Positions 1 through 61,950 of a stretch of 61,950 bases of DNA are shown here, piece by piece; position 1 is the first letter of the stretch; each line of letters starts with the position of its first letter. Location: assembly GCA_012729605.1 (NCBI GenBank), contig JAAYCV010000071.1, positions 1-61,950 on the forward strand, in the 5' to 3' direction. The position numbers were made by a program, and so were the translations under genes. The notes below the pieces were generated by a model that was given only the letters and a program-made list of their open reading frames with translations, searched no databases and was not told the DNA's origin. The stretch comes from Ramlibacter sp. (GTDB lineage Bacteria; Pseudomonadota; Gammaproteobacteria; Burkholderiales; Burkholderiaceae_C).

Positions 1-953
1 CCTACATGATGGAAAAGCTGACCCAGGAAATGGCCGATGCCGCCTGGAAGATCATCGAGGAAGTGGACGCCATGGGCGGCATGACCAAGGCCGTGGACAG
101 CGGCTGGGCCAAGCTCAAGATCGAGGCCGCCGCTGCCGAGAAGCAGGCGCGCATCGACTCCGGCAAGGACGTCATCGTCGGCGTCAACAAGTACAAGCTG
201 GCCAAGGAAGATCCGGTCGAGATCCTGGAAGTGGACAACGTCAAGGTGCGCGAGTCGCAGGTGGCCCGCATCAACCAGATCAAGGCCTCGCGTGACAGCG
301 CGGCCGTGCAGGCCGCTCTGGACGCCCTGACGGCCGCCGCCGAATCCGGCGAAGGCAACCTGCTGGATCTGGCCATCAAGGCATCGCGCCTGCGTGCCAC
401 CGGTGGCGAGATTTCCGACGCGCTTGAAAAGGCATTTGGCCGCCATCGTGCGGATACGCAAAAGGTGACTGGTGTGTACGCTGCTGCTTATGATTCGGCC
501 GAAGGCTGGGAAAAACTCAAGGAAGAAATCAACCAGTTCGCCGAGCAGCAGGGCCGCCGTCCGCGCGTGATGGTCGCCAAGCTGGGCCAGGACGGCCATG
601 ACCGCGGCGCCAAGGTGGTGTCCACTGCCTTTGCTGACCTCGGTTTTGACGTCGACATTGGCCCGCTGTTCCAGACGCCGGAAGAGTGCGCACGCCAGGC
701 CGTCGAGAACGACGTGCACGCGATCGGCATCTCCACGCTGGCTGCCGGCCACAAGACGCTGGTGCCGGCCATCGTCAACGAACTGAAGGCGCAGGGCGCT
801 GACGACATCGTGGTGTTCGTCGGCGGCGTGATTCCGCGTCAGGACTACGACTACCTGTACGAAGCTGGTGTCAAGGGCATCTACGGCCCGGGTACGCCGA
901 TCCCGGTCAGCGCCAAGGACGTGCTGGAACAGATCAAGGCAAGCCTGTCCTGA
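1..953 (+). CDS. scpA: Methylmalonyl-CoA mutase, C-terminal part (5' end outside window)
   Basis: Partial gene: the frame is open from the left edge, so the N-terminal TIM-barrel and catalytic start are missing. The enzyme interconverts (R)-methylmalonyl-CoA and succinyl-CoA using adenosylcobalamin. The visible part holds the end of the mutase domain and then the cobalamin-binding Rossmann domain: the motif GQDGHDRG (D-x-H-x-x-G, whose His is the lower cobalt ligand), then GISTLAAG and VFVGGVIP, which line the nucleotide-tail pocket. The stop lies 3 bp before meaB, so the two are surely co-transcribed; the downstream pccB and pccA genes complete a propionyl-CoA to succinyl-CoA route. Confidence 0.95.
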
Positions 954-956
954 TCC

Positions 957-1976
957 ATGTTGCCAGCAGTTCCCGCCATCCTGGAAGCCATCCTGCACGG
1001 TGACGCCCCGCGTCGCCGTCGCGGCATCGCCAAGGCGATCACGCTGCTTGAATCCACCCGCGCCGATCACCGTGCGCTGGCCGACGAGCTGCTGACAGCC
1101 TTGCTGCCGCATACCGGCAAGGCGCTGCGCCTGGGCCTGAGCGGTGTGCCGGGCGTGGGCAAGTCGACCTTTGTCGAGACCCTGGGCCTGCACCTGACCG
1201 GTCTGGGCCTCAAGGTGGCTGTGCTCGCGATCGATCCGTCTTCCAGCGTGTCCGGTGGTTCCATCCTGGGCGACAAGACCCGCATGGAACGCCTGAGCCG
1301 CGAGCCCAATGCCTATATCCGTCCCAGCCCGAGCAGCTGCAACCTGGGTGGTGTCGCCGAGAAGACGCGCGAAGCCATGCTGGTGTGCGAGGCGGCCGGC
1401 TATGATGTGGTGATCATCGAGACCGTCGGTGTCGGCCAGTCCGAAACCGCGGTGCACGATATGGCCGACATGTTCGTGGTACTGCAGCTGCCGAATGCCG
1501 GCGATGACCTGCAGGCGATCAAGAAGGGCGTGATGGAAATGGCCGATCTGGTCGTGATCAACAAGGCCGATATCGATCCGGTGGCTGCCACGCGCGCTCA
1601 GGCCCAGATCACTTCCAGCCTGCGCCTGCTCGGCTTTCATGGTCGCCACGACGACAACGATGCGCCCCAGTGGCAACCGCGTGTGCTGCAGATCAGCGCA
1701 CTCGAGGGCACGGGGGTCGAGGATTTCTGGGCTGCGGTCGAAGAGTACCGCGGCATCAATACCGGCAACGGCAAGCTGGCGCAGCGTCGCCAGCAGCAGT
1801 CGCAGGCCTGGATGTGGGAACGCATCGATGCCGGCCTGAAGGATGCCTTCCGCACCCATGCCGGCGTGTCCGGCCAGCTGCCCGCGCTGTCGCAGCGTGT
1901 GCAGGAGGGTTCGCTGGCGGCCTCGACCGCGGCGCGCCAGCTGTTGCAACTGTTCCAGTCCGGGCCGCAGGCCTGA
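957..1976 (+). CDS. meaB: MeaB/ArgK family GTPase, methylmalonyl-CoA mutase chaperone
   Basis: This G3E-family P-loop GTPase gates adenosylcobalamin loading into methylmalonyl-CoA mutase and protects it from inactivation. The 339 residues carry a Walker A motif GVPGVGKS near residue 63, an early-domain IDPSSS stretch typical of MeaB, a GVGQSE switch region and an NKAD guanine-specificity motif. Length matches the family (about 330). The start ATG lies 3 bp after the mutase stop, which supports tight co-expression with its client. The older name ArgK/YgfD (a kinase for periplasmic binding proteins) is a misassignment for this family. Confidence 0.95.
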   Translation: MLPAVPAILEAILHGDAPRRRRGIAKAITLLESTRADHRALADELLTALLPHTGKALRLGLSGVPGVGKSTFVETLGLHLTGLGLKVAVLAIDPSSSVSGGSILGDKTRMERLSREPNAYIRPSPSSCNLGGVAEKTREAMLVCEAAGYDVVIIETVGVGQSETAVHDMADMFVVLQLPNAGDDLQAIKKGVMEMADLVVINKADIDPVAATRAQAQITSSLRLLGFHGRHDDNDAPQWQPRVLQISALEGTGVEDFWAAVEEYRGINTGNGKLAQRRQQQSQAWMWERIDAGLKDAFRTHAGVSGQLPALSQRVQEGSLAASTAARQLLQLFQSGPQA

Positions 1977-2042
1977 GGCCGGCAGCCATTCCTGTTTGTA
2001 CCTGTTTCAATCTTTCCATTTTTAAAAACCAAAGGATCCGAG

Positions 2043-3575
<1,533 letters not shown>

Positions 3576-3629
3576 TCGCTTGCCGATCCGCATCGTTTCG
3601 ACTCTCACCAGATTGAAAGAACATCGCAT

Positions 3630-5690
3630 ATGTTTACCAAGATCCTGATTGCAAACCGCGGCGAGATTGCCTGCCGCGTGATCGCCACTGCCAAGAAAAT
3701 GGGCATCCAGACCGTGGCGGTCTATTCCGACGCCGACAAGGACGCACGCTTCGTGCAGATGGCCGATGAGGCTGTCCGCCTGGGCCCGCCGCCGTCGCGC
3801 GAGTCCTATCTGCTGGGCGACAAGATCATCGAGATCGCCAAGCAGACCGGTGCCCAGGGCATCCACCCGGGTTATGGCTTCCTGTCCGAGAACGAGGAGT
3901 TCTGCCGCAAGGTTGAAGAGAATGGCATTGCCTTCATCGGCCCCAAGCACGGCGCGATTGCCGCCATGGGCGACAAGATCGCTTCCAAGAAGCTGGCCGA
4001 TGGCGCTGGCGTGAGCACGATTCCGGGCTACAACGACCCGATCGACACGCCGGAGCAGGCGGTCGAGATCGCCAAGGGCATCGGCTACCCGGTGATGATC
4101 AAGGCCTCCGCTGGCGGCGGTGGCAAGGGCCTGCGCGTGGCTTTCAACGACAAGGAAGCGCACGAAGGTTTCGCCTCCTGCCGCAACGAAGCCCGCAACA
4201 GCTTTGGCGATGACCGCGTGTTCATCGAGAAGTTCGTCGAGCAGCCGCGCCACATCGAGATCCAGGTGCTGGGCGATGCGCACGGCAACGTGATCTACCT
4301 GAACGAGCGCGAGTGCTCAATCCAGCGTCGTCACCAGAAGGTGATCGAGGAAGCGCCGTCTCCCTTCATCAGCGACGAGACGCGCAAGGCGATGGGCGAG
4401 CAGGCCGTGGCCCTGGCCAAGGCAGTGAACTACCAGTCTGCCGGTACCGTGGAATTCGTGGTGGGCAAGAACCAGGACTTCTACTTCCTGGAAATGAACA
4501 CCCGCCTGCAGGTGGAGCACCCGGTGACCGAGTGCATCACCGGCCTGGACCTGGTGGAGCAGATGATCCGCGTGGCGGCCGGCGAAAAACTGACCATCAG
4601 CCAGTCCGACGTCAAGAAGGAAGGCTGGTCCATCGAGTGCCGTATCAACGCCGAAGACCCGTTCCGCAACTTCCTGCCTTCCACTGGTCGTCTGGTGCGC
4701 TTCCAGCCGCCGGAGCAGAACCTGTTCCAGGGCGAGCCCAGCACCGATTACGGCGTGCGCGTGGACACCGGCGTGGTGGATGGCGGCGAGATCTCCATGT
4801 TCTACGACTCCATGATCGCCAAGCTGATCGTGCATGGCAAGGACCGCAATGACGCTATCGCGCGCATGCGTGAAGCCCTGAACGCTTTCGTGATCAAGGG
4901 CGTGCAGAGCAACATCCCGTTCCAGGCCGCGCTGCTGGCGCATCCCAAGTTCATCTCCGGCGATTTCAACACCGGCTTTATCGCCGAAAACTATGCCGAT
5001 GGCTTCCGCGCAGAAGACGTGCCGCACAGCGACCCGTACTTCCTGATGGCGATGGCGGCACGCCTGAACATGTACTACCGCAACCGCGCACAAGACCTGC
5101 AGGGCAAGTTCTGGGAAGGCTACAAGCGCCTGCCCAAGCGCGAGTTCACCGTCTGTGCCCTGGGCAAGGAAGGCGCCAACGTCTATGTGGACGCCAGCCT
5201 GAGCGAAACCGCACCGGGCCAGTCCACCGTGGTGACGCTGCAGACGCCCGACGGCGAGCGCCAGTACGACATGCTGATCGACCACTTCCTGGGCGATAGC
5301 CGCATCACCGGTACCTGCAACGGCGAAGCCTTCACCGTGCAGATGGAGCGTGGCCAAGGCAAGAACCCGCTGGCGATCCGCGTGATCCACAACGGCACCC
5401 AGATCGATGCGTTGGTGATGCACCCGCGTACCGCCGAACTGCACAAGCTGATGCCGTACAAGGCACCGCCGGACATGAGCAAGTTCGTGCTGTCCCCGAT
5501 GCCGGGCCTGCTGACGCAGGTGGCCGTGCAGCCGGGCCAGAAGGTGCAGGCCGGCGAACGCGTGGCCGTGATCGAAGCCATGAAGATGGAAAACATCCTG
5601 TTCGCCACCGCCGACGGCGTGGTGAAGGAAGTGCTGGCACAGCCGGGCGAGAGCCTGGCGGTCGACCAGGCCATCGTGGCGTTCGAATAA
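3630..5690 (+). CDS. pccA: Propionyl-CoA carboxylase alpha subunit (biotin carboxylase plus biotin carrier)
   Basis: Biotin-containing subunit: it carboxylates its own biotin with ATP and bicarbonate and hands it to PccB. The 686 residues show an N-terminal biotin carboxylase domain (to about 115), an ATP-grasp domain (about 115-320, glycine loop KASAGGGGKG), the biotin carboxylase C-terminal domain, a central linker region that contacts the beta subunit, and a C-terminal biotinyl domain with EAMKMEN; the biotinylated lysine is K652. A strong intrinsic terminator follows immediately, so the mutase-meaB-pccB-pccA unit probably ends here for most transcripts. Confidence 0.96.
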   Translation: MFTKILIANRGEIACRVIATAKKMGIQTVAVYSDADKDARFVQMADEAVRLGPPPSRESYLLGDKIIEIAKQTGAQGIHPGYGFLSENEEFCRKVEENGIAFIGPKHGAIAAMGDKIASKKLADGAGVSTIPGYNDPIDTPEQAVEIAKGIGYPVMIKASAGGGGKGLRVAFNDKEAHEGFASCRNEARNSFGDDRVFIEKFVEQPRHIEIQVLGDAHGNVIYLNERECSIQRRHQKVIEEAPSPFISDETRKAMGEQAVALAKAVNYQSAGTVEFVVGKNQDFYFLEMNTRLQVEHPVTECITGLDLVEQMIRVAAGEKLTISQSDVKKEGWSIECRINAEDPFRNFLPSTGRLVRFQPPEQNLFQGEPSTDYGVRVDTGVVDGGEISMFYDSMIAKLIVHGKDRNDAIARMREALNAFVIKGVQSNIPFQAALLAHPKFISGDFNTGFIAENYADGFRAEDVPHSDPYFLMAMAARLNMYYRNRAQDLQGKFWEGYKRLPKREFTVCALGKEGANVYVDASLSETAPGQSTVVTLQTPDGERQYDMLIDHFLGDSRITGTCNGEAFTVQMERGQGKNPLAIRVIHNGTQIDALVMHPRTAELHKLMPYKAPPDMSKFVLSPMPGLLTQVAVQPGQKVQAGERVAVIEAMKMENILFATADGVVKEVLAQPGESLAVDQAIVAFE

Positions 5691-5722
5691 GCAACTCCGC
5701 CTGATCGCTGAGTAGCACCGGA

Positions 5723-5752
5723 CCGTCCATGTGCAAGCATGGGCGGTTTTTT
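5723..5752 (+). terminator. Intrinsic terminator after pccA
   Basis: A 9-bp stem (5723-5731 with 5738-5746, one G-T pair) with a 6-base loop is followed by six T residues. It lies 32 bp after the pccA stop. The downstream DUF167 start codon is only 3 bases past the T tract, so the 3' arm of the hairpin also occupies the ribosome-binding position of that gene. Confidence 0.85.
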
Positions 5753-5754
5753 CC

Positions 5755-6045
5755 ATGAGCCACATCCTCAAGATTGCCATCCATGCCACGCCCGGTGCCA
5801 AGCGCACCGAGGCGGCCGGCCTGTACGGCGATGCCTTGCGCGTGCGGCTTGGAGCCCCGCCGGTGGATGGCAAGGCCAACGAGGCGCTGATTGCCTGGGC
5901 CGCCGCCACCTTTGGCGTGCCGAAGAAGCAGGTGGAGCTGCTGCACGGCGCAGCCGGACGGCAGAAGGTGCTGGCCGTGCACCTGCCCGATGCGCAGGCA
6001 CTGGCATCGGCACAAGTACTGCTGGAGCGCTTGCGCAGCAGCTGA
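5755..6045 (+). CDS. DUF167 (YggU) family protein
   Basis: A 96-residue protein of the DUF167/YggU family, a small conserved alpha/beta protein of unknown biochemical role. The family signature is visible in ATPGAKRTEA near the N-terminus and in APPVDGKANEALI in the middle. I chose the ATG at 5755 because the alternative GTG at 5731 lies inside the pccA terminator hairpin. The only purine-rich sequence upstream (GGGCGG, 5741-5746) is part of the 3' arm of that hairpin, so translation may depend on read-through or on a separate start of transcription. Function is not predictable from the sequence. Confidence 0.85.
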   Translation: MSHILKIAIHATPGAKRTEAAGLYGDALRVRLGAPPVDGKANEALIAWAAATFGVPKKQVELLHGAAGRQKVLAVHLPDAQALASAQVLLERLRSS

Positions 6046-6152
6046 AACCAGACATCCCGCAGCGGATGCCGGAGATGGCGCAGACACGCCATGTCCCGCA
6101 TGCTGGCCCGTCCCCGGCGGGCAGGACAGACCCAACAGAAGGAGAGCACGCC

Positions 6153-7355
6153 ATGCTGATGGCACACCTGGAGCAGCAACTGGCTGCCCTGGAGCAGTCC
6201 GGCCTGCGCCGTCGCCGGCGCACGGTGCAGCTGCCCTGCGGCCCGCAGCAGCAGCTGGCCGGGCAGGCACAGCCGCGGCTGTCGTTCTGCAGCAATGATT
6301 ATCTGGGCCTGGCCGCGCATCTCTTGCTGGCGCAGGCGCTGACCGAAGGCGGGCAGCGCTGGGGCGTGGGCAGCGGCGCCTCGCATCTGGTCAGCGGCCA
6401 CTACCAGGTGCATGAAGACGTGGAGCAGGGCTTTGCGCGCTGGCAGCAGGCGCATATCCCGCAGGCCGAGGGCTTGCTGTTCTGCAGTGGCTTCATGGCC
6501 AATATGGCGCTGATGATGGCGCTGGGCGATGGCCAGACCACGATTTTTTCCGATAAGCTGAACCATGCCTCGCTGATCGACGGCGCGCGTCTGGCCGATG
6601 CCGAGGTGCGTCGCTATGTGCACGGCGATCTGGCACAACTGGAGCGCCTGCTGCAGCGCTGCAGCACGTCGTTGCGTTTGATCGTGACCGATGCCGTGTT
6701 CAGCATGGATGGCGATTTGGCTGATTTGCCCGGGCTGCTGGCGTTGGCCGAACAGTACGACGCCTGGCTGGTGGTGGACGATGCGCATGGCCTGGGCGTG
6801 CTGGGCGCGCAGGGCCACGGCAGCCTGGAGCACTTTGGCCTGTGCAGCGAACGCCTGATCTGGATGGGTACGCTGGGCAAGGCGATGGGCGTGGCCGGCG
6901 CAGTGGTAGTGGCACACGCCACCATCATCGACTGGCTGGTGCAACGTGCGCGTCCCTATATCTACACCACCGGCATGTCGCCGGCACTGGCGCAGGCCTT
7001 GCTGGCCGCGATGGAACTGGTAGAGTCGGAAGAGGGTGCAGCCCGACGCCGGCACCTGCAACAGCTGATCGCACGGCTGCGTGCCGGCCTGTCGGCACTG
7101 GTGCAGCAATACCCGCACTGGAGCCTGCCCGATTCCGCCACCGCCATCCAGCCGCTGCTGGTCGGCAGCAACGAGGATGCGCTGCGCCTCTCGGCCACGC
7201 TGGAGCAGGCCGGCATCTGGGTGCCGGCGATTCGCCCGCCGACCGTACCGGCCGGCACGGCGCGCCTGCGCTTTACCCTGAGTGCCGCCCACACGGATGC
7301 GCAGCTCGACCAGCTGCTCGCTGTACTGGCTACCCTGGAGAAGAACGAGTCATGA
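6153..7355 (+). CDS. bioF: 8-amino-7-oxononanoate synthase
   Basis: PLP-dependent alpha-oxoamine synthase that joins L-alanine to pimeloyl-ACP (or pimeloyl-CoA) in the first ring-building step of biotin synthesis. The 400 residues include FCSNDYLGLA, a GSGASHLVSGHYQVHE segment, the VVDDAHGLG loop whose Asp contacts the PLP nitrogen, and the Schiff-base lysine in MGTLGKAMG. The C-terminal RPPTVPAGTARLRFTLSA stretch is characteristic of BioF rather than of the ALA synthase or KBL branches. An AAGGAG sequence 8 bases upstream fixes the ATG at 6153. The stop overlaps the start of the P450 gene (ATGA), so the two are translationally coupled. Confidence 0.9.
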   Translation: MLMAHLEQQLAALEQSGLRRRRRTVQLPCGPQQQLAGQAQPRLSFCSNDYLGLAAHLLLAQALTEGGQRWGVGSGASHLVSGHYQVHEDVEQGFARWQQAHIPQAEGLLFCSGFMANMALMMALGDGQTTIFSDKLNHASLIDGARLADAEVRRYVHGDLAQLERLLQRCSTSLRLIVTDAVFSMDGDLADLPGLLALAEQYDAWLVVDDAHGLGVLGAQGHGSLEHFGLCSERLIWMGTLGKAMGVAGAVVVAHATIIDWLVQRARPYIYTTGMSPALAQALLAAMELVESEEGAARRRHLQQLIARLRAGLSALVQQYPHWSLPDSATAIQPLLVGSNEDALRLSATLEQAGIWVPAIRPPTVPAGTARLRFTLSAAHTDAQLDQLLAVLATLEKNES

Positions 7356-8614
7356 ATGCACCGGAATCCATCGTCCTGACGGACGCGCAGGCAGCAGGCA
7401 GGCCGCAGGCCAGTCCGCTGGCGCCGGATTTTGCCGATAACCCCTATGCCACGTATGCACGCTGGCGCGATGAAGGCCGCTTGCTGTGGAGCAATGCCTT
7501 TTTTGGCGGCGCCTGGCTGCTGACGCGCCATGCCGATGTCGAGAACTCCCTGCGCGATCCGCGCTTGTCGGCACAGCGTACCGGCGGCTGGGTGATGGAT
7601 GTGGCCGAGGGCGATCGCGCCGGCCTGACCCCGTTCCAGCGCCTGTTTACGCGCGCCTTGCTGTTCCTGGACGCGCCCGAACACACGCGGCTGCGCCAGG
7701 TGCTGATGCCGGCATTCCGGCCGCAGCGCCTGCAGGCCCTGCAACCCGAGATCGAACAGTTTGCCGCTGAGCTGGTGGCGGGTATCACGCCTGGCCAAGA
7801 TTTTGACTTCATGGAGCGTATCGCACGTCCGCTGCCGGTACGCGTGATTGCGCGCCTGATGGGCGTGGACCTGTCGCTGGAGCAGGATTTCATGCGCTGG
7901 GCCGATGACATTGCCGCCTTTATCGGCGCGGTGCGCCCGACAGCGGAACAGACCCGACTGGCCCAGCGCAGCACGCTGGAGATGGCAGGCTATTTTGAGC
8001 GTGAGCTGCTGCCGCGCCGCCGTCGCGAACCACAGGACGACCTGGTCACCGAGCTGGTACAGGCGCGTGATGATGGTCGCATCAGCTCCGATGCCGAGCT
8101 GCTGGCGCAGTGCGCCATGCTGCTGTTTGCCGGCTACGAAACCACGCGCAACCTGCTCGGCAACGGCATGCTGGTGCTGATGCAGCATCGTGCCCAATGG
8201 GAGCAGCTGTGCCGCCAGCCGGAGCTGGTGCCGGGGTCGATCCGGGAGCTGCTGCGTTTTGACAGCCCGGTGCAGTGGACCGGTCGTCGCGTGGCCAGCA
8301 GCTTCACGCTGCATGGTCAGCAATTGCGCCGTGGCGAGCTGGTGCTGCCGATGATCGGCTGCGCCAACCATGACCCGGCGCGTCATGCTGGCCCTGAAAC
8401 ACTGGATGTGCAGCGCGACAATCCCGGCGCGCTGTCGTTTGGCAGCGGCCCGCATGTCTGCATTGGCGCGGCACTGACCCAGCTGGAGGCGCAGACCCTG
8501 TTCACGCAGCTGGTGCAGCGGCTGCCGGGATTGCAACTGGCCGGTGAGGTCGAGCGCAATGGCAACCCGGTGTACCGCGGCATCCTGCGCCTGCCGATGC
8601 GGCTGCCGGCCTGA
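7352..8614 (+). CDS. Cytochrome P450, possibly BioI-like
   Basis: A soluble bacterial class I type P450 of 420 residues without membrane anchor. The I-helix oxygen-activation motif FAGYETTR, the K-helix ExxR motif (ELLR) and the heme-binding loop FGSGPHVCIG with thiolate ligand C370 are all intact. It needs an external ferredoxin and reductase; none is adjacent. Its ATG overlaps the bioF stop by 4 bases, so both proteins are probably made together. In Bacillus the P450 BioI cleaves acyl-ACP to provide pimeloyl-ACP for BioF; coupling to bioF suggests the same job here, but this is inference from context, and the substrate cannot be read from the sequence. Confidence 0.88.
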   Translation: MNAPESIVLTDAQAAGRPQASPLAPDFADNPYATYARWRDEGRLLWSNAFFGGAWLLTRHADVENSLRDPRLSAQRTGGWVMDVAEGDRAGLTPFQRLFTRALLFLDAPEHTRLRQVLMPAFRPQRLQALQPEIEQFAAELVAGITPGQDFDFMERIARPLPVRVIARLMGVDLSLEQDFMRWADDIAAFIGAVRPTAEQTRLAQRSTLEMAGYFERELLPRRRREPQDDLVTELVQARDDGRISSDAELLAQCAMLLFAGYETTRNLLGNGMLVLMQHRAQWEQLCRQPELVPGSIRELLRFDSPVQWTGRRVASSFTLHGQQLRRGELVLPMIGCANHDPARHAGPETLDVQRDNPGALSFGSGPHVCIGAALTQLEAQTLFTQLVQRLPGLQLAGEVERNGNPVYRGILRLPMRLPA

Positions 8615-8668
8615 GTATCATTGTTTTATTTTCAATCGCCTACTGACAGAGCAAACAAGGAGAATCCC

Positions 8669-9172
8669 ATGACCGAAACCGTTATCGCCAAAGGCAGCCC
8701 GCGTCCGTTCAAGGTGCTGGGCATCCAGCAGATCGCCATTGGCGGCCCGAGCAAGGCGCGCCTGCAGACCCTGTGGGTCGACATGTTCGGCCTGGAAAAG
8801 ATTGGTACTTTCCAGAGCGAGCGTGAGAACGTGGACGAGGACATCTGCGCGATCGGCAGCGGCCCGTTCAAGGTCGAGGTCGACCTGATGCAGCCGATGG
8901 ATCCGGAGAAGAAGCCGGCCGTGCACGCCACGCCGCTGAACCACGTCGGCCTGTGGATCGATGACCTGCCCGTGGCCGTCGAATGGCTGTCGGCGCAAGG
9001 CGTGCGTTTTGCGCCGGGCGGCATCCGCAAGGGCGCAGCCGGCTTTGACATCACCTTCATCCACCCCAAGGGCAACGAGGAGCTGCCGATTGGTGGCGAG
9101 GGTGTGCTGATCGAGCTGGTGCAGGCTCCGCAGGAAGTGATCGACGCCTTTGCCAAGTTGGCGGGCAACTGA
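8669..9172 (+). CDS. VOC-family protein, probable methylmalonyl-CoA epimerase
   Basis: A 167-residue vicinal oxygen chelate protein with two beta-alpha-beta-beta-beta repeats. Its second half aligns well with methylmalonyl-CoA epimerase ([22 protein letters not shown]), which converts (S)- to (R)-methylmalonyl-CoA, the missing step between PccAB and the mutase encoded upstream. Aligned with the Propionibacterium enzyme from memory, the metal ligands H12, Q65, H91 and E141 correspond to Q21, E70, H92 and E149, so the first ligand is changed from His to Gln. A good AAGGAG site precedes the ATG. Glyoxalase I or another VOC activity remains possible. Confidence 0.72.
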
Positions 9173-9214
9173 TTGTCTGGCCGCTGCCGTGTGAAGGCAG
9201 GGCCAGAAAACAGG

Positions 9215-9243
9215 CAGGCGACCGGGGAAACGGTCGCCTGTTG
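9215..9243. terminator. Hairpin terminator between convergent genes
   Basis: A perfect 10-bp inverted repeat (9215-9224 with 9231-9240, loop GGGAAA) lies between the epimerase-like gene and the convergent ferredoxin gene. It is preceded by AAAA and followed by TTGT, so it could serve both strands, although the T tracts are short. Confidence 0.7.
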
Positions 9244-9262
9244 TCGTATTGGGGCAAGGCGT

Positions 9263-9967
9263 TCAGCTCTGGCGGCGTGCGCGGGCCTTGGCCAGCGCGG
9301 CCTCAATGATGGCGCGCTTCTTGTCCAGCACCACCGGATCAGTGTGCAGGCTCTGTTCTTCCAGATGCTCCAGCTTGTGCTCGGCCTTGGCTTCCAGCCG
9401 ATCGGCGTTTTCTGCTTCGGCGCGCTGCAGCTGGAACTGGTGGAAGGTATAGCGTTCCAGCGCCTGTTGCGCCAGCGCCGGTGACCAGGCATCCCAGCCG
9501 CTGCGCTCGCCGCTGATTGGCTCCATGGCGATGCAATCGACCGGGCAGGCGATGGCGCACAGGTCGCAGCCGGTACAGAGTGGCTCCACCACGGTGTGCA
9601 TGCGCTTGTTGCTGCCCAGGATGGCATCGGTCGGGCAGGCCTTGATGCACAGCGTGCAGCCGATGCACCAGGCTTCGTCGATCACGGCGACCGTCATTGG
9701 GCCTTCCTGGCCGAATTCGGGGTTCAGCGCTGCAGGAAGCCGTGCCTCCTCCAGCCCGATAGCTGCGGCAATGCGCTGCATGCCCTCGACGCCACCCGGC
9801 GGGCACTGGTCGATGCCGGCTTCAGCCGTGGCAATCGCCTGGGCGTAGCCTGCGCAATCCGGGTAGCCGCAACGCTGGCACTGTGTCTGCGGCAGCACGC
9901 GGTGGATTGCCTGGGCGCGTGCATCAGGCAGGGTAGGGACAGGGAGGGGGAGATTCCGAGAGGTCAT
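9263..9967 (-). CDS. rnfB: RnfB-like electron-transport ferredoxin
   Basis: A 234-residue iron-sulfur protein resembling the soluble part of RnfB/RsxB. It has an N-terminal four-Cys cluster motif (C30, C33, C38, C55; CQRCGYPDC) followed by two ferredoxin-type 4Fe-4S motifs (C101-C104-C107-C111 and C131-C134-C137-C141). The remaining 90 residues are charged and probably helical. RnfB normally begins with a hydrophobic anchor; this protein has none with the start chosen here, nor with the alternative GTG at 9997. No other rnf genes are nearby, so it may act as a stand-alone electron carrier. The start is uncertain because neither candidate has a good ribosome-binding site. Confidence 0.75.
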   Translation of the reverse strand: MTSRNLPLPVPTLPDARAQAIHRVLPQTQCQRCGYPDCAGYAQAIATAEAGIDQCPPGGVEGMQRIAAAIGLEEARLPAALNPEFGQEGPMTVAVIDEAWCIGCTLCIKACPTDAILGSNKRMHTVVEPLCTGCDLCAIACPVDCIAMEPISGERSGWDAWSPALAQQALERYTFHQFQLQRAEAENADRLEAKAEHKLEHLEEQSLHTDPVVLDKKRAIIEAALAKARARRQS

Positions 9968-9997
9968 GGGAGGATTGGCAGCAGGCAGAAACAGCAC

Positions 9998-10016
9998 AGC
10001 CCGGCAGGGCCGGGCT
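9998..10016 (-). terminator. Weak terminator-like hairpin after phaZ
   Basis: An 8-bp perfect inverted repeat (9998-10005 with 10009-10016, 3-base loop) follows the phaZ stop. On the minus strand it leads into GTGCTGTTTCTG, a poor T tract, so termination may be incomplete. Confidence 0.45.
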
Positions 10017-10043
10017 GGCGTGTCAGATCTGCAGTATAGAAGA

Positions 10044-11903
10044 TCAGGGCTGCTTGCTGGCGCTGGCTTCCTGCTTCACCGGCTGTGCGCCATCTGCGGT
10101 TTCAGGCGTACGCCAGGCAGTGACCGGGCGGCTGGCTTCGGCTTCAGGGGCCGCAGCGGGCGTGCTGTTGCTGGCAGCTTCTGTCTTGGCCGGAGCTGAG
10201 GCAGCAGGCGTCTTGCTCGCTGCCTGGGGGGCCGCTGCTGCCTGAGTCGTAGCCGCAGCCTTCGGTTGGCTGGACGTGGCCGGCTTGCTGGCAGCGACAG
10301 CCGGCTTGCTTTCGGCCTTGGCGGCTTCGGCAGGCTGGGCCGCTGTTGCGGGCTTGGCCGCAGTGGCCTTGGCAGCGGCAGCCGTCTTGCTCGCAGCCGG
10401 CTTGCGCGTTGCGGCCGGCTTGGCGCGGGTCGTAGCCGGCTTTCTGGCAGCCGGCGCCTTGGCGGCCGGTGCAGCAGCCGCCACGGCCGGCGTGGTGGCT
10501 TTGGCCTGGCTGGTAGCCGGAGCATCTTCGACCGGCTGGTAGTTGTTGCCCAGTTGCAGTTGTTCGTACAGGTCTTCGCGGTTTTCCAGCGCTTCCATCA
10601 GGGCCTGGGAGGCGGCACGGCGTTTGGTCGTGACGATGCCGGTATGGTGCCTGGCGATGAAATCGCGCAGGATCGGGTAGACCACTTCGCGCCAGCGACG
10701 GCCGCTGAAGATACCGTAGTGACCGGCACCCATGACCTCGAAATATTGCTTTTCGCTCTCCGGCACGCTGCTGCACAGGTCCAGCGAGGCCTGGGTCTGG
10801 CCCAGACCGGCGATGTCATCCAGTTCGCCCTCGATCGCCAGCACGGCGGTCTTGGTGATGTCCTGCGGACGCACCAGCTCGGGCGTGCCTTCCGGATTGC
10901 GCACTTCCCACGTGCCGTTCGGCAGGGCGTAGTCCTGGAACACGGTCTTGATGGTGTCGAGGTAAAACTCGGCATCCATGTCGAGCACGGCGTTGTACTC
11001 GTCGTAGAACTTGCGGTGGGATTCGGTGCTGCCACCGTCACCACGCACCAGATCCTTGAAGTAGTCGTAGTAGCTGGTGGCGTGGCGGTTCGGGTTCATG
11101 GCCACGAAACCGGCGTACTGCAGGAAGCCGGGGTAGACGCGGCGACCGGCACCGGGGTAGTTGTTCGGCACACGATGGATCACGTTGGTCTCGAACCAGG
11201 CCAGGCTGCGCTTGATCGCCAGGTCGTTCACGGCGGTGGGCGAACGGGAGGCGTCGATCGGGCCACCCATCATGGTCATGGAGGCCGGGGTCTTTTCGCC
11301 ACGCGTGGCCATCAGGGACACGGCCGCCATCACCGGCACGGTCGGCTGGCAGACGCTGACCACGTGCACTTCGCCGTTGTTTTCCTGCAGGTAGCGGATG
11401 AACTCCTGCACGTAGTTGACGTAGTCGTCCAGGCTGAAGGTGCCTTCGGACAGCGGCACTTCACGTGCGTTCTTCCAGTCGGTGATGTAGACCTTGTGGT
11501 CACGCAGCAGCGTGCGCACGGTGTCGCGCAGCAGGGTGGAGTAGTGGCCGGACAGCGGGGCCACCACCAGTACCACCGGGGAACGCAGCAGGGTTTCCAG
11601 CGTCTTGGTGTCGTCGGCGTAGCGCTTGAAGCGCAGCAGGTTGCAGAATGGCTTGCTGATCTCGACACGCTCGTGGATCGTCACGCTGACGCCATCGACC
11701 GGTACCGAGGTGATGCCGAATTCGGGCTTTTCGTAATCCTTGGCGAGACGGTGGAGCAGGTTGTAGCCAGCGGCAACGCGGTTGGCCATGGGCGCGTGGC
11801 TCATCGGCGCCAGCGGGTTGGTGAACAGACGCGAGGCTACGAGCGCGAGTTCGGCAAACGGTTCCATCAGCGTGCGCTGGGCTTCGTAAATCTGGTAGAG
11901 CAT
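10044..11903 (-). CDS. phaZ: Intracellular PHB depolymerase (PhaZ1 type) with long Ala/Lys/Pro-rich tail
   Basis: The protein (619 residues) has an N-terminal depolymerase domain of the PhaZ1 type, which degrades stored poly-3-hydroxybutyrate granules in the cytoplasm. The nucleophile is a cysteine, C185 in VVSVCQPTVPV, in place of the lipase-box serine, as described for the Ralstonia enzyme; a GELDDIAG segment and a later GAGHYGIF carry the probable Asp and His of the triad. From about residue 458 to the end there is a 162-residue low-complexity tail rich in Ala, Pro, Thr, Lys and Arg (AARKPATTRAKPAATRKP). Such AAKP-like tails occur in PhaF and PhaM, which bind DNA. The ATG at 11903 has an AGGGAA site upstream. 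Confidence 0.9.
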   Translation of the reverse strand: MLYQIYEAQRTLMEPFAELALVASRLFTNPLAPMSHAPMANRVAAGYNLLHRLAKDYEKPEFGITSVPVDGVSVTIHERVEISKPFCNLLRFKRYADDTKTLETLLRSPVVLVVAPLSGHYSTLLRDTVRTLLRDHKVYITDWKNAREVPLSEGTFSLDDYVNYVQEFIRYLQENNGEVHVVSVCQPTVPVMAAVSLMATRGEKTPASMTMMGGPIDASRSPTAVNDLAIKRSLAWFETNVIHRVPNNYPGAGRRVYPGFLQYAGFVAMNPNRHATSYYDYFKDLVRGDGGSTESHRKFYDEYNAVLDMDAEFYLDTIKTVFQDYALPNGTWEVRNPEGTPELVRPQDITKTAVLAIEGELDDIAGLGQTQASLDLCSSVPESEKQYFEVMGAGHYGIFSGRRWREVVYPILRDFIARHHTGIVTTKRRAASQALMEALENREDLYEQLQLGNNYQPVEDAPATSQAKATTPAVAAAAPAAKAPAARKPATTRAKPAATRKPAASKTAAAAKATAAKPATAAQPAEAAKAESKPAVAASKPATSSQPKAAATTQAAAAPQAASKTPAASAPAKTEAASNSTPAAAPEAEASRPVTAWRTPETADGAQPVKQEASASKQP

Positions 11904-12101
11904 GGTGATTCCCTGTTTCTTTTTTGCTGCGGTGCAACAATGGTAGCAGCTTATGCTGGCTGCTTCAACGAACAAACGGTCGTGCTAAATGACCTCAACA
12001 AGTCATTTTGCGCCTGCTATTACTCGGGAACATAAGGATATTCCCTAGAGAAGTAAGTTGCATGACGCATGTCAAGATGCGCCAGAGTGTTGTCTGTATA
12101 C

Positions 12102-12130
12102 AAAAAAAAGCCACTCCGGCTGGAGTGGCT
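12102..12130 (-). terminator. Intrinsic terminator of the aminotransferase gene
   Basis: A 9-bp stem (12109-12117 with 12122-12130, 4-base loop) is followed on the minus strand by eight T residues (12102-12109 read in reverse). It starts 18 bp past the stop of the aminotransferase gene. Confidence 0.9.
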
Positions 12131-12147
12131 TGACTGGCGTGATGCGA

Positions 12148-13344
12148 TCAGATCACCTGGGCGATGCTGTTGCAGACATGGCCGATGTTCTGGCTGTTGA
12201 GTGCCGCCACGCACATGCGGCCAGTGTCGGTGCCGTAGACGCCAAACTCGTTGCGCAGGCGTACCATCTGGTCCTTGTTCAGGCCGGAGTAGCTGAACAT
12301 GCCGACCTGGGTGGTGATGAAGGACATGTCCTGCTGTACGCCGGCGGCTTTCAGGCCGTCAACCAGCGCCTGGCGCATCTGCTTGATGCGCACGCGCATT
12401 TCACCCAGCTCCTTTTCCCACAGGGCGCGCAGTTCCGGGTCATTCAGCACGATGGCGACGACGCTGCCGCCGTGCGTCGGCGGGTTGCTGTAGTTGGTGC
12501 GGATCACGATCTTGAGCTGGCTCATGACGCGGGCGGCTTCTTCCTTGCTGGCGCTGACCACGCTCAGGGCACCAACGCGCTCGCCGTACAGGCTGAAGCT
12601 CTTGCTGAAGGAGGTAGAGACGAAGAACTGCAGGCCGGCCGCAACGAACTTGCCGATCACGGCGCCATCTTCGGCAATGCCGGCACCAAAGCCCTGGTAG
12701 GCCATGTCGAGGAAGGCGACCAGGTTCTTGTTCTTGACCACGTCAACCACCTGATCCCACTGGGCGGCGGTCAGGTCGTAGCCGGTCGGGTTGTGGCAGC
12801 AGGCGTGCAGCACCACGACGGTGCCGGCGGGTGCGGCGTTCAGGCTGGCCAGCATGCCGTCAAAGTTGATGCCACGCTTGTCGGCATCGTAGTAGGCATA
12901 GGTCTCGACGGTGAAGCCGGCATTGGTGAACAGGGCGCGGTGGTTTTCCCAGCTCGGATCGCTGATCAGCACCTTGGCATCGGGATTGAGCTTTTTCAGG
13001 AAGTCGGCGCCGATCTTCAAGCCGCCGGTACCGCCCAGGGCCTGCACGGTGGAGACACGGCCGCTTTGCACGACTTCGCTGTCGGCACCGAACACCAGGC
13101 CCTTGACCGCGCTGTCATAGGCGGCCAGGCCGTCGATCGGCAGGTAGCCGCGCGCGGCCTTTTTTTCCATCAGGCGCTGTTCGGCGATCTGCACGCATTC
13201 CAGCAGCGGCAGCTTGCCGTTGTCGTCAAAGTACACGCCCACGCCCAGATTCGTCTTGCTGGGGTTGGTGTCGGCGCCAAATTGTTCGTTCAGGCCCAGG
13301 ATCGGATCGCGCGGGGCCATTTCGACGGCGGAAAAAAGGGACAT
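12148..13344 (-). CDS. tyrB: Aromatic/aspartate aminotransferase (class I, AspC/TyrB type)
   Basis: A PLP-dependent class I aminotransferase of 398 residues in the AspC/TyrB subgroup. It moves amino groups between aspartate or aromatic amino acids and 2-oxoglutarate. The motifs are those of the subgroup: [15 protein letters not shown] near the N-terminus, [13 protein letters not shown], the cofactor-contacting Asp and Tyr in [10 protein letters not shown], the Schiff-base lysine in [16 protein letters not shown], and a C-terminal [11 protein letters not shown]. Whether aspartate or aromatic substrates dominate cannot be decided from sequence. It has its own terminator and is divergent from uvrB across a 192-bp gap. 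The ATG has an AGAGG sequence upstream. Confidence 0.9.
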
Positions 13345-13536
13345 GGTTTACCTCTGGTGGATGAAAAGTGCCGTGGTGTGCAGGCAAAACGGGTGTGCCG
13401 GGCAGGCCGTTTCAGCCAGCGGCAGACACAACATTCCATTGTAGGGCGTGGCGCCGGCATGGAGATGAATTTCTTTGCGCTGGCTGGAGCGCCGGCCATG
13501 CTTTACATTGCTGGTTTCGTCCCCATCTGCCGTGCC

Positions 13537-15633
13537 ATGCCTGTTTCTCCCAAGCCCGATCTGCCCGACGCCAATACGGCACAAGCGCCCCAGGGCAGCT
13601 TTGTGTCCTATCCCGATTCCCCGTTCCAGCTGTTCCAGCCCTATCCGCCGGCGGGTGACCAGCCGACGGCGATTGCCGGCCTGGTGGAAGGGGTCCGTGA
13701 TGGCGAGGCCTACCAGACGCTGCTGGGCGTGACAGGCTCCGGCAAGACCTACACCATGGCCAACGTGATCGCCCAGCTCGGCCGGCCGGCGATCGTGTTT
13801 GCGCCGAACAAGACGCTGGCGGCGCAGCTCTATAGCGAGTTCCGCGAGTTCTTTCCGAAGAATGCGGTGGAATATTTCGTCAGCTATTACGACTACTACC
13901 AGCCCGAAGCCTATGTGCCGCAGCGCGACCTGTTCATCGAGAAGGACAGCGCGATCAACGAGCATATCGAGCAGATGCGACTGAGCTGCACCAAGAGCCT
14001 GCTGGAGCGGCGTGACGTGGTGATCGTGGCAACCGTGTCGGCGATCTACGGTATCGGCAAGCCGGAAAGCTACCACCGCATGATCATGACGCTGCGCGAG
14101 GGCGATACCTACAGCCAGCGCGAGGTAATCGCGCAGCTGGTGCGCATGCAGTACCAGCGCAACGAGATGGAGTTCACGCGCGGCAAGTTCCGCGTGCGCG
14201 GCGACACCATCGACGTGTTTCCGGCGGAGCACAGCGAACTGGCCCTGCGCATCGAATTGTTTGACGACGAGATCGAGACGCTGCAGCTGTTCGATCCGCT
14301 CACCGGCAAGGTGCGCCAGCGGCTGGCACGCTTTACCGTCTACCCGAGCAGCCATTACGTGACGCCGCGCGAGCAGGTGCTGGCGGCAGTCGAAACCATC
14401 AAGGAAGAGCTGAAGGAGCGGCTCGCCTTCTTTTATGAAGAGGGCAAGCTGGTGGAAGCGCAGCGGCTGGAGCAGCGCACCCGCTTTGATCTGGAAATGC
14501 TGTCCGAAGTGGGGCACTGCAAGGGCATTGAGAACTACTCGCGCCACCTGGCCGGTACTGCGCCGGGCGAGGCACCGTCCACGCTGACCGATTACCTGCC
14601 GCCCGACAGCCTGATGTTCCTGGACGAGAGCCACAACATGATCGGCCAGCTCGGCGGCATGTACAACGGTGACCGTTCGCGCAAGCAGACCCTGGTCGAT
14701 TACGGCTTCCGGCTACCGAGCGCGCTGGACAATCGGCCGCTCAAGTTCGAGGAATTCGAAGGCAAGATGCGCCAGGTGGTGTTTGTCTCGGCCACGCCGG
14801 CCGATTACGAGAAAACCCATTCCGGCCAGGTGGTGGAGCAGGTGGTGCGCCCGACCGGCCTGGTGGACCCGGAAGTGGAAGTGCGGCCTGCCACGCACCA
14901 GGTCGATGACGTGCTGCAGGAAATCCGCCTGCGCGTGGAGCAGGGCGATCGCGTGCTGATTACCACGCTGACCAAGCGCATGGCCGAGCAGCTGACCGAT
15001 TACCTGGCCGAGAACGGCGTGCGCGTGCGCTACCTGCACAGCGATATCGATACGGTGGAACGGGTGGAGATCCTGCGCGACCTGCGGCTGGGCGAGTTTG
15101 ATGTGCTGGTCGGTATCAACCTGCTGCGGGAAGGCCTGGATATTCCCGAGGTCTCCCTGGTGGCGATCCTGGACGCCGACAAGGAAGGCTTCCTGCGCTC
15201 TGAACGCAGCCTGATCCAGACCATTGGCCGCGCTGCGCGCAACGTCAACGGCAAGGCAATCCTGTATGCCGACCGCATTACCGACAGCATGCAGCGCGCC
15301 ATGTCGGAAACCGGCCGCCGCCGAGAGAAGCAGCTGGCGCACAACCTGGAGCATGGCATCACGCCGCGCAGTGTGGTGAAGAAGGTACGCGACCTGATCG
15401 ATGGCGTCTACAGTGAGAAGGCGAGCAAGGCGGCACAGCAGCAGGAATTGCAGCGCGCCTATGTCGAGGACGTCAGCGAGAAGGATTTGTCCAAGGAAAT
15501 CAAGCGTCTGGAAAAACAGATGCTGGAGCACGCGAAAAATCTGGAGTTCGAGCAGGCGGCGCGTACGCGCGATCAGCTGGCGGCCTTGCGCGAACGCGTG
15601 CTGGGCGGAGCCGCACACGACAGTGTGATTTGA
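13537..15633 (+). CDS. uvrB: UvrABC excinuclease subunit B
   Basis: Damage-verifying helicase-like subunit of nucleotide excision repair; it is loaded by UvrA and recruits UvrC. The 698-residue protein has the Walker A motif GVTGSGKT, the beta-hairpin segment [12 protein letters not shown] that inserts between DNA strands, a DESH box (FLDESHN), helicase motifs in the C-terminal RecA-like half ([24 protein letters not shown]), and a C-terminal UvrB/UvrC interaction motif. The frame is open far upstream; the ATG at 13537 was chosen because the first 35 residues then form the short leader seen before [17 protein letters not shown] see no LexA-type box in the 192-bp upstream gap. Confidence 0.95.
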
Positions 15634-15698
15634 AATTTTTATCGTTTCCATCAGGCAAAACCATCCCTTTGTCCTAGTGGGATGTATGGTTATCTGCT

Positions 15699-15724
15699 AT
15701 ACTCGACACAATTACTCGGGATAT
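15699..15724 (+). promoter_or_regulatory. Putative IscR type 1 operator overlapping the iscR promoter
   Basis: The sequence starting ATACTCGACACAATTACTCG and ending GGATAT resembles the type 1 IscR site (ATASYYGACTRwwwYAGTCRRSTAT, from memory), with one extra base in the right half. It overlaps an extended -10-like TGCTATACT and lies 48 bp before the iscR ATG. This position fits autorepression by [2Fe-2S]-IscR. Confidence 0.65.
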
Positions 15725-15771
15725 CGACCTTCCCGGGTCCTTTCAAGGAACGATTGAAGAGGTACCAGACC

Positions 15772-16311
15772 ATGCGACTCACGACCAAGGGACGCTTCGC
15801 CGTTACTGCCATGATCGACCTGGCCCTGCGCCAGTCCAGTGGCCCGGTAACGCTGGCCGCGATCAGCCAGCGCCAGCAAATTTCGCTGTCCTATCTGGAA
15901 CAGCTGTTTGGCAAGCTGCGTCGCCACGAACTGGTGGAATCCACCCGTGGCCCGGGCGGCGGCTATTCGCTGGCGCGCAAGGCGCAGGACATCACGGTGG
16001 CCGACATCGTGGTGTCGGTAGACGAACAGCTCGACGCCACCAGCTGCGGCGGCAAGAGCAATTGCCGCGGTGAACATACCGGTCCGTGCATGACCCACGA
16101 CCTGTGGACCAGCCTGAACGAGCGCATGCTCGACTTCCTGCGCTCGGTCAGCCTGCAGAAGCTGGTGGACGAGCAGATCGCCAGGGGAGTGCAGGTCGAG
16201 GACAAGCCGATCATCAAGCGCGCGATTTCCAGCACGCCGGTGATCAAGCCGCTGCGCGTCAACGCACCCAACTCGGTGTTCGCTTTGGGCACCACCCCGA
16301 TTTCCAAGTAA
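15772..16311 (+). CDS. iscR: Iron-sulfur cluster regulator IscR
   Basis: Rrf2-family winged-helix repressor that senses iron-sulfur sufficiency through its own [2Fe-2S] cluster and represses the isc operon. In the 179 residues the N-terminal helix-turn-helix is clear ([33 protein letters not shown]; the wing [10 protein letters not shown]). The cluster ligands are C92, C98, C106 and H109; compared with E. coli (C92, C98, C104, H107) the last loop is two residues longer. A putative type 1 site sits at its promoter and iscS follows 25 bp downstream. Confidence 0.95.
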
Positions 16312-16336
16312 ACCATCCAACAGATCTAGACCCATC

Positions 16337-17551
16337 ATGAGCAAGCAATACCCGATCTATCTGGACTACGCCGCGACCACCCCGGTTGATCCCCGTGTGG
16401 CCGAGGCCATGATCCCTTGGCTGGCCGAGCACTACGGCAACCCGGCGTCGCGCAGCCACGCCTGGGGCTGGGAAGCCGAAGACGCGGTGGACAACGCCCG
16501 CGAGCAGGTCGCTGCGCTGATCAACGCCGATGCGCGTGAAATCATCTGGACCAGCGGCGCTACCGAATCCGACAACCTGGCGATCAAGGGCGCGGCCCAG
16601 TTCTACAAGAGCCGCGGCAAGCACCTGATCACGGTCAAGACCGAACACAAGGCGGTGCTGGACACCATGCGCGAGCTGGAGCGCCAGGGCTTTGAGGTGA
16701 CCTATCTGGACGTGCAGGAAAACGGCCTGATCGACCTGGACGTGCTGAAGGCGGCAATCCGCCCCGACACCATCCTGATCAGCGTGATGTTCGTGAACAA
16801 CGAGATCGGCGTGATCCAGGACATCCAGGCCATCGGCACACTGTGCCGCGAGAAGGGCATCGTGTTCCATGTGGACGCGGCCCAGGCCACCGGCAAGACG
16901 CCGATCGACGTGCAGACCATGCCGATCGACCTGATGAGCCTGGCTTCGCACAAGGTCTACGGCCCCAAGGGCATTGGCGCGCTGTACGTGCGTCGCAAGC
17001 CGCGCATCCGCCTGGAAGCGCAGATGCACGGTGGCGGCCACGAGCGCGGCATGCGCAGCGGCACGCTGGCCACGCACCAGATCGTCGGCATGGGCGAGGC
17101 CTACCGCCTGGCCAAGGCCGAGATGGAGCAGGATCGCGAACACGCCAACAAGCTGTACCAGCGCCTGCTGACCGGCCTGAGCAAGATTGACCAGTCCTTC
17201 GTCAACGGTGACACGCCGAACCGCATCCCGCACATCCTGAACATGAGCTTCAACTTCGTCGAAGGCGAATCGCTGATGATGGGCGTGAAGTCGCTGGCGG
17301 TGTCCAGTGGCTCGGCCTGTACCAGCGCCAGCCTGGAGCCCAGCTATGTGCTGCGCGCCCTGGGTCGCAGCGACGAACTGGCCCATAGCAGCCTGCGCAT
17401 GTCCTTTGGCCGCTTCACCACCGAAGCCGACGTGGATCACGCGATTGCCGAGATCACCGAGAACGTGGCCAAGCTGCGCGAGCTGAGCCCGCTGTGGGAA
17501 ATGTTCCTGGATGGCGTCGACATGGACGCCATCGAATGGGCGGCGCACTGA
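16337..17551 (+). CDS. iscS: Cysteine desulfurase IscS
   Basis: PLP enzyme that takes sulfur from L-cysteine as an enzyme persulfide and supplies it for Fe-S cluster assembly on IscU and for tRNA thiolation. The 404-residue length matches E. coli IscS exactly. The PLP lysine lies in [14 protein letters not shown] and the mobile persulfide cysteine in [16 protein letters not shown]. Its TGA overlaps by one base the ATG of a small exported-protein gene (TGATG), an arrangement typical of coupled translation. Confidence 0.97.
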
Positions 17552-17958
17552 TGACCGCCCGGCGCGCCACTCCCTGGCTGCTGGCCGGCGCTCTGGCCGT
17601 CAGCATGCTGCCGCTGCAGGCGCAGGCCTCCACCCAGGTGGCCTGCCTGCTGATGGGGCAGGTCAAGGAGGTGCGCGCACAACCGCTGTCCGAACTGGTG
17701 GTGCGGTTCCAGATCCAGGGCGTGCGTGACGACAACACGCAGCGCAACGATGTGGAATGCCGCAAGCAGTTCAAGGCTGGTGACAGCCTGTGGGCCAGCC
17801 TGAACCTGAACAAGCTGCCCCAGACACTGGCCTACAAGTCCGGTGACCGGATCTGGATGAGCTATCGCTACGGGGACGATCGTAGCGGCAGTGTCTGGCG
17901 CAAGTACGAAGCAATATCGTCCACGCAATACATGGAGAAAAGAAATGGCATACAGTGA
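17551..17958 (+). CDS. Small exported protein of unknown function inside the isc operon
   Basis: I do not recognise this 135-residue protein. It begins with a basic stretch and a hydrophobic core (WLLAGALAVSMLPL) ending in AQA-S, a good Sec signal peptide with cleavage near residue 26. The mature part is mostly beta-type sequence with two cysteines (C32 and C70) that could form a disulfide. Its ATG overlaps the iscS stop and its 3' end overlaps the iscU start by 14 bases, so it is locked into the operon. An exported protein between a cytosolic desulfurase and its scaffold is unexpected. Base composition and codon use look like the neighbours. A role in Fe-S assembly is not established. Confidence 0.8.
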   Translation: MTARRATPWLLAGALAVSMLPLQAQASTQVACLLMGQVKEVRAQPLSELVVRFQIQGVRDDNTQRNDVECRKQFKAGDSLWASLNLNKLPQTLAYKSGDRIWMSYRYGDDRSGSVWRKYEAISSTQYMEKRNGIQ

Positions 17959-18331
17959 CAAGGTCGTTGACCACTACGAAAACCCCCGCAACGTTGGCTC
18001 TTTTGACAAGGGCGACGAATCCGTCGGTACCGGCATGGTGGGCGCACCGGCCTGTGGCGACGTCATGAAGCTGCAGATCAAGGTCAACCCGCAGACCGGC
18101 GTGATCGAGGATGCACGCTTCAAGACCTATGGTTGTGGCTCCGCCATCGCCAGCAGCTCGCTGGTGACCGAATGGGTCAAGGGCAAGACGCTGGACGAGG
18201 CCGCTGCGCTGAAGAACAGCCAGATTGCCGAAGAGCTGGAGCTGCCGCCGGTCAAGGTGCACTGCTCCATCCTGGCGGAAGACGCCATCAAGGCCGCCGT
18301 CAACGACTACAAGCAGAAGCACCAGGCCTGA
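17945..18331 (+). CDS. iscU: Fe-S cluster scaffold protein IscU
   Basis: Scaffold on which IscS sulfur and iron are assembled into [2Fe-2S] clusters before chaperone-driven transfer. The 128 residues contain the three ligand cysteines C37 (GAPACGDVMK), C64 (YGCGSAIASSS) and C107, the conserved D39, and the LPPVK motif (100-104) bound by the chaperone HscA. The start ATG (MAYSDKVVDHYENPRN) lies 14 bases inside the preceding small gene. Confidence 0.97.
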   Translation: MAYSDKVVDHYENPRNVGSFDKGDESVGTGMVGAPACGDVMKLQIKVNPQTGVIEDARFKTYGCGSAIASSSLVTEWVKGKTLDEAAALKNSQIAEELELPPVKVHCSILAEDAIKAAVNDYKQKHQA

Positions 18332-18387
18332 GCGTGCCCGGCTGAACGCAGGTGCCGGCTGGCACCTGCTCGCAAGGAATTTCCGAC

Positions 18388-18711
18388 ATGGCAATTACGA
18401 TGACAGAAGCGGCGGCACGACATGTCAACCGTTCGCTCAGCAAGCGTGGCAAGGGCGTGGGTGTGCGCCTGGGCATCAAGACGACTGGCTGTTCCGGCCT
18501 GGCCTATACGCTGGAGTACGTGGACGAGCCTGCTAGCGAGGACGTGATCTTCGAGCAGCACGGCGTCAAGGTACTGGTCGATCCCAAGAGCCTGGCCTAT
18601 ATCGATGGCACCGAGCTCGATTACGTGCGCGAAGGCCTGAACGAAGGCTTCAAGTTCCTCAATCCGCGGGAACGCGATCGCTGCGGTTGCGGCGAAAGCT
18701 TCCGCGTCTGA
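18388..18711 (+). CDS. iscA: A-type Fe-S carrier IscA
   Basis: A 107-residue HesB/IscA-family carrier that passes iron or [4Fe-4S] clusters to target proteins. The three invariant cysteines are C35 (TTGCSGLAY), C99 and C101 (CGCGESF). An AAGGAA site lies 9 bases before the ATG at 18388. It follows iscU by 56 bp, and a small Cys-rich gene begins 6 bp after its stop. Confidence 0.95.
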
Positions 18712-18717
18712 TTCACC

Positions 18718-18936
18718 ATGCAGGCCCGGGCCACCGTGTCGGTGACGCTGGACAACGAGGCGGAGATCCTGGCGATCAACCGCTGGTTCCGTCGCTGGGG
18801 GCCCAGCCTGCACTGTTCTGACAACCAGGGCTGTGGCTGCTGCGTGGATGTCTGGCAGGTCGAGGCTCCACTCGAAGCCTTTGATGACCTGCCGGCACCG
18901 ATGCGCAGCCGACCGGTCGTGAGCGAGCATCCATGA
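18718..18936 (+). CDS. Small Cys-rich protein of unknown function between iscA and hscB
   Basis: A 72-residue protein that I cannot assign to a family. It has a predicted alpha/beta character and a cysteine cluster C33, C39, C41, C42 (HCSDNQGCGCCVDVW) that could bind a metal or an Fe-S cluster. It starts 6 bp after iscA, and its stop overlaps the hscB start by 4 bases (ATGA), strong evidence that it is translated as part of the operon. Its position among assembly factors suggests a role in cluster delivery or storage, but this is only inference. There is no signal peptide. Confidence 0.75.
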   Translation: MQARATVSVTLDNEAEILAINRWFRRWGPSLHCSDNQGCGCCVDVWQVEAPLEAFDDLPAPMRSRPVVSEHP

Positions 18937-19454
18937 TCAATCTGCAATCTACCGATTTCGAGCTGCTGAACGTGCCGACGCAGTTTTCCCAGGATCTGGC
19001 GCAGCTGGACAATGCCAGAAAGGCCTTGCTGCGCGAGGTCCATCCGGACCGCTTTGTCGCCGAAGGGCCGGCCATGCAGCGCATGGCCATGCAATGGGCG
19101 GTGCGCATCAACGAGGCCTACCAGCGCCTGAAGGATCCGCTCGAGCGTGGTGCCTACCTGTGCGAGCTCAACGGCGAACCGATCCAGGCCGAGAGCAATA
19201 CCGCGATGCCGCCGGATTTCCTGGTGCAGCAGATGGAATGGCGCGAGGCGCTGGAAGAGGCCAAGGACGCTCCGGCCCTGCAGGCACTGGCAGACGACGT
19301 GCAGCAGCAGCGCCAGATTGCCGAAGCCGCGATTACCGAGGCCATCGACCAGCAGCAGGACTATGTGGCAGCGAGCACCTGGGTGCGCAAGTTGATGTTC
19401 ATCCACAAGTTTGCACAGGAGGTGCGACAGCACCAGCTGCGCCAGGCCGGCTGA
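18933..19454 (+). CDS. hscB: Fe-S assembly co-chaperone HscB
   Basis: J-protein that brings cluster-loaded IscU to HscA and stimulates its ATPase. The 173-residue protein has an N-terminal J domain with the HPD motif (REVHPDRF, near residue 38) and a C-terminal three-helix IscU-binding domain. Length agrees with E. coli HscB (171). It overlaps the preceding Cys-rich gene by 4 bases. A gap of 102 bp with a terminator-like hairpin separates it from hscA. Confidence 0.95.
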   Translation: MINLQSTDFELLNVPTQFSQDLAQLDNARKALLREVHPDRFVAEGPAMQRMAMQWAVRINEAYQRLKDPLERGAYLCELNGEPIQAESNTAMPPDFLVQQMEWREALEEAKDAPALQALADDVQQQRQIAEAAITEAIDQQQDYVAASTWVRKLMFIHKFAQEVRQHQLRQAG

Positions 19455-19520
19455 TACGCCGCTATCGCCCGTTGCCGGCCCGCCAGACACTTCTTGGACA
19501 ATACGCAATACGGATACTTG

Positions 19521-19549
19521 GCGCAGACTCGCTGGCCTGCGCATTTTTT
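19521..19549 (+). terminator. Terminator-like hairpin just before hscA
   Basis: A 6-bp GC stem (GCGCAG 19521-19526 with CTGCGC 19537-19542) with a 10-base loop is followed by A and six T residues. It ends 7 bases before the hscA start codon. The stem is short, so termination is probably partial; it could set a lower level of hscA and fdx relative to iscSUA. Confidence 0.45.
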
Positions 19550-19556
19550 CTGATCT

Positions 19557-21428
19557 ATGGCACTCCTACAAATTTCCGAACCGGGCCAGTCGCCCAACCC
19601 GCACGAACGCCGCATTGCTGTCGGCATCGACCTGGGCACCACGCATTCGCTGGTGGCATCGCTGCGCCATGGCAACGCCGAATGCCTGCCCGATGCCGAT
19701 GGCAAGCTGCTGCTGCCGTCGGCCGTGCGCTACCTGGACAATGGCGGCCGCCAGATCGGCTACCAGGCGCTGGAGCATCTGGCCGATGACCCGCACAACA
19801 CGATTATCTCGGTCAAGCGCTTCATGGGCCGCAGCCTGAACGATATCCGCGCCAGCTATGGCGATGCACTGCACTACGCGCTCGATGCCGACGATGCCGA
19901 CAAGGGTATGGTGCGCATCCAGACGCGCGCCGGTGACAAGTCGCCGGTCGAGGTCAGCGCCGAGATCCTGGCCACGCTGCGTTATCGTGCCGAAGATACT
20001 TTTGACGACGACCTGTATGGTGCGGTGATCACCGTGCCCGCGTATTTTGACGATGCCCAGCGTCAGGCGACCAAGGATGCCGCGCAAATGGCTGGCATCA
20101 ATGTGCTGCGCCTGATCAACGAACCCACAGCCGCCGCGATTGCCTACGGTCTGGACAATGCCAGCGAAGGCGTCTACGCGGTGTTTGACCTGGGCGGTGG
20201 CACGTTTGACATTTCCATCCTGCGCCTGACGCAGGGCGTGTTCGAAGTGATTGCCACCAATGGCGATTCCGCCCTGGGCGGTGACGACTACGACCGCACA
20301 CTGTCGCAACTCGCGCAGCAACGCGCCAGCATCAGCGCCGTCACGCCTGAAGACCAGGCGGCGCTGCAGCTGGCGGCACGTGCCTGCAAGCACGGCCTGA
20401 CTGAAGCTGACAGTGCCCGTTTCGAGGTTACGCTGACGACCGGCCAGATTGCGCTGGACATCACGCGCCAGGACTTTGCCGATGCCACCGCTGAGCTGAC
20501 CAGACGCGCCCTGCAGGTGACGCGCCAGGCGCTGCACGATGCCCAGCTGCTGCCGGCAGAAGTGCAGGGCGTGGTCATGGTGGGCGGCTCGACCCGCATG
20601 CCGGTGATCCGCCAGGCCGTCAAAGACTTTTTTGGCAGCGAGCCGCTGACCGACCTGAACCCCGACGAGGTCGTGGCGCTGGGTGCGGCGATTCAGGCCA
20701 ACCAGCTGGCTGGCAACAGCCGTGAGGGCGACATCCTGCTGCTGGACGTGATTCCGCTCTCGCTCGGCATCGAGACCATGGGCGGCCTGGTGGAGCGCAT
20801 CATCCCGCGCAACCAGACGATTCCGGTCGCCATGGCACAGGATTTCACCACCTATCAGGACGGCCAGACCGCGATGAGCCTGCACGTAGTGCAGGGCGAG
20901 CGCGACATGGTGGACGACTGCCGCAGCCTGGCGCGCTTCACGCTGCGCGGCATCCCGCCGATGTCGGCCGGTGCGGCGCGCATCCGCGTCACCTTTACCG
21001 TGGATGCCGATGGCCTGCTGAATGTCAGCGCCAGCGAGCAGACCAGCGGCGTGCAGGCGCAGATCGAGGTCAAACCCAGCTATGGCCTGGACGATGCCAC
21101 CATCACCACCATGCTGCGGGACAGCTTTGCCACGGCCGAGCAGGACATGGCGGCACGTGCGCTGGCTGAGGCCCGCGTCGATGCCGACCGCATGATCCTG
21201 GCCACGCACAGCGCGCTGAAGGCAGACGGTGATCTGCTGACGGACGATGAGCGCCAGCAGATCGACGTGCTGATCGCACAACTGGACACCACCCGCCAGA
21301 GTACGGACCCGGCTGCCATCGAGGCGGCTACCAAGACCCTGGCTACCGGCACCGAAGCCTTTGCTGCCATGCGCATGAATCGCGGCATCCAGCAGGCGCT
21401 TTCCGGCAAGAACATCGAGACTATGTGA
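19557..21428 (+). CDS. hscA: Hsp70-type chaperone HscA
   Basis: Specialised Hsp70 that releases clusters from IscU in an ATP-dependent cycle driven by HscB. The 623-residue protein has the Hsp70 ATPase domain (GIDLGTTHS near residue 23; [34 protein letters not shown]) and a substrate-binding domain with the linker [10 protein letters not shown]. Length matches E. coli HscA (616). No clear ribosome-binding sequence precedes the ATG, since the T tract of a terminator-like hairpin occupies that position. fdx follows after a single base. Confidence 0.95.
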
Positions 21429-21429
21429 T

Positions 21430-21768
21430 ATGGCAACCATCAAGATCCTTCCCCATCCCGAGTACTGCCCCGAGGGCGCAGAAATCCAGGTGCCGTTTGG
21501 CACCACCATCTGCCAGGGCCTGCTCGACAACGACATCAATCTCGACCACGCTTGTGACATGAGCTGCGCCTGCACCACCTGCCACGTGGTGGTGCGCCAG
21601 GGCTTCAACAGCCTGAACGAGATGGACGAGTGCGAAGAAGACATGCTGGACCGCGCCTGGGGCCTGGAGCCCGATTCGCGCCTGTCCTGCCAGGCCATGG
21701 TCGGCCAGCAGGACCTGGTGGTGGAGATTCCCAAGTACTCCATCAACCACGCCAAGGAAAACCACTGA
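21430..21768 (+). CDS. fdx: ISC-system [2Fe-2S] ferredoxin
   Basis: Adrenodoxin-type ferredoxin that supplies electrons for cluster assembly. In the 112 residues the cluster ligands C42, C48, C51 and C87 fall at the same positions as in E. coli Fdx, with additional cysteines at 46 and 68. It begins one base after the hscA stop. An iscX gene, which follows fdx in enterobacteria, is not present here: dnaQ starts 13 bp downstream. Confidence 0.95.
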   Translation: MATIKILPHPEYCPEGAEIQVPFGTTICQGLLDNDINLDHACDMSCACTTCHVVVRQGFNSLNEMDECEEDMLDRAWGLEPDSRLSCQAMVGQQDLVVEIPKYSINHAKENH

Positions 21769-21781
21769 GCGGACGGGCAGC

Positions 21782-22510
21782 ATGCGCCAGATCATTCTCG
21801 ATACTGAAACCACCGGCCTGGAAGTCAGCGACGGCAACCGCATCATCGAGATCGGTTGCGTGGAGCTGCTGAACCGCCAGTTGACCGGCAACAACCTGCA
21901 CCTGTACATCAACCCGGAGCGCGAGAGCGAGGAGGGCGCGCTGCGCGTGCACGGCCTGACGACCGAGTTCCTGCGCGACAAGCCGCGCTTTGCCGAGATC
22001 GTGCAGCAGTTCCTGGACTATGTGCAGGGTGCCGAGGTGATCATCCACAACGCGGCGTTTGACGTGCGCTTTCTGGATTACGAACTGAGCCTGCTGCAGC
22101 GCCAGGAAGGTTTTCGCAGCCATGTGGCGAACGTGATCGATTCGCTGGCGCTGGCCAAGGAGCAGTTTCCGGGCAAGCGCAACTCGCTGGATGCGCTGTG
22201 CGACCGCTTTGGCATCGACAACTCCAACCGCACGCTGCACGGCGCCTTGCTGGACGCGGAGCTGCTGGCCGACGTCTACATCAGCCTGACGCGTGGTCAG
22301 GAAACCCTGGTGATGTACGCCGAGCAGGCCGATGACACGGGCACTGGTACCGCCGTGGCGCAGGTGGACCTGAGCCAGATCGTGCTGCCGGTGCTGCGCG
22401 CCAACGCCGCCGAGCAGGATGCGCACGTGGCCATGCTGGCGGTACTGGACAAGGCCAGTGGCGGCAACACGATCTGGAAAAAAAGTTCAGACGACTTGCA
22501 GAACACCTGA
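21782..22510 (+). CDS. dnaQ: DNA polymerase III epsilon subunit (proofreading exonuclease)
   Basis: The 3'-5' proofreading exonuclease of the replicative polymerase. The 242-residue protein shows the DEDDh exonuclease motifs: Exo I LDTETTGLE (D7, E9), Exo II HNAAFDVRF, and Exo III with HGALLDAELLADVY (the His and Asp of the active site). A flexible C-terminal segment, which in E. coli contacts the clamp and the alpha subunit, follows. It is 13 bp after fdx and probably shares its transcript; its last codons contain a promoter-like sequence for the tRNA-Val gene. Confidence 0.95.
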   Translation: MRQIILDTETTGLEVSDGNRIIEIGCVELLNRQLTGNNLHLYINPERESEEGALRVHGLTTEFLRDKPRFAEIVQQFLDYVQGAEVIIHNAAFDVRFLDYELSLLQRQEGFRSHVANVIDSLALAKEQFPGKRNSLDALCDRFGIDNSNRTLHGALLDAELLADVYISLTRGQETLVMYAEQADDTGTGTAVAQVDLSQIVLPVLRANAAEQDAHVAMLAVLDKASGGNTIWKKSSDDLQNT

Positions 22511-22525
22511 AAGTTGTGCCATAAT
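22496..22525 (+). promoter_or_regulatory. Probable sigma-70 promoter of the tRNA-Val gene
   Basis: TTGCAG (22496-22501) and CATAAT (22520-22525) are separated by 18 bp. The -35 element lies within the last codons of dnaQ and the tRNA begins about 52 bp after the -10. A perfect 9-bp inverted repeat (22535-22543 with 22558-22566) sits in the predicted 5' leader. Confidence 0.6.
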
Positions 22526-22577
22526 CATGGCTTCAGCGGTTGACGAGCACCAGTTCTTCAACCGCTCACCAGACAAA

Positions 22578-22652
22578 GGGTGTTTAGCTCAGTGGTAGAG
22601 CACTGCCTTCACACGGCAGGGGTCAGTGGTTCGAACCCACTATCACCCACCA
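22578..22652 (+). tRNA. tRNA-Val (anticodon CAC)
   Basis: A complete cloverleaf of 75 bases including an encoded CCA end. The D arm, the anticodon stem CTGCC/GGCAG with loop TTCACAC (anticodon CAC at 22610-22612), and the T arm AGTGG-TTCGAAC-CCACT are all standard. The 7-bp acceptor stem has one mismatch, T6 against T67. It reads GUG valine codons. Confidence 0.93.
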
Positions 22653-22670
22653 AAAAATAATAATAAAAAC

Positions 22671-22702
22671 AGGCACTTACGGGAAACCGTAGGTGCCTTT
22701 TT
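22671..22702 (+). terminator. Intrinsic terminator of the tRNA-Val transcript
   Basis: A 12-bp stem (22671-22682 with 22687-22698, one G-T pair) closed by a GAAA tetraloop is followed by five T residues, 18 bp after the tRNA end. Confidence 0.92.
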
Positions 22703-22787
22703 CGTTGCGGGGGTAATAGAGGGGTGTAGTCTCTGCAGATAAGATGGCTCACCGGCTTTCATTTGCCCTCCTTCAGAGACAACCTTC

Positions 22788-23057
22788 ATGAACCAAATCG
22801 AACCGCCCGAATCCCCTGACCAGCCCCCCAAGAAGAAATCCAGCCCCTGGAACTGGATTCTCCCCGCCATCGGCATCATCCTGGCAATCCAGATCCTTGG
22901 CCCGGTGGCTGGCTTGGCCGCGATCGTGGTCTATGTGGTGGTGGCTAAATCAAAGCTGGGCCGCTTCTGGGCCACGGTGCTGGCTATCATCACCGGCGTG
23001 CTGGTACTGGCAGCTCTGATGCAGTTCCTGGGGATAGGCCCAGGTGTTGCAGGTTGA
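22788..23057 (+). CDS. Small membrane protein of unknown function
   Basis: An 89-residue protein that I do not recognise. It has a hydrophilic, Pro- and Lys-rich N-terminus (about 22 residues) and then two hydrophobic segments, roughly residues 23-53 and 60-82, separated by KSKLGRFW, so it probably sits in the inner membrane as a hairpin. A CCTTC sequence, not a good ribosome-binding site, precedes the ATG. It stands alone between the tRNA-Val terminator and a lipoprotein promoter. It is likely a real gene because of the clean membrane topology, but no function can be proposed. Confidence 0.6.
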   Translation: MNQIEPPESPDQPPKKKSSPWNWILPAIGIILAIQILGPVAGLAAIVVYVVVAKSKLGRFWATVLAIITGVLVLAALMQFLGIGPGVAG

Positions 23058-23101
23058 ACAAGGGCGGCAGCCTACAAAATTAAAACTAAAGATTGGATGC
23101 A

Positions 23102-23131
23102 TTCACGAAAATAGGGATTGTGATCTACAAT
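23102..23131 (+). promoter_or_regulatory. Putative promoter of the two small lipoprotein genes
   Basis: TTCACG (23102-23107) and TACAAT (23126-23131) are 18 bp apart, in an AT-rich patch that contrasts with the surrounding GC-rich sequence. The first lipoprotein ATG lies 31 bp downstream of the -10. Confidence 0.5.
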
Positions 23132-23162
23132 GATTGTTGTCTAAAGTTCTCAGGAAGACAAC

Positions 23163-23414
23163 ATGAAGCACCACCTTCTCCTACTTCTCATGCTTAGTAT
23201 TGGCCTGAGTGCCTGTACAAGCATCGTCACGGGCCATCGTCAGATCGATTCGGCGGCAGCAGCCGATTTGGCAGTCCAGTCTGCACAGATCCGCGCCGCT
23301 GAGCGACAGGAACGCGCCGAATTCCGTCAGGAAGAGCGCGAATCCCTGATGGATCAGGCTGATGCGATCCAGCGTGCCACCGGCGGCAATGCTGCCGCAT
23401 ATCTCATCTACTGA
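23163..23414 (+). CDS. Small lipoprotein, function unknown
   Basis: An 83-residue protein with a lipoprotein signal peptide: MKHH, a Leu-rich core, and the lipobox LSAC with lipidated Cys at position 18. The mature part is short and highly charged (ERQERAEFRQEERES) and is likely to form one long amphipathic helix, in the manner of small periplasmic coiled-coil lipoproteins. An AGGAAGA site precedes the ATG. A second lipoprotein gene follows 18 bp downstream. I cannot assign a family. Confidence 0.72.
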   Translation: MKHHLLLLLMLSIGLSACTSIVTGHRQIDSAAAADLAVQSAQIRAAERQERAEFRQEERESLMDQADAIQRATGGNAAAYLIY

Positions 23415-23432
23415 TGTAGCAGGGGGAATGCG

Positions 23433-23759
23433 ATGAAATACCATCTGATTGCCGCTGCCATACTGGTCAGCCTGCTGACAGCCTGCGCCACGGACAATAC
23501 TGTGAGCAGCTACGCCACCGGTGACGATACTGCAGCCGTCAAGCAGGGACGCAACCGCAGCGTGGCACAACTGTCCGAAAGCGAATTGCGCCAGCACCGT
23601 CGCCAGCGCAGCAATGCTGTGGAGGAACTGGCGCTGGATACCGTCAAACGTCGCGCCAAGACTGAGGAAGTGCAGGACACACTGAACACTGCCAACCGAG
23701 CGTTGGAAACCGTCAATGGCGTAATAGGCACCATCCGCAACCTGCGCTGGGGCTTCTGA
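23433..23759 (+). CDS. Small lipoprotein, function unknown
   Basis: A 108-residue protein with signal peptide MKYHLIAAAILVSLLTAC (lipobox LTAC, Cys18). The mature protein is helical and rich in Arg, Glu and Gln (SESELRQHRRQRSNAVEELA). It lies 18 bp after the other lipoprotein gene and shares its general build, so the two may act as a pair at the cell envelope. An inverted repeat CTGAGG/CCTCAG (23762-23779) lies at the convergent junction with the next gene. No family was recognised. Confidence 0.7.
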   Translation: MKYHLIAAAILVSLLTACATDNTVSSYATGDDTAAVKQGRNRSVAQLSESELRQHRRQRSNAVEELALDTVKRRAKTEEVQDTLNTANRALETVNGVIGTIRNLRWGF

Positions 23760-23775
23760 ACCTGAGGACAGGACC

Positions 23776-24273
23776 TCAGAACACCCCCATCGCCAGCCCC
23801 GCCGCCATCGCCTCTCCCAGCTCCCGACAGCGCTCCAGCTCTTCCACCGGAATCTGCTTGGGCGCCAGGATCTGTTCCGGCTCCTGCGCATGGGTGCAGA
23901 CGATGATCGGTTCGGCGACCGGCTTGAGCCGCCAGCCGGTGGCAATGCGCGCAATCTGCTGTGCCGCATTGCTACCATCGCTGCCAGCGCAAATCAGCGT
24001 GGCATAGGGCCGGCCCTGGATGCGGTCCAGCGCTGGGTAGTAGCAGCGGTCAAAGAAATCCTTCAGCATGCCGCTCATGCTGGCCAGGTTTTCCGGCGTG
24101 GCAAACACCAGGCCGTCGGCTTGCAGCACATCGTCGGGTTGGGTAGCGGCAGCGTGTTGCAGGCGTACCTGCACTTCGCCTGCCGCGCTGGCGCCAGCCT
24201 GAAAGGCCTGTGCCATCTGCAGCGTGCCGCCAGTCAGACTGTGGTAGACGATCAGCAGGGTGGGCATGGGCAT
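23776..24273 (-). CDS. Flavodoxin / NAD(P)H-quinone reductase-like FMN protein
   Basis: A 165-residue protein with a flavodoxin-like fold. The N-terminal phosphate-binding loop reads VYHSLTGGTLQMA, and the FMN-contact segments FATPENLASMSGMLKDFFDR and a later CAGSDGSNA are typical of FMN-dependent reductases. Its electron partner is unknown. The ATG at 24273 was chosen because GGAAG lies 5 bases upstream; the ATG at 24267 is also possible. It is the third gene of a minus-strand unit, 11 bp after the pirin gene and downstream of cadR, so it may respond to the same metal signal. Confidence 0.8.
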   Translation of the reverse strand: MPMPTLLIVYHSLTGGTLQMAQAFQAGASAAGEVQVRLQHAAATQPDDVLQADGLVFATPENLASMSGMLKDFFDRCYYPALDRIQGRPYATLICAGSDGSNAAQQIARIATGWRLKPVAEPIIVCTHAQEPEQILAPKQIPVEELERCRELGEAMAAGLAMGVF

Positions 24274-24284
24274 AAGTGCTTCCG

Positions 24285-25166
24285 TCAACGCACAGCCCAC
24301 GGCACACGTGGCGCCACCAGCGGTGGCCCGTCAAAGCCGTCCACCTGGCCAAAACGGCCGTTGGCGCTTTCCCAATCCTGCTGTGCCTGGGCAATCGCTT
24401 CGCGGCTGTAGCCGACAAAGTTCCACCAGATCGTCGGCGTGGACGGCAGCGGCTCGCCGCCAATCAGCAGGGCGCGCGTGCCGGCCGGCAGTTGCAACTG
24501 GAGACTGTCCTGGCCGGGCGGCAGGTAGAGCAGCTCATCGGCGTCCAGCGCCTCGCCATTGACCTTGGCCGGGCCGGTCAGCGGCATCAGGCCGTATTCA
24601 AAATCGCGTTCCAGCGGCAGCCGCAGCGCCACGTCTTGCTGCGCCAGCAGGTCCACACCCAGCAGCGGCGAATGTACCTCCACCGGTGAGGTGTAGCCCA
24701 GCCAGTCACCCACCAGCAGTGTCTGTTCCAGACCGCCCTGGCGCCAGCGTGGCAGTTCCGGATAGTGTTGGAAATCGGGTTCCATGTGCGACAGCGCTTC
24801 CGGCAGCGCAATCCACAACTGCGCCGTGTCCAGGCGCGTCTCGCCCGGAGCCGATTCTTCCGTGTGGCTGATGCCGTGGCCGGAGGTCATCAGGTTGACC
24901 TGACCGGGCCGGATCATCTGCACATGGCCCAGGCTGTCGCGGTGCAGCACCTGGCCTTCGAGCATCCAGGTAAAGGTCTGCAGGCCGATATGCGGGTGCG
25001 GACCGACGCGCAGGCCCTGGCCGGGTGCGAAAGTAGCCGGACCGGCATGGTCCAGAAAGCACCAGGCACCAATCGTGCGCTGCAGGCGCGAGGGCAGGGT
25101 GCGCGCCACGGCCATGCCGTCGCCGATCTCGGCCTTGCGCGGGGGAATGCGTTGCGGGGTTTGCAT
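24285..25166 (-). CDS. Pirin-family bicupin protein
   Basis: A 293-residue member of the pirin family, metal-binding bicupins of which some bacterial members have quercetinase or redox-sensing roles. The N-terminal cupin has the metal-binding histidines in GPHPHIGLQTFTWMLEG and a further His and Glu in SGHGISHTEES. The C-terminal cupin ends with PTIWWNFVGYS, another family hallmark. An AGGAGT site precedes the ATG at 25166. It lies 14 bp after cadR and 11 bp before the flavodoxin-like gene, so the three form one operon divergent from copA. The substrate is unknown. Confidence 0.88.
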   Translation of the reverse strand: MQTPQRIPPRKAEIGDGMAVARTLPSRLQRTIGAWCFLDHAGPATFAPGQGLRVGPHPHIGLQTFTWMLEGQVLHRDSLGHVQMIRPGQVNLMTSGHGISHTEESAPGETRLDTAQLWIALPEALSHMEPDFQHYPELPRWRQGGLEQTLLVGDWLGYTSPVEVHSPLLGVDLLAQQDVALRLPLERDFEYGLMPLTGPAKVNGEALDADELLYLPPGQDSLQLQLPAGTRALLIGGEPLPSTPTIWWNFVGYSREAIAQAQQDWESANGRFGQVDGFDGPPLVAPRVPWAVR

Positions 25167-25180
25167 AGCGATACTCCTGG

Positions 25181-25654
25181 TCAGGGGCGTCCGCCCAGGC
25201 CGTGCGTCCCATGCACATGGCCTTCGGCAGACGGGGTGGAAGCGGGTTCGGGATCCTGCTGGGCATGTTCCTGCAGCGTGCGCAGAATGCCGCATTCGCA
25301 GACCTGGCGCGCCTCGCGGCAGGTTTCACGCAATGCCTGCAGCTGCAGTTCCAGTGCCTGCAATTCACGGATGCGCGCCGCGACATGGTCGATATGCTCG
25401 TCGAGCAGATCGTTGACCTGGGCGCAGTTCTGCAGCGGCTCCTGCTGGAAGCGCAACAGCGCGCGGATCTCGTCCAGCGTCATGTCCAGATTTCGGCAAT
25501 GCCGGATAAAGGACAACCGCTCCACATGCGCCGGCGTGTAGAGGCGGTAATTGCCTTCGCTGCGCGGCGGCGCCTCCAGCAGTCCGCTGCGCTCGTAGTA
25601 GCGGATGGTTTCGGCTGTGGTGTGGGTGGCGCGCGCCAGTTCTCCGATCTTCAT
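25181..25654 (-). CDS. cadR: MerR-family metal-responsive regulator of the CadR type
   Basis: A 157-residue MerR regulator with an N-terminal winged helix (MKIGELARATHTTAETIRYYE), a long dimerisation helix and a C-terminal metal loop. The cysteines C77, C112 and C119 coincide with those of the Pseudomonas Cd(II)/Pb(II) sensor CadR, and the segment VNDLLDEHIDHVAARIRELQ also matches that type. CueR, the Cu(I) sensor, has a non-Cys residue at 77. The C-terminus adds a His-containing tail (EGHVHGTHG). It is divergent from a P-type ATPase whose motifs are of the Cu(I) type, an unexpected combination. It should bind the 19-bp-spacer promoter at 25738-25768. Confidence 0.88.
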   Translation of the reverse strand: MKIGELARATHTTAETIRYYERSGLLEAPPRSEGNYRLYTPAHVERLSFIRHCRNLDMTLDEIRALLRFQQEPLQNCAQVNDLLDEHIDHVAARIRELQALELQLQALRETCREARQVCECGILRTLQEHAQQDPEPASTPSAEGHVHGTHGLGGRP

Positions 25655-25737
25655 GCGACTCCTTGCGTGTGCAGGCAGGCTTCCAGTGTGCCTGTTTCTG
25701 CCATGCCATGATCCCGGTCAAGGTCTTTCAGCCGCGC

Positions 25738-25768
25738 TTGACCTTGACATGATGGCAAGGCTTACCCT
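25738..25768 (+). promoter_or_regulatory. MerR-type promoter and operator of copA
   Basis: TTGACC (-35, 25738-25743) and TACCCT (-10, 25763-25768) are separated by 19 bp, the elongated spacing that MerR-family activators correct by twisting DNA. The spacer holds the inverted repeat CCTTG-N9-CAAGG. A second repeat GGTCAAG-N14-CTTGACC (25716-25743) overlaps the left end and may belong to the divergent cadR promoter. Confidence 0.75.
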
Positions 25769-25823
25769 AGCTGGCAGAGTGTGTGGACGATGATGAGCAC
25801 CATACCGCAAATAGGACAAGAAC

Positions 25824-28271
25824 ATGCCAGCCGACAAGATCAGCCTGCCCGTAGAGGGCATGACCTGCGCCTCCTGTGTAGGCCGGGTCGAACGCGCCCT
25901 GAAGAAAGTCCCCGGCGTCAGCGATGCCGCCGTCAACCTGGCGACCGAACGCGCCGATGTCACGGTGGACGGTGCTGATCGCGCCAGCCTGATTGCCGCA
26001 ATCGAAAAGGCCGGCTATGCCGTGCCGCAGCAGACTATTGAGCTCTCGGTCGAGGAAATGACCTGTGCCTCCTGCGTGGCGCGTGTCGAGCGGGCGCTGA
26101 AGAAGGTGCCCGGTGTCAGCAGCGCCAGCGTCAACCTGGCGACCGAGCGCGCCACCGTGCACGGCAGTGCCGATGTGCAGGCCCTGATCGATGCCGTCAC
26201 GCGTGCCGGCTATCCGGCGCGCCAGGCCAGCAACAGCGCCGCCATGCAGCAGGAGCTGGAACAGCGCAAGCAGGCCGAACAATCCGCCCTGAAACGTGAC
26301 CTGTGGCTGGCCGCCATCCTGACGCTGCCGGTGTTTATCCTGGAAATGGGATCGCACCTGATCCCGGCAATGCACCATTGGGTGCAGGACGCCATCGGCA
26401 TGCAGAACAGCTGGTACCTGCAGTTCGTGCTGACCACGCTGGTGCTGGCCGGACCGGGCCGGCGTTTCTTCACGCTGGGTTTTCCGGCGCTGTTCCGTGC
26501 TGCACCGGACATGAACAGCCTAGTGGCGGTGGGCGCCTCGGCCGCCTATGCATTTTCCATCGTGGCCACCTTTCTGCCACGCTTGCTGCCGACTGGTACC
26601 GTCAACGTCTATTTCGAGGCGGCGGCGGTCATCGTCACGCTGATCCTGCTGGGCCGCTACCTGGAAGCGCGTGCCAAGGGCCGCACCTCGGAAGCGATCC
26701 AGCGCCTGGTCGGCATGCAGGCCAAGACGGCGCGCGTACGCCGCGGCGGCAGTGTGCAGGAAGTGTCGATTGCCGAAGTGCGCCCCGGCGATATCGTCGA
26801 GGTGCGTCCGGGCGAACGCGTGCCGGTCGATGGCGAGGTGACCGATGGCGACAGCTGGATCGATGAAAGCATGATCTCGGGCGAGCCGGTGCCGGTGCAA
26901 AAGACGGCCGGTGCCAGCGTGACGGGCGGTACGGTCAACCAGACCGGCGCCTTTGCGTTTCGCGCCACCGCGGTCGGCGAAGCCACCATGCTGGCGCAAA
27001 TTATCCGCATGGTCGAGCAGGCGCAGGGCGGCAAGTTGCCGATCCAGGGCCTGGTCGATCGCATCACCATGTGGTTTGTGCCGGCGGTGATGGCGCTGGC
27101 CGTGCTGACTTTCCTGGTCTGGCTGCTGTTCGGCCCGGAGCCGGCGCTGACCTTTGGCCTGGTCAATGGCGTGGCGGTGCTGATTATTGCCTGTCCCTGC
27201 GCCATGGGCCTGGCCACGCCGACTTCCATCATGGTCGGCACCGGCCGTGGTGCCGAACTCGGCGTACTCTTCCGCAAGGGCGAGGCACTGCAGACGCTGC
27301 AGGAAGTCCAGGTGGTGGCGTTTGACAAGACCGGTACCCTGACCGAAGGTCGCCCGGTGCTGACCGATCTGGTGCTGGCTGACGGCTTCACGCGCGAGCA
27401 GGTGCTGCCGCTGCTGGCCGCCGCCGAAGGCAAGTCCGAACACCCGATTGCGCGCGCCATTGTGGCTGCCGCCGAGGGCATGACCCTGCCCGACGTCAGC
27501 CGGTTCGATTCCGTCACGGGCTTTGGCATTGCCGCCGAGGCCGGTGGCCAGCGCGTGGACATCGGTGCCGATCGCTACATGCAACAACTCGGCCTGTCTG
27601 TCGATGGCTTTGCCGCCGATGCGCAACGCCTGGGCGATGAAGGCAAGTCGCCGATGTACGCCGCGATCGATGGCCGCCTGGCCGCCATCCTGGCTGTGGC
27701 CGACCCGATCAAGCCGACGACGCCCGCCGCGATCCAGGCCATGCATGCCATGGGCCTGCGCGTGGCCATGGTCACCGGCGACAACCGCCGTACCGCCGAT
27801 GCCATTGCGCGCCAGCTCGGCATCGATGAGGTGGTGGCGGAGGTGCTGCCCGATGGCAAGGTCGCCGCCATCCAGCAGCTGCGCCAGCACGGCAAGCTGG
27901 CCTTTGTCGGGGATGGTATCAATGACGCGCCGGCGCTGGCCGAAGCCGATATCGGCCTGGCTGTGGGGACCGGCACCGATATCGCCATCGAGGCAGCGGA
28001 TGTGGTGCTGATGACCGGCCGTCTGACCGCGGTGTCGGACGCGATCGCGCTGTCACGCGCCACCATGCGCAATATCCGGCAGAACCTGTTCTGGGCCTTT
28101 GCCTACAACACGGCGCTGATTCCGGTGGCGGCCGGCGTGCTCTATCCGTCTTTCGGCATCCTGCTGTCGCCGGTATTTGCGGCTGGCGCCATGGCGATGA
28201 GCTCGGTATTCGTGCTGGGCAATGCGCTGCGGCTGCGGCGCTTCAAGCCGCAAGCGGGTAGCGACAGCTGA
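25824..28271 (+). CDS. copA: Cu(I)-type P1B ATPase with two heavy-metal-associated domains
   Basis: Inner-membrane pump that exports monovalent copper (or silver) with ATP. The 815 residues carry two N-terminal metal-binding domains (C15/C18 in GMTCASC and C81/C84 in EMTCASC), eight predicted membrane helices, the transmembrane CPC motif ([12 protein letters not shown]), the phosphorylation site DKTGTLTEG, the ATP-binding SEHPIARAI, and a hinge [10 protein letters not shown]. The C-terminal helices contain [12 protein letters not shown] and [14 protein letters not shown], the Asn/Tyr and Met/Ser pattern of the Cu(I) subgroup rather than of Cd/Pb/Zn pumps. It is controlled by the divergent CadR-type regulator. 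It ends 3 bp from the convergent downstream gene. Confidence 0.93.
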
Positions 28272-28274
28272 TAG

Positions 28275-29027
28275 TCAATGGTGGGGCTCGAGCAACTCCG
28301 AGCGCAAGCGGTGCAGCATCAGGTCATCCAGCGAGTGGAAGCCGACATCGCACTGCGCCAGTTCGGCCAGGGCAAAGGCCGCGCCAGTGCCAAAGGCCTC
28401 GCGCCGGATCGAATCATGGATCAGGCGCACGGTCTGGTGCGGGAAGCCGAAAATCACCTCGTGGTGACCGACGATGCCACCCACGCGCAGGGACACCACG
28501 TTGTCGGGATCGACGTCGAGCTTTTCCGCCAGCTTGCGTGCCGTGCCGGACACCTCGGGCTTGTCGCGGAAATGCTGCTCCACGATCTCGACATCGGCAA
28601 ACGGTGCAATCGTGCGCAGCAGCCGCGCTGACAGCATCAGGAAGTTGATCCCCAGCGTGATATTGGGCGAACTCATCACGCGCGTCTTGTCGCCCAGTCG
28701 CTTCACGAAAGCCAGCTGTTCGTCGTCGTAAGAGGAAATCGCCGTCACCAGCATGATGCCGCGGCGCGCGACGATCTCGCCATAACGCGCCACACTGGAC
28801 GCATCGGAAAAATCCACGATGGCCTGTACCGGGTGGTCGTCCAGCCATTGCTCCAGATCCAGTTCGTCCAGGCCAACGATCGGAATCTCCGGGCGTTCTT
28901 CCATGTGGCTGTCCGGGGGCGCCGAGCGGCGCATGATCCACTGGAGCTGATAGCGTGGGTCGTTGGCGAGGATCCGTGCCACGGCCTGGCCGGCCTTGCC
29001 ATAACCCATCAATCCGACAGTCATCAT
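28275..29027 (-). CDS. DapB-like (dihydrodipicolinate reductase family) oxidoreductase
   Basis: A 250-residue Rossmann-fold reductase resembling 4-hydroxy-tetrahydrodipicolinate reductase. The N-terminal nucleotide-binding loop is GLMGYGKAGQAVA. The DapB substrate signature, E-x-H-H-R-x-K-x-D-A-P-S-G-T-A in E. coli, appears here as EQHFRDKPEVSGTA: the catalytic His and Lys and the SGTA turn are kept, but the second His and the Asp-Ala-Pro are changed and one residue is lost. The true lysine-pathway enzyme may therefore be encoded elsewhere and this may act on a related substrate. A GGAG sequence 9 bases upstream supports the ATG at 29027. It stands alone, convergent with copA. Confidence 0.75.
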   Translation of the reverse strand: MMTVGLMGYGKAGQAVARILANDPRYQLQWIMRRSAPPDSHMEERPEIPIVGLDELDLEQWLDDHPVQAIVDFSDASSVARYGEIVARRGIMLVTAISSYDDEQLAFVKRLGDKTRVMSSPNITLGINFLMLSARLLRTIAPFADVEIVEQHFRDKPEVSGTARKLAEKLDVDPDNVVSLRVGGIVGHHEVIFGFPHQTVRLIHDSIRREAFGTGAAFALAELAQCDVGFHSLDDLMLHRLRSELLEPHH

Positions 29028-29371
29028 CGTGTGTTTCTCCTTTGCTGGGCCGGGCAGAACTGCAGTCCCGGTCTGAATGGGGGCATCACGTAGCGCGGAA
29101 CCTTCCCTGCAGAAGGGAGACAAGAGAGCCGGATGGACACACAAGAGGCCCGATCCGGCGGCTCCGGCTGAAAATTGGTTTTACCTGTTACCAGAATAAA
29201 CGCAAAAAAACCGATTTCAGGCCTTTAGCCTGTATTTCCGAATGTGTTGAGGGGAAATAAAATCATAACTATTCACTATATGAAATCTCGGGTGGTGTCA
29301 TGGCCCGGGCGGGGCAAGGCCGATGCCCGCTGGTTATCATGCGGACAGCCTCATTGATCGGAGCGCATGCC
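29028..29371. other. Intergenic region between divergent dapB-like and paiB genes
   Basis: No gene was recognised in these 344 bp. The section 29170-29290 is clearly richer in A and T than the surroundings. It contains a possible promoter for paiB (TTGAGG 29247-29252, 17-bp spacer, TATTCA 29270-29275). A GC-rich inverted repeat (AGCCGGA near 29129 and TCCGGCT near 29163) may form a hairpin. Confidence 0.4.
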
Positions 29372-29995
29372 ATGTACCTGCCAGAACAGTTCCACGAAAC
29401 ACGACCAGACGTGCTGCAGCAGCTGATCGCCGAATTTCCATTCGCCACGCTGGTGAACGTGGGTCCGGATGGCCTGCCCGTGGCCAACCACCTGCCGTTT
29501 TATCTCGATCCTGAAACGGGAAGCTTGCGTGCCCATATGGCGCGCGCCAATCCGCTGTGCCAGCAACTGCAGGACGGCCAGCCGGTGCTGCTGGTTTTTC
29601 AGGGCGGCGACAGCTATATCTCGCCCAGCTGGTACCCGAGCAAGGAAGAGGCGCATCGCCAGGTACCGACCTGGAACTACCGCGTGGTCCATGTGCGTGG
29701 CCGTGTGCAACTGCGCGAAGACCAGCGCTTTCTGCTCGGTGTGCTGGCCCGCCTGACGCGACAGCAGGAGGCCACGCAGGCCAAGCCCTGGAAAATGAAG
29801 GATGCCGAGCACGACTTCCTGTTCGATCAGCTGAAGGAAATCGTCGGCATCGAGGTTTTTGTCGACAGCATCACCGGCAAGTTCAAGCTCGGCCAGAATA
29901 AGGAAGATCGGGACCGATTGGGCGCAGCAGACGGCCTGGAAACGCGCGGTGAGCATGCCATGGCGCAGCATATGCGGGAAGCCGGCCGAAAATAG
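29372..29995 (+). CDS. paiB: PaiB-family FMN-binding protein
   Basis: A 207-residue protein of the PaiB family, FMN-binding split-barrel proteins named after a Bacillus negative regulator of sporulation and protease genes. The family pattern is visible from the start (MYLPEQFHETRPDVLQQLI), then VANHLPFYLD, SYISPSWYPSKEEAHRQVPTWNY and the C-terminal IVGIEVFVDSITGKFKLGQN. A DNA-binding role has not been shown for most family members. The start at 29372 is preceded by GGAG. A bidirectional terminator lies about 70 bp downstream, shared with the convergent tRNA-Pro gene. Confidence 0.88.
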   Translation: MYLPEQFHETRPDVLQQLIAEFPFATLVNVGPDGLPVANHLPFYLDPETGSLRAHMARANPLCQQLQDGQPVLLVFQGGDSYISPSWYPSKEEAHRQVPTWNYRVVHVRGRVQLREDQRFLLGVLARLTRQQEATQAKPWKMKDAEHDFLFDQLKEIVGIEVFVDSITGKFKLGQNKEDRDRLGAADGLETRGEHAMAQHMREAGRK

Positions 29996-30061
29996 GCACC
30001 AGCCAGGCACAAAGGGAGACCTTGGGGAGACGAGGAGGAGAATCTTCCTTCAGAAAAGACA

Positions 30062-30098
30062 AACGGGCTAGCTCCAGAAGAGCTAACCCGTTGTTTTT
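30062..30098. terminator. Bidirectional terminator between paiB and tRNA-Pro
   Basis: A 12-bp stem (30062-30073 with 30081-30092, one mismatch or wobble) with a 7-base loop is followed on the plus strand by TTGTTTTT and on the minus strand by TTTGTCTTTT. It can end paiB (+) and the tRNA-Pro transcript (-). Confidence 0.88.
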
Positions 30099-30100
30099 AT

Positions 30101-30177
30101 TGGTCGGCGTGGCGGGATTCGAACTCGCGACCCCTTGCACCCCATGCAAGTGCGCTACCAGGCTGCGCCACACGCCG
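30101..30177 (-). tRNA. tRNA-Pro (anticodon GGG)
   Basis: A complete 77-base cloverleaf with encoded CCA on the minus strand. The acceptor stem CGGCGTG/CACGCCG is perfect, the anticodon stem CTTGC/GCAAG encloses loop ATGGGGT (anticodon GGG at 30141-30143), and the T loop is TTCGAAT. It reads CCC (and CCU) proline codons. It follows the MerR-like gene by 70 bp and may belong to the same transcript. Confidence 0.95.
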
Positions 30178-30247
30178 AAGTCATAAATTATAGCTTGTTT
30201 TTGAGGATTTTCTCAAGCGCCTGTGAAAATCTTCAGAGGGGAATGGC

Positions 30248-30652
30248 TCAGGACAGGAAACCCAGGATGGCTTCCAGCTCCTTGCGCAGGCTGCCGACAT
30301 CGGTGATGGGTGGCAGTTCGCTGCTCTTGACGTCCGGGTGAACGGGCAGGGTGGCCGGTCTGCTGGAAGCAGCGGCTGCGGCAGACTTGCTGTTCTTGCT
30401 CATCTCCAGCTGGTGGCGCGCGCCGCTGATGGTGAAACCCTGCTCGTACAGCAGGTTGCGGATCTGGCGCACCATCAGCACCTCGTGGTGCTGGTAGTAG
30501 CGGCGGTTGCCGCGTCGCTTCATGGGCGTGAGCTGGGTGAATTCCTGCTCCCAGTAGCGCAGCACGTGTGGCTTGACGCCACACAGCTCGGCCACTTCAC
30601 CAATGGTGAAATAGCGTTTCGCTGGAATCGGGGGAAGTTCGGTACTGCTCAT
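30248..30652 (-). CDS. MerR-family regulator of the ihfA-linked type
   Basis: A 134-residue MerR-family protein with a clear winged helix (YFTIGEVAELCGVKPHVLRYWEQ; RGNRRYYQHHEVLMV). Unlike the metal sensors it has no cysteine pair at the C-terminus, and the second half is a short helix and a low-complexity Ala/Ser linker. This type of MerR protein is commonly found after ihfA in proteobacteria; its inducer is not known. It lies 112 bp after ihfA and before tRNA-Pro. Confidence 0.88.
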   Translation of the reverse strand: MSSTELPPIPAKRYFTIGEVAELCGVKPHVLRYWEQEFTQLTPMKRRGNRRYYQHHEVLMVRQIRNLLYEQGFTISGARHQLEMSKNSKSAAAAASSRPATLPVHPDVKSSELPPITDVGSLRKELEAILGFLS

Positions 30653-30764
30653 GTGCCTGTATAGGAGACAAAAACTCCATCATCATACGCCAATGCCGGT
30701 GCAAATCAGGGACTTGGCCGGCATACCCAATGCGCCACCGGAGGTGGCAGGCGCCAGTGCCGTC

Positions 30765-31103
30765 TCAGTCCTCGTCGCCGGGAGAGGGCTCGTCGCCCTG
30801 CACGATGGCCTTGAGCTTGTTGCTGGCGTGGAAGGTGACGACACGGCGTGCGTCGATCGAGATCAGCTCGCCAGTGCGCGGGTTGCGACCCGGGCGCGGC
30901 GACTTCGAGCGCAGCTGGAAGTTGCCGAAACCGGAGATCTTCACGTCATTGCCCTTGACCAGCTCCTGCACGATCAGGTCGAAAAAGGCGTCGACCATGT
31001 CCTTGGCTTCGCGCTTGTTCAGACCGATGTTGTCGAACAGCTTTTCGGCCAGCTGGGCCTTGGTCAGGGTCGGGGTTTCGAGGGAGTCGAGGGCAATGTC
31101 CAT
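30765..31103 (-). CDS. ihfA: Integration host factor alpha subunit
   Basis: DNA-bending HU-family subunit that pairs with IHF-beta. The 112-residue protein has the family core ([21 protein letters not shown]), the beta-arm tip [10 protein letters not shown] with its intercalating proline, and VVTFHAS near the end. Compared with E. coli (99 residues) it has a longer N-terminus by about 10 residues and an acidic C-terminal tail ([10 protein letters not shown]). It is 48 bp downstream of pheT, as in E. coli. Confidence 0.95.
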
Positions 31104-31151
31104 GGTCGTGCAGCAAGAGGTTCAGGAGCGTAATGGTAGCGTGTTCTGCGA

Positions 31152-33581
31152 TCAGCCGCGTTGACGTGCGCCAACACTGCTGATCAGCTGGTTCAGCACC
31201 GCCTGGCGCGCCTGTTCCAGCGCCTCGTCGGTCAGGGCAGCGGCATCGTTCTGCAGCAGCAGGCGGATCGCGACGCTTTTCTCGTCGGTGGCCAGCCAGT
31301 CCACGGCCTGGCCGGCCTTGGCGCGGAAAATGTCGAACACGCTGGCGCTGCGCAGCAGGCCTTGCGTCGGTGCGGCCCGGGCGGCTGCGATCAGCTGGTC
31401 GTGCGTGACCGATTCCTTCACGATCACAGCAATGTCGCGTTCGGCGGCCTGGTACTTGGGCACCGGCTGCGAATGCGGCAGCGGGCGCTGCAGCACGGCT
31501 TCCCAGTCCAGCTCGAACAGCACCGGGGCCTGCGGTAGCTCGTAGGCCTGGCGCCAGCGCGGGTGCAGTTCGCCCACCACGCCAATTGCACGGCCATCCA
31601 GCAGGATGCGGGCGCAGCGGCCCGGGTGCAGTGCCGGATGCTCGGCGGCCTCGAATACCGGACGCTGCGGTGCCAGCAGCGCTTCCACATCGCCCTTGGC
31701 ATCGTAGAAATCGGCTGCGCCTTCCTTGGCATTGCCCCAGTGCGGCACGTTCAGCGCGCCGTAGGCCATGCCGGCAACACGCATCGGCTGATTGAAGCCG
31801 GCCACGGTGGTATCGCTGTCCACCACGGAATCGTCACGCAGGAAGATGTGGCCGACCTCGAACACGCGCACGCGGCTGGCCTTGCGGTCCAGGTTGAACT
31901 TGACCACGTTCAGCAGCGAGCCGATCAGCGACGTGCGCATCACGCTCATCTGGCTGGCGATCGGGTTCAGCAGGCGGATCGGGTTATCGTTGCCGGCCAG
32001 CTCACGCTCCCAGCGCTCCTCGACAAAGCTGTAGTTGATGGTTTCCTGGTAGCCCAGCGCGGCCAGCTGGCGGCGCACGGCAAACGGGTTGCGCTGCGTC
32101 TCCAGCGAAATCTTGGGTGTGATCGGGGCTTGCGGCGGTGTCGTCGGCAGGTTGTCGTAGCCGATGATGCGGATCACTTCCTCGATCAGATCTTCTTCGC
32201 AGCTGAGGTCAAAGCGGTAGCTCGGCGGCGTGACAGTGATCAGATTGCCATCGAGCTCGCTCGGCAGACCGAGGCCGCGCAGCGCGGACAGGCATTGCTC
32301 GGCCGTGACCGGCATGCCGATGACCTTGCTGGCGCGATCCACGCGCAGCGTGACCGGCTTGGCCTGCGGCATAGCCGGCTGCACATCGCTGGCCGGCCCG
32401 GCCTCGCCGCCGCAGATCTCCAGGATCAGCTGGCTGATGCGTTCCACCACCTGCAGCGTGCGCGCCGGATCGACGCCGCGCTCGTAGCGGTGGCCAGCAT
32501 CGGTGCTGAAGTTGTAGCGGCGTGAACGGCCAGCCACGGACTTGGGCCACCAGAAGGCGACCTCGACATAGACGTTCTGCGTGTCGTCACCGACGGCGGT
32601 GGCGTCGCCGCCCATGATGCCGGCCAGCGATTCCACTTCCTGCGCATCGGCAATCACGCCGACCTGGCTGTCCAGCGCTACCGTGTTGCCGTTGAGCAGC
32701 TTGAGCTGTTCGCCCTCACGGCCCCAGCGCACGTTGAGTTCGGAGCCATGGATCTTGTCGCGGTCAAAGATGTGCGAAGGCTGGCCTAGCTCGAACATCA
32801 CGTAGTTGGAGATGTCCACCAGGGCCGAGACACTGCGCTGGCCGCAGCGTGCCAGGCGGTCCACCATCCAGCCCGGGGTAGCGGCCTCGGTGTTGACGCC
32901 CCGGATCACGCGGCCGCTGAAACGGCCGCACAGTTCAGGGGCTTCCACGGTGACCTTGACGGCATCGTCACTGCTGACGGCGACGCTGGCTTCAGGCAGG
33001 GCCTGCAGCGGCGCGCCGGTCAGGGCCGACACCTCGCGCGCGATGCCGTACACGCTCAGGCAGTGCGCCAGGTTGGGCGTGAGCTTGAGCGTGAACAGCG
33101 TGTCGTCCAGATCCAGGTACTCGCGGATGTCCTGGCCGACCGGCGCATCGGCCGGCAGTTCCAGCAGGCCGCCGTGGTCATCGGACAGGCCCAGTTCGCG
33201 CGAGGAGCACAGCATGCCAAAGCTCTGCACGCCGCGCAGCTTGCCGACCTTGATCTTGAACGGCTTGCCGTCTTCATCGGGCGGCAGCTCTGCGCCCACC
33301 ATGGCGCAGGGGATCTTGATGCCGGGGCGCGCGTTGGGTGCGCCGCAGACGATTTGCAGCAGCTCGCCGGTGCCGGCATCGACCTTGCACACGCGCAGGC
33401 GGTCGGCATCGGGATGCTGTTCGGCCTCCTTGATCTCGGCCACGACGATGGAGGTGAAGGGCGGCGCCACCGGACGCAGCTCCTCGACTTCCAGACCAGC
33501 CATGGTCAGGGTGTCGGCCAGCTGTGCGGTACTCAGGGACGGGTTGCAGAATTGACGGAGCCAGGATTCGGGGAATTGCAT
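31152..33581 (-). CDS. pheT: Phenylalanyl-tRNA synthetase beta subunit
   Basis: Large subunit of the (alpha-beta)2 enzyme, which binds tRNA-Phe and edits mischarged tyrosine. The 809 residues have the N-terminal tRNA-binding EMAP-like domain (VAEIKEAEQHPDADRLRVCKVD), the B3/B4 editing domain, the B5 domain, the catalytic-like domain (GYQETINYSFVEE), and a C-terminal ferredoxin-fold anticodon-binding domain (PKYQAAERDIAVIV). Length is as expected. It follows pheS by 57 bp. Confidence 0.97.
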   Translation of the reverse strand: MQFPESWLRQFCNPSLSTAQLADTLTMAGLEVEELRPVAPPFTSIVVAEIKEAEQHPDADRLRVCKVDAGTGELLQIVCGAPNARPGIKIPCAMVGAELPPDEDGKPFKIKVGKLRGVQSFGMLCSSRELGLSDDHGGLLELPADAPVGQDIREYLDLDDTLFTLKLTPNLAHCLSVYGIAREVSALTGAPLQALPEASVAVSSDDAVKVTVEAPELCGRFSGRVIRGVNTEAATPGWMVDRLARCGQRSVSALVDISNYVMFELGQPSHIFDRDKIHGSELNVRWGREGEQLKLLNGNTVALDSQVGVIADAQEVESLAGIMGGDATAVGDDTQNVYVEVAFWWPKSVAGRSRRYNFSTDAGHRYERGVDPARTLQVVERISQLILEICGGEAGPASDVQPAMPQAKPVTLRVDRASKVIGMPVTAEQCLSALRGLGLPSELDGNLITVTPPSYRFDLSCEEDLIEEVIRIIGYDNLPTTPPQAPITPKISLETQRNPFAVRRQLAALGYQETINYSFVEERWERELAGNDNPIRLLNPIASQMSVMRTSLIGSLLNVVKFNLDRKASRVRVFEVGHIFLRDDSVVDSDTTVAGFNQPMRVAGMAYGALNVPHWGNAKEGAADFYDAKGDVEALLAPQRPVFEAAEHPALHPGRCARILLDGRAIGVVGELHPRWRQAYELPQAPVLFELDWEAVLQRPLPHSQPVPKYQAAERDIAVIVKESVTHDQLIAAARAAPTQGLLRSASVFDIFRAKAGQAVDWLATDEKSVAIRLLLQNDAAALTDEALEQARQAVLNQLISSVGARQRG

Positions 33582-33638
33582 GGGATATTCAGGACAGGAA
33601 TGCGGTCAGCGGGGAGGGCGGCAGTGCGGTCAGCCGGT

Positions 33639-34676
33639 TCAGCGGAACTGGCTCAGGAAGCGCACGTCGCCATCAAAGAACAGGCGCAGGTCGTTCACGC
33701 CATAACGCAGCATGGTGAAACGGTCCAGGCCCATGCCAAAGGCAAAGCCGATGTATTGCTCGGGATCCAGGCCCATGTTGCGGATCACGTTCGGGTGCGT
33801 CTGGCCGCTGCCGGCCACTTCCAGCCACTTGCCGGCCAGCGGGCCGCTCTGGAACTGGATATCGATTTCGGCGCTGGGCTCGGTGAACGGGAAGAAGCTG
33901 GGGCGGAAGCGCAGCACCAGGTCATCGCTCTCGAAAAACTTGCGGCAGAACTCGGTAAACACCACCTTCAGGTCCTTGAAGCTGATGTTCTCGCCAACCC
34001 ACAGGCCTTCGCACTGGTGGAACATCGGCGAGTGGGTGGCGTCGCTGTCCACGCGATAGGTACGGCCTGGGGCAATCACGCGCACCTCGGGGATGCGCTG
34101 GCCGGCGTCCAGCAGGTTCTGGTGGCGCTTGACGTGCTGTACCGCATGGCGGATCTGCATCGGGCTGGTGTGGGTACGCAGCAGGCTGCCGCCTTCGACG
34201 TAGAAGGTGTCGTGCATGGAGCGTGCCGGGTGGTCTTCCGGCGTGTTCAGCGCGGTGAAGTTGAACCAGTCGGATTCGATTTCCGGGCCGCGCGCCACTT
34301 CAAAGCCCATCGAACCGAACAGCTGCTCGATGCGCTCCATGGTCAGCGTCACCGGATGCAGGCCACCGGCACCACGCTGGCGGCCGGGCAGGGTGACGTC
34401 GAGCGCCTCGGCCTGCAGCTGGGCCTGCAGCTCGGCTTCGGCCAGCGCCTGGCGGCGTGCCGTCAGCGCGGCCTCGATCGCCTGCTTGGCCTGGTTGATG
34501 GCGGCGCCACGGGTCTTCTTGTCCTCGACGCTGAGCTGGGCCATGCCCTTCATCAGTTCGGTGATCTGGCCGGATTTGCCGAGGAAACGCGCCTTGGCGT
34601 TTTCCAGGTCATTCGGGGTGCTGGCTTGGTCGAAACTCTGCTGCGCGCTGGCAACAATGGCTTCCAGGTCGTTCAT
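33639..34676 (-). CDS. pheS: Phenylalanyl-tRNA synthetase alpha subunit
   Basis: Catalytic subunit that activates phenylalanine. The 345-residue protein has an N-terminal coiled coil (to about residue 85) and class II synthetase motifs: [17 protein letters not shown] (motif 1), [15 protein letters not shown] with FHQCEG (motif 2), and [17 protein letters not shown] (motif 3). The ATG at 34676 matches the usual N-terminus (MNDLEAIVA). The 273-bp upstream gap holds the rplT terminator and a 7-bp hairpin (34744-34760), but no Phe-rich leader peptide like E. coli pheM. Confidence 0.97.
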
Positions 34677-34846
34677 GGAGGATTCTTGCAATGGTGGCAG
34701 CGCGGCAGGCGCTGCCTGGGTCTGACAAAGGGAATACGGGAGTGTGCTGCAAGGCAGCACGCCGTGAAACGGCATCCAGCCATTGTCGCCGCTTTGGGTG
34801 ACAAATGGGTGGATGCGGTCTCTGCGACTGGGGCAGAAGGCCATGG

Positions 34847-34881
34847 AAAAAGGGCTGGACCTTGTGCAGGACCAGCCCTTT
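34847..34881 (-). terminator. Intrinsic terminator between rplT and pheS
   Basis: A 10-bp stem (34849-34858 with 34872-34881) with an inner 3-bp extension is followed on the minus strand by five T residues. It lies 68 bp past the rplT stop and separates the infC-rpmI-rplT unit from pheST. Confidence 0.88.
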
Positions 34882-34949
34882 GCTTTGGCCAGCGGGTTCG
34901 CCAGGTGTCAGTTGACAGGCAACAGGCGACGCAGTGAACCCGTCGTGAC

Positions 34950-35309
34950 TCAGGCTGCCAGCTTGGCCTTGACCTGGTTCACGATGCTGGTGAAAGCAGC
35001 CGCATCATGCACGGCGATATCGGCCAGCACCTTGCGGTCGATTTCGATGGCGGCTTTCTTCAGACCATTGGTGAACTGGCTGTAAGTCAGGCCATTGGCA
35101 CGGGCAGCGGCGTTGATACGGGTGATCCACAGCTGGCGGAACACGCGCTTCTTGTTACGACGATCGCGGTAGGCATACTGGGCAGCCTTCATGACTGCCT
35201 GCTTGGCTACGCGATAGACGTTACCACGACGACCACGGAAACCCTTGGCCAGGGCGAGGACTTTCTTGTGACGGGCACGTGCCGTTACACCACGTTTGAC
35301 GCGAGGCAT
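34950..35309 (-). CDS. rplT: 50S ribosomal protein L20
   Basis: A 119-residue rRNA-binding protein needed early in 50S assembly. The basic N-terminal extension ([20 protein letters not shown]) and the globular C-terminal domain are typical. In E. coli L20 also represses its own operon by binding the mRNA upstream of rpmI. It follows rpmI by 26 bp. Confidence 0.97.
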
Positions 35310-35335
35310 ATTATTTCTCCTTGTTCGTCAGTTGA

Positions 35336-35539
35336 TTACAGGCCTTGCTTGGGCAGCATCTGTGCCATGTGACCCATGTTGGTCTCATGGACATCCACTG
35401 CGCCGCGCAGGTGGCGCTTGTTCTTGGTGGTCTTCTTGGTCAGGATGTGGCGCTTGAAAGCCTGGCCACGCTTGACGCTACCACCCGGACGAACGCGGAA
35501 ACGTTTCTTCGCGCTGCTCTTGGTCTTCATTTTGGGCAT
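35336..35539 (-). CDS. rpmI: 50S ribosomal protein L35
   Basis: A 67-residue basic ribosomal protein ([34 protein letters not shown]). Length and sequence fit the family. It lies between infC and rplT, the universal arrangement, with an AGGAG-type site before the ATG. The 151-bp gap to infC is long enough to hold an L20-binding structure. Confidence 0.96.
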
Positions 35540-35647
35540 TGGAATGCTCCTTTTTTGTTGTGCTCGTGAGGCGGAACGTCACCTTGACATCCTCTTGCAG
35601 GCCCCGAGCCACTTGTTGTTGCCGATTCCGTTGCCGGAACGACTGAA

Positions 35648-35673
35648 TGACAGGCCGCTTGCGCCGCCTGTCA
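35648..35673 (-). promoter_or_regulatory. Hairpin between infC and rpmI, possible L20 control element
   Basis: An 8-bp perfect inverted repeat (35648-35655 with 35666-35673) with a partly paired inner loop lies 18 bp after the infC stop. It has no T tract, so it is not an obvious terminator. The position is where E. coli carries the L20-binding mRNA structure, but sequence similarity to that structure was not tested. Confidence 0.35.
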
Positions 35674-35690
35674 GACGGGGTGCGACAGCC

Positions 35691-36305
35691 TTACTGGCCG
35701 TCGGCTTCAGCTGCAGGCGCGGAAGCGGCCTGCGGCTTGTTGTCCTTGGGACTGATTGCCTTCTTGCGGCCAGGGGCGATCATCATGATCATCTGGCGGC
35801 CTTCCAGCTTGGGGAACTGTTCTACCACGATGCTGTCGCCGAGCTCATCGCGGATGCGCTGCAGCAGGTCCATGCCCAGCTGCTGGTGCGTGATCTCGCG
35901 GCCGCGGAAGCGCAGCGTGATCTTGCACTTGTCGCCGTCTTCCAGGAAGCGGCGGATGTTGCGCATCTTGATGTTGTAGTCGCCGTCATCGGTGCCAGGG
36001 CGGAATTTCACTTCCTTGACCTCGATGACCTTCTGCTTGGCCTTGGCTTCGGCAGCCTTCTTCTGTTCCTGGTACTTGAACTTGCCGTAGTCCATCAGGC
36101 GGCAGACCGGGGGATTGGCCGTGGCGGCAATTTCCACCAGGTCCACGTCCAGGTCTCCGGCCATGCGCAGGGCTTCCTGCAGGGAAACGATGCCCAGGGG
36201 CTCGTTGTCCGGGCTGGACAGGCGTACTTCAGGAGCCGTGATTTCACGGTTCAGGCGGTGCTTGCGTTCTTCACGCTGGCGGCGATCACGAAATTCGGTA
36301 GCGAT
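35691..36305 (-). CDS. infC: Translation initiation factor IF-3, with ATC start codon
   Basis: IF-3 binds the 30S subunit and checks the start codon and initiator tRNA. The frame encodes an N-terminal domain ([14 protein letters not shown]), the linker with [17 protein letters not shown], and a C-terminal domain ([29 protein letters not shown]). There is no ATG or GTG at a suitable place. The codon ATC at 36305-36303 follows an AAAAAAGGA sequence by 8 bases and gives a normal 204-residue protein, so it is the likely start; E. coli infC uses ATT, which allows autoregulation. The C-terminus has an Ala-rich tail. It follows thrS by 79 bp. Confidence 0.92.
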
Positions 36306-36384
36306 GGTAGATATCCTTTTTTCAGTTACGGTAGGTTCACGCAAGACAGGCGACCATCCATTGCTGGTTGGCCGCCGGCAGCGA

Positions 36385-38316
36385 TCAGGCAGAAGGGGCT
36401 TCTGTCTGCAGGGACTTGCGGGCGATGTCCTGCTGGAGCAGTTCGGCGAACGCATCCAGCGACATCACGCCCAGATCCTGGTTGCCTCTGGCGCGCACGG
36501 CCACGCTGTTGTGCTCTTTTTCCTTGTCGCCAACGACCAGGATGTACGGCAGCTTCTGCGTGGCATAACTGCGTATTTTATAGGTAATCTTGTCGTTGTG
36601 CAGGTCCGTGATGACCCGGATGCCTTGTTTTCGCAGCGTTTCTGCCACGTTTTTGGCGTAATCGGCCTGTGCATCGGTGATATTGAGCACGGCAACCTGA
36701 ACCGGCGCCAGCCAGGAGGGCAGGGCGCCCGCATACTGTTCGATCAGGATGCCGATGAATCGTTCCATGCTGCCGACAATCGCGCGGTGCAGCATCACCG
36801 GACGGTGGCGGCCGCCATCCTCGCCGACGAATTCGGCGTCCAGGCGTTCTGGCATCGAGAAGTCGACCTGGATCGTGCCGCACTGCCATTCCCGGCCGAT
36901 GGCGTCTTTCAGCGTGTACTCGATCTTGGGGCCGTAGAAGGCACCGTCGCCGGGGGAGATCACGTAGTCGCAGCCGGAAGCGCGCAGGCTTTCCATCAGC
37001 GCGTGCTCGGCCTTGTCCCAGACTTCATCGGAACCGATGCGCTGCTCGGGGCGCGTCGAGACCTTGTAGATGATGTTGCTGAAGCCGAAATCGGCATAGA
37101 CCTTTTGCAGCAGGCTGGTGAAGGCGCTACATTCGGCCAGGATCTGGTCTTCGGTACAGAAGATGTGGCCGTCGTCCTGGGTGAAGGCACGCACGCGCAT
37201 GATGCCGTGCAGGCCGCCGCTGGGTTCGTTGCGGTGGCACTGGCCGAATTCGCCGTAGCGCAGCGGCAGGTCACGGTAGCTGCGCACGCCCTGCTTGTAG
37301 ATCAGGATGTGGCCGGGGCAGTTCATCGGCTTGAGTGCGTAATCGCGCTTTTCCGATTCGGTGGTGAACATGTTCTCGCGGTACTTGTCCCAGTGGCCGG
37401 TCTTTTCCCACAGGCCCTTGTCGAGCAGCTGCGGGCCTTTCACTTCCTGGTAGCCGTTGTCGCGGTAGACGTTGCGCATGTACTGCTCGACCTGCTGCCA
37501 GATGGTCCAGCCCTTGGGGTGCCAGAACACGGTACCGGGGGAGTGTTCGTCGATGTGGAACAGGTCCAGCTCGCGTGCCAGCTTGCGGTGGTCGCGCTTC
37601 TCGGCTTCTTCCAGCATGTGCAGATAGGCTTTCAGCTCGTCCTTGCTGGCCCAGGCGGTGCCGTAAATGCGCTGCAGCATCTCGTTCTTGCTGTCGCCGC
37701 GCCAGTAGGCGCCAGCCACCTTCATCAGCTTGAAGTGCTTGAGCTTGCCGGTGCTGGGCACGTGCGGGCCGCGGCACAGGTCCTCGAAGGCGCCTTCGCG
37801 GTAGAGCGAGACGTCTTCATTGCTCGGGATGCTGGCGATGATCTCGGCCTTGTAGTCTTCGCCCATGCCCTTGAAAAAGGCCACGGCCTCGTCGCGCGGC
37901 AGCACGCGGCGCTGCACCGGCTCGTCCTTGTTGGCGAGTTCGGTCATCTTCTTCTCGATGGCAACCAGGTCTTCCGGCGTGAACGGGCGCTTGTAGCTGA
38001 AGTCGTAGTAGAAGCCGTTGTCGATCACCGGGCCGATGGTGACCTGGGCGTCGGGGAACAGTTCCTTGACGGCGTAGGCCAGCAGGTGGGCGGTGGAGTG
38101 GCGGATCAGCTCCAGGCCGTCGGCGTCCTTGGCGGTGACGATGGCCAGGGCGGCGTCCTGCTCGATCAGGTAGCTGGTATCGACCAGCTTGCCGTCGACC
38201 TTGCCGCCCAGGGCGGCCTTGGCCAGGCCGCTGCCAATGCTGGCAGCGACATCGGCCACGGTGACGGATTGTTCGAAACTGCGCTGGGAACCGTCGGGAA
38301 GAGTGATCTGGATCAT
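36385..38316 (-). CDS. thrS: Threonyl-tRNA synthetase
   Basis: Class II synthetase that charges tRNA-Thr. The 643-residue protein has an N-terminal TGS domain ([15 protein letters not shown]), an editing domain with [11 protein letters not shown], a catalytic core with the zinc-ligand segments [12 protein letters not shown] and later [19 protein letters not shown], and a C-terminal anticodon-binding domain. The ATG at 38316 was chosen by fit to the E. coli N-terminus; ATG 38325 is possible. Upstream are an intrinsic terminator and a Thr-rich leader reading frame, suggesting control by threonyl-tRNA supply. Confidence 0.97.
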
Positions 38317-38338
38317 GGTGTGCATCAATGGGGGCAAG

Positions 38339-38362
38339 AAAAAAGCGCGGGGTGCCGCGCTT
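38339..38362 (-). terminator. Intrinsic terminator in the thrS leader (candidate attenuator)
   Basis: An 8-bp GC-rich stem (38343-38350 with 38355-38362, 4-base loop) is followed on the minus strand by six T residues. It ends about 22 bp before the thrS start and begins 19 bp after the stop of the Thr-rich leader frame, so any thrS transcript from upstream must pass through it. Confidence 0.85.
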
Positions 38363-38381
38363 GGTGGGGGTGGTTTCCGGG

Positions 38382-38471
38382 TCAGGCCGGGAAAACCGGG
38401 CGCGCAGGCAGCGTGCCGGCAGCCGTAGTGCGGTTGCCGTGCATGGGCGAGGTGCTAGTTCGCGGTGTCAT
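38382..38471 (-). CDS. Thr-rich leader peptide of thrS
   Basis: A 29-codon frame starting [20 protein letters not shown] with six threonines (positions 2, 5, 7, 15, 16, 20), using ACA, ACT, ACC, ACT, ACG and ACG codons. An AGGAAAGG sequence lies about 11 bases upstream of the ATG. The stop is followed by a strong terminator and then by thrS. This is the layout of ribosome-mediated attenuation as in the E. coli thr operon: ribosomes stalling at Thr codons when charged tRNA-Thr is low would favour an alternative fold. The competing antiterminator pairing was not resolved by eye. The peptide is unlikely to have a function of its own. Confidence 0.7.
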
Positions 38472-38675
38472 AACCCGTGCTGCCTTTCCTGCTCTTGCTG
38501 GTTGAAGGGAATACCCGCATTTTACCCTGTCTGCGCCAGACTGGCATTTTCCGGCTTGCAAGGGCTTGGCAAATGTGTACAAATCATGACCAGTTGCCGG
38601 ATGGGCTCCGGTACACTTGCAGCACCGGGTGCCTGCAGTCAGTGCGCCCCAGATGATGAAAGCAAGAGAAATCCT

Positions 38676-39302
38676 ATGGCACATTACGATCCCCCTTTTG
38701 AAATTCATGTGCACGGCGAGGTCTCTCTGCATCCTGAAGTGACGACCGATGACGTGGCCGAAGCGCTGCGTCCGCTGTGGCAGTATGCGGGTGCGCGCTC
38801 GCTCGCCGATGGCGCTGCCAGCGCCTATGACGAGGAGCCCGGCATCCAGTACGACCAGCGCCAGAATCTGCTGCGCATGTGCTGGACAGTGCGCGGCGAT
38901 GAAGGTTTCCGCCGCCATATCGATGACATGTGCATGAACCTCAACGAACTGGCCAGCACCGGCGCGCCGATCGAGGTCACTTTCTACGACACCGAATACG
39001 ACGACGAGGACAACGAGAATCGTGGCGAGGAAGCGCGCGACGATTTCATGATCGTGTTCGTCGGCCCGACGCCGGCCGCCATCATGCAGATCCAGCGCGA
39101 CCTGCTGGTGCAGGATGTGATCGCGGTGATGGAGCGCCACTTCGACAGCAACGAGCTGCGCGGCGTGGTGGAAGAGGTGGACAAGCTGTTCACACAGCGC
39201 TTTGATGCGCTGGTCGAATCGCTGGAACTGGGCAAGCCGCCAAGCGGCTCCGGCCCGGCTGGCCATCGCGGCCCGGGCCGCAACAAGCGCCACCTGCACT
39301 GA
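38676..39302 (+). CDS. Conserved acidic protein, probably DUF6806 family
   Basis: A 208-residue cytosolic protein with no membrane segment. It resembles a conserved Burkholderiales protein (start FEIHVHGEVSLHPEVTTDD, then AGARSLADGAASAYDEEPGIQ, FMIVFVGPTPAAIMQIQRDLLVQDVI), which I recall as DUF6806. A strongly acidic stretch (YDTEYDDEDNENRGEEARDD, about 106-125) lies in the middle, and the C-terminus is basic and Gly/Pro-rich. Its function is unknown. It is divergent from thrS and lies 6 bp before the transporter gene, probably co-transcribed. Confidence 0.8.
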   Translation: MAHYDPPFEIHVHGEVSLHPEVTTDDVAEALRPLWQYAGARSLADGAASAYDEEPGIQYDQRQNLLRMCWTVRGDEGFRRHIDDMCMNLNELASTGAPIEVTFYDTEYDDEDNENRGEEARDDFMIVFVGPTPAAIMQIQRDLLVQDVIAVMERHFDSNELRGVVEEVDKLFTQRFDALVESLELGKPPSGSGPAGHRGPGRNKRHLH

Positions 39303-39308
39303 TCGCCG

Positions 39309-40607
39309 ATGCGCGCCTTGCTGCCTGAGACGGCGCTCAACCCCGGTGTGCGCCGGCGCGAGGTGTTTGGCTGGGCGCTGTACGATTTTGCCAATTCCGG
39401 CTACACCACCGTGGTGCTCACGGCGGTGTTCTCTGCCTATTTCGTTTCGGCTGTAGCTGGTGCGACCAGCTGGGCGACGCTGCTGTGGACGCTGGCAATC
39501 GGCCTGTCGAATGCCATCGTGATGCTGCTGATGCCGGCGCTGGGCGCCTGGGCCGACCAGCGTGCCGCCAAGAAGCGGCTGCTGATGCTGGTGACGCTGC
39601 TGTGCGTGCTGTTTACGGCTGCGCTGGCACTGGCGCAGCCGGGGATGGTGGCGCTGGCGGTGCTGCTGATTGTCATCTCCAATACCTTCTACAGCATGGG
39701 CGAGTCGCTCACGGCGGCATTCCTGCCGGAGCTGGCGCGGCCCGAGGCGATGGGGCGAGTGAGCGGACTCGGCTGGGGCTTTGGCTATGCCGGCGGCATG
39801 CTGACGCTGGCCGTGTGCCTGGCCTTCGTGCTGTGGGCGCAGGCGCAGGGCATGCCGGCCGGGCAGTATGTGGCGGTGACCATGCTGATCACGGCGGCAC
39901 TGTATGGGCTGCCGGCGCTGGGCACGTTTGCGCTGCTGCGCGAGCATGCACGGCCACGCGCGCAGACCACGCGCACCGGTATCGCGCATGGCTTTGGCCA
40001 GCTGCGCTACACTTGGCAGCAGACCCGACAACTGCCGGACCTGCGCCTGCTGCTCGGCAGCACGGTGTGCTATCAGGCTGGCGTGGCGGTGGCGATCACG
40101 CTGGCGGCTATCTATGCCGAGCAGGTAATCGGCTTTGAATCGCAGGAAACCATGATCATGGTGCTGGCGCTGAACCTGGCGGCGGCATTCGGGGCGCTGC
40201 TGTTTGGCCAGCTGCAGGACCGCATTGGCCACCGGCTGGCGCTGGCACTGACGCTGGTCGGCTGGATCATGGTCTGCCTGCTGGCGGCATCGGCCAGTGG
40301 CAAGCCGCAGTTCTGGGTGGCGGCCACGATTGCCGGCTTGTGCATGGGCAGCAGCCAGTCAGCCGGGCGCGCCATGGTCGGGCTGTTTGCACCGCCGCAG
40401 CAGCTGGCGGAATACTTTGGCCTGTGGACCACGGTCACGCGGCTGGCCAGCATCCTCGGGCCGATCAGCTACGGCCTGATTACCTGGGCCGCGTCGGGCA
40501 ACCAGCGCGTGGCGATTCTGGCCTGCAGCCTGTTCTTTGTGCTTGGCATGGCCTTCCTGTGGCCGATGCGGGTGCAGCGCGGTCGCCAGGCGGCGCTGGC
40601 AGCCTGA
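39309..40607 (+). CDS. MFS transporter, UMF1 (Atg22-like) family
   Basis: A 432-residue integral membrane protein with 12 predicted helices. The N-terminal signature WALYDFANSGYTTVVLTAVF is that of the UMF1 family of the major facilitator superfamily, related to yeast Atg22, a vacuolar amino-acid effluxer. A DQRAAKKRLL loop after helix 2 is the usual MFS basic loop. The substrate is unknown; bacterial members have been little studied. It ends 3 bp from the convergent murI gene. Confidence 0.85.
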   Translation: MRALLPETALNPGVRRREVFGWALYDFANSGYTTVVLTAVFSAYFVSAVAGATSWATLLWTLAIGLSNAIVMLLMPALGAWADQRAAKKRLLMLVTLLCVLFTAALALAQPGMVALAVLLIVISNTFYSMGESLTAAFLPELARPEAMGRVSGLGWGFGYAGGMLTLAVCLAFVLWAQAQGMPAGQYVAVTMLITAALYGLPALGTFALLREHARPRAQTTRTGIAHGFGQLRYTWQQTRQLPDLRLLLGSTVCYQAGVAVAITLAAIYAEQVIGFESQETMIMVLALNLAAAFGALLFGQLQDRIGHRLALALTLVGWIMVCLLAASASGKPQFWVAATIAGLCMGSSQSAGRAMVGLFAPPQQLAEYFGLWTTVTRLASILGPISYGLITWAASGNQRVAILACSLFFVLGMAFLWPMRVQRGRQAALAA

Positions 40608-40610
40608 TCT

Positions 40611-41465
40611 TCAGATCTGGACCTGTTCAACCTGGGCAGCGTGAATGCCCAGCCACTTGTCGGCGGCGAGTGCCAGCCGTTCGGGCGCGGCAGTGCACAG
40701 CCAGGACAGTTGACGTGGCGTGCCGACTTCCGGATCAGGGGTGTTGAGGCGGGTCTTTTCCAGCAGGCGGCGCGTCTGCAGCGCCACCGATTCGCCCGGA
40801 TCGATCAGCGTGACGGCCGGGCCGACCAGCTCCTGCAGCGTGCGGGCAGCAAACGGGTAGTGCGTGCAGCCCAGCGCCAGGGTGTCAATGCCGTGCTCCG
40901 GGTCCTGTCCGGCAAAGGGTTCCAGCGCCTGCACGTAGATCGCGCACAGGCGCTGCACTTCGGCCAGCCCGGCCGGGCCATCCAGCGCATTCTCGATCGC
41001 CAGTGCCAGGCCGTTGCAGGCCTGCACGCGCACATCATGCTCACCCCGCCAGGTCTGTACCAGCTGCTGGAACTTGCTGCTGGCAACCGTGCCATGGGTA
41101 GCCATGATGCCGATATGGCCGGTGCGGGTGAGGGCGGCGGCCGGCTTGATCGCCGGTTCGATGCCGATCAGAGGGAGTGTCGGGTAACGGGCGCGCAGCT
41201 CCTGTGCCGCCTGCGCGGTGGCGGTATTGCAGGCCACCACCAGCGCCTTGATGCGGTAGCGTTCGACCAGAAAATCGGCGATGGCAAAGCTGCGCGCCTG
41301 GATCTCTTCCGTGCTGCGTTCGCCATAGGGCGCCCAGGCGGTATCGGCCAGATAGACCAGGTCTTCCTGCGGCAGCACATGCAGCAGCTCGCGCAGCACG
41401 CTCAGGCCGCCGACGCCGCTGTCGAACACGCCGATCGGCTGGCGGGAGTAATCGGTCTCGCTCAC
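40611..41465 (-). CDS. murI: Glutamate racemase
   Basis: Cofactor-independent racemase making D-glutamate for peptidoglycan. The 284-residue protein has the N-terminal IGVFDSGVGGLSVL motif and the two catalytic cysteines in VVACNTATAQ and LALGCTHYP. Length is normal. The gene is 16 bp after the FAH-family gene on the same strand, so co-transcription is likely, although no functional link is known. Confidence 0.95.
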   Translation of the reverse strand: MSETDYSRQPIGVFDSGVGGLSVLRELLHVLPQEDLVYLADTAWAPYGERSTEEIQARSFAIADFLVERYRIKALVVACNTATAQAAQELRARYPTLPLIGIEPAIKPAAALTRTGHIGIMATHGTVASSKFQQLVQTWRGEHDVRVQACNGLALAIENALDGPAGLAEVQRLCAIYVQALEPFAGQDPEHGIDTLALGCTHYPFAARTLQELVGPAVTLIDPGESVALQTRRLLEKTRLNTPDPEVGTPRQLSWLCTAAPERLALAADKWLGIHAAQVEQVQI

Positions 41466-41481
41466 GCTCTGCCCGTCAGCA

Positions 41482-42189
41482 TCAGGCCGCAGCCGTGATG
41501 CGCAGCGCGATGCTGCCCACGCCTTCGACTTCGCCGTGCAGCTGGTCGCCCGGCTGCACCGGGCCGACGCCTTCGGGCGTGCCGGTGTAGATCAGGTCGC
41601 CAGGCTGCAGCGTGTAGTAGCGCGACAGGTCGGCGATGACTTCGCGGATGTTCCAGATCAGCTGGTTCAGGTTGCCCGACTGGCGTTGTTCGCCATTGAC
41701 CTGCAGCGTGATGGCGCCTTGCTCCAGCACCTGTTCCGGCATCGGCACGATGGGCGACAGCACAGCAGCGCCTTCAAAGTTCTTGCCGGTATCCCAGGGG
41801 CGACCCTTGTCGCGCGCCTGGTATTGCAGGTCGCGGCGCGTCATGTCAAAGCCGCAGGCGTAGCCGAAGATGTGCTGGTGTGCATCAGCTTCATCGATGT
41901 TGCGGCCGCCCTTGCCAATGGCGACGACCAGCTCCATCTCGTAGTGCAGATTGTTGGTGCGCGGTGCGTAGGGCAGGCTGCTGCCGGACGGGATCAGGTG
42001 CGCATTCGACTTGATGAAGTAGAACGCCGGATCGACCGACTTGTCGACGGTAAAGCCCATCTCGATGGCGTGTGCCAGATAGTTGCGGCCAACGCAGAAG
42101 ATGCGGTTGACCGGAAAACGGCGGCTGTCGCCGGCGATCTCGGCCGAGGCCACCGGTGGGGGCGGGAAGAGGTAGCTGTCCTGTGTCAT
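41482..42189 (-). CDS. Fumarylacetoacetate hydrolase family protein
   Basis: A 235-residue FAH-fold protein. The metal-binding signature is clear: FCVGRNYLAHAIEMG, then HYEMELVVAIGKGGRNI (acidic ligands), GFDMTRRDLQ and IYTGTPEGVGPV. Members include acylpyruvate hydrolases, oxaloacetate decarboxylases and 2-hydroxyhepta-diene-dioate isomerases; the small single-domain form favours acylpyruvase or oxaloacetate decarboxylase (FAHD1-like) activity. It lies 72 bp after class I fumarase, a neighbour that acts on related C4 acids. Confidence 0.85.
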   Translation of the reverse strand: MTQDSYLFPPPPVASAEIAGDSRRFPVNRIFCVGRNYLAHAIEMGFTVDKSVDPAFYFIKSNAHLIPSGSSLPYAPRTNNLHYEMELVVAIGKGGRNIDEADAHQHIFGYACGFDMTRRDLQYQARDKGRPWDTGKNFEGAAVLSPIVPMPEQVLEQGAITLQVNGEQRQSGNLNQLIWNIREVIADLSRYYTLQPGDLIYTGTPEGVGPVQPGDQLHGEVEGVGSIALRITAAA

Positions 42190-42261
42190 GGCAAGACCTT
42201 TGCAAGGGAGAAAAGGGCGGTAGCCCGAAGGCCACCGCCCGCAGCGGGCAGCCGGCGGCGA

Positions 42262-43815
42262 TCAGGCCGTGGCGATGTCAATGCCCTTGAACTCGCCGGT
42301 GGCGATACGCTTTTGCCATTCGGCCGGGCCGGTGATGTGGGCGCTGGTACCGCCGGCATCCACCGCTACGGTGACCGGCATGTCTACCACGTCGAATTCG
42401 TAGATCGCCTCCATGCCCAGGTCCTCGAAGCCGACGACCTTGGCGTTCTTGATCGCCTTGGACACCAGATAGGCGGCACCGCCCACGGCCATCAGGTAGG
42501 CCGACTGGTGGTTCTTGATCGATTCGATGGCGACCGGGCCGCGTTCGGCCTTGCCGATCATGGCGATCAGGCCGGTTTTTTCCAGCATCATGTCGGTGAA
42601 CTTGTCCATGCGGGTGGCGGTGGTCGGGCCAGCCGGGCCCACGGCCTCGTCACCGACCGGATCGACCGGACCAACGTAGTAGATCACGCGGTTGGTGAAA
42701 TCGACCGGCAGCGGTTCGCCCTTGGCCAGCATGTCCTGGATGCGCTTGTGCGCAGCATCGCGGCCAGTCAGCATCTTGCCGTTGAGCAGCAGGGTCTGGC
42801 CCGGCTTCCAGCTGGCGACTTCTTCCTTGGTCAGGGTGTTCAGGTCAACGCGCTTGCTGGTTTCGGTGTTGGGCGTCCAGTTGACCTGCGGCCACAGGTC
42901 CAGGCTGGGTGCGTCCAGGTAGACCGGGCCGCTGCCATCCATGACGAAGTGGGCATGGCGGGTGGCCGCGCAGTTCGGGATCATGGCAACCGGTTTGGAG
43001 GCCGCGTGCGTCGGGTACATGGCGATCTTCACGTCCAGCACCGTGGTCAGGCCGCCCAAGCCTTGCGCGCCAATGCCGAGGGCGTTGACCTTTTCGAACA
43101 GCTCCAGGCGCAGTTCTTCCACCTGGTCCAGCTTTTCGCCCTTGGCGGCCTTTTCCTGCAGCTGGTACATGTCCAGGTCTTCCATCAGGCTCTGCTTGGC
43201 CATCAGCATGGCTTTCTCGGCAGTACCGCCAATGCCGATACCCAGCATGCCCGGTGGGCACCAGCCGGCACCCATGGTCGGTACGGTCTTCAGCACCCAG
43301 TCGACCAGGCTGTCGGACGGGTTCAGCATGACGAATTTGGTCTTGTTCTCGGAGCCGCCGCCCTTGGCCGCCACGGTCACGTCCAGCTTGTCGCCGGGCA
43401 CCAGTTCGACAAAGATCACGGCCGGCGTGTTGTCCTTGGTGTTCTTGCGCGCAAAGTGCGGATCTGCCACGACGGACGCGCGCAAGCGGTTTTCGGCCAG
43501 GCCATAGCCACGGCGCACGCCTTCGTTGATGGCGTCATCCAGGCTGCCGGTCAGGCCCTCGAAGCGCACGTCCATGCCGACCTTCAGGAACACGTTGACG
43601 ATGCCGGTGTCCTGGCAGATCGGGCGATGGCCGGTGGCGGACATCTTGCTGTTGGTCAGGATCTGCGCCATGGCATCCTTCGCCGCAGGCGACTGCTCGC
43701 GCTCGTAGGCACGCGCCAGGTGCGAGATGTAGTCAGCCGGATGGTAGTAGCTGATGTACTGCAGCGCGCCAGCAATCGATTCGATCAGATCGTCCTGCTT
43801 GATGATGGTCGTCAT
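42262..43815 (-). CDS. fumA: Class I fumarate hydratase (4Fe-4S)
   Basis: Oxygen-sensitive iron-sulfur fumarase of the TCA cycle, 517 residues, with the alpha and beta parts fused as in E. coli FumA. Probable cluster ligands are the cysteines in RPICQDTGI, GAGWCPPGMLG and IPNCAATRHAHF. The C-terminal part has the family motifs YYVGPVDPVGDEAVGPAGPT and AVDAGGTSAH. The ATG at 43815 gives the usual N-terminus (MTTIIKQDDLIESIA). It heads a minus-strand group with the FAH-family gene and murI. Confidence 0.95.
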   Translation of the reverse strand: MTTIIKQDDLIESIAGALQYISYYHPADYISHLARAYEREQSPAAKDAMAQILTNSKMSATGHRPICQDTGIVNVFLKVGMDVRFEGLTGSLDDAINEGVRRGYGLAENRLRASVVADPHFARKNTKDNTPAVIFVELVPGDKLDVTVAAKGGGSENKTKFVMLNPSDSLVDWVLKTVPTMGAGWCPPGMLGIGIGGTAEKAMLMAKQSLMEDLDMYQLQEKAAKGEKLDQVEELRLELFEKVNALGIGAQGLGGLTTVLDVKIAMYPTHAASKPVAMIPNCAATRHAHFVMDGSGPVYLDAPSLDLWPQVNWTPNTETSKRVDLNTLTKEEVASWKPGQTLLLNGKMLTGRDAAHKRIQDMLAKGEPLPVDFTNRVIYYVGPVDPVGDEAVGPAGPTTATRMDKFTDMMLEKTGLIAMIGKAERGPVAIESIKNHQSAYLMAVGGAAYLVSKAIKNAKVVGFEDLGMEAIYEFDVVDMPVTVAVDAGGTSAHITGPAEWQKRIATGEFKGIDIATA

Positions 43816-43958
43816 GGGGTGTGTCCTCGTTATGGGTATGGAAAGGGCTTGCCTGGCGCGTGGCCGGGCAACATTCCCGATTTTAGCCCTTGGGGCCGGG
43901 GGTGGCGATGGATTGGGGCTATGGGCGGGATAACGTGGAGGCACTGGCGGACAGGCGC

Positions 43959-43987
43959 AAAAAAACCGCCATGCATGCATGGCGGTT
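43959..43987 (-). terminator. Intrinsic terminator of the DUF697-like gene
   Basis: A perfect 24-base palindrome (43964-43987, 10-bp stem with a CATG centre) is followed on the minus strand by seven T residues. It starts about 20 bp after the gene's stop. Confidence 0.92.
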
Positions 43988-44007
43988 GGCTGGTCAAGCG
44001 TGAAGTC

Positions 44008-44577
44008 TCAGGCCGCCGGCCGGCTCAGCCACAGAGGAAAGCGGCGCTTCTTCTCCGGCACCACCTCGGCGACCTGCGCAGTGACCGGCCCCGGCAGCGC
44101 CGGCGCATGGCCAGCTTCCAGGCAGACGCGCACGCATTCGCGGATATGCTGTTCGCCCAGGTAGCGCAGCGCGGCGTAGCCAAGCGAGGCGGCAGCGACC
44201 TGACCGGCGATCGGCACATAGCGCACGGCCTGCTTGGTGGTGAGGCGCACGCCGACCATCTTGATGGCGCGCAGCACCAGGTCGCGCGTGACCATGCGGC
44301 CGACCATCACGGCGCCGACGGTGGCGATGGCGTTTTGCAGCTTTTCCTGGCGCTCCGGATCCATCTGCCGGATCTGCTCCGGCGTCAGGCCAAAGGCCTG
44401 GTTGATCTGTGGGATCAGCTTGCTCATCAGGGTGGCATCGACAAACAGGTCCATGCCCGGAATCGGCACCATGCTGGTCACGGCGCCGGTCATGGCCTTG
44501 CGGTGCAGCATGGCGCGCGAGCGCTTCACGGCCTTTTCCAGGGTCGGGTGACCTTGTGCCATTTCCAGTGCATTCAT
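44008..44577 (-). CDS. DUF697/EcsC-like protein
   Basis: A 189-residue protein with several moderately hydrophobic helical stretches (VTSMVPIPGMDLFVDATLMS; ATVGAVMVGRM; VRYVPIAGQVAAASLGYAA). The repeated pattern of PIPG...D and VPI.GQ.AAA recalls DUF697/YcjF-type or EcsC-like proteins, which associate with membranes, but the match is from memory and not certain. GAGGAG lies about 10 bases before the ATG. It is a single-gene unit with its own terminator, divergent from the patatin gene. Confidence 0.6.
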   Translation of the reverse strand: MNALEMAQGHPTLEKAVKRSRAMLHRKAMTGAVTSMVPIPGMDLFVDATLMSKLIPQINQAFGLTPEQIRQMDPERQEKLQNAIATVGAVMVGRMVTRDLVLRAIKMVGVRLTTKQAVRYVPIAGQVAAASLGYAALRYLGEQHIRECVRVCLEAGHAPALPGPVTAQVAEVVPEKKRRFPLWLSRPAA

Positions 44578-44743
44578 CTGGCAGACTCCTCAAGAGGTGG
44601 TGGACAGCCAATTAGATGGGTGACGATGTCCGCGGTTCAATATTCCTGACATATCCTGCTGTAAGCAGATGCTATTTTCCGGCCGATCGCGTGACACAGT
44701 GCACAGATTTACACTGGGACAGTCTTCCACTGCCTGATTGCCG

Positions 44744-45838
44744 ATGCGAGCCCTTGCCCTGTATGCCGGTCCTGCCGCGCTGCGCCATATCCAGCACCAT
44801 GGCCTGCAGCCGCAGCATGTGCGGGCGCTGCCGGCCGCCGCTGGTGGCCCCAAGGGCCTGATGCTGCTGCGGCTGGACCGATTCCTGTTTGGCGACTGGC
44901 TGCCGCAGTCAGATCAGCCGATCGACCTGATTGGCGCCTCCATCGGTGCCTGGCGCTGGGCTTCGGCCTGCATGCCCGATCCGGTGGCGGCCTTGCAGGA
45001 ACTGGAGCGCATCTATGTGCGCGGCGATTTTGGCCAGCGCCAGGAGGCCGGCGCGCGCCATGTGCCGACGCCGGCTGAGGTCAGCGCGGCCTTTGCCCGT
45101 TTCCTGCAGCAGATGTTTGCCGGGCACGAGCAGGCCATCGTGCAGAACCCGCGTTACCGCCTGCACGTGCTGGCCTCGCAGGGACGCGGCTTGCTGCAGC
45201 GCGAGAACGGTCGCTGGCAAACCCTGGCCGGCTATCTGGCGGCCTATGCCGGCAATGCGGTGCAGCGCCAGGCGCTCGGGCGCTGGCTGCAACGGCTGGT
45301 GTTTTCTAGCGGCGGCGCAGCGCTGCCGTTTGACGATGACCGGTTTCCCACGCAGCAGATCGCGCTGGAGGCCGGCAACCTGCTGACCGTGCTGCAGGCC
45401 AGCGGTTCGATCCCGTTCGTGCTGCAGGCAGTGCACGATATTCCGGGCGCGCCGCCCGGTGCCTGCTGGGATGGCGGCATCACCGACTACCATCTGCATC
45501 TGCGCTACCGCGGCGGGCAGGGCGGCGAGAGCGGCATCGTGCTGTACCCGCATTTCCAGCGCGCCGTGATTCCGGGCTGGCTGGACAAGGCCTGGCGCTG
45601 GCGCCACGGCAGCAGTGCCGCGCTGGATCATGTGTTGCTGCTCGGCCTGCGTCCGGAGTGGGTCGCCAGCCTGCCGCGCGGCAAGCTGCCTGACCGCAGC
45701 GACTTCCGTTTTCACCTGGCCGACCCGGCTGCGCGCATGCGCGACTGGAACCAGGCCATTGCCGCCAGCGAACAGCTGGTGGATGAATTTGCCGCCTGGC
45801 TGGAGCGCCCCGATCCCGGCCAGGTCTTACCCCCTTGA
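44744..45838 (+). CDS. Patatin-like phospholipase
   Basis: A 364-residue protein with patatin features: a Gly-rich oxyanion region (AAAGGPKGLMLL), the nucleophile elbow G-x-S-x-G in IGASIGAW (S66) and the catalytic aspartate in the CWDGGITDYH segment (Asp-Gly-Gly). It therefore probably hydrolyses acyl esters of lipids through a Ser-Asp dyad. There is no signal peptide. A TTG at 44738 is an alternative start. It is followed after 6 bp by an esterase gene, so this begins a group with lipolytic character. Confidence 0.8.
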   Translation: MRALALYAGPAALRHIQHHGLQPQHVRALPAAAGGPKGLMLLRLDRFLFGDWLPQSDQPIDLIGASIGAWRWASACMPDPVAALQELERIYVRGDFGQRQEAGARHVPTPAEVSAAFARFLQQMFAGHEQAIVQNPRYRLHVLASQGRGLLQRENGRWQTLAGYLAAYAGNAVQRQALGRWLQRLVFSSGGAALPFDDDRFPTQQIALEAGNLLTVLQASGSIPFVLQAVHDIPGAPPGACWDGGITDYHLHLRYRGGQGGESGIVLYPHFQRAVIPGWLDKAWRWRHGSSAALDHVLLLGLRPEWVASLPRGKLPDRSDFRFHLADPAARMRDWNQAIAASEQLVDEFAAWLERPDPGQVLPP

Positions 45839-45844
45839 CCGTAT

Positions 45845-46834
45845 ATGCAAGTCCCTGATCCCCGAATCGATCCCCAGGCCTGGGCCCGCCTCAAGCCCCA
45901 TGTGCGCGATCTGCTGATCCGCATCAACCGCCATCCGCGCCCGCCAATGGAAACGCTGCCGGTGGAGGAAGCGCGTGCCGCCTATGCCGGCGGCTCCGGC
46001 GTGCTCGAAATTCCGGCGCCGCAGCTGGCGCGTATCGAGGATTTCACGATGCCGGCGCGTGACGGCTACCCGATGCCGGCGCGCCTGTACGTCGCCACGA
46101 CCGAACAGCAGGGCGTGCTGCCGGTGCTGCTGTTCTTCCATGGCGGCGGCTTTCTGGTCGGCAGCGTGGATACGCATGACACGCTGTGCCGCGCGCTGGC
46201 GCAGCACAGCGGCTGCGCCGTGGTATCGGTCGATTACCGGCTCGGCCCGGAATACAAGTTCCCGGTGGCTTTCGAGGACGCCTGGGACAGCCTGGCCTGG
46301 CTGCATGAACATGGCGCCGTGCTCGGTCTGGATCCGGAACGCATCGCCGTGGGCGGCGACAGCGCCGGTGGCACGCTGGCAGCGGGCTGCGCCGTGCAGG
46401 CGCGCGATGCCGGTCTGCCGCTGCGCTTGCAGCTGTTGTTCTACCCGGGCATGCAGGAGGCAGCGCTGACGCCATCGCGCCGCGCATACGCTTACGGCTT
46501 CCTGCTGACCGAGCCGCAGATCCAGTGGATGTTCAACAGCTATGTCACCGAGCCGGATGAGTTCATGGACTGGCGCTTTGCCCCGGTGCATGCCGACGAT
46601 GTCGATGGCGTGGCGCCGGCCTGGATCGGCCTGGCCGAATGCGATCCCATCTTTGACGATAGCATGATGTGGGCAGATCGCTTGCGCATGGCCGGTGTGC
46701 CAGTCGAGCTGGAGATCTACCACGGCACCATCCACGAGTTCATCAAGATGGGTCGTGCCATTCCCGAAGCTCTGCTCGCGCATCGCGATGCCGCTGCTGC
46801 CTTGCGCGCCGCCTTGCAGCCGGAGCTGGCATGA
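45845..46834 (+). CDS. Alpha/beta hydrolase of the hormone-sensitive lipase family
   Basis: A 329-residue esterase of family IV. It has the oxyanion motif FFHGGGFLVGS, the nucleophile motif GGDSAGGTLA, and the rest of the triad in ECDPIFDD (Asp) and GTIHEFI (His). No signal peptide is seen. Its stop overlaps the start of the acetyltransferase gene (ATGA), and the patatin gene ends 6 bp upstream. Substrates are probably short-chain esters. Confidence 0.92.
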   Translation: MQVPDPRIDPQAWARLKPHVRDLLIRINRHPRPPMETLPVEEARAAYAGGSGVLEIPAPQLARIEDFTMPARDGYPMPARLYVATTEQQGVLPVLLFFHGGGFLVGSVDTHDTLCRALAQHSGCAVVSVDYRLGPEYKFPVAFEDAWDSLAWLHEHGAVLGLDPERIAVGGDSAGGTLAAGCAVQARDAGLPLRLQLLFYPGMQEAALTPSRRAYAYGFLLTEPQIQWMFNSYVTEPDEFMDWRFAPVHADDVDGVAPAWIGLAECDPIFDDSMMWADRLRMAGVPVELEIYHGTIHEFIKMGRAIPEALLAHRDAAAALRAALQPELA

Positions 46835-47304
46835 AGACCCTGCCTGACCATGTCTGCCAGCTCGGTAGCTGGGAGGATCTGCGTGAAGCGGCAATGCAGG
46901 TGCGCGATGCTGTCTTCGTGCAGGAGCAGGGCTTTACGCACGACGAGGAATACGATGCACTGGACGCCGACGCCTTGCATCTGGTGATTCGCGATGCTAG
47001 CGGTGTGGTGCTGGCTACGGCGCGCCTGCTGCGGGAGCCAGTGGCCGAGGGTGAACCGCCCACTGGCCGCATCGGCCGTGTCGCCGTGATGCAACCCGCT
47101 CGCGGCCAGGGCTGGGGCCGTCAGCTGCTGCTGGTGTTGCAGGAGCAGGCGCTTCAGCGCGGTGACCAGCGTCTGGTGCTGGGAGCGCAGCAGGTGGCCG
47201 CGCCGTTCTATGCGCAACTGGGCTACCAGCGTACGCCGCATACCTATGACGAGGGTGGCATCCCGCATGTGCAGATGGTGCTGGACATGACAAGACCGTC
47301 ATGA
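46831..47304 (+). CDS. GNAT-family N-acetyltransferase (ElaA-like)
   Basis: A 157-residue GNAT protein. The N-terminus (AAMQVRDAVFVQEQGFTHDEEYDALDAD contains the pattern VRxxVFVxEQ) and the acetyl-CoA loop RVAVMQPARGQGWGRQLL are typical of the ElaA/YitI-like group of uncharacterised acetyltransferases. The substrate cannot be predicted. The ATG overlaps the stop of the esterase gene by 4 bases, so the two are coupled. Confidence 0.85.
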   Translation: MKTLPDHVCQLGSWEDLREAAMQVRDAVFVQEQGFTHDEEYDALDADALHLVIRDASGVVLATARLLREPVAEGEPPTGRIGRVAVMQPARGQGWGRQLLLVLQEQALQRGDQRLVLGAQQVAAPFYAQLGYQRTPHTYDEGGIPHVQMVLDMTRPS

Positions 47305-47325
47305 TGCCGGGTGAGAATGGCCACC

Positions 47326-48534
47326 ATGTCTGAACTGTCCCATCCTGATACCTCCGATTCCTCTCTGCAACGCGCCTGGCAGGTGCTGCTGGTATTCCTG
47401 CGTCTCGGGCTGACCTCGTTTGGCGGTCCTAGCGCGCATCTGGGCTATTTCCGTGAAGCCTTTGTGGAGCGTCTGCGTTGGCTGGACGACAAAGCCTATG
47501 GCGATCTGGTGGCGCTGTGCCAGTTCCTGCCCGGCCCGGCCAGCAGCCAGGTCGGTATGGGGATCGGCCTGATGCGCGCCGGCCATCTGGGCGCGCTGGC
47601 GGCGTGGATCGGCTTCACCATGCCATCGGCGATCGTGCTGATCCTGGCGGCGCTGGGGCTGACACAGTGGGGCGGCATGCCGCACGGGCTGATCCAGGGC
47701 CTGAAACTGGCGGCGGTGGCCGTGGTGGCGCATGCGGTCTGGGGCATGGCGCAGACCTTTTGCAAGGGGCTGCCGGAGCGCGTGCTGATGCTGCTGATGA
47801 CGGTGGCGGTGCTGCTGACGCCGCAATGGCCGGCACTGGTGCTCCTGTTCCTGCTGCTGGCCGGACTGGCTGGCTATGCGCTGCTGCGTAGCGCACCGGC
47901 CCAGCCCGGGGCGGCCATGACGGTGCCGCTGTCGCGCCGACAGGCGCTGTTCTGGCTATTGGCGTTTGCCGTGCTGCTGGCACTGGCCTGGCTACCCTGG
48001 CCGGACCTGCATGCCAGCCTGGCGGCCGCGTTCTACCGCGCCGGCAGCCTGGTGTTTGGTGGCGGCCACGTGGTGCTGCCGTTGCTGGAAACCGAAGTCG
48101 TGCAACGCGGCTGGCTTGATGCCGACACCTTCCTCGCTGGCTATGGCCTGACGCAGGCGGTGCCGGGTCCGCTGTTCACCTTTGCCGCTTTTCTGGGTGC
48201 GGCCATGGACGCGCCGCTGGGCGGCTGGTGGGCCGGCCTGCTGGCCTTGCTGGCGATCTTCCTGCCAGCCTATCTGCTGATCGTTGGTGCGCTGCCGTTC
48301 TGGGAGCAGTGGCGCCATCTGGCCGGTCTGCGCGCTGCGCTGCAGGGCGTGAATGCGGCGGTGGTCGGGCTGCTGCTGGCGGCCTTGCTGCAGCAGGGCG
48401 CGCTGGCTCTGCGCCAGCCACTCGACGGCGTGCTGGTCCTGCTGGCCTGGGTGCTGTTGCGCCGCCATGTGCCGCCCTGGCTGGTGGTGCTGTTGTCCGG
48501 TCTGGCCGGCTTGTTGCTGCAGAGCTGGCGATAA
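47326..48534 (+). CDS. chrA: Chromate transporter ChrA (two-domain)
   Basis: A membrane protein of about 402 residues of the CHR family, with two homologous halves. The first half has FLRLGLTSFGGPSAHLGYF and LCQFLPGPASSQVGMGIG, the second FYRAGSLVFGGGHVVLPLLE and LTQAVPGPLFTFAAFLG. ChrA proteins export chromate, though many homologues have other anion substrates. The ATG at 47326 was preferred over 47317 because GGGTGAG is too close to the latter. It follows the acetyltransferase gene by about 20 bp. Confidence 0.92.
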   Translation: MSELSHPDTSDSSLQRAWQVLLVFLRLGLTSFGGPSAHLGYFREAFVERLRWLDDKAYGDLVALCQFLPGPASSQVGMGIGLMRAGHLGALAAWIGFTMPSAIVLILAALGLTQWGGMPHGLIQGLKLAAVAVVAHAVWGMAQTFCKGLPERVLMLLMTVAVLLTPQWPALVLLFLLLAGLAGYALLRSAPAQPGAAMTVPLSRRQALFWLLAFAVLLALAWLPWPDLHASLAAAFYRAGSLVFGGGHVVLPLLETEVVQRGWLDADTFLAGYGLTQAVPGPLFTFAAFLGAAMDAPLGGWWAGLLALLAIFLPAYLLIVGALPFWEQWRHLAGLRAALQGVNAAVVGLLLAALLQQGALALRQPLDGVLVLLAWVLLRRHVPPWLVVLLSGLAGLLLQSWR

Positions 48535-48641
48535 GCATATGACTGATCTGTCCGAGCCGGGTCATGGACAGGCCGGCGTAAGGTGCTAGCATCGGATACT
48601 TTCCGCCAACACAAGAATCCCCCTGACCCGAGGAGACACCC

Positions 48642-49934
48642 ATGTCACTGGATCCGTCCAAGTTCAAGTCCGAAACCCTGGCGCTGCATGCCGGCTACCA
48701 GTCCGATCCGACCACGCGCTCTGCCGCCGTGCCGATCTACCAGACCACCTCCTACACCTTTGACGACACCCAGCACGGTGCCGACCTGTTCGACCTGAAG
48801 GTGGCCGGCAACATCTACACCCGCATCACCAACCCGACCAGCAGCGTGCTGGAGCAGCGCATTGCCGCCATGGAAGGTGGCGTGGGCGCACTGGCAGTGG
48901 CCTCCGGCATGGTGGCGATCACCTACGCGATCCAGACGATTGCCGAAGCCGGCGACAACATCATCAGCTCGGCGCGCCTCTACGGTGGCACCTACAACCT
49001 GTTTGCCCACACGCTGCCGCAGTACGGCATTGAAGTGCGTTTTGCCGATCCGGATCGTCCGGAAGACTTTGCCGCGCTGATCGACGACAAGACCAAGGCA
49101 GTGTTCTGCGAGTCCATCGGCAACCCGCTGGGCAACGTCACCGATTTGGCCAGGCTGGCCGAGGTGGCGCATGCCGCCGGTGTGCCGCTGATCGTCGACA
49201 ACACCGTGCCCAGCCCGTTCCTGTGCCGTCCGTTCGAGCATGGTGCCGACATCGTCGTGCATTCGCTGACCAAGTACATCGGTGGCCATGGCACCAGCCT
49301 GGGTGGCATCATCGTGGACAGTGGCAAGTTCCCCTGGGCCGAGCACAAGGCACGCTTCCGCCGCCTGAACGAGCCGGAAGTGAGCTACCACGGCGTGGTC
49401 TATACCGAAGCCCTGGGCCCGGCAGCCTATATCGGCCGTGCCCGCACCGTGCCACTGCGCAACATGGGCGCGGCGATCAGCCCGCTCAACAGCTTCCTGA
49501 TCCTGCAGGGCCTGGAAACGCTGGCCCTGCGCATGGAGCGCATCGGCCAGAACGCGCTCAAGATCGCCGAGTTCCTGCAGAACCATCCCAAGGTCAACTG
49601 GGTCAACTACGCCGGCCTGTCCAGCCACAAGGACAACGCGCTGGTGCAGAAGTACATGGCTGGCAACGCTTCCGGCATCATGAGCTTTGGCGTCAAGGGC
49701 GGCCGCGAAGCCGGTGCGCGCTTCCAGGACGCGTTGCAGCTGATCCTGCGCCTGGTCAACATCGGTGACGCCAAGACCCTGGCCACGCACCCGGCCAGCA
49801 CCACGCACCGCCAGCTGTCCGCCGAGGAACTGGAAAAGGCCGGCGTGTCCGAAGACATGATCCGCCTGTCGATCGGCATCGAGCATATCGATGACCTGAT
49901 CGCGGATCTGGAGCAGGCCCTGGCTGTGGCTTGA
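48642..49934 (+). CDS. metY: O-acetylhomoserine sulfhydrylase
   Basis: PLP enzyme of the Cys/Met metabolism family that makes homocysteine from O-acetylhomoserine and sulfide. The 430-residue protein has the long-form features: ETLALHAGYQSDPTTRSAAVP with PIYQTTSYTF, YTRITNPT, the PLP lysine in VHSLTKYIGGHG, and LATHPASTTHRQL near the end. An AGGAGA site precedes the ATG. I looked for a SAM-type riboswitch in the 107-bp upstream gap and did not see one. A perfect 14-bp terminator follows. Confidence 0.93.
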   Translation: MSLDPSKFKSETLALHAGYQSDPTTRSAAVPIYQTTSYTFDDTQHGADLFDLKVAGNIYTRITNPTSSVLEQRIAAMEGGVGALAVASGMVAITYAIQTIAEAGDNIISSARLYGGTYNLFAHTLPQYGIEVRFADPDRPEDFAALIDDKTKAVFCESIGNPLGNVTDLARLAEVAHAAGVPLIVDNTVPSPFLCRPFEHGADIVVHSLTKYIGGHGTSLGGIIVDSGKFPWAEHKARFRRLNEPEVSYHGVVYTEALGPAAYIGRARTVPLRNMGAAISPLNSFLILQGLETLALRMERIGQNALKIAEFLQNHPKVNWVNYAGLSSHKDNALVQKYMAGNASGIMSFGVKGGREAGARFQDALQLILRLVNIGDAKTLATHPASTTHRQLSAEELEKAGVSEDMIRLSIGIEHIDDLIADLEQALAVA

Positions 49935-49971
49935 TGCCGCTGCCACCGGAGTGCCCGACGTACTCCGGACA

Positions 49972-50004
49972 GACAAAAGGCGAGGGTTTTCCTCGCCTTT
50001 TGTC
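49972..50004. terminator. Bidirectional terminator between metY and mltB
   Basis: A perfect 14-bp inverted repeat (49972-49985 with 49991-50004, 5-base loop) with an internal A4/T4 edge on each side. It can end both the metY (+) and mltB (-) transcripts. Confidence 0.9.
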
Positions 50005-50024
50005 GTTGTGCGGGGCTGGCCCGA

Positions 50025-51194
50025 TCAGCCGCCGCGGCGGATCACTTTCTCCACCTCATCGGCCAGATCGATCACTGATTGCGCGTAGTAGCTGCTGTTG
50101 TTGTAGCGCGTGATGACGTAGAAATTCTGCGTGCCGGCGCGGTAGCTGGATGGCGCGTTGCCGTTCTCCAGTTCGATCAGCGCCAGCTTCTGGTCAAAGC
50201 CACGCGGCAGCTCGACCACGGCACCCAGCTCGGCAAACTGCTGCGGCGTGAAGCTCGGCACGATGTCCGGGCCGAGCAGGGTGGGCAGCTGCAGGCGGCT
50301 GGTGTCGAAGCGCACATCGAACACCGGCTCCAGGCCGGTGACCCAGCCGTACTGCTTGAAGTAGTTGGCAACCGAGCCAATCGTGTCGACCGTGTTGTTG
50401 ATCAGGTCGATATGGCCGTCATCGTCAAAGTCCACCGCGTGCTTGACCCAGCTCGACGGCATGAACTGTGGCAGGCCCATGGCGCCGGCATAGCTGCCGC
50501 GCAGCGCCAGCGGATCGTCGCGGTTGTCCCAGGTCAGCTGCAGGTAATGGTCCAGTTCGCCCTGGAAGAAGGCATGGCGCTCGCGCGCACGCGGGTGCGC
50601 CTGCGGAAAGTCGAAAGTCAGCGTGGACAGCGTGTCGATCACGCGCATGTCGCCCTTGTTGCGGCCGTAAATGGTTTCCACGCCGATGATGCCGACGATG
50701 TACTTCATCGGCACGCCGTACTCGCGCTCGGCGCGCTGCAGCGTGGCCAGGTTCTGGCGCCAGAAATTGACGCCGGCGCGGATGCGGATCGGTTCGACAA
50801 AGCGGCTGCGATACACGCGCCAGTTGCGGCGCACGCCACGGCCCGCCGGCAGGATCAGGCGCGGCACGCTGGACAGGTAGTTGGCATTGCCGATGGCATT
50901 GCGTACCCAGGTTTCGGGCAGGCCGGTACGGCGCGCAATCTCGGGCACCTCCGCCATGGCATCGGCGCGCTGGGCATAGCTGCCATTCAGCGGCATGGGC
51001 TGCACCTGGCCGCTGCGGGCACGGCGCGGCTGTGCGTGGCTGGCCGGCTTCGCGGGTGTGGGCGCAGCCGAACTTTCCGTCTTGGTCGAGCCGCAGGCCG
51101 CCAGGCCAAGGGCGGCGGCACCAGTCAGGGCGCCCAGCAGCAGCAGGCGTTCACGTTGGGGAAGGGCAGGGGAAGAGGGCTGGAAGTCGGACAT
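50025..51194 (-). CDS. mltB: Membrane-bound lytic murein transglycosylase B
   Basis: A peptidoglycan-cleaving lipoprotein of the MltB/SltB group. The 389 residues begin with a lipoprotein signal (LLLLGALTGAAALGLAAC, lipobox LAAC), then a low-complexity linker and the catalytic domain with the active-site Glu in GIIGVETIYGRNKG, LTFDFPQAHPRARERHAFF, and the substrate-groove motif YAGAMGLPQFMPSSW followed by VDFDDDGHIDL, a likely Ca-binding loop. The start at 51194 is one of two possibilities (a TTG lies at 51221). It acts in the periplasm on the glycan strands. Confidence 0.92.
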   Translation of the reverse strand: MSDFQPSSPALPQRERLLLLGALTGAAALGLAACGSTKTESSAAPTPAKPASHAQPRRARSGQVQPMPLNGSYAQRADAMAEVPEIARRTGLPETWVRNAIGNANYLSSVPRLILPAGRGVRRNWRVYRSRFVEPIRIRAGVNFWRQNLATLQRAEREYGVPMKYIVGIIGVETIYGRNKGDMRVIDTLSTLTFDFPQAHPRARERHAFFQGELDHYLQLTWDNRDDPLALRGSYAGAMGLPQFMPSSWVKHAVDFDDDGHIDLINNTVDTIGSVANYFKQYGWVTGLEPVFDVRFDTSRLQLPTLLGPDIVPSFTPQQFAELGAVVELPRGFDQKLALIELENGNAPSSYRAGTQNFYVITRYNNSSYYAQSVIDLADEVEKVIRRGG

Positions 51195-51356
51195 GGTGGG
51201 CCAGGAAGGTTGGTCATGCAATTGCTTGTCAGCAGTGTAGCGGATGACGGCGGCCGGACGGGTGGGCGCTAGGGTTTCGCATGATTGTCACTCTCTCAAC
51301 AATCTATTAAACTGATAAGACTACAAAATGTTAACAAGAGACTTCGGAGACGGACA

Positions 51357-52313
51357 ATGGGCGCCACGGGCTACTATTTTCATAATGATTGCAAATTGCA
51401 CAATATGGGCGCCGGCCACCCGGAAGCCCCGGAACGCCTGGATGCCATTGAAGATCGCCTGCTGATCACCGGCGTGGCCGATGCGCTGGAGCGTCGTCAG
51501 CCCAACCCCGCCAACCTGGCCGAGATCAAGCTGGCTCATCGCCGCATGCATATTGCCGCCATGCGCGGCATGAGTGACTGGCTGGAAGAAGACGATATCG
51601 CCGCTGGTGATTCGCAGCACTTCTCGCTCGATACCGATACCTCCATGAACAGCAAGACCTACCGCGCTGCGCTGCTGGCAGCCGGTGCAGCCGTCGAGGC
51701 GGTCGATGCCGTGCTGGCCGGAGAACTGGAAAACGCCTTCTGCGCCGTGCGCCCGCCCGGCCACCATGCCTGCGGCGACAAGGCCATGGGTTTCTGCTTC
51801 TTCAACAACGTGGCGATTGCCGCCAAGTACGCCGTGGCGCGTCACGGCCTGGAGCGCGTCGCCATCATCGACTTTGACGTGCACCACGGCAACGGCACCG
51901 AAGACATCGTTGCCGGCGACGACCGCATCCTGATGGTCAGCTACTTCCAGCACCCGTTCTACCCCGAAGGTGGTTCGCTCAAGAACGACAACAACCTGCT
52001 CAACGTGCCGGTGCCGGCCTATACCAAGGGCATGGACATCCGCGAAGTGGTGGACGGCATCTGGATCCCGCGCCTGGACGAGTTCAAGCCGCAGCTGATC
52101 TTCATCTCGGCCGGTTTCGATGCCCACCGCGAAGACGACATGGGCCAGCTGGGTCTGGTCGAGTCCGACTTCCAGTGGATCACCAAGCGCATCAAGTATG
52201 TGGCGCAGCGCCACTGCGAAGGCCGCATCGTCAGCGTGCTGGAAGGCGGCTACAACCTGAGCTCGCTGGCGCGCAGCGTCGAGGCCCACGTGCGCGTATT
52301 GGCCGACGTCTGA
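51357..52313 (+). CDS. Histone deacetylase family protein (class II-like)
   Basis: A 318-residue zinc-dependent deacetylase of the HDAC/AcuC/acetylpolyamine amidohydrolase superfamily. Visible motifs are AGHPEAPERLDAI, the active-site RPPGHHA, the zinc ligands in DFDVHHGNG and SAGFDAHRED, and LEGGYNLSSLARS near the end. The bacterial substrate may be an acetylated protein or polyamine; sequence alone does not tell. GGAGA lies 7 bases before the ATG. It is divergent from mltB across 162 bp. Confidence 0.92.
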   Translation: MGATGYYFHNDCKLHNMGAGHPEAPERLDAIEDRLLITGVADALERRQPNPANLAEIKLAHRRMHIAAMRGMSDWLEEDDIAAGDSQHFSLDTDTSMNSKTYRAALLAAGAAVEAVDAVLAGELENAFCAVRPPGHHACGDKAMGFCFFNNVAIAAKYAVARHGLERVAIIDFDVHHGNGTEDIVAGDDRILMVSYFQHPFYPEGGSLKNDNNLLNVPVPAYTKGMDIREVVDGIWIPRLDEFKPQLIFISAGFDAHREDDMGQLGLVESDFQWITKRIKYVAQRHCEGRIVSVLEGGYNLSSLARSVEAHVRVLADV

Positions 52314-52448
52314 TCTGCCCCATCTGCTGAGCGCATCGGGCTGGCCTTGTGCCAGCCCTTGTTGTTTCTGCAGCCGGGCAGTGCGCTGACAGGGCGGGCC
52401 GGCATCGTGTGTGAGAATGCCTTTTTCATCATGACACGATAGCCCCCG

Positions 52449-53882
52449 ATGCAGAATGCCCACGCTTTTCTGGAGGACTGGATCCTCTGGTTCGATACCA
52501 TCAGCCGCCCCGATGTGCTGCAGCAGCTCGGACTGCTGCTGCTGATGGGGCTGATCGCCTACGGGCTGGTGCGCCTGCTGCGCCAGCGCGTGGAATCGAT
52601 CTGGCCGGCCACGGAAGAACGCCGCAGCCGTTCCGTGCTGTTTGGCCAGCGCCATTATGACGGCGTGCTGTTTCCGCTGCTGTGGCTGCTGCTGGCGTCG
52701 GCGGCGCCCTGGATGCTGGGCGTGGAAACACAGTATTCGGTGTTTCGCGTGGCGCTGCCGGTGTTGCTGGCCTTGGTACTGATTCGCCTGGGCGCCAAGC
52801 TCCTGCGCCTGGCCTATGAGGAAACACGCTGGGTGCGACTGGTGGAAAACACGATTTCCTGGGCGGTCTGGATCGTGGTGGTGCTGTGGATGTTTGGCGT
52901 GCTGCCTGTGATCCTGGAGCAGCTGGAACTGATCAGCTTCAAGATCGGCAGCAGCCAGTTCACCGTGCTGTCCTTCCTGCAGGGCGCTTTGCTGATTGCG
53001 ATGGCAGTGATGCTGTCGTTCTGGCTGGCCTCGCTGATCGAGCAGCGCCTGCTGCGCAACGCCATCGGCAATGAACTGTCCATGCGCAAGATCGCCAGCA
53101 ACATGATCAGAGCCGGTCTGGCGGTATTTGCCGTGATGCTGGCGATGTCGCTGGTCGGCATCGACCTGACCGTGTTGTCCGTGCTGGGCGGCGCATTGGG
53201 CGTCGGCATCGGCCTGGGCCTGCAGAAGCTGGCTGCCAACTATGTCAGCGGATTTGTGCTGCTGGCCGAGCGCAATATCCGCATCGGCGACTCCGTGGTG
53301 GTCGATGGCTTCAGTGGCAAGGTCACGGATATCCGGGCGCGCTACACGACCATTCGCTCTCTGTCTGGTGTGGAAGCGATACTGCCCAACGAGTTGATGG
53401 TCACGCAGCGTGTCGAGAACAATTCCCTGCATACGCGTGCGCTGACGGTATCGACCACGGTCACCGTGGCCTACGACAGCGACGCCGAACTGGTACGCCG
53501 CCTGCTGATCGAGGCCGCGCGCGATGTGCCGCGTGTGATCGGCGAAGCCAGTGTCAACCTATCGCGATTCAGTCCGGAGGGTCTGGAGTTCAGCCTGGGT
53601 ATCAAGGTGGAGGATCCTGATAATGGCACCGCCGGATTGTTCTCGGAAATCAATCGGCGTTTCCTCGAACGGGCGCGTGAACATGGCATAGAATTTCCTT
53701 TACCCAAGCGCCTGTACCCCGTACCCGAGGCAGGCGCCAGCACAGCACCTGGCGACACCCTGGCCGGGCTGGCGCTGCTGGCTGAAAAGGCCGGCGGACT
53801 GGATGCATTGTTGAGTCAGCTGGAAAAAAGCACTACCGTTCACAAAAAATCTGCGCAAATGCCGAATTCTTCAGTAGAATGA
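52449..53882 (+). CDS. MscS-family mechanosensitive channel
   Basis: A 477-residue inner-membrane protein. Predicted helices lie at about residues 27-45, 78-93, 103-118, 140-155, 183-198 and 216-250; the last forms the pore with the Gly/Ala pattern GGALGVGIGLGLQKLAANYVSGF. The beta domain follows (RIGDSVVVDGFSGKVTDI; ARYTTIRSLSGVEAILPNE), then an alpha/beta cytoplasmic domain. MscS channels relieve osmotic down-shock. It ends 86 bp before etfB. Confidence 0.92.
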   Translation: MQNAHAFLEDWILWFDTISRPDVLQQLGLLLLMGLIAYGLVRLLRQRVESIWPATEERRSRSVLFGQRHYDGVLFPLLWLLLASAAPWMLGVETQYSVFRVALPVLLALVLIRLGAKLLRLAYEETRWVRLVENTISWAVWIVVVLWMFGVLPVILEQLELISFKIGSSQFTVLSFLQGALLIAMAVMLSFWLASLIEQRLLRNAIGNELSMRKIASNMIRAGLAVFAVMLAMSLVGIDLTVLSVLGGALGVGIGLGLQKLAANYVSGFVLLAERNIRIGDSVVVDGFSGKVTDIRARYTTIRSLSGVEAILPNELMVTQRVENNSLHTRALTVSTTVTVAYDSDAELVRRLLIEAARDVPRVIGEASVNLSRFSPEGLEFSLGIKVEDPDNGTAGLFSEINRRFLERAREHGIEFPLPKRLYPVPEAGASTAPGDTLAGLALLAEKAGGLDALLSQLEKSTTVHKKSAQMPNSSVE

Positions 53883-53887
53883 CAATA

Positions 53888-53907
53888 AATTGACGTTTAC
53901 GTCAATT
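53888..53907. promoter_or_regulatory. Palindromic operator-like site upstream of etfBA
   Basis: A perfect inverted repeat AATTGACG-TTTA-CGTCAATT lies 61 bp before the etfB ATG. Such a dyad is typical of MerR- or TetR-family operators; the ACGTTTACGT core recalls sites I associate with LiuR-type control of acyl-CoA catabolic genes in proteobacteria. The binding protein is not known. Confidence 0.55.
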
Positions 53908-53968
53908 GCCACTCTGCGGGTGAATGAAGCACTTGCGAAACAAGTTTCAATAATCAGGAGATCACTTC

Positions 53969-54718
53969 ATGAAAGCACTGGTCGCAGTCAAGCGCGTGGT
54001 TGACTACAACGTCAAGGTCCGCGTCAAGTCTGACAATACGGGCGTGGATATTGCCAACGTCAAGATGAGCATGAACCCGTTTGACGAAATCGCGGTCGAA
54101 GAAGCCGTGCGTCTGAAAGAAAAGGGCATCGTGACCGAGGTCATCGCCGTGTCCTGCGGCCCGACCCAGGCACAGGAAACCCTGCGTACCGCCATGGCCA
54201 TCGGTGCCGACCGCGGCATCCTGGTCGAGTCCGCCGAAGAGCTGCAGCCGCTGGCCGTGGCCAAGCTGCTGAAGGCCGTCCAGGACAAGGAACAGGCCCA
54301 GCTGATCATCCTGGGCAAGCAGGCGATCGACGACGACTCCAACCAGGTGGGCCAGATGCTGGCTGCCCTGGCTGATCTGCCGCAAGCCACTTTCGCCAGC
54401 AAGGTCGAAGTGGCCGACGGCAAGGCTAGCGTCACGCGTGAAGTGGACGGCGGTCTGGAAACCATCTCCATCAGCCTGCCGGCCGTGGTCACCACCGACC
54501 TGCGCCTGAACGAGCCGCGCTATGTCACGCTGCCCAACATCATGAAGGCCAAGAAGAAGCCGATCGACACCCTGAAGCCGGAAGAGCTGGGCGTGGACGT
54601 GGCTTCCCGCCTGAAGACGCTGAAGGTGAGCGAGCCTGCCAAGCGCAGCGCCGGCATCACCGTGCCCGATGTCGCCACGCTGGTCGACAAGCTCAAGAAC
54701 GAAGCCAAGGTCATCTGA
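53969..54718 (+). CDS. etfB: Electron transfer flavoprotein beta subunit
   Basis: The small ETF subunit binds AMP and, with EtfA, accepts electrons from acyl-CoA dehydrogenases and passes them to ETF-ubiquinone oxidoreductase. The 249-residue protein has the usual start [19 protein letters not shown], the region [27 protein letters not shown], and the AMP-site segment [19 protein letters not shown] good AGGAGA site precedes the ATG. etfA follows after 35 bp. Confidence 0.97.
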
Positions 54719-54753
54719 TCAGGCCCCACAGCAAGAATCACAGGAGATAAGAC

Positions 54754-55686
54754 ATGACCGCACTCGTGATCGCAGAACACGACAATGCTTCCATCAAGGG
54801 CGCAACCCTGAACACCGTGACCGCCGCTGCCCAGTGTGGCGGTGAGGTGCACGTGCTGGTGGCTGGCAGCAACGCCGCTGCCGCTGCCCAGGCCGCCGCC
54901 CAGATCGCTGGCGTGAGCAAGGTGGTGCACGCTGATGGCGCCTCCCTGGCCGAAGGCCTGGCCGAGAACCTGACCGCCCAGGTGCTGGCCGTGGCCGGCG
55001 ACTACAGCCACATCCTGTTCCCGGCTACCGCCAGCGGCAAGAACGTGGCTCCGCGCGTGGCTGCCAAGCTCGACGTGGCCCAGATCAGTGACATCACCAA
55101 GGTCGACAGCGCCGACACCTTCGAGCGTCCGATCTACGCCGGCAACGCCATTGCCACCGTGCAGAGCACCGATGCCGTCAAGGTCATCACCGTGCGCTCC
55201 ACCGGCTTTGACGCCGCAGCCGCTACCGGTGGCAGCGCCGCTGTCGAATCCGTGGCTGCTGCCGCTGACAGCGGCAAGTCCAGCTTCGTCGGCCGCGAAG
55301 TGACCAAGTCCGACCGCCCCGAACTGACTGCCGCCAAGATCATCGTCTCCGGTGGCCGTGCCCTGGGCAGCGACGAGAAGTTCCAGGAAGTGCTGACCCC
55401 GCTGGCTGACAAGCTGAACGCCGCCATCGGTGCTTCCCGTGCTGCCGTCGATGCCGGCTACGCCCCGAACGACCTGCAGGTCGGCCAGACCGGCAAGATC
55501 GTGGCACCCGAGCTGTACATCGCACTGGGCATCTCCGGCGCCATCCAGCACCTGGCCGGCATGAAGGACAGCAAGGTGATCGTGGCCATCAACAAGGATC
55601 CCGAAGCGCCGATCTTCAGCGTGGCCGACTACGGCCTGGTGGCAGACCTGTTTACCGCCACGCCCGAACTGGTCAGCAAGCTGTAA
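54754..55686 (+). CDS. etfA: Electron transfer flavoprotein alpha subunit
   Basis: FAD-binding subunit of the heterodimeric ETF, 310 residues. The C-terminal FAD domain is clear: [53 protein letters not shown] and [21 protein letters not shown] terminator about 25 bp downstream separates it from the acyl-CoA dehydrogenase gene, which probably has its own promoter but is a likely electron donor. Confidence 0.97.
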
Positions 55687-55710
55687 TTGTCTGCCTGACT
55701 CAGGTCAATG

Positions 55711-55743
55711 AAAGGCCGCTTCTTTGCCGGAGCGGCCTTTTTT
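55711..55743 (+). terminator. Intrinsic terminator of etfBA
   Basis: A 10-bp perfect stem (55711-55720 with 55731-55740) with a 10-base loop is followed by a T run (55738-55743). Confidence 0.9.
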
Positions 55744-55803
55744 GACGCTTCGCTTGTCCTATACTGAATACATTCCGTTACCCTCATCACAAGGAGAAAA
55801 TGC

Positions 55804-57615
55804 ATGAGCTATACCGCACCGATCAAGGACATGGTCTTCAACATGGAGCATCTGGCAGGACTCGATGCCCTGGCGCAAGCCATTCCCGAGTTTGCCGATG
55901 CGGGCGTGGAAACGGCACAGGCTGTGCTGGAAGAAATGGCCAAGCTCAACCAGGACGTGATTGCACCCCTGAACTTCGAGGGTGACAAGAACCCCAGCTC
56001 GCTGAGCGGTGACGTCGTGACGGCCACTCCGGGCTTCAAGGAAGCCTACCAGCAGTTCGTCGAAGGCGGCTGGCAAGGCCTGCAGCACCCGGTCGATTTT
56101 GGCGGCCAGGGCCTGCCCAAGACGATTGGCGCGGCCTGCGGCGAGATGACCAACGCTGCCAACATGAGCTTTGCCCTGTGCCCGATGCTGACGGACGGTG
56201 CCATCGAGGCGCTGCTGACGGCTGGTTCCGACGAGCTCAAGCAGACCTACCTGCCCAAGCTGATCTCCGGCGAGTGGACCGGTACCATGAACCTGACCGA
56301 GCCGCAGGCCGGTTCCGACCTGTCGCTGGTGCGCAGCCGCGCCGAGCGCAACGAGGACGGCAGCTTCAAGGTGTTCGGCACCAAGATCTTCATCACCTGG
56401 GGTGAGCATGACATGGCCGAGAACATCATCCACCTGACGCTGGCCCGCGTGGCCGGTGCGCCGGAGGGTGTGAAGGGTATCAGCCTGTTCGTGGTGCCCA
56501 AGTTCCTGGTCAATGCCGACGGCAGCGTGGGCGATCGCAACGACGTGCACTGCGTCAGCATCGAGCACAAGCTGGGCATCAAGGCCAGCCCGACCTGCGT
56601 GCTGCAGTTTGGTGACAACGGCGGCGCTACCGGCTACCTGGTCGGTGAAGAAAACCGCGGCCTGGAATACATGTTCATCATGATGAACGCAGCCCGCTAC
56701 GCGGTGGGCGTGCAGGGCATCAGCATTGCCGAGCGCTCCTACCAGCACGCTGTCAATTACGCCCGCGAGCGCGTGCAGAGCCGCCCGGTGGACGGTTCCG
56801 CCAAGGAAGCCGTGGCCATCATCCAGCACCCGGACATCAAGCGCATGCTGATGACCATGCGTGCCTATACCGAAGGTGCCCGTGCGCTGTCCAGCGTGTC
56901 TGCCGCCGCCTTTGACGCTGCTCATCACCATCCCGATGCGGCCGTGCGCGAAGAGCAGCAGGCGCTGTACGAGTTCACCGTGCCGCTGGTCAAGGGCTTC
57001 AGCACCGAAATGAGCCAGGAAGTCACCAGCCTGGGCGTGCAGGTGCACGGCGGCATGGGCTTCATCGAGGAAACCGGCGCGGCCCAGTACTACCGTGACA
57101 GCAAGATCCTGACCATCTACGAAGGCACGACGGCGATCCAGTCCAACGACCTGGTGGGACGCAAGACCGTGCGTGATGGCGGCGAGCTGGTGAAGAAAGT
57201 GGCTGGCATGGTGCAGCAGACCGAATCCGAACTGGCCGCCAACGGTGGCGAGAATGCCCAGGCCGTGCTGAAGACGCTGACCGCTGCCCGCGAAGCCGTG
57301 CTGCAGGTGGTGGACTTCATGGTTGCCAACGGCAAGAGCAACCCCAACGCCGCCTACGCTGGCAGCGTGCCCTACCTGATGCTGACCGCCAACATGGTCT
57401 GCGGCTGGCAGCTGGCGCGTGCCCTGCTGGTGGCAGAAGGCAAGCTGGCCGCTGGTGTCGCTTCTGACGACAACTACGGCGAGAAGTTCTACCAGGCCAA
57501 GGTGCAGGTGGCACGCTTCTACGCTGACCACATCCTGAGCAAGGCTCCGGGCGTGGCGCACAGCATCGTGGCCGGTCACGCGGCTACCAACGCCATCAAC
57601 GTGGACCTGCTGTAA
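55804..57615 (+). CDS. Long acyl-CoA dehydrogenase with C-terminal extension
   Basis: A 603-residue FAD enzyme of the large acyl-CoA dehydrogenase type (N-terminal extension, middle and C-terminal dehydrogenase domains, then an extra C-terminal domain as in DmdC and the Burkholderiales AcdA-like enzymes). It has GTMNLTEPQAGSDLSLVRS and FGTKIFITWGEHD in the FAD/substrate domain, and the catalytic glutamate in KILTIYEGTTAIQSND. It dehydrogenates fatty acyl-CoA or related thioesters and should pass electrons to the EtfAB encoded upstream; the chain length is unknown. The related 3-methylmercaptopropionyl-CoA dehydrogenase (DmdC) activity cannot be excluded. Confidence 0.93.
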   Translation: MSYTAPIKDMVFNMEHLAGLDALAQAIPEFADAGVETAQAVLEEMAKLNQDVIAPLNFEGDKNPSSLSGDVVTATPGFKEAYQQFVEGGWQGLQHPVDFGGQGLPKTIGAACGEMTNAANMSFALCPMLTDGAIEALLTAGSDELKQTYLPKLISGEWTGTMNLTEPQAGSDLSLVRSRAERNEDGSFKVFGTKIFITWGEHDMAENIIHLTLARVAGAPEGVKGISLFVVPKFLVNADGSVGDRNDVHCVSIEHKLGIKASPTCVLQFGDNGGATGYLVGEENRGLEYMFIMMNAARYAVGVQGISIAERSYQHAVNYARERVQSRPVDGSAKEAVAIIQHPDIKRMLMTMRAYTEGARALSSVSAAAFDAAHHHPDAAVREEQQALYEFTVPLVKGFSTEMSQEVTSLGVQVHGGMGFIEETGAAQYYRDSKILTIYEGTTAIQSNDLVGRKTVRDGGELVKKVAGMVQQTESELAANGGENAQAVLKTLTAAREAVLQVVDFMVANGKSNPNAAYAGSVPYLMLTANMVCGWQLARALLVAEGKLAAGVASDDNYGEKFYQAKVQVARFYADHILSKAPGVAHSIVAGHAATNAINVDLL

Positions 57616-57662
57616 TCGGCAAGGCCAGGTCACTCCGCACGGGGTGGCCGTTAATGGCACGC

Positions 57663-57695
57663 ATCCCCAGTCGGACAACCGGCTGGGGATTTTTT
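57663..57695 (+). terminator. Intrinsic terminator of the acyl-CoA dehydrogenase gene
   Basis: A 12-bp stem (57663-57674 with 57679-57690, one G-T pair, loop ACAA) is followed by six T residues. Confidence 0.92.
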
Positions 57696-57724
57696 ATGCG
57701 GGCTAGGAGAGCAGGGTGGCCAGC

Positions 57725-58780
57725 TCAGCTGGCGCTGCGCTGCAGGATCTGGCGTGCCAGCGTTTCAATGCCGGCCTCGGACAGGTCATCGGTGGCAAAG
57801 CTTGGCCAGGGACGTTCGCCGGTGTAGTTGCCGCCTTGCGAAGCGCGGTAGAGTGGGTCGTAGTGCTGGTCCAGCAGCTCGCCGACCAGGCTGCTCCATT
57901 CGCCTTGTGCAGCCAGGGCTTTCCAGCCATCAACCACGGCGCGCCCCTGGCGCTCGATCAGCTTGTCCAGGCGCTGCTCCAGCCAGGGCAGGTTCTGGCA
58001 GGCATAGTCGTAATCGCGCTGCAGGAAGGCAATGCGCGCCTCGCGCGTGGCCTCGATATCCAGGCAGGGCGATGCGCGCATGCGCTCGATCAGCGGTTCG
58101 GGGATATGCAGGTTGCCGACCTTGCGGCTTTCTGCCTCGACAAAGACCGGGCGCGTCGGGTCCAGCCGTTCCAGCGCCTGCCAGAGCGCGGTCTCGAAAC
58201 CTTTCTGGCTGGGCTGTGGCTGTCCGGGCAAGGAGCCGAGTACCGAGCCCTTGTGGCTGGCCAGGGTTTCCAGGTCCAGGATCTGGCCGCCTTGGGCTCC
58301 GATGGCCTGCAGGATGCGCGTCTTGGCGCTGCCGGTGGCGCCGCAGATGATGCGCAGCGGCAGCCTGGGCGCGAGCAGGGCGGTCTGCTCGATCACGTGG
58401 TGGCGGAAGGCCTTGTAGCCGCCTTCGAGCTTGTGCGCCTGCCAGCCGATCTGGCGCAGGATGATCTGCATGGCACCGCTGCGCATGCCGCCGCGCCAGC
58501 AGTAGATCAGCGGTCGCCAGCCTTTCGGCATGTCCAGCATCTGCTGCTGGATATGCGTGGCGATATTGGCGGCAATCAGCGCACCACCGATCTTCTTGGC
58601 CTCGAACGGCGACACCTGCTTGTAGATGGTGCCGACCTTGGCGCGCTGCTCGTTGCTCAGCACCGGGCAGTTGATGGCTCCGGGCACATGGTCTTCGGAA
58701 AATTCAAGCGGCGTGCGCACATCGATGATGGTGCTGAAATTGCCAATGTCAGTGGGCGGAACAAGCCAGGAGTTTTTCAT
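57725..58780 (-). CDS. mnmH: tRNA 2-selenouridine synthase
   Basis: Enzyme (also SelU/YbbB) that replaces sulfur by selenium at the 2-thiouridine of the wobble base of tRNA for Lys, Glu and Gln, using selenophosphate and a geranyl intermediate. The 351-residue protein has an N-terminal rhodanese domain with the active Cys94 in YCWRGGMRSG and a C-terminal P-loop domain with Walker A GATGSAKT (147-154). The start ATG at 58780 gives a normal length. It is divergent from selD across 75 bp, which provides the selenophosphate; this pairing strongly supports the function. Confidence 0.95.
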   Translation of the reverse strand: MKNSWLVPPTDIGNFSTIIDVRTPLEFSEDHVPGAINCPVLSNEQRAKVGTIYKQVSPFEAKKIGGALIAANIATHIQQQMLDMPKGWRPLIYCWRGGMRSGAMQIILRQIGWQAHKLEGGYKAFRHHVIEQTALLAPRLPLRIICGATGSAKTRILQAIGAQGGQILDLETLASHKGSVLGSLPGQPQPSQKGFETALWQALERLDPTRPVFVEAESRKVGNLHIPEPLIERMRASPCLDIEATREARIAFLQRDYDYACQNLPWLEQRLDKLIERQGRAVVDGWKALAAQGEWSSLVGELLDQHYDPLYRASQGGNYTGERPWPSFATDDLSEAGIETLARQILQRSAS

Positions 58781-58855
58781 GAAAGTAGCCGAGTCGGTGC
58801 AACCCGCTATCTTAAGTCGTATCATCCTTGAGATAAAGACAGTGACAGGATTCCC

Positions 58856-59908
58856 ATGACTACGACTCCCCGATTGACCTCCCTGGCGCACGGCGGCGGC
58901 TGCGGCTGCAAGATTGCGCCTTCGCTGCTGCGCGAAATCATGTCGCACGTACCGGCAGGCGTGCTGCCGGCGCAGCTGCTGGTCGGTACCGAATCATCTG
59001 ACGACGCGGCCGTCTACCAGCTCAACGATGAGCAGGCCGTGGTCGCTACCACCGATTTCTTCACGCCGATTGTCGACAATCCGCGTGATTTTGGCCGTAT
59101 TGCCGCCACCAACGCCATCTCTGATATCTACGCCATGGGCGGGCAGCCCCTGCTGGCGCTGGCACTGGTCGGCATGCCGATCGACAAGCTGCCGGTCGAG
59201 ACCATCAGCCAGATCCTCGAAGGTGGTGCCTCCATCTGTGCCGAAGCCGGTATTCCAATTGCCGGCGGCCACTCGATCGATGTGGTCGAGCCGATCTACG
59301 GTCTGGTGGCGATCGGCCTGGTGCATCCGCAGCGCATGAAGAAGAACAGCAGCGCTCGGGCTGGTGACGTGCTGATCCTGGGCAAGCCGCTTGGCATTGG
59401 CGTGTTGTCGGCCGCGCTCAAGAAGGACATCCTGAGCGAAGAGGGCTATGCCCTGATGGTGCAGTACACCACGCAGCTCAACCGTGTTGGCACCACGCTG
59501 GGCCAGCTGGACGCCGTGCATGCCATGACTGACGTCACCGGCTTTGGCCTGCTGGGCCACCTGCTGGAAATCTGCCGTGCGGCTGGTCTGTCGGCCGAGC
59601 TGGGTTTTGACGCCGTACCCAAGATCCCGCAGGCGCTGGAGCTGGTGCAGCAGGGCATTTCCACCGGTGCCTCCACGCGCAACTGGGCCAGCTATGGCGG
59701 TGAAGTGGCGCTGGAGGCAGGCATGGCCGAATGGCAGCAGAAACTGCTGACCGATCCGCAGACTTCGGGTGGCCTGCTGGTGAGTTGTGCGCCGGATGCC
59801 GTCGATCAGGTGCTGGCCACTTTCCGCGATGCCGGCTTCGGCCAGGCTGCCGTGGTCGGTCGTCTGACCGAGGGCAATCCACAAGTGAACATTCGTTCGA
59901 TTTTATGA
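58856..59908 (+). CDS. selD: Selenide, water dikinase
   Basis: Makes selenophosphate from selenide and ATP. The 350-residue protein has the flexible N-terminal active loop HGGGCGCKIAP with Cys16 and Lys19 (equivalent to C17 and K20 of E. coli), the PurM-like ATP-binding core (TTDFFTPIVDNPRDFGRIAATNAISDIYAMGG includes the metal Asp residues) and TDPQTSGGLLVS. The active residue is encoded as cysteine, not selenocysteine. No selA, selB or selC lies in the window, so only the selenouridine use is supported here. Confidence 0.96.
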   Translation: MTTTPRLTSLAHGGGCGCKIAPSLLREIMSHVPAGVLPAQLLVGTESSDDAAVYQLNDEQAVVATTDFFTPIVDNPRDFGRIAATNAISDIYAMGGQPLLALALVGMPIDKLPVETISQILEGGASICAEAGIPIAGGHSIDVVEPIYGLVAIGLVHPQRMKKNSSARAGDVLILGKPLGIGVLSAALKKDILSEEGYALMVQYTTQLNRVGTTLGQLDAVHAMTDVTGFGLLGHLLEICRAAGLSAELGFDAVPKIPQALELVQQGISTGASTRNWASYGGEVALEAGMAEWQQKLLTDPQTSGGLLVSCAPDAVDQVLATFRDAGFGQAAVVGRLTEGNPQVNIRSIL

Positions 59909-59996
59909 TATCGTGATGCCGAAACGGCCACCCATGCGGTGGCCGTCAACCCGAACTGAACCGGCAGCACAGAACTGCCACGCAACAGGAGACACC

Positions 59997-60956
59997 ATGG
60001 GCCGATCCCTCCCCGGCGCGCTGGCGCGCGTGAAATTCCCGGTCATCGCTTCGCCGATGTTCATCATCAGCAACCCGCAGATGGTGATTGCGCAGTGCAA
60101 GGCTGGCGTCGTCGGCTCCATGCCTGCGCTGAACGCCCGCCCGGCCTCGCAGCTGGACGAGTGGCTGGCCGAGATCACCGAGGCGCTGGATGCACACAAT
60201 GCGGCGCATCCGGAGTCGCCGGCGGCGCCGTTTGCCATCAACCAGATCGTGCACAAGAGCAATGCACGCCTGATGGAAGACATGGCGCTGTGCGTCAAGT
60301 ACAAGGTGCCGATCATCATCACCAGCCTGGGCGCGGTGGAAGAGATCAACCAGGCCGCGCACAGCTATGGCGGCGTGGTCATGCACGACGTCATCAACAA
60401 CCGCTTTGCGCGCAAGGCGATCGAGAAGGGTGCCGATGGCCTGATCGCCGTGGCCACTGGAGCCGGCGGCCACGCTGGCGTGAAGAGCCCGTTTGCGCTG
60501 GTGCAGGAGCTGCGCCAGTGGTTTGACGGCCCGCTGGCGCTGAGCGGCTCGATCGCGACGGGTGGCGCGATCCTGGCGGCGCAGGCCATGGGCGCCGACT
60601 TTGCCTATATCGGCAGCCCCTTTATCGCTACCGATGAAGCGCGTGCCAGCGATGCCTACAAGCAGTGCGTGGTGGACAGCAACTCCGACGACATCGTCTA
60701 CACCAACCTGTTCACCGGCGTGCATGGCAACTACCTGGCCCCGTCAATCCGTGCTGCCGGCCTGGACCCGGCGCAGCTGCCTGAAGCCGATCCGAGCAAG
60801 ATGGATTTTGGCAGCGGTGCGGCCAAGGCCTGGAAGGACATCTGGGGCTGTGGCCAGGGTATTGGCGCGGTCAAGCAGGTGCAGCCGGTGGCCGATTACG
60901 TAAGCCAGCTCAAGCGCGAATACGTGCAGGCGCGCGATGCGCTGCTGAACGTCTGA
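59997..60956 (+). CDS. Nitronate monooxygenase family FMN protein
   Basis: A 319-residue TIM-barrel flavoprotein of the NMO/2-nitropropane dioxygenase family. The motifs are FPVIASPMFIISNPQMVIAQ at the start, TGAGGHAGVKSPFALVQEL (phosphate and FMN contacts), ALSGSIATGGAILAAQAMGADFAYIGS, and FIATDEA. The substrate may be propionate 3-nitronate or an enol-type acid. An AGGAGA site precedes the ATG. A GC-rich hairpin (59924-59946) lies between selD and this gene but has no T tract. Confidence 0.9.
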   Translation: MGRSLPGALARVKFPVIASPMFIISNPQMVIAQCKAGVVGSMPALNARPASQLDEWLAEITEALDAHNAAHPESPAAPFAINQIVHKSNARLMEDMALCVKYKVPIIITSLGAVEEINQAAHSYGGVVMHDVINNRFARKAIEKGADGLIAVATGAGGHAGVKSPFALVQELRQWFDGPLALSGSIATGGAILAAQAMGADFAYIGSPFIATDEARASDAYKQCVVDSNSDDIVYTNLFTGVHGNYLAPSIRAAGLDPAQLPEADPSKMDFGSGAAKAWKDIWGCGQGIGAVKQVQPVADYVSQLKREYVQARDALLNV

Positions 60957-60979
60957 TCAGCCACGCATTCCACCAAAAG

Positions 60980-61011
60980 CAAGGCCCTGCAGCGATCACT
61001 GCAGGGCCTTG
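60980..61011. terminator. Bidirectional terminator between the nitronate monooxygenase gene and dnaJ
   Basis: A perfect 13-bp inverted repeat (60980-60992 with 60999-61011, 6-base loop) lies between convergent genes. T runs on both sides are short. Confidence 0.8.
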
Positions 61012-61029
61012 TCTTTGGAGCTACCGGTA

Positions 61030-61950
61030 TCAGGAGAAGAAGTCCTTCGCCTTGTCGAACCAGGATTTCTCGTTCGGGCTGTGCTTGCCGCCGCCTTTCT
61101 CCAGCGATTCGTCGAGCTGCTTGAGCAGCTTGCGCTGGTGCTCGGTCAGCTTGACCGGCGTCTCGACCGTGATATGGCAGTACAGGTCACCATTGCTGGA
61201 GGATCGTACGCCCTTGATGCCGCGACCGCGCAGTCGGAACTGCTTGCCGTGCTGCGTGCCTTCCGGGATGTCGATCACGGCCTTGCCAGTCAGCGTCGGT
61301 ACCTCGATCTCGCCACCCAGGGCGGCCTTGGTGAAGCTGATCGGCACCACGCAGTGCAGGTCGTCACCATCGCGCTCGAACACCTCGTGCTTGCGGATGC
61401 GGATTTCGATGTAGAGGTCGCCCGGCGGGCCGCCGTTCGGACTCGGTTCGCCATTGCCGGCGCTGCGGATGCGCATGCCGTCGTCGATACCGGCCGGAAT
61501 CTTCACTTCCAGCGTCTTCTGCTTCTTGATCTTGCCCTGGCCATGGCAGCTGGTGCAGGGCTCGGGGATGATCTTGCCGGAGCCGTGGCAGTGCGGGCAG
61601 GTCTGCTGCACGCTGAAGAAACCCTGGCGCATCTGCACCACGCCGCTGCCGCCACAGGTGGTACAGGTCTTGCTGCTGGTGCCGGGCTTGGCACCCGTGC
61701 CGTGGCAGGTGTCGCAATCGTCCCAGCTCGGGATACGAATCTGCGCGTCCTTGCCGTTGGCCGCCTCTTCCAGCGTGATGTCCATCGAGTAGCTGAGGTC
61801 GTTGCCACGGTGCACCTGGCGGCCGCCGCGGCCACCACGGGCCTGGCCAAAGATGTCGCCGAAGATGTCGCTGAAGCTCTCGAAGCCGCCACCAAAGCCG
61901 CCACCGAAACCGCCGGCACCCATGTTGGGATCGACGCCGGCATGGCCGTA
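61030..61950 (-). CDS. dnaJ: Chaperone DnaJ, C-terminal part (5' end outside window)
   Basis: Co-chaperone of DnaK. The N-terminal J domain is beyond the right edge. The visible 306 residues hold the Gly/Phe-rich linker ([22 protein letters not shown]), the zinc-binding Cys-rich domain with four CxxCxGxG repeats ([32 protein letters not shown]), and the two C-terminal substrate-binding beta domains. The zinc repeats identify it as full DnaJ rather than CbpA. Confidence 0.97.

Follow-up and report, generated by a model that had tools for sequence, protein, structure and literature searches.

In the enterobacterial attenuators, of which thr, trp and his of E. coli are examples, a short leader rich in cognate codons is combined with a terminator before the gene and a competing antiterminator. 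Upstream of thrS in Firmicutes a T-box is found, in which tRNA binds the RNA directly, the charging of tRNA-Thr is sensed and the terminator is acted upon. The thrS gene is also the standard example of a synthetase gene whose product represses its own translation, and for E. coli the accessible part of PMC11088916 describes this repression by threonyl-tRNA synthetase (ThrRS) through anticodon mimics before the start codon. Leader-peptide attenuation before synthetase genes is named, in the accessible part of PMC1262725, for pheST in gammaproteobacteria and for trpS and leuS in Streptomyces. In addition, the accessible part of PMC8079986 lists a thrL leader (MKRVRPFLETTPGFVPAR) in front of thrS for Streptomyces lividans TK24; this leader contains two Thr and has one hairpin, and according to the authors themselves a U-rich run is absent. 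The earlier note on the DNA studied here had considered a Thr-codon leader to be unknown for thrS. This has to be narrowed in view of the S. lividans entry, and it stands for Burkholderiales as far as the open-access literature consulted goes, in which none was found. The main text of a survey of premature terminators (PMC2965389) names threonyl-tRNA synthetase once, for E. coli, and its lists of attenuated genes may include thrS. No open-access paper on thrS attenuation in Betaproteobacteria was found, and comparative work on attenuation in subscription journals may already contain it.

The window analysed is the whole stretch of 61,950 nucleotides from Ramlibacter sp. (contig JAAYCV010000071.1), and the features of the locus are given in Table 1. 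The genes 3' of the leader follow in the order thrS, infC, rpmI, rplT and pheS, and the source genome holds one full-length thrS match. The leader stop codon is separated from the terminator by 19 nt, and the T-run from the thrS ATG (38316) by 22 nt. In the gap between rplT and pheS a terminator-like hairpin (GGGCTGG...CCAGCCC) with a T-run is present at 34881-34847 of the minus strand, and inspection by eye of the region 5' of pheS in the window showed no Phe-rich leader.

Table 1. Features of the thrS leader and of the genes behind it, in window coordinates.
Feature	Position	Strand	Description
Promoter-like site	38519..38547	-	ATGCCA, 17-nt gap, TAAAAT; sigma-70-like, upstream of leader
Ribosome-binding-like sequence AGGAAAGG	38483..38490	-	Ends 11 nt 5' of leader ATG
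18-nt core GGTTATGACACCGCGAAC	38458..38475	-	Spans leader start; present in at least 119 contig stretches
Leader ORF, Thr-rich	38382..38471	-	29 sense codons; ATG 38471-38469, TGA 38384-38382
Predicted antiterminator left arm TGCCTGCGC (segment 2)	38402..38410	-	Within leader codons 21-24; prediction only
Predicted antiterminator right arm GCGCGGCA (segment 3)	38353..38360	-	Overlaps terminator 5' arm; prediction only
Intrinsic terminator	38339..38362	-	8-bp stem AAGCGCGG/CCGCGCTT, loop CACC, T-run TTTT
thrS, threonyl-tRNA synthetase, presumed controlled gene	36385..38316	-	TIGR00418, E 3.3e-223
infC (IF-3), next in presumed operon	35691..36455	-	TIGR00168, match from residue 63; ORF as listed probably too long, true start further in
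rpmI (ribosomal protein L35)	35336..35539	-	TIGR00001
rplT (ribosomal protein L20)	34950..35309	-	TIGR01032
pheS (PheRS alpha), end of examined cluster	33639..34676	-	TIGR00468; start codon picked by eye

The control of thrS at this locus is very probably exerted by a classical ribosome-mediated transcription attenuator. Transcription would begin 5' of the leader, with a ribosome following on the Thr-rich frame. With plentiful charged tRNA-Thr the ribosome would reach the stop codon, the hold of upstream RNA on the 5' terminator arm would be weaker, and RNA polymerase would terminate before thrS. With scarce charged tRNA-Thr the ribosome would stall at the Thr codons, a downstream segment would pair with the terminator 5' arm so that the terminator could not form, and thrS would be transcribed, possibly together with infC, rpmI, rplT and pheS.

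The 29-codon minus-strand frame described in the earlier note was confirmed in the sequence, with its six Thr codons at positions 2, 5, 7, 15, 16 and 20 (ACA, ACT, ACC, ACT, ACG and ACG), and the ribosome-binding sequence claimed before it is present as well. The leader is about twice the median length of 13 codons. The 8-bp stem was found, as described, 19 nt after the stop and before thrS, and six T residues do follow CCGCGC, two of them lying in the stem. In the eight window ORFs, ACT and ACA together account for 13 of 160 Thr codons, yet they provide three of the six in the leader; CGA accounts for 4 of 191 Arg codons in the same ORFs. The first codons ACA CCG CGA ACT (window 38475-38458) are strongly kept as nucleotides in several families, beyond what coding would ask for. 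The leader frame is also the tail of a 616-codon open frame on the minus strand (window 38382-40232), which is antisense to plus-strand ORFs and looks spurious.

The best Thr count of any ORF of 8-32 codons in the 230 nt 5' of thrS was six in the window, compared with a mean of 1.72 in 200 dinucleotide shuffles of the same 230 nt (p = 0.010). When 59 upstream regions were tested in this way, individual values of p ≤ 0.05 were obtained for 22 of the 35 regions from family f1, to which the window belongs, and for 2 of the 24 from other families (G039 and G042). The locus has the short leader ORF, the ribosome-binding-like site and the enrichment in cognate codons that characterise an attenuator, and the leader is presumably translated. 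Judged from sequence, the window leader is not a chance frame, since it is conserved in relatives, which is stronger evidence than the shuffle p value.

Conservation was followed in two sets, one anchored on thrS and one selected by the nucleotide core. For the first, the N-terminal part of ThrRS served as query against 60 relatives, of which 59 matched (all except G016). The leader was present in 30 of the 35 members of family f1 (absent in G001, G006, G027, G032 and G033) and in 6 single representatives of 24 other families (G037, G039, G040, G042, G048 and G057; missing in 18). A further 80 genomes gave 83 thrS places with the leader at 48. These genomes were a manual choice, and many of them were taken since the leader or the motif had already been seen in their families, so that the counts are not frequencies. 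The set comprises 84 leaders from 16 families among 142 upstream regions, 58 of which are leader-less. Leaders were called by eye from short ORFs; for peptides not of the MTPRT type the mark was an in-frame Thr that follows Arg, Pro, Leu or Lys. Seven regions in which a similar core or some Thr residues were present (G050, G054, G058, G067b, G114, G135 and G175) were left uncalled. Thr makes up 321 of 1110 residues in the 84 leaders, compared with 8.6% expected from their base composition and with 89 of 1110 and fewer than 44 in the shifted frames, a richness that is partly selected because the calling rule itself uses in-frame Thr. Free of this selection are the tests on the 35 f1 members and on codons 6 onward of the core-selected stretches.

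Leaders of other families that are not of the MTPRT type keep their Thr residues (MFRTRTTTQR, MFRTTTTTGK, MFKRTTTTRISR, MAVRTTTTHP, MQLNRTTTTS, MCNGLSCRTTTTRER, MTPLTTLERLIR and MRPPTTLQGKTR), and leader length varies much between families. In many f1 members GAGAAAGGC was seen by eye at the ribosome-binding position. The alignment with relatives that the earlier note had proposed thus came out in its favour, as frame, Thr codons and terminator are kept (30 of 35 f1 members, synonymous Thr changes, terminators in 84 of 84) while other residues vary. At the second thrS copy of G067 (L261, family f33), a leader-like frame ending in RFIVTTTTTTSTAT*, with 8 Thr, lies about 100-190 nt before the start; it is followed by alternative pairing segments (GGCTACCT, AGGTAGCC and GGCTGCCTCC) and, by eye, by no T-run. 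The thrS copy at this place shares only 61% identity with that of the window, and the frame may belong to a Thr-leader device of its own.

The second set came from an exact scan of a public genome collection for the 18-nt core, which returned at least 119 contig stretches. Among the matches listed, a scripted search for the ThrRS start motif within 700 nt downstream succeeded in 117 of 119. In L088 the script missed thrS, which was recognised by translation, and L131 ends 47 nt past the motif start, so that 118 of the 119 listed stretches lie directly 5' of thrS and the contig of the remaining one ends; in L111 the script position was wrong and the thrS start was placed by inspection of the sequence. 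In all 119 listed stretches the frame encodes an MTPRT... peptide of 10-22 codons (11-14 codons in 96 of 119). Codons 6 onward lie outside the searched core and are free of search selection. Codon 6 is Thr in 90 of the 119 listed stretches (ACG 29, ACA 27, ACT 20, ACC 14) and another residue in the other 29, and its third base has a higher entropy (1.94 bits) than its first two (0.95 and 0.84). At later codons Thr occurs in 62/119 (codon 7), 23/119 (codon 8), 25/119 (codon 9), 16/119 (codon 10) and 15/116 (codon 11) of the listed stretches; for comparison, the base composition of the 84 thrS-anchored leaders would give 8.6% Thr.

Among 80 titles of listed stretches, 76 name taxa that we take to belong to Burkholderiales, and the taxa named include Variovorax, Massilia, Roseateles, Rhodoferax, Cupriavidus, Burkholderia, Paraburkholderia, Comamonas, Acidovorax and Janthinobacterium; the other four read Alphaproteobacteria (one), Proteobacteria (two) and metagenome bin (one). 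A shorter core of 15 nt (RTGACACCGCGAACT) was found exactly in 32 of 300 genomes drawn evenly from the order (8 of 9 in f1, 8 of 9 in f8, scattered in others). Directly upstream of a located thrS were 20 of these 32 matches; that of G045 is not at thrS, and the 11 remaining fall outside the comparison.

An intrinsic terminator follows each of the 84 called leaders of the thrS-anchored set, 16-66 nt past the stop codon and 21-131 nt before the aligned thrS start. A terminator score of at least 15 was reached in 84 of 84 leaders, compared with 32 of 1680 shuffles of the stretch between stop codon and thrS, and in 36 of the 58 leader-less upstreams of the order. The terminator arms covary (z -20.4 over the 84 leaders, -8.2 with one genome per family). 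In the core-selected set the script found the terminator in 116 of 118 stretches; in L111 it is visible by eye, and in L072 it is degenerate.

These distances bear on another way in which a leader could act. Leader genes near a structural gene are thought to raise its translation via reinitiation (accessible part of PMC4833913), and the main action of the leader might be on translation, through coupling to thrS or reinitiation there, with the terminator giving a constant, unswitched read-through. The stop codon lies upstream of the terminator and the terminator in turn upstream of thrS, at the spacings given above, whereas the same source, as far as accessible, gives a peak at 10-11 nt for Actinobacteria, and reinitiation has no need for Thr codons. 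We consider this explanation very unlikely.

In attenuation, the terminator would be switched by the position of the ribosome, and this was modelled by folding. A ribosome was set with its A site either at the stop codon or at the leader's first Thr codon beyond codon 2, and the RNA as far as 16 nt from where the P-site codon begins was masked. The readout was the extent to which the terminator's 5' arm pairs with RNA upstream of it while the 3' arm has yet to be made. Over the 84 leaders, the mean predicted arm pairing was 0.68 for the stalled ribosome, 0.52 for the ribosome at the stop codon and 0.46 with no ribosome, compared with 0.58, 0.50 and 0.55, respectively, in dinucleotide shuffles of the spacer. 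Relative to these shuffles, z was 6.5 for the stalled state, 3.2 for stalled minus stop and 9.3 for stalled minus none, and none of 40 shuffle sets reached any of the three values. Spacer and terminator arm show weak covariation in the thrS-anchored set (z -1.7 over 84, -1.5 in f1 and -0.3 outside f1), none with one genome per family (z -0.1) and a stronger one in the core-selected set (z -4.3, 114 stretches after removal of near-duplicates). Pairing between leader start and spacer is weak in both (z -1.1 and -2.5, respectively).

For the window alone, the predicted pairing was 0.75 stalled, 0.27 at the stop codon and 0.64 ribosome-free, and 13 of 20 spacer shuffles paired at least as well; the ribosome-free value means that this state is also predicted to favour antitermination. 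A helix of UGCCuGCGC with GCGCGGCA is predicted in the window for stalls at codons 5, 7, 15 and 16, and not for a ribosome at codon 20, where another and weaker pairing is predicted, or at the stop. The antiterminators drawn for two other genomes (GUUCGCGC with GCGCGGAC in G028, GCCGUGC with GUGCGGC in G211) both keep a shortened form at the stop. The folding for mutually exclusive stems that the earlier note had proposed gave a prediction: a stall-dependent antiterminator exceeds shuffles over the set of 84 leaders, and in the window alone it does not.

Taken as a whole, the leader region of the window is predicted to be no more stable than its shuffled versions (z -0.81), and fold stability is therefore no part of the argument. 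In a consensus fold of 22 hand-chosen leaders out of the 32 of f1, the terminator and a 4-bp hairpin round the leader AUG were obtained and nothing else, and for this reason the comparison of cognate with non-cognate pairing and the folding by stall position were used; segment 2 differs in length and place among the f1 leaders. The switch is supported, by modelling, as a property of the set and not proven for any single genome. Ribosome-mediated attenuation, the reading already offered in the earlier note, is supported by the conserved Thr codons, the terminators in all 84 cases and this set-wide stall-dependent folding, with read-through as the presumed outcome.

Control by ThrRS itself, as in E. 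coli, was examined through other orders of the class, where 52 genomes had a thrS match and the 29 best-matching loci were examined. By eye, no comparable Thr leader was seen in these 29 genomes; their best short ORFs have up to 4 Thr (G361, in which the ORF runs out of a tRNA gene, by eye). An operator pattern, devised after these loci had been viewed, was defined as an anticodon-mimic hairpin with NGU in a loop of 7-10 nt shortly before thrS. In its strict form, within 130 nt of thrS, it was found in 13 of 29 loci of other orders (L266-L294), in 4 of 84 leader-bearing and in 2 of 58 leader-less Burkholderiales regions, and three of the 4 in leader-bearing genomes are the terminator itself (by eye); the window has no hairpin of the strict form. 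The loose form was found in 16/29, 8/84 and 7/58, with shuffled means of 1.8, 4.3 and 4.5, respectively. The 13 hairpins of other orders, with an NGUA loop like that of an anticodon arm, begin 39-52 nt upstream of the aligned start of ThrRS (82 nt in one case) and resemble the operator of E. coli. In the thrS upstreams of Burkholderiales no such hairpin was detected beyond chance, and these sequence comparisons suggest that one control system took the place of another at thrS.

It could still be argued that the leader RNA imitates a tRNA, that its binding by ThrRS represses thrS and that the ORF is incidental, since such autorepression is well studied for E. coli thrS (accessible part of PMC11088916) and, by eye, the GGU that precedes the leader AUG (CGU in some families) resembles the Thr anticodon. 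By eye no stem was seen around this trinucleotide and the operator hairpin is not enriched, so this candidate was rejected. The scarcity of the strict hairpin in leader-bearing genomes relative to other orders stands against ThrRS binding, and a protein-binding site alone would leave the kept frame, the synonymous Thr codons and the stop position unexplained; the probability left for it is small. At gathering score, Rfam found only tRNA genes in the window and 18 related loci, with no T-box and no catalogued leader family; at a permissive E-value, WT1-AS_3 and isrK were obtained for 38250-38620, both below threshold, and were taken as chance.

Attenuation by the leader requires transcription to start before it. 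A TANNAT-like box was found 28-85 nt 5' of the leader ATG in 26 of the 32 f1 leaders, often near -50 (shuffles: mean 2.9, maximum 8), and in 61 of 117 core-selected stretches (shuffles: mean 12.1, maximum 20). This suggests that transcription starts before the leader, from a predicted promoter. Upstream of thrS, the window has an ORF of opposite direction and no tRNA gene. A tRNA-Val (GAC) gene lies directly before the leader in L070, L093 and L200, and leader and tRNA may share a transcript in such lineages; it also lies before leader-less thrS in L047, L232 and L239, where an attenuator-like terminator (GTGCGG...CCGCAC) stands between tRNA-Val and thrS. This hints that the terminator at the tRNA-Val-thrS junction was the origin of the attenuator. 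A further explanation would be that the terminator simply serves a transcript from upstream, which is tRNA-Val in many genomes, and that the leader frame arose by chance in GC-rich DNA. It draws on these three leader-less loci, on the frequent terminators of leader-less upstreams (36/58) and on the window frame being open far upstream within the 616-codon antisense frame, and it is the least probable of the explanations considered, as the window has no such tRNA and an upstream ORF pointing the other way, and start, frame, Thr codons and stop position are kept over at least 119 stretches, with leaders in 16 families.

A wider reading that builds on attenuation by the leader can be offered tentatively, and we hold it to be possible rather than probable. 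Burkholderiales would have lost ThrRS autorepression, a translational control to which the hairpins of other orders in the class point, and replaced it by leader attenuation built on the terminator at the tRNA-Val-thrS junction, charged tRNA-Thr would also set the transcription of the genes for IF-3, L35, L20 and PheRS, and the 18-nt core would carry a second input. The core is kept beyond coding (rare ACA, CGA and ACT; GGUU before AUG), and the second input would be, for example, the initiation rate or pausing at the leader start. In Burkholderiales, with genera such as Cupriavidus, Variovorax, Massilia, Comamonas and Burkholderia, thrS appears to be run by charged tRNA-Thr as read by the ribosome instead of by the synthetase. 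Because the sensor at thrS would be a different one and the operator hairpin was not detected beyond chance there, a swap of control systems at one gene becomes directly testable. In the window, the compact conserved attenuator may link threonine supply to a cluster with IF-3 and two ribosomal-protein genes.

Attenuation by a leader peptide is classical and known for synthetase genes, and on our analysis thrS in Burkholderiales appears to be a new case, with the caveat on priority given above. The E. coli ThrRS operator concerns the same gene, but it acts through protein-binding anticodon mimics (accessible part of PMC11088916), and its hairpin is not enriched in leader-bearing genomes. The T-box shares the sensing of charging and the terminator, whereas it works without a leader ORF, and Rfam showed no T-box in the window or the 18 related loci. 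The thrL of S. lividans, as far as its source is accessible, is likewise a Thr leader before thrS, with no sequence relation to the Burkholderiales leader visible by eye. The attenuators of pheST, trpS and leuS also stand before synthetase genes, for other amino acids and in other clades than thrS in Burkholderiales. The E. coli thr, trp and his attenuators control biosynthesis, whereas the Burkholderiales leader precedes a synthetase gene and matches no Rfam leader family; they are alike in the cognate-rich leader, the intrinsic terminator and the antiterminator, which is predicted here.
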